From contig JAMPGN010000145.1 of assembly GCA_023663915.1 (NCBI GenBank), forward strand, positions 1-11,316: DNA of 11,316 nt, written 5' to 3'. The position numbers were made by a program, and so were the translations under genes. Below the pieces are notes generated by a model. That model saw only the letters and a list, made by a program, of their open reading frames with translations. It was not told where the DNA came from and searched no databases. This DNA is from Eubacterium sp. GTDB lineage: Bacteria > Bacillota_A > Clostridia > Lachnospirales > Lachnospiraceae. Every line of letters starts with the position of its first letter. Position 1 is the stretch's first letter. Shown here piece after piece: positions 1 to 11,316 of this stretch.

Positions 1-1877
1 TATGTGAGATTGGCGGCGTGGAGTATAAGAAAGATTATGACACGGACGTGTCGATCCGTATTATCACAGACCATATCCGTTCGGCTACGTTTATGATCTC
101 CGACGGCATCATGCCGTCCAATGAGGGGCGCGGTTATGTGCTCCGTCGTATCATCCGCCGGGCGGCACGCCAAGGCAGGAAGTTAGGCGTGCAGGGCGTA
201 TTCCTCTCCGATCTGGCGGCGACGGTCATTGAAGGCTCCAAAGACGGTTATCCGGAGCTGGAAGAGAAGAAAGAGTTTATCTTTAACGTACTGACGCAGG
301 AAGAAAATAAATTCAATAAGACCATCGATCAGGGACTCAGCATCTTAAATGAGATGACGGAGTCTGTGGCGGCACAGGGCGGTAGGGAGCTTGGTGGCGC
401 GGATGTGTTTAAGTTATACGATACCTTTGGATTTCCGCTGGATCTCACGAAGGAGATTCTGGAGGAAAAAGGTTTTACAGTCGATGAAGAGGGCTTTCAG
501 GCATGTATGAAAGAGCAGAAAGACAAGGCGCGCAAGGCCCGCAAGACCACGAATTATATGGGTGCGGACGTGACGGTGTATGAGTCGATCGATCCTTCTA
601 TCACCACGGAGTTTGTAGGATATGACCATCTGGCTTATGAATCCAAAGTGACGGTGCTTACCACGGAGACGGAGCTGGTGGAGGCATTGACGGACGGGGA
701 AATCGGTACGGTCATCGTGGAGCAGACGCCTTTCTATGCGACTATGGGCGGTCAGGAAGGTGATATTGGTATCATCACCACCGCAGACGGGGAGTTCAAA
801 GTTGAAAATACCGTCAAACTGCTCGGCGGCAAAGTGGGGCATATCGGCAGAGTGACCAAAGGAATGTTCAAAGTGGGAGATACCGTGACCTTAGCGGTGG
901 ATACTGCAAGACGAAGTAATACCTGCAAGAACCACAGCGCGACCCACCTGTTACAGAAGGCGCTGCGGGAAGTGCTCGGCAGCCATGTGGAGCAGGCAGG
1001 TTCTTATCAGGATGGCGAGAGGACGCGTTTCGACTTCTCGCACTCTGCGGCGATGACTGTGGAAGAATTAAATAGGGTCGAGCAGATTGTCAACGAGCAG
1101 ATTGCAGAGAATCTGGCGGTCGAGACGAAAATTATGACGATAGAGGAAGCGAAGAAATCCGGTGCGATGGCGTTCTTCGGAGAAAAATACGGGGAGACGG
1201 TCAGAGTCGTGCAGATGGGCGACTTTTCAAAGGAGCTGTGCGGCGGCACGCATGTAAAATCCACGGGAATGATCGGTTCTTTCAAGATTTTGTCTGAGTC
1301 CGGCGTGGCGGCGGGCGTGCGCCGTATCGAGGCGGTGACAGGCAGCAATGTGACAGCCTATTATCAGAAGTTGGAAGAGCAGTTAGAGGCGGCGGCGAAA
1401 GCGCTTAAGACATCGCCTTCCAATCTGGTGGAGCGGTGCGAACATCTGATGGCGGAGATGAAGGCATTGCAGAGTGAGAACGAGTCCTTGAAGAGCAAGG
1501 CGGCAAAAGAGGCGCTGGGAGATGTGATGGATCAGGTTCAGGATGTAAAGGGCGTAAAATTGCTTGCCTCGAAGGTTGCAGGCGTGGATATGAACGGTCT
1601 GCGCGAACTTGGCGACCAGTTAAAAGAGAAGCTGGGTGAGGGTGTCGTTGTCCTGATTTCCGATAACGACGGCAAGGTTAATATCGTTGCCATGGCGACA
1701 GATGGGGCAATGGGACAAGGTGCGCACGCAGGTAATCTGATCAAAGGGATCGCTGCACTGGTAGGCGGTGGTGGCGGCGGACGTCCCAACATGGCACAGG
1801 CGGGCGGTAAGAATCCTGCCGGGATCGACAGCGCGCTCGCAGAGTGCGCTAAGGTGTTGGAAGGGCAGATAAAATAG
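1..1877 (+). CDS. alaS: Alanyl-tRNA synthetase, 5'-truncated by window edge
   Basis: Charges tRNA-Ala with alanine in the cytoplasm and edits mischarged Ser or Gly. The frame is open from base 3 (CEIGGVEYKK...), so the GTG at 18 is an internal valine and the real start lies off the left edge. About 624 residues are present against a usual 870-880; most of the class II catalytic core is missing. Visible parts in order: the DHIRSATFMISDG helix and the basic GRGYVLRRIIRRA segment of the tRNA-recognition region; the editing-domain zinc ligands HSATH (bases 933-947) and CGGTH (1239-1253); and the C-terminal DHHA1 domain with its glycine-rich VGGGGGGRPNMAQAGG signature near the end. No defect is visible. 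The gene ends at TAG 1875. Only a weak 5-bp hairpin (AAGGA/TCCTT, near 1886-1902) follows, so termination here is unclear. Confidence 0.97.
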   Translation, partial: CEIGGVEYKKDYDTDVSIRIITDHIRSATFMISDGIMPSNEGRGYVLRRIIRRAARQGRKLGVQGVFLSDLAATVIEGSKDGYPELEEKKEFIFNVLTQEENKFNKTIDQGLSILNEMTESVAAQGGRELGGADVFKLYDTFGFPLDLTKEILEEKGFTVDEEGFQACMKEQKDKARKARKTTNYMGADVTVYESIDPSITTEFVGYDHLAYESKVTVLTTETELVEALTDGEIGTVIVEQTPFYATMGGQEGDIGIITTADGEFKVENTVKLLGGKVGHIGRVTKGMFKVGDTVTLAVDTARRSNTCKNHSATHLLQKALREVLGSHVEQAGSYQDGERTRFDFSHSAAMTVEELNRVEQIVNEQIAENLAVETKIMTIEEAKKSGAMAFFGEKYGETVRVVQMGDFSKELCGGTHVKSTGMIGSFKILSESGVAAGVRRIEAVTGSNVTAYYQKLEEQLEAAAKALKTSPSNLVERCEHLMAEMKALQSENESLKSKAAKEALGDVMDQVQDVKGVKLLASKVAGVDMNGLRELGDQLKEKLGEGVVVLISDNDGKVNIVAMATDGAMGQGAHAGNLIKGIAALVGGGGGGRPNMAQAGGKNPAGIDSALAECAKVLEGQIK

Positions 1878-1917
1878 CTGGTTTTAAGGATTATCGTTCC
1901 TTTTGTCAAAATAGTGG

Positions 1918-1945
1918 TTGACTCATAACCAAAATGTGGTATAAT
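1918..1945 (+). promoter_or_regulatory. Strong sigma-A promoter of rpsU
   Basis: A -35 box TTGACT (1918-1923) and a perfect -10 box TATAAT (1940-1945) are separated by 16 bases, with an extended -10 TG at 1937-1938. Transcription would start near 1952 and give a leader of about 70 bases before rpsU. That leader holds a possible 6-bp stem (CAAGCA 1959-1964 with TGCTTG 1989-1994). This is the best-matching housekeeping promoter in the window and fits a highly expressed ribosomal protein gene. Confidence 0.85.
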
Positions 1946-2023
1946 TTATGTTGTGTGTCAAGCAAGAAAATAACCCGATCAGTCGAAATGCTTGTTAGGG
2001 ACTGAAGGGAGGTCAGGTGTGGA

Positions 2024-2200
2024 ATGTCAAATGTAATTGTGAAAGAAAACGAGACTTTGGACAGCGCATTGCGTCGTTTTAAAAGAAGCTGTGCGAAAGC
2101 AGGTATCCAGCAGGAGATTCGTAAGAGAGAGCATTACGAGAAGCCTAGCGTAAGACGTAAGAAAAAGTCCGAAGCAGCAAGAAAACGCAAATACAACTAA
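2024..2200 (+). CDS. rpsU: 30S ribosomal protein S21
   Basis: A 58-residue component of the small ribosomal subunit, located near the anti-Shine-Dalgarno end of 16S rRNA and involved in translation initiation. The protein begins [20 protein letters not shown] and has the family pattern: a short acidic N-terminus, the conserved [10 protein letters not shown] segment, KREHYEKPS in the middle and a very basic tail ([16 protein letters not shown]). Length is typical. The start ATG 2024 has AGGGAGG at 2006-2012, a somewhat long spacing of 11 bases. It has its own promoter (1918-1945) and terminator (2211-2250), so it is probably a single-gene transcript. No anomaly is visible. Confidence 0.97.
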
Positions 2201-2210
2201 GCAAGACATG

Positions 2211-2250
2211 AAACAGACTCAAGAGACAATTTTGAGTCTGTTTTTCTTTT
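2211..2250 (+). terminator. Intrinsic terminator of rpsU
   Basis: A perfect 12-bp inverted repeat, AAACAGACTCAA (2211-2222) with TTGAGTCTGTTT (2232-2243), closes a 9-base loop. The stem runs into a T-rich tract reaching 2250. It lies 10 bases after the rpsU stop codon, the classic Rho-independent arrangement, and separates rpsU from the carboxypeptidase gene. Confidence 0.93.
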
Positions 2251-2280
2251 GCTTTCGGAATATCCGTTGTCCCACTACAA

Positions 2281-2295
2281 TATGTATAGTACATA
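2281..2295. repeat. Short inverted repeat upstream of the carboxypeptidase
   Basis: TATGTA and TACATA face each other across a TAG spacer (2281-2286 and 2290-2295), 30 bases before the TTG start and next to a weak -10-like TACAAT (2276-2281). It could be a small operator or a chance AT-rich palindrome. No convincing -35 was found, so the promoter of the downstream gene is unresolved. Confidence 0.3.
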
Positions 2296-2325
2296 ACAGA
2301 GTATGTAAGAGTGGGAGTGACAGTA

Positions 2326-3510
2326 TTGCGAAGGATAGGAAAGCGTATTGTAGTATGGATTCTGCTGGGATGCCTTGTGCTCAACGCAGGATTTATAGGT
2401 CTATCGATGCAGGTATTGGCGGCGCCGGAGATTGCCACGCCATCCTATATTGTGATGGAGGCGTCCACCGGACAGGTGATCTGCGAGCAGGATGCGGACA
2501 CGAGGAGAAGTCCGGCGAGCATCACAAAGATCATGACACTGCTGATTATTTTTGAACACATAAAGAGCGGAAGAATCCATCTGGAAGACCTGGTGACTAC
2601 CAGCGCCTATGCAAAATCCATGGGCGGTTCCCAGGTATTCCTGGAGGAAGGAGAGACGCAGACATTAGAGACGATGATCAAATGTATCGCGGTTGCGTCG
2701 GGAAACGATGCCAGTGTAGCGGTGGCAGAATACATAGCAGGCAGTGAGGGTGAGTTTGTCAAGCTGATGAATGAGAAAGCGGAAGAGCTGGGGATGCAGA
2801 ACACGCATTTCGAGGACTGCTGCGGATTGTCCGATTCCGATAACCATTATTCCTCGGCAAAAGATGTGGCGGTCATGTCCAGAGAATTGATTACGAAGTA
2901 TCCCGAAGTCTTTGACTATACAAAGATCTGGATGGAGGATATCGAACATATAACGCCGACGAGCACATCGACTTTTACCTTGTCCAGTACGAACAAACTG
3001 CTCAAGCAGTACGAATGGACGACGGGGCTTAAGACAGGTTCCACCTCGAAAGCGTTATATTGCCTGTCGGCGACGGCGGACAGGGACGGCATGGAACTGA
3101 TTACCGTGGTGATGGCGTCGCCGGACCCGAAAACGCGTTTTGCAGATGCGATAACCTTGTTGAATTACGGCTATAGCGTGAGCCAGATGTACCACGATGA
3201 TAACAAAGAGCCTCTTCCCGAACAAAAAGTGGAAGGCGGCATCGAAGATGTTTTGTACTTAACCTATGAAGGGGCATTTGATTATCTGGATACAAACGGC
3301 AGTAACTTAAGCGAAATCCAGAAAGAGATCAGCCTGCCGGACATCGTCAAGGCCCCGGTTGCGGAGGGGGATGCCATCGGGGAGGCAGTCTATAAACTCG
3401 ACGGAAAGAGGATCGGGAGCGTGTCCATCCTTGCGGCAAAAGGCGTGGATAAAGCAGGATACAAAGATTACTGGAAAAAAGTATGGATATTATATCTGAT
3501 GAAACGATAA
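2326..3510 (+). CDS. D-alanyl-D-alanine carboxypeptidase (PBP5-like, serine type), copy 1
   Basis: Removes the terminal D-Ala from peptidoglycan pentapeptides outside the membrane and so limits cross-linking. With the TTG start at 2326 the protein is 394 residues. The three penicillin-binding motifs are present: SITK (65-68, nucleophile Ser65), SGN (125-127) and KTG (236-238). A Sec signal peptide is clear: basic MRRIGKR, a hydrophobic stretch, then VLA/A near residue 32. The region after the KTG motif matches the expected size of a PBP5 C-terminal beta domain. The C-terminal end (KKVWILYLMKR) is a short amphipathic or hydrophobic tail that may anchor it to the membrane. TTG 2326 was chosen because GGGAG (2313-2317) sits 8 bases before it; in-frame GTG 2311 has only a poor ribosome binding site but would add just five residues. 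The gene stands alone between the rpsU terminator and the phosphoesterase promoter. The dacA/dacF type is not resolved. Confidence 0.93.
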   Translation: MRRIGKRIVVWILLGCLVLNAGFIGLSMQVLAAPEIATPSYIVMEASTGQVICEQDADTRRSPASITKIMTLLIIFEHIKSGRIHLEDLVTTSAYAKSMGGSQVFLEEGETQTLETMIKCIAVASGNDASVAVAEYIAGSEGEFVKLMNEKAEELGMQNTHFEDCCGLSDSDNHYSSAKDVAVMSRELITKYPEVFDYTKIWMEDIEHITPTSTSTFTLSSTNKLLKQYEWTTGLKTGSTSKALYCLSATADRDGMELITVVMASPDPKTRFADAITLLNYGYSVSQMYHDDNKEPLPEQKVEGGIEDVLYLTYEGAFDYLDTNGSNLSEIQKEISLPDIVKAPVAEGDAIGEAVYKLDGKRIGSVSILAAKGVDKAGYKDYWKKVWILYLMKR

Positions 3511-3587
3511 CGCGCGGGACAGACGGATACACATAACAGTGAAAATGGGCTGAACCGTTGCGCTGGCTGTCAAAGAATGGTGTAAAA

Positions 3588-3599
3588 GAACGAATGTTC
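3588..3599. promoter_or_regulatory. LexA (SOS) box-like palindrome
   Basis: The palindrome GAAC-GAAT-GTTC fits the core of the Firmicutes LexA/DinR site, GAAC-RNRY-GTTC, at every core position. The flanking bases are A rather than the preferred C and G. It lies 5 bases upstream of the -35 box of the promoter at 3605-3634. That the site is functional is an inference. Confidence 0.45.
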
Positions 3600-3604
3600 A
3601 CAGA

Positions 3605-3634
3605 TTGCGGGAAGCCCCAGTTCTATGATATACT
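3605..3634 (+). promoter_or_regulatory. Promoter of the phosphoesterase-scpAB operon
   Basis: TTGCGG (3605-3610) and TATACT (3629-3634) are 18 bases apart, with an extended -10 TG at 3626-3627. The predicted start of transcription near 3641 leaves a leader of about 35 bases before ATG 3676. This supports that ATG, because the earlier in-frame ATG at 3625 lies inside the promoter. Confidence 0.65.
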
Positions 3635-3675
3635 TTATAAGTTGTCTGGACATGACGGCATTTGGAGAAGAGTGT

Positions 3676-4569
3676 ATGATAGAAATTATTCTTGCCTTGT
3701 TGGGGGCTGCGGCAATCGTATGTCTGCTTATATCGGCGTGGGACTGTAACCGGTTCGTCACGGTGGAATATGAAATTGTATCGGATAAGGTCACGAAGCC
3801 GTGCAAGTTTGCGCTCTTGTCCGATCTGCACAATAAGTCTTTTGGCAAAGACCATGAGAGACTGGTGCAGGAGATTGACCGCATATCTCCCGACGCGGTA
3901 TTGACGGCGGGGGATATGCTGACTGCTTCGCGAAATTCGGCTTACCAGAAAGCGTCGTCACTGATGCGGCAGCTTGCATCGTGCTACCCGGTGTATTATG
4001 GCATGGGAAATCATGAGTATGCCTTGAAAACGGAACCGGAACAGTACGGGACGATATACGATGATTATGCATCCGAGCTGGCAAAGGCAGGGATCAGGCC
4101 GTTAATCAATGAAAACACATATCTGCCGGAATATAACATCGCCGTCTGCGGCGCACAGATTGCGAAATGCTATTATCAGAAATTCAGAAAATTTCCCATG
4201 GATGGGCAGTATCTGTCAAAGATGCTGGGAGATGCGAGGCAGGATGCATGTCAGATATTGATTGCCCACACGCCGCAGTATTTCGAGGAGTATGCTGCAT
4301 GGGGAGCGGATATAGTGGTGTCCGGGCATATTCATGGCGGTATTATGAAACTGCCCATTTTGGGCGGTGTATTGTCGCCGAATCTGACGTTGTTTCCCAA
4401 GTATGACGGCGGCAGGTTTACAATCGGTAAGTCAACGATGATTTTAAGCAGGGGCTTAGGCACGCACACGATTCCGGTCCGGGTTTTTAATCCGGGAGAA
4501 CTTGTGGTGGTAAATGTCGTGCCGGACAGCCAGACGGCAGAAAGGACAAGCTATGGCGATTCCTGTTAA
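3676..4569 (+). CDS. Membrane-anchored calcineurin-like metallophosphoesterase
   Basis: A two-metal phosphoesterase of the YkuE/YaeI-like group; the substrate cannot be told from sequence. The 297-residue protein opens with one hydrophobic segment (about residues 2-22), suggesting an N-terminal membrane anchor. The metal-binding motifs then follow in canonical order: DLH (50-52), GD (79-80), GNHE (111-114), AHTP (His198) and GHIHGG (217-222). Both metal sites therefore appear complete. ATG 3676 was chosen over the upstream ATG 3625 because it has GGAG 8 bases away and lies after the predicted promoter. The last 17 bases overlap scpA in another frame, which implies translational coupling. YkuE-like enzymes have been linked to the cell envelope, so a lipid or wall substrate is possible, but this is only a family analogy. 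Confidence 0.9.
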   Translation: MIEIILALLGAAAIVCLLISAWDCNRFVTVEYEIVSDKVTKPCKFALLSDLHNKSFGKDHERLVQEIDRISPDAVLTAGDMLTASRNSAYQKASSLMRQLASCYPVYYGMGNHEYALKTEPEQYGTIYDDYASELAKAGIRPLINENTYLPEYNIAVCGAQIAKCYYQKFRKFPMDGQYLSKMLGDARQDACQILIAHTPQYFEEYAAWGADIVVSGHIHGGIMKLPILGGVLSPNLTLFPKYDGGRFTIGKSTMILSRGLGTHTIPVRVFNPGELVVVNVVPDSQTAERTSYGDSC

Positions 4570-5338
4570 GCTGGAGGTGTTCGAGGGACCTTTAGATCTG
4601 CTCCTTCACCTGATTGATAAAAATAAAGTGGATATTTATGATATTCCGATCGTGGAGATCACGGAACAATATCTGGATTATATCAGGCAGATGGAGACGG
4701 AGGATATGAATGTCATGAGTGAGTTTCTGGTCATGGCGGCGACTCTGGTCGATATCAAATGCAGGATGCTCCTTCCGAAAGAAGTAAATGAGGAGGGGGA
4801 GGAAGAAGATCCGAGGGCGGAACTGGTCGAGAAACTGCTGGAATACAAAATGTGCAAGTATATGTCCTACGAACTGCGGGACCGTATGGTGGATGCGGAG
4901 CGCAGCCTTTATAAGAAACCAACGCTTCCCAAGGAGGTAGCGGATTACAGGCAGCCGATAGATTACGAAGAACTGATTGGAGATATGACCCTGCAGAAAT
5001 TACATGAGATATTTAAACAGACCATGAAGCGGCAGGAAGACAAAATCGATCCGGTCAGGAGCACTTTCGGCAATATTGAAAAAGACGAGATTGACATGGA
5101 ACTAAAGACTACTTTCGTGGAGGCATATGTGCGTAGCCACAAGACATTTAGTTTCAGAAAGCTCTTAGAAAAGCAGAATAGCAAGATGGAAGTGATTGTA
5201 ACCTTTCTGGTTATTCTGGAAATGATCAAAACTGGCAGGATCGGAATCGAGCAAGAGGATACTTTTTCGGATATCATCATCACGACGAAAGACGTAAACG
5301 GCGATATGCCCGTGCAGCTTACGTCCGTCGCGGAATAG
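4553..5338 (+). CDS. scpA: Segregation and condensation protein A (kleisin)
   Basis: ScpA is the kleisin subunit that bridges the SMC ATPase heads and, with ScpB, forms the bacterial condensin that organises the chromosome. The 261-residue protein begins with the family signature VKLEVFEGPLDLLLHLIDKN, followed by DIYDIPIVEITEQYLDYI and the MAATLVDIKCRMLLP helix. An acidic linker follows (EEGEEEDPRAE). The C-terminal winged-helix region contains the TFVEAYVRSHKTFSFRKLL and VIVTFLVILEMIKTGRI segments. Length is typical. ATG 4553 was preferred to ATG 4514 because AAAGGA (4541-4546) is correctly spaced and the family begins here. It overlaps the phosphoesterase by 17 bases and is followed 11 bases later by scpB. 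Confidence 0.97.
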   Translation: MAIPVKLEVFEGPLDLLLHLIDKNKVDIYDIPIVEITEQYLDYIRQMETEDMNVMSEFLVMAATLVDIKCRMLLPKEVNEEGEEEDPRAELVEKLLEYKMCKYMSYELRDRMVDAERSLYKKPTLPKEVADYRQPIDYEELIGDMTLQKLHEIFKQTMKRQEDKIDPVRSTFGNIEKDEIDMELKTTFVEAYVRSHKTFSFRKLLEKQNSKMEVIVTFLVILEMIKTGRIGIEQEDTFSDIIITTKDVNGDMPVQLTSVAE

Positions 5339-5349
5339 AGGAAAGAATT

Positions 5350-5919
5350 ATGGAAAGAGCGAAAGCAAAGGCAGTGTTGGAGGCAATTCTTTTTACGATG
5401 GGCGATTCGGTCGGCATCGACAGCCTCGCGAATGTGATTGAGGAAGATAAAGAGACAACCAAAGAGATCCTTGCGCAAATGGCACAGGAATACGAGGCGC
5501 AGGACAGGGGGATCGGGATTACAACGCTGGATAATGCGGTGCAGATGTGCACGAAAGGTGAGCTGTATGAGTATCTGATCAAGATAGCCAAAGTGCCGAA
5601 AAAGTTTGTGCTCACGGACACGCTGCTTGAAACGCTTTCCATTATCGCTTACAAACAGCCGGTGACGAGGCTGGAAATCGAGAAAGTCAGGGGCGTAAGC
5701 TGTGACCATGCGGTGAACAAACTGCTTGAGTACGATCTGATTATGGAAGTGGGGAGGCTTGACGCACCGGGACGGCCGCTTCTTTTCGGGACGACGGAAC
5801 AGTTCCTTCGGAGTTTCGGAGTGAAGTCACTAGATGACCTGCCGGAACTTAGCGCAGTGCAGATCGAGGAGTTTAAACAGCAGGCGGAGTCCGAGGTGCA
5901 GTTACAGCTGGATATTTGA
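5350..5919 (+). CDS. scpB: Segregation and condensation protein B
   Basis: ScpB is the tandem winged-helix partner that dimerises on ScpA in the SMC-ScpAB complex. The 189-residue product shows the first winged helix near the start (AKAVLEAILFTMGDSVGIDSL) and the family core LLETLSIIAYKQPVTRLEIE followed by KVRGVSCDHAVNKLLEYDLI. The later GRLDAPGRPLLFGTTEQFL segment is also characteristic. The GAGGA ribosome binding site (5338-5342) overlaps the scpA stop codon, with 7 bases to ATG 5350. No separate promoter is seen between scpA and scpB, so they are co-transcribed. No strong terminator follows. Two leader hairpins (5979-5999 and 6011-6034) could end some transcripts but lack an adjacent U tract. 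Confidence 0.97.
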   Translation: MERAKAKAVLEAILFTMGDSVGIDSLANVIEEDKETTKEILAQMAQEYEAQDRGIGITTLDNAVQMCTKGELYEYLIKIAKVPKKFVLTDTLLETLSIIAYKQPVTRLEIEKVRGVSCDHAVNKLLEYDLIMEVGRLDAPGRPLLFGTTEQFLRSFGVKSLDDLPELSAVQIEEFKQQAESEVQLQLDI

Positions 5920-5938
5920 GAAAATAATATTTTTATGC

Positions 5939-5966
5939 TAAGGTAAGCGGTATGCTATGCCGATAT
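5939..5966 (+). promoter_or_regulatory. Sigma-D/sigma-28-type flagellar promoter
   Basis: GCCGATAT (5959-5966) is an exact match to the sigma-28 family -10 element. A TAAG sequence (5939-5942) lies 16 bases upstream, close to the TAAA -35 element. The promoter lies 20 bases after scpB and drives toward the flagellin gene, which fits late flagellar control. A start near 5973 would give a leader of roughly 195 bases, unusually long. Confidence 0.75.
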
Positions 5967-5978
5967 AGTTGTTATATT

Positions 5979-5999
5979 ATAGGAAATTCTTATTCCTAT
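5979..5999 (+). promoter_or_regulatory. Leader hairpin 1 before the flagellin gene
   Basis: A 7-bp stem, ATAGGAA (5979-5985) with TTCCTAT (5993-5999), closes a 7-base loop. It would lie at the very 5' end of a sigma-D transcript, where it could protect the mRNA. There is no following T tract, so it is not a good terminator. Confidence 0.45.
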
Positions 6000-6010
6000 G
6001 TTTATTGCGA

Positions 6011-6034
6011 GTTTGCGAAGCGAATTTCGTAAAC
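6011..6034 (+). promoter_or_regulatory. Leader hairpin 2 before the flagellin gene
   Basis: A 9-bp stem with one G-U pair, GTTTGCGAA (6011-6019) with TTCGTAAAC (6026-6034), closes a 6-base loop. Six T residues appear only 12 bases later (6047-6052), so terminator function is doubtful. Together with hairpin 1 it makes the leader strongly structured. Confidence 0.45.
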
Positions 6035-6035
6035 G

Positions 6036-6044
6036 TGCTATACT
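6036..6044 (+). promoter_or_regulatory. Possible second promoter (extended -10) for the flagellin gene
   Basis: TGC followed by TATACT (6036-6044) is a good extended -10 element. The -35 region is poor: the nearest candidate, TTGCGA at 6013-6018, is 20 bases away. If active, it would let housekeeping sigma-A transcribe the gene from near 6051. Confidence 0.3.
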
Positions 6045-6051
6045 TGTTTTT

Positions 6052-6069
6052 TATGATATTGATATCATA
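6052..6069. repeat. 18-base palindrome in the flagellin leader
   Basis: TATGATAT and ATATCATA form 8-base arms around a central TG. It is too tight to fold well as RNA, so it is more plausibly a DNA operator for a dimeric regulator, or an AT-rich coincidence. No known binding consensus was recognised. Confidence 0.35.
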
Positions 6070-6156
6070 TGAAATCAATTCGTTTCTCCGGAAATTCTAT
6101 GTGCCTGTATAGGCCGATTTCGTTTTGATATGGATGCAGGGAGGCAAACTATCACC

Positions 6157-6165
6157 GGGGGGGGG
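6157..6165 (+). repeat. Homopolymeric G9 tract at the flagellin ribosome binding site
   Basis: Nine consecutive G residues end 4 bases before ATG 6170 (G9, CAAA, ATG). The tract occupies the Shine-Dalgarno position and could pair with the anti-Shine-Dalgarno through G-C and G-U pairs. A better-looking AGGGAGG (6138-6144) is 25 bases from the ATG, too far to serve it. Runs of this kind are prone to slipped-strand length changes. Confidence 0.8.
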
Positions 6166-6169
6166 CAAA

Positions 6170-8035
6170 ATGCACTCAGTAAAGACAAATATGCTGGCAT
6201 GGAACGCCAGTCGTGAATTAGGTATTACTACTAAGAAAAATGCTAAGAACACAGAGAAATTATCTTCCGGCTACCGCATCAACAGGGCGGCGGACGATGC
6301 GGCGGGGCTTGCCATTTCTGAGAAGATGCGCAGGCAGGTGCGCGGGCTTACGCAGGCGTCACAGAACGCACAGGACGGTATTTCCATGGTACAGTCGGCA
6401 GAAGGCGCGTTAAATGAGGTGCATGACATGCTGCACCGTGCTAACGAGCTGGCAGTGAAGGCGGCGAACGGCACATTGACCGATGACGACCGCGAACTGA
6501 TCGACATGGAGGTACAGCAGGTCAAGAAAGAAATCGATAATTCTGCGGAACATACGGTTTTCAATGAGATTAGGCTGTTTCCGGACGACGGCAAATCACC
6601 GCGCAGCGCGTCTGTGATTGAGCAGTTTCACTATGAGATGAGTTATAATTTGAACGACGGCTCCTATGTGATCGACTATTCGCAGAGCACGGCAGGGGCA
6701 GGGCGAGCAGGGGTCAATGCGGTGTCCAGCGGCAACGCGCTTGCGGACGCGATTGCAAATGAATTGATCCCCAATGCGGTTCAGCAGATATTCGCTGCTT
6801 TTCCGTCATTGAAGAATGCAGTAGGCAATGATACGATCCAGATGGCTCTGGACGTATCTTACATAGACGGACCAAGCAACACGCTGGCGTATGCTTCCTA
6901 TTCTTACTACAATACTGCTGGCTCGAAACCAATTGAAATGGGAATCAAGGTGGATACTTCCGATTTCAGCGAGAAAGATATTGTGGACGGTACAGACTCC
7001 AAGGTGGAGATGTTAAAATCTACGATCGCGCATGAGATTACCCATTCCATCATGCAGTATACGCTGACGGATGGGATGAGTGGCAGAAACGGCGAGAAGT
7101 ACCCTACATGGTTTATAGAAGGTTCGGCACAGTTGTCTGGCGGTGGGTTTACTACCGGCTGGAATAACCAGCTGATATATTATGCAGACCGGCTTACCGA
7201 TGCGGATGACACTTCGATGGATGCAAATATAAAGAATTATATGCAGCAGTACAGCGTTACAGGCAGACCTTACGGGCACGGTTATCTTGCCACGGCATAT
7301 GCCGCTTATAAGGCAAATGGCGGCGGGGCTGTGACAGCCGCGGGCATTGCCGCAGGAATGGATAAGATTTATGCAAGCCTGCTAAACGGTGACAGTCTGG
7401 ACAAAGCGCTGACGGACAACGCGGGTATATCGGAGCAGGATCTTCTGACTCAATTCGCGAGAGGCGAGAGCGATGTGATAAAATTTGCCAGAGAACTGGC
7501 TTTCCAGTCCAAGGGCGGAGCGGGTTCGGTGGTGGCAGCTGCGTTAAATACGGGCGGTTCACAGATTCTTGGAACGACGGCGGGCAATCAGGCGTTCCAG
7601 ATCGATCCAACCAAAGTGAACGTGGATCTTTCCGGCGGCCATTCTTCCGTATTCTTACAGGTAGGCGCGGAGGCGGGCCAGCATATTGAACTGACCCTTT
7701 ACCAGATGAGCGCGGAGGCGCTGGGGCTGGCGGATACGAATGTCAAAACGACAAGCGATGCAGACGACGCAATCAACGCGGTCAAAGCGGCGATCAAATA
7801 CGTCAGCATGGTGCGCAGCGATTACGGCGCGATACAGAACCGTCTGGAACATACGATCAATAATCTGGATAATATTATCGAAAATACAACTTCTGCGGAA
7901 TCTCTCATCCGGGACGCAGACATTGCGGATGAGATGCTGGAATATTCGTGCAACCAGATTCTGATGCAGGCAGGTGCATCCGTGCTGTCCCAGGCGAACC
8001 ACCAGTCGGAGATGATACTCAGTCTGCTGGGATAA
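6170..8035 (+). CDS. Flagellinolysin: flagellin with zinc metallopeptidase domain in the variable region
   Basis: A structural flagellin that also carries a peptidase, expected to be exported by the flagellar type III system and assembled into the filament with the enzyme displayed on its surface. The 621-residue product has canonical flagellin ends. The N-terminal D0/D1 part (about 1-140) contains EKLSSGYRIN, DDAAGLAISEKM and NAQDGISMVQSAEGALNEVH. The C-terminal D1/D0 part (from about 490) contains LQVGAEAGQHIELTL, RDADIADEML and ILMQAGASVLSQANHQ. In between, some 350 residues replace the usual variable domains and carry HEITH (288-292) and WFIEGSAQ with Glu317, the HExxH plus downstream Glu pattern of gluzincin peptidases. 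The WFxEG context resembles M9 collagenases, the group to which flagellinolysins are assigned. ATG 6170 gives the normal flagellin N-terminus; upstream in-frame starts (TTG 6125, ATG 6134) would add non-flagellin residues across the G9 tract. There is one cysteine (Cys594). Substrate specificity cannot be read from sequence. Confidence 0.93.
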   Translation: MHSVKTNMLAWNASRELGITTKKNAKNTEKLSSGYRINRAADDAAGLAISEKMRRQVRGLTQASQNAQDGISMVQSAEGALNEVHDMLHRANELAVKAANGTLTDDDRELIDMEVQQVKKEIDNSAEHTVFNEIRLFPDDGKSPRSASVIEQFHYEMSYNLNDGSYVIDYSQSTAGAGRAGVNAVSSGNALADAIANELIPNAVQQIFAAFPSLKNAVGNDTIQMALDVSYIDGPSNTLAYASYSYYNTAGSKPIEMGIKVDTSDFSEKDIVDGTDSKVEMLKSTIAHEITHSIMQYTLTDGMSGRNGEKYPTWFIEGSAQLSGGGFTTGWNNQLIYYADRLTDADDTSMDANIKNYMQQYSVTGRPYGHGYLATAYAAYKANGGGAVTAAGIAAGMDKIYASLLNGDSLDKALTDNAGISEQDLLTQFARGESDVIKFARELAFQSKGGAGSVVAAALNTGGSQILGTTAGNQAFQIDPTKVNVDLSGGHSSVFLQVGAEAGQHIELTLYQMSAEALGLADTNVKTTSDADDAINAVKAAIKYVSMVRSDYGAIQNRLEHTINNLDNIIENTTSAESLIRDADIADEMLEYSCNQILMQAGASVLSQANHQSEMILSLLG

Positions 8036-8062
8036 TTCTGACAGGGAAAGGAGCATGTTAGG

Positions 8063-8440
8063 ATGGGGACAATCAGAAAGATAACCTGCAGTACATGCAA
8101 GAATGAGTGGCAGTGTATGGAAGGCTGCGGGCTGGCACACGGGCGGCTTACGGCTGCGGCAGGCGTGTTTTCGGAAGAGGTGAGAAGGGATATTGCTGGA
8201 AAAGTTGGCGACGAGAAATTTCCGATATTTGATTTCAAATATCGTATCTCTGCCTGTGACCAATGCGGCAACATGGTGAGTGTTCCTGTATTGAATCTGA
8301 TGGATCATGATGCAGAATATATGGGTGTCTGTCCGGTATGCGGCAGTACGGCGGGAACGGCTGCGTATTCCGACGGCACGCCTTGTCCGTCATGCGGGGC
8401 AGAGACGCTTACGTCGGAGGAAGTGGGGCACTGGGATTAA
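8063..8440 (+). CDS. Cys-rich zinc-ribbon-like protein of unknown function
   Basis: Not a family I recognise. The 125-residue protein has five cysteine pairs: C9/C12, C18/C22, C65/C68, C90/C93 and C108/C111. The last three (CDQCG, CPVCG, CPSCG) look like zinc-ribbon knuckles, so at least two zinc sites are plausible. There is no signal peptide or membrane segment, so it is probably cytoplasmic. ATG 8063 is preceded by AAAGGAG (8047-8053, spacing 9). It starts 27 bases after the flagellinolysin stop with no terminator or promoter between them, so the two are probably co-transcribed. A role in flagellinolysin expression, export or metal handling is only a guess from context. It could equally be a generic rubredoxin- or zinc-ribbon-like protein. 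Confidence 0.85.
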   Translation: MGTIRKITCSTCKNEWQCMEGCGLAHGRLTAAAGVFSEEVRRDIAGKVGDEKFPIFDFKYRISACDQCGNMVSVPVLNLMDHDAEYMGVCPVCGSTAGTAAYSDGTPCPSCGAETLTSEEVGHWD

Positions 8441-8469
8441 GGATAAGAAGCGGAGGAATAGGAGAATCC

Positions 8470-8500
8470 TTGTCATACAAAAAGCATACATGCATATATA
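8470..8500 (+). promoter_or_regulatory. Possible promoter of carboxypeptidase copy 2
   Basis: TTGTCA (8470-8475) is a good -35 box. The -10 is ambiguous: CATATA at 17 bases or TATATA (8495-8500) at 19 bases, within an alternating AT run. Its place in the 87-base gap before the carboxypeptidase gene is sensible, but the match is weak. Confidence 0.35.
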
Positions 8501-8527
8501 TTAACGAAGAAGCATGAAGGCTAGTAT

Positions 8528-9793
8528 ATGCGTATCTTTTCAAAGGGCAAATTATTCATAACAACAGATATTTTAAACAAGGCAGTCGCCATGGTGTTGG
8601 CGATCGCCTTGTTTTCTTGTTCAACTGCGTATGTCTGCGCCAGGGAAGGCGCGCAGGCAGAAGGAGATGAATTACAGTTATATGCGCAGGCGGCGGTTCT
8701 CATGGATGCGGATTCCGGGCGTGTCCTGTATGGCAAGAATGAGAGGGATGTTCTTCCGATGGCGAGCACAACGAAGATCATGACGTGTATCCTTGCGTTA
8801 GAGTACGGCAATCTGGATCAGATCGTGGAAGTGTCCGCCTACGCGACGAGTATGCCGAAGGTGAAACTGTATGTGAGACAGGGGGAGAGATACCGGTTAG
8901 AAGACCTGCTCTATTCGCTTATGCTGGAATCCCATAATGATTCGGCGGTAGTGATCGCGGAAGCCGTGGGTGGAAGCGTGGAGGGGTTTTCTGCGATGAT
9001 GAATCAGAAAGCGAGGGATATCGGGTGTTATGATACATATTTTATTACACCCAACGGTTTGGACGCGGTCGTTAACGACAATGGAAAAATACATTCCACC
9101 ACGGCGCGGGATCTGGCTAAGATCATGGCATACTGCGTGACGGATTCCTCCGCCAAGGAGAAATTCCTGGAGATCACGCGGACGATCGGATACGATTTTA
9201 CTGATGCGGACGGCGTCAGAAGCTTTCACTGCAACAATCACAATGCTTTTCTGGGTATGATGAAAGAGGCGCTTTCCGGCAAAACTGGATTTACAAATAA
9301 CGCAGGTTATTGTTATGTGGGAGCCATAGAGAGCGAGGGACGGATATTTACGGTTGCGCTGCTCGCTTGTGGCTGGCCGAATAACAGGAGTTATAAATGG
9401 AGCGATATGAAGAAGCTAGCTGCCTATGGAATGGAGAATTATGAATACAGGGACATCTATGAGGAGCAGGAGGCACATGACATTCTGGTCAAAAACGGGA
9501 TCGACAATCGTTCCGGTGTCCCCTATAATGCGGCATATGTGACTGCACTCGTAGATGACCAGGGAGAAAAGAGTATCCCATATCTTCTGAGCAATGAAGA
9601 TGAGATAGAGGTCAGGACGCAAATCGACAGCGTGCTGCAGGCTCCGGTCGGGGAGCGGGAGGAGGTCGGAACAGTGTGTTATTACTTAAACGGCGAACTG
9701 ATCAGACGGTATCCTGTGGTCACGACGGAGGCGGTGGAAGAACGTACCTATAAATGGATATGCTTTTATCTTTTGGAAATCTTTTTGCCATAA
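8528..9793 (+). CDS. D-alanyl-D-alanine carboxypeptidase (DacF-like, serine type), copy 2
   Basis: A second extracytoplasmic carboxypeptidase that trims the terminal D-Ala of peptidoglycan stem peptides. The 421-residue protein carries STTK (80-83, nucleophile Ser80), SHN (135-137) and KTG (252-254). Its N-terminus is a signal peptide with hydrophobic AVAMVLAIALFS and a likely cleavage near VCA/REG (residue 38). LFSC at 28-31 resembles a lipobox but has Phe at -2, so a lipoprotein is less likely. The C-terminus ends in a hydrophobic stretch, WICFYLLEIFLP, a probable membrane anchor. It has the same architecture as the copy at 2326-3510 but clearly diverged sequence, so it is an old paralogue rather than a recent duplicate. 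ATG 8528 has GAAGG 7 bases upstream. In several Firmicutes a dac gene lies near scpAB, which suggests this one may belong to that neighbourhood. A sporulation role is possible but not shown. Confidence 0.93.
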   Translation: MRIFSKGKLFITTDILNKAVAMVLAIALFSCSTAYVCAREGAQAEGDELQLYAQAAVLMDADSGRVLYGKNERDVLPMASTTKIMTCILALEYGNLDQIVEVSAYATSMPKVKLYVRQGERYRLEDLLYSLMLESHNDSAVVIAEAVGGSVEGFSAMMNQKARDIGCYDTYFITPNGLDAVVNDNGKIHSTTARDLAKIMAYCVTDSSAKEKFLEITRTIGYDFTDADGVRSFHCNNHNAFLGMMKEALSGKTGFTNNAGYCYVGAIESEGRIFTVALLACGWPNNRSYKWSDMKKLAAYGMENYEYRDIYEEQEAHDILVKNGIDNRSGVPYNAAYVTALVDDQGEKSIPYLLSNEDEIEVRTQIDSVLQAPVGEREEVGTVCYYLNGELIRRYPVVTTEAVEERTYKWICFYLLEIFLP

Positions 9794-9813
9794 ATAATAG
9801 AGTAGACTCATTC

Positions 9814-9850
9814 TTAACATTTTTTTGGCGGAATAAATTAACTTTTTTGG
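9814..9850. repeat. Imperfect direct repeat in the carboxyltransferase upstream region
   Basis: TTAACATTTTTTTGG (9814-9828) and TTAACTTTTTTGG (9838-9850) repeat with a 24-base period. A nearby quasi-palindrome (AAAATTAGC 9851-9859 and GCTGAATTT 9870-9878) flanks the expected -35 region. The 166-base gap holds no gene and no clear terminator for the upstream carboxypeptidase. Confidence 0.4.
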
Positions 9851-9879
9851 AAAATTAGCTAGTCTAGTTGCTGAATTTA

Positions 9880-9888
9880 TGTTATACT
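9880..9888 (+). promoter_or_regulatory. Extended -10 promoter of the carboxyltransferase gene
   Basis: TGT followed by TATACT (9880-9888) forms an extended -10 element. No good -35 lies 16-18 bases upstream, which is common for extended -10 promoters or ones that need an activator. It would give a leader of about 65 AT-rich bases before ATG 9960. Confidence 0.5.
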
Positions 9889-9959
9889 ACCTTCGTGTAT
9901 TATGTACACAATAATAATGTTTTAATTATTTATAATTATGATAAATGGAGGGCTGAAAA

Positions 9960-11316
9960 ATGAGTACTACTTCTCAAGCGAGTCAAAGAATCAATGCTTT
10001 GCTCGATGAAAACAGTTTCGTTGAGATCGGTGCGCTCGTGACGGCGAGAGCTACGGATTTTAATTTGAAACAGGCAGAAACTCCGTCGGACGGTGTTGTG
10101 ACCGGCTATGGATTGATCGACGGTAATCTTGTGTATGTGTATAGTCAGGATGCTTCTGTTTTGAATGGAACAGTCGGCGAAATGCATGCGAAGAAAATTG
10201 TGAACCTCTATGATCTGGCATTGAAAACAGGAGCGCCTGTAATCGGATTGATCGATTCTGCCGGACTTAGGCTGCAGGAGGCTACCGATGCGTTGAACGG
10301 TTTCGGAGAGATCTATATGAAACAGGCACTTGCCTCAGGCGTGATCCCTCAGATCACGGCGGTATTTGGCAGCTGCGGCGGCGGGCTTGCGCTGATTCCT
10401 GCAATGACTGACTTTGCTTTTATGGAAGAGAAGAAAGCAAAGCTGTTCGTAAATTCCCCGAATGCTTTGGAGGGCAACGAAATTTCCAAATGCGATACAT
10501 CTGCAGCCACATTCCAGAGCGAGGAGACAGGGCTTGTGGATGCGGTTGGCGATGAAGCTTCTATCATGGCGCAGATCAGAGAACTTGTTTCCATGTTGCC
10601 TGCCAATAATGCGGAGATCGCGGTAGCCGATTGCACAGATGATTTGAACAGAGCGTGCGCGCAGATTGCGAATTGTGTAGGAGATACTTCCATTGCACTT
10701 TCCCAGATCGCGGATGACGGTATCTTCGTGGAGGTAAAACAGAATTATGCAAAAGATATGGTTGCAGGATTTATCAGATTAAACGGGGCAACCATCGGCG
10801 CAGTTGCCAACCGCATGGAAGTTTACAATGCCGACGGCGAAGTGACGGATAAATTTGACGCGGTACTGTCCGCAAGAGGAGCGGAGAAAGCGGCAGAGTT
10901 CATTAATTTCTGTGATGCTTTTGACATTCCGGTACTCTCCCTCACGAATGTGAAAGGTTTTGCGGCGTCGAAATGCTCCGAGAAGAGAATGGCGAAAGCG
11001 GTAGGGAAACTTACATATGCTTTTGCGAATGCAACCGTTCCGAAGGTGAACGTGATCATCGGCAAGGCATATGGCAGCGCTTATGTCGCAATGAACTCGA
11101 AGGCGATCGGCGCGGACATCACGATCGCGTGGCCGGAAGCCGAGATCGGTATGATGGATGCGAAGCTTGCGGCTAAGATCATATGTGACGGACAAGGTTC
11201 TGATGCCATTGATGCGTGTGCAAAAGAGTATGCGGCGCTTCAGAATAATGTGGCAAGTGCGGCGAAGAGAGGATATGTAGACCAGATCGTTGAGCCTGCC
11301 GATACGAGAAAATATG
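9960..11316 (+). CDS. Acyl-CoA carboxyltransferase subunit (PccB/MmdA-like), 3'-truncated by window edge
   Basis: A biotin-dependent carboxyltransferase that moves a carboxyl group between carboxybiotin and an acyl-CoA. It could serve in propionyl- or acetyl-CoA carboxylase, or in a sodium-pumping methylmalonyl-CoA decarboxylase. 452 codons are present without a stop; members run to about 470-520 residues, so little is missing. Both crotonase-like halves are visible. The N-terminal half has VIGLIDSAGLRLQEA and the glycine-rich oxyanion loop GSCGGG (137-142). The C-terminal half has GKAYGSAY (368-375) followed by AWPEAEIGMM. The N-terminal segment reads SAGLRLQE where typical PccB/MmdA proteins have SGGARIQEG-like sequence, and GSCGGG replaces GPCAGG, so it is a divergent clostridial subgroup. 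GGAGGG (9947-9952) lies 7 bases before ATG 9960. The partner biotin carrier and other subunits would lie beyond the right edge; their identity would settle which complex this is. Confidence 0.9.
   Translation, partial: MSTTSQASQRINALLDENSFVEIGALVTARATDFNLKQAETPSDGVVTGYGLIDGNLVYVYSQDASVLNGTVGEMHAKKIVNLYDLALKTGAPVIGLIDSAGLRLQEATDALNGFGEIYMKQALASGVIPQITAVFGSCGGGLALIPAMTDFAFMEEKKAKLFVNSPNALEGNEISKCDTSAATFQSEETGLVDAVGDEASIMAQIRELVSMLPANNAEIAVADCTDDLNRACAQIANCVGDTSIALSQIADDGIFVEVKQNYAKDMVAGFIRLNGATIGAVANRMEVYNADGEVTDKFDAVLSARGAEKAAEFINFCDAFDIPVLSLTNVKGFAASKCSEKRMAKAVGKLTYAFANATVPKVNVIIGKAYGSAYVAMNSKAIGADITIAWPEAEIGMMDAKLAAKIICDGQGSDAIDACAKEYAALQNNVASAAKRGYVDQIVEPADTRKY

Follow-up and report, generated by a model that had tools for sequence, protein, structure and literature searches.

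A flagellinolysin gene with a conserved cysteine-rich partner gene and a G tract at its ribosome-binding site in a Lachnospiraceae genome

How could a cell make a protease that is part of a flagellin, export it unfolded and avoid digesting itself, if the protein carries no propeptide? The question is raised by a gene, here called flaMP, in an 11,316-nucleotide stretch of DNA from Eubacterium sp. (Lachnospiraceae; contig JAMPGN010000145.1), the whole of which we call the window. The product of flaMP is predicted to be a flagellin with a zinc metallopeptidase as its outer domain; it would leave the cell through the flagellar type III apparatus and, once exported, be incorporated in the filament beside ordinary flagellins. 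The small protein encoded directly downstream, zr, is a concrete candidate for how such a protein is made and exported without self-digestion.

The flagellinolysin gene and its predicted active site

The features of flaMP are as follows (handles beginning with G and L below denote genomes and loci).

6170..8035, + strand: flagellinolysin gene (flaMP), 621 aa, ATG start; assigned by NF033876, Pfam and homologues
6179..6583, + strand: flagellin N-terminal D0/D1 part, residues 4-138 (PF00669)
6500..7822, + strand: stretch covered by the flagellinolysin model NF033876, residues 111-551
7031..7045, + strand: HEITH, residues 288-292; putative zinc ligands His288 and His292 and general base Glu289, roles by analogy with PMC5595980
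7109..7132, + strand: WFIEGSAQ, residues 314-321; putative third ligand Glu317 and basement Ala320
7271..7285, + strand: YGHGY, residues 368-372; Tyr368, Gly371 and Tyr372 invariant in 55/55 relatives
7775..8029, + strand: flagellin C-terminal part, residues 536-620 (PF00700)

Judged from its sequence, flaMP is almost certainly a flagellinolysin. A preliminary description of the window had recognised flagellin D0/D1 ends enclosing an insert and had named the flagellinolysin class, and the profile searches bear this out: Flagellin_N (PF00669, E 6.4e-39) and Flagellin_C (PF00700, E 1.5e-24) match the two ends above the Pfam gathering scores, and the NCBIfam model NF033876, 'flagellinolysin', gives 220.9 bits, above its curated cut-off of 205. 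Its placement in the M9 collagenase group has to be given up, as flaMP matches no M9 peptidase model in Pfam up to E 0.1 and the family is listed as MEROPS M101 in PMC7643111. The relevant text of PMC5595980 describes flagellinolysins as a discrete family distant from M9, with the peptidase domain of clostridial collagenase as the closest homologue by PSI-BLAST and structure prediction.

Relatives of flaMP are numerous. With the insert region (residues 138-535) as query, a protein search returned 637 homologues at E<=1e-3; the 120 listed are 56-75 percent identical to the flaMP insert, and three of these bear the name 'flagellinolysin [Lachnospiraceae bacterium]'. A scan of genome contigs yielded 78 flagellinolysin loci, most of them titled Lachnospiraceae or genera that we take to belong there, and the rest unnamed bacteria, Clostridia/Clostridiaceae, Eubacterium, Hungatella and one 'Bacillus sp.' MAG. 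Homology and shared gene order likewise make a Lachnospiraceae host probable. The flagellinolysin family is already known, and flaMP alone is a new member of it. The ATG of flaMP aligns with the first residue of 14 of 19 aligned proteins (starts as chosen by gene callers), and an alternative TTG start at 6125 would place the nine-G run described below within the protein. Between 3 and 12 matches to the flagellin N-terminal model, some of which are flaMP itself, FlgL-type proteins or fragments, were found in each of 20 genomes; for this reason we would expect flaMP to be a minor filament subunit, by analogy with C. haemolyticum, whose flagellinolysin is estimated in PMC5595980 at up to 10 percent of the filament. 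Some members of the family are arranged differently: the peptidase domain lies in very long flagellin-like proteins (961-1087 aa) at L117, L118 and L122, a 1254-aa flagellin directly follows the flagellinolysin gene at L121 (895-4659), and L144 (G724) has two tandem flagellinolysin-like genes followed by further flagellin-like genes.

HEITH, WFIEGSAQ with Glu317, and YGHGY all lie where the preliminary description had put them, and the predicted catalytic residues that it named are all present in flaMP. Glu317 stands 25 positions past His292, with 24 residues between them, which is the spacing of His237 and Glu262 in the characterised C. haemolyticum protein, and flaMP Ala320 (Glu+3) corresponds to Ala265 of that protein (PMC5595980). 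Conservation was counted in 55 full-length relatives, those that passed a length and frame filter from 86 sequences (the window, L001-L078 and 7 others). Trp314, Glu317, Gly318 and Ala320 are invariant in 55/55, as are the three YGHGY residues listed above; the 55/55 obtained for His288, Glu289 and His292 is circular, because the filter demanded HE..H. Conservation of YGHGY, which had also been proposed, thus holds for its tyrosines and Gly371 and not for its histidine, since His370 is His in 50/55 and replaced in 5 distant members; by this alignment the conserved core is YxxGY. In other gluzincins a tyrosine takes part in transition-state stabilisation, and one of the YxxGY tyrosines may do the same here. 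For the calcium-site aspartate upstream of HExxH, which is Asp206 in C. haemolyticum (PMC5595980), flaMP offers two candidates, Asp262 (54/55 relatives) and Asp265 (55/55). A full-length flaMP model built on 19 close relatives was of low confidence (mean pLDDT 57.1); it places HEITH in a helix at 277-298 and Glu317 in a helix at 313-323, and all matches listed by Foldseek and VIA searches with this poor model are flagellins.

A small cysteine-rich protein encoded beside flagellinolysin

8063..8440, + strand: zr, a partner protein of 125 aa that carries four CxxC pairs and a C-terminal GxWD; conserved neighbour, confident AlphaFold2 model

The AlphaFold2 model of zr has a mean pLDDT of 90.7, and a Foldseek search with it listed nothing among solved structures at E<=0.001, nor was any fold match significant. 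The zr of the window matches no Pfam or NCBIfam family above cut-off; at E<=0.01 it matches two zinc-ribbon families and one domain of unknown function, all below cut-off. Curated models of flagellar chaperones are not matched, and no signal-peptide-like start was seen by eye. In the 53 sequences compared (the window and 52 loci), the cysteines at positions 9, 12, 65, 68, 90, 93, 108 and 111 are invariant, as are Gly2, Trp16, Gly21, Gly23, Phe58, Pro75, Pro109, Trp124 and Asp125. A wider set of 43, which includes five distant copies, retains six cysteines, Trp124 and Asp125 in 43/43; none of the five distant copies keeps Trp16, and one of them (L085) is without both Cys12 and Cys90, two of the eight cysteines. 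dN/dS values of 0.07-0.32 in 12 pairs indicate purifying selection on zr. zr is probably a zinc-binding protein. Protein searches found little: a single-sequence search returned zr itself only, and an alignment search, with 440 candidates, returned 13 proteins; these include the query and a 'hypothetical protein [Anaeromicropila populeti]'. Because such searches need shared 5-residue words and undercount, our zr counts are taken from DNA loci and genomes.

A zr relative stands directly after flaMP on the same strand in 54 of the 78 loci, with a gap of 10-222 bp in 52 of these 54. L046, whose zr has an internal stop, and L052, whose zr is fused to a truncated flaMP, were kept among the 54 and omitted from the 53-sequence conservation count. 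The fusion at L052 (4923-5324) is in frame, a deletion having taken the end of flaMP and the start of zr, and may be an assembly error. The 24 loci without zr are L035, where the contig stops at the end of flaMP, and L054, L056, L057 and L059-L078; many of these last 23 are titled Butyrivibrio and Pseudobutyrivibrio. The neighbouring genes vary: 53 flaMP-zr pairs form 31 groups that have no neighbouring gene in common (at most four genes per side); among the single-locus groups, the upstream flank is missing in three and short in two. Across the 31 groups, flaMP and zr have therefore stayed together while their surroundings differ.

Among 19 whole genomes picked for carrying flaMP, 9 have exactly one zr and none was found in the other 10, which are mostly Butyrivibrio and Pseudobutyrivibrio. 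The zr profile matched (E<=1e-3) in 22 of the 299 genomes in the family of G007, and only the 9 matches that span positions 1-125 were counted. Eight of these 9 full-length zr genes adjoin flaMP, which by coordinates they follow in G007, G009, G050 and G126 and precede in G073, G083, G116 and G212; the ninth, in G260, lies on a contig that ends 104 bases past zr, within what by eye is the start of a flagellin. A flagellin-embedded peptidase domain was found at E<=1e-20 in 10 of the 299 genomes, including G050, counted as a carrier despite an internal stop codon in its flaMP. Full-length zr occurs in 8 of these 10 genomes versus 1 of the 289 others (Fisher 2.8e-13, kinship not corrected for). 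Per genome we scored the best 14 first-look candidates for zr in this family, 11 for zr in the class and 6 for the peptidase, so that misses are possible. NF033876 gave matches in 96 of the 299 genomes, 2 of them above cut-off; most span the flagellin C-terminal part alone and were not counted, nor were weak partial matches in G099, G304 and G311 and two further ones in G212. An eleventh peptidase match, in G111, lies in a dockerin protein with no flagellin match.

Among the 391 genomes searched in G007's class, which we take to be Clostridia, the zr profile found G007, G534 and G546 and a doubtful match in G691, which was left uncounted (no WD tail, no adjoining flagellin). The peptidase profile found seven: G007, G534, G546, G404, G496, G341 and G579. 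G404 and G496 carry a second form of zr, zr2, and neither zr nor zr2 was found in G341. G546 retains zr next to a flagellin with a shortened insert that has lost the zinc motif. No zr was found near the flagellinolysins of G295, G297, G341, G724 and G886; the last two, further flaMP carriers in 249 genomes of the phylum, were judged by cysteine and tail criteria. Nor was zr found in G579 and G111, whose peptidase domain belongs to a protein without a flagellin match. Both proteins have a signal-peptide-like start: that of G579 (L126) has 875 aa and no Pfam match, and that of G111 (L103/L123) has 720 aa and a dockerin domain. They are possibly the source, or an escape, of the peptidase domain.

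The zr2 beside the flaMP of G496 has 106 aa. It begins with Met-Gly and ends in Tyr-Asp; of its three CxxC pairs one lies at 9-12, and positions 21 and 23 are both Gly. Among 40 genomes in the family of G496, zr2 is intact in exactly the 7 that carry flaMP (E<=1e-60) and by coordinates stands 15-305 bp after it; an eighth genome, G948, has a zr2 remnant and no flaMP. A comparison of two chosen profiles, one of zr and one of zr2, aligns the first 29 positions with probability 93, and the two proteins are likely homologous.

The zr-flaMP pairing is conserved and nearly exclusive in two groups of bacteria. Distances between zr sequences correlate with those of the flagellin ends and of the peptidase insert at partial r 0.26 and 0.31, respectively, about equally well, so that neither part stands out as the site of contact. 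In a tree (support values unquoted), the Butyrivibrio group without zr falls among zr carriers, and no conserved replacement gene was seen by eye in the list of neighbours of Butyrivibrio flagellinolysins. We are confident that zr is a true functional partner of flagellinolysin.

The probable insertion site, the promoter-like site and the G tract

5350..5919, + strand: scpB (PF04079), left flank of the insertion
5920..8460, + strand: segment missing from the collinear site of the relative G079 (blastn against L208), holding the promoter-like site, flaMP and zr
5939..5966, + strand: sigma-28-like promoter TAAG-N16-GCCGATAT; 1 match in the window, 0.01 expected
6157..6165, + strand: tract of nine G where the ribosome-binding site is expected, separated from the ATG by 4 bases
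8528..9793, + strand: gene for a DacF-type D-Ala-D-Ala carboxypeptidase (PF00768), right flank

The genome G079 has no flaMP or zr match, and its scpB, 84 percent like that of the window, is the closest among genomes lacking flaMP. In a blastn comparison with L208 of this genome, window positions 5337-5919 correspond to 3042-3625 and 8461-8507 to 3627-3675, such that the dacF region directly follows scpB in G079 and the window holds an extra 2.5 kb. A dacF-like gene stands beside scpB in 16 of 30 scpB loci (from 86 genomes matched; about 1 kb apart at L193), and flaMP is found at scpB in L178 alone among the 30. Because the scpB-dacF order is common, the comparison favours a gain of the flaMP-zr unit in the window over a loss in G079. 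Four loci (L013, L018, L022 and L023) are collinear with the window, in the order alaS, rpsU, dacF, phosphoesterase, scpA, scpB, flaMP, zr, dacF, carboxyltransferase, and L009 and L015 share its right side. The scpAB region of the window is itself flanked by two DacF-type carboxypeptidase genes, at 2311-3510 and 8528-9793.

Between scpB and dacF, flaMP and zr are, as far as sequence can tell, a two-gene unit with its own sigma-28-like promoter. No terminator-like site was found on the + strand between the two genes, and they look like one transcription unit. Promoter patterns were drawn from the sigma-28 promoter consensus. TAAR-N15-17-NCCGAT, which was adjusted after the results of earlier patterns, occurs upstream of 18 of 55 flagellinolysin genes, four of which have fewer than 300 bases upstream (Markov mean 0.43; coding control 0/55). 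Measured against single-base shuffles, TWAA-N14-16-NCCGAT occurs at 16/55 (0.48 expected) and bare SCGATA at 35/55 (5.5 expected); the first pattern, TAAA-N13-16-SCGATA, was mis-spaced and gave 2/55 (0.26 expected). The site fits expression of flaMP with the flagellar late genes, even though the locus is non-flagellar.

The nine-G run places a homopolymer tract at a site that can set expression. Runs of at least seven G occur at 13 of 72 flaMP starts versus none of 940 other ORFs, in species that are related, so the events are not independent. The 72 comprise 71 starts and that of L050, and the control examined the 40 bases that precede the first ATG in long ORFs, where the one hit among 941 was the L050 flaMP itself. 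The difference from other flagellins (0/13, two of which are the broken flaMP genes of L048 and L055) is not significant (p 0.2); the plain count of such runs is 13/74 for flaMP and 0/11 for other flagellins. In the 1.39 Mb of 79 sequences there are 15 runs of at least eight G or C: 10 are found no more than 30 bp upstream of a flaMP start, one (L050) before a flaMP that the start finder missed, and one (L055) inside flaMP at a frame break. Three others lie at the edge of the L009 contig, where positions 1-92, ahead of flaMP, consist almost entirely of C (runs of 20, 12 and 10); the assembly probably broke there at a homopolymer. The L055 run is a ten-G tract in the coding region (10342-10351), as would be seen in an off state produced by slippage or an assembly error.

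Chances seem to us evenly balanced that slippage in the tract can change how much enzyme is made. The comparison covered a single genome of each species, and in it no intraspecific change of tract length was observed. A somewhat weaker possibility, which we would not dismiss lightly, is that it is an ordinary ribosome-binding site altered by drift and has no switching role. Such a run could arise from the GGAGGG that L002 and other relatives have at the same place, and shuffling the window 200 times gave eight Gs at least twice in 13 cases. G runs also precede ATG at other places in these genomes: a pattern count over 19 whole genomes gave 143 hits forward and 57 in reverse, and the reversed pattern gave 28 and 67, with long runs entering more than once. 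At 30 such loci, of which six or more are duplicates, the downstream frames are mostly short, and the longer ones, named by eye, are flaMP, a glycosyltransferase-like protein, proteins with secreted-type starts and a few others; flaMP is therefore not alone in having a G tract. Drift accounts less well for the excess at flagellinolysin starts over other ORFs, or for the coincidence of the L055 tract with a frame break. If the tract is a switch, only part of the population would have protease-bearing flagella, which would alter the dealings of cells with mucus, food protein or other bacteria.

The role of zr and comparison with known systems

Taken as a whole, the locus is best explained as a flagellinolysin in a two-gene unit with a zr partner and a G tract that may be tunable by slippage, a reading that we consider likely. 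For zr itself we tentatively propose a role as cytoplasmic escort or inhibitor of flagellinolysin, which is plausible but short of probable: zr would hold the flaMP insert unfolded or inactive in the cytoplasm until export. Many secreted metalloproteases have an N-terminal propeptide. There is no place for one in flaMP, because its N-terminus is the flagellin D0 part. The full-length flagellinolysin of H. gracilis is reported in PMC7643111 to be unpurifiable owing to aggregation and autolysis; uncontrolled activity is therefore a real problem. Against a need for zr, the Butyrivibrio and Pseudobutyrivibrio carriers and G295, G297, G341, G724 and G886 apparently do without it. The zr of G546, beside an insert without the zinc motif, fits a pure inhibitor poorly unless the loss is recent. 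A broader scenario, which we think rather unlikely as a whole, is that zr and zr2 are a diverged family of dedicated cytoplasmic guards that replace the propeptide and have spread in a cassette of two genes, shared with the protease flagellin, and that G-tract slippage tunes translation in many gut Lachnospiraceae, giving protease-armed and plain filaments.

Three other roles for zr can be considered. It might be a small zinc-ribbon regulator acting on the transcript or translation of the flagellinolysin gene. Many nucleic-acid-binding proteins contain zinc ribbons, it is mostly generic ribbons of this kind that zr matches weakly in Pfam and NCBIfam, and the apparent single transcription unit, with no + strand terminator-like site inside it, is compatible with such a function. 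That zr stands either before or after flaMP, and that the zr of the window has no family above cut-off and no significant fold match, speak against regulation, which we regard as doubtful. Less likely still, zr could be a metal-handling protein that gives zinc to the metallopeptidase or takes it away, as the eight cysteines invariant in 53/53 and a zr2 match to the metallochaperone HypA just below cut-off (27.1 versus 28.9 bits, for the member shown) might suggest; flagellins traverse the export channel unfolded, so zinc should bind outside the cell, and the distant zr of L085 has lost two of its eight cysteines. Finally, zr might be a general flagellin accessory whose link to flagellinolysin is incidental: in G212 and G534 it has an ordinary flagellin on one side and flagellinolysin on the other, in G001 an ordinary flagellin comes after it, and in G260 it precedes the flagellin-like start. 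We judge this improbable, since full-length zr was found in just 1 of the 289 family genomes that gave no flagellin-embedded peptidase domain at E<=1e-20, even though, from their many flagellin C-terminus matches, flagellins are encoded in a good part of them.

The proposed escort or inhibitor would resemble FliS and other flagellar export chaperones in being a cytoplasmic partner. Unlike chaperones of the FliS type, zr matches no chaperone family, is cysteine-rich and has no Foldseek match at E<=0.001. As for the enzyme, bacterial collagenases of M9 share the gluzincin motif with flaMP, which belongs to the separate MEROPS family M101. FliA(H) of C. haemolyticum, as described in PMC5595980, and flaMP both have flagellin ends, HExxH, a Glu at +25 and Ala at Glu+3; FliA(H) has a surface-exposed peptidase domain with measured activity, whereas flaMP is likened to it from the published residues. 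The C. haemolyticum gene sits in a flagellar cluster according to PMC7643111, in contrast to flaMP between scpB and dacF, and the portions of PMC5595980 and PMC7643111 that we drew on mention no zr-like partner for it. HgrFlaMP of Hylemonella gracilis, of the same family, is likewise encoded outside the flagellar gene cluster, and the neighbours named for it in the text of PMC7643111 (a NUDIX hydrolase, a MarR regulator and others) include no zinc-ribbon protein. In the parts of the flagellinolysin literature covered here, we found no paper describing zr or the G tract. What looks new is the setting of a known family: a zinc-ribbon partner that is conserved, the unit that it forms with flaMP, and the G tract.
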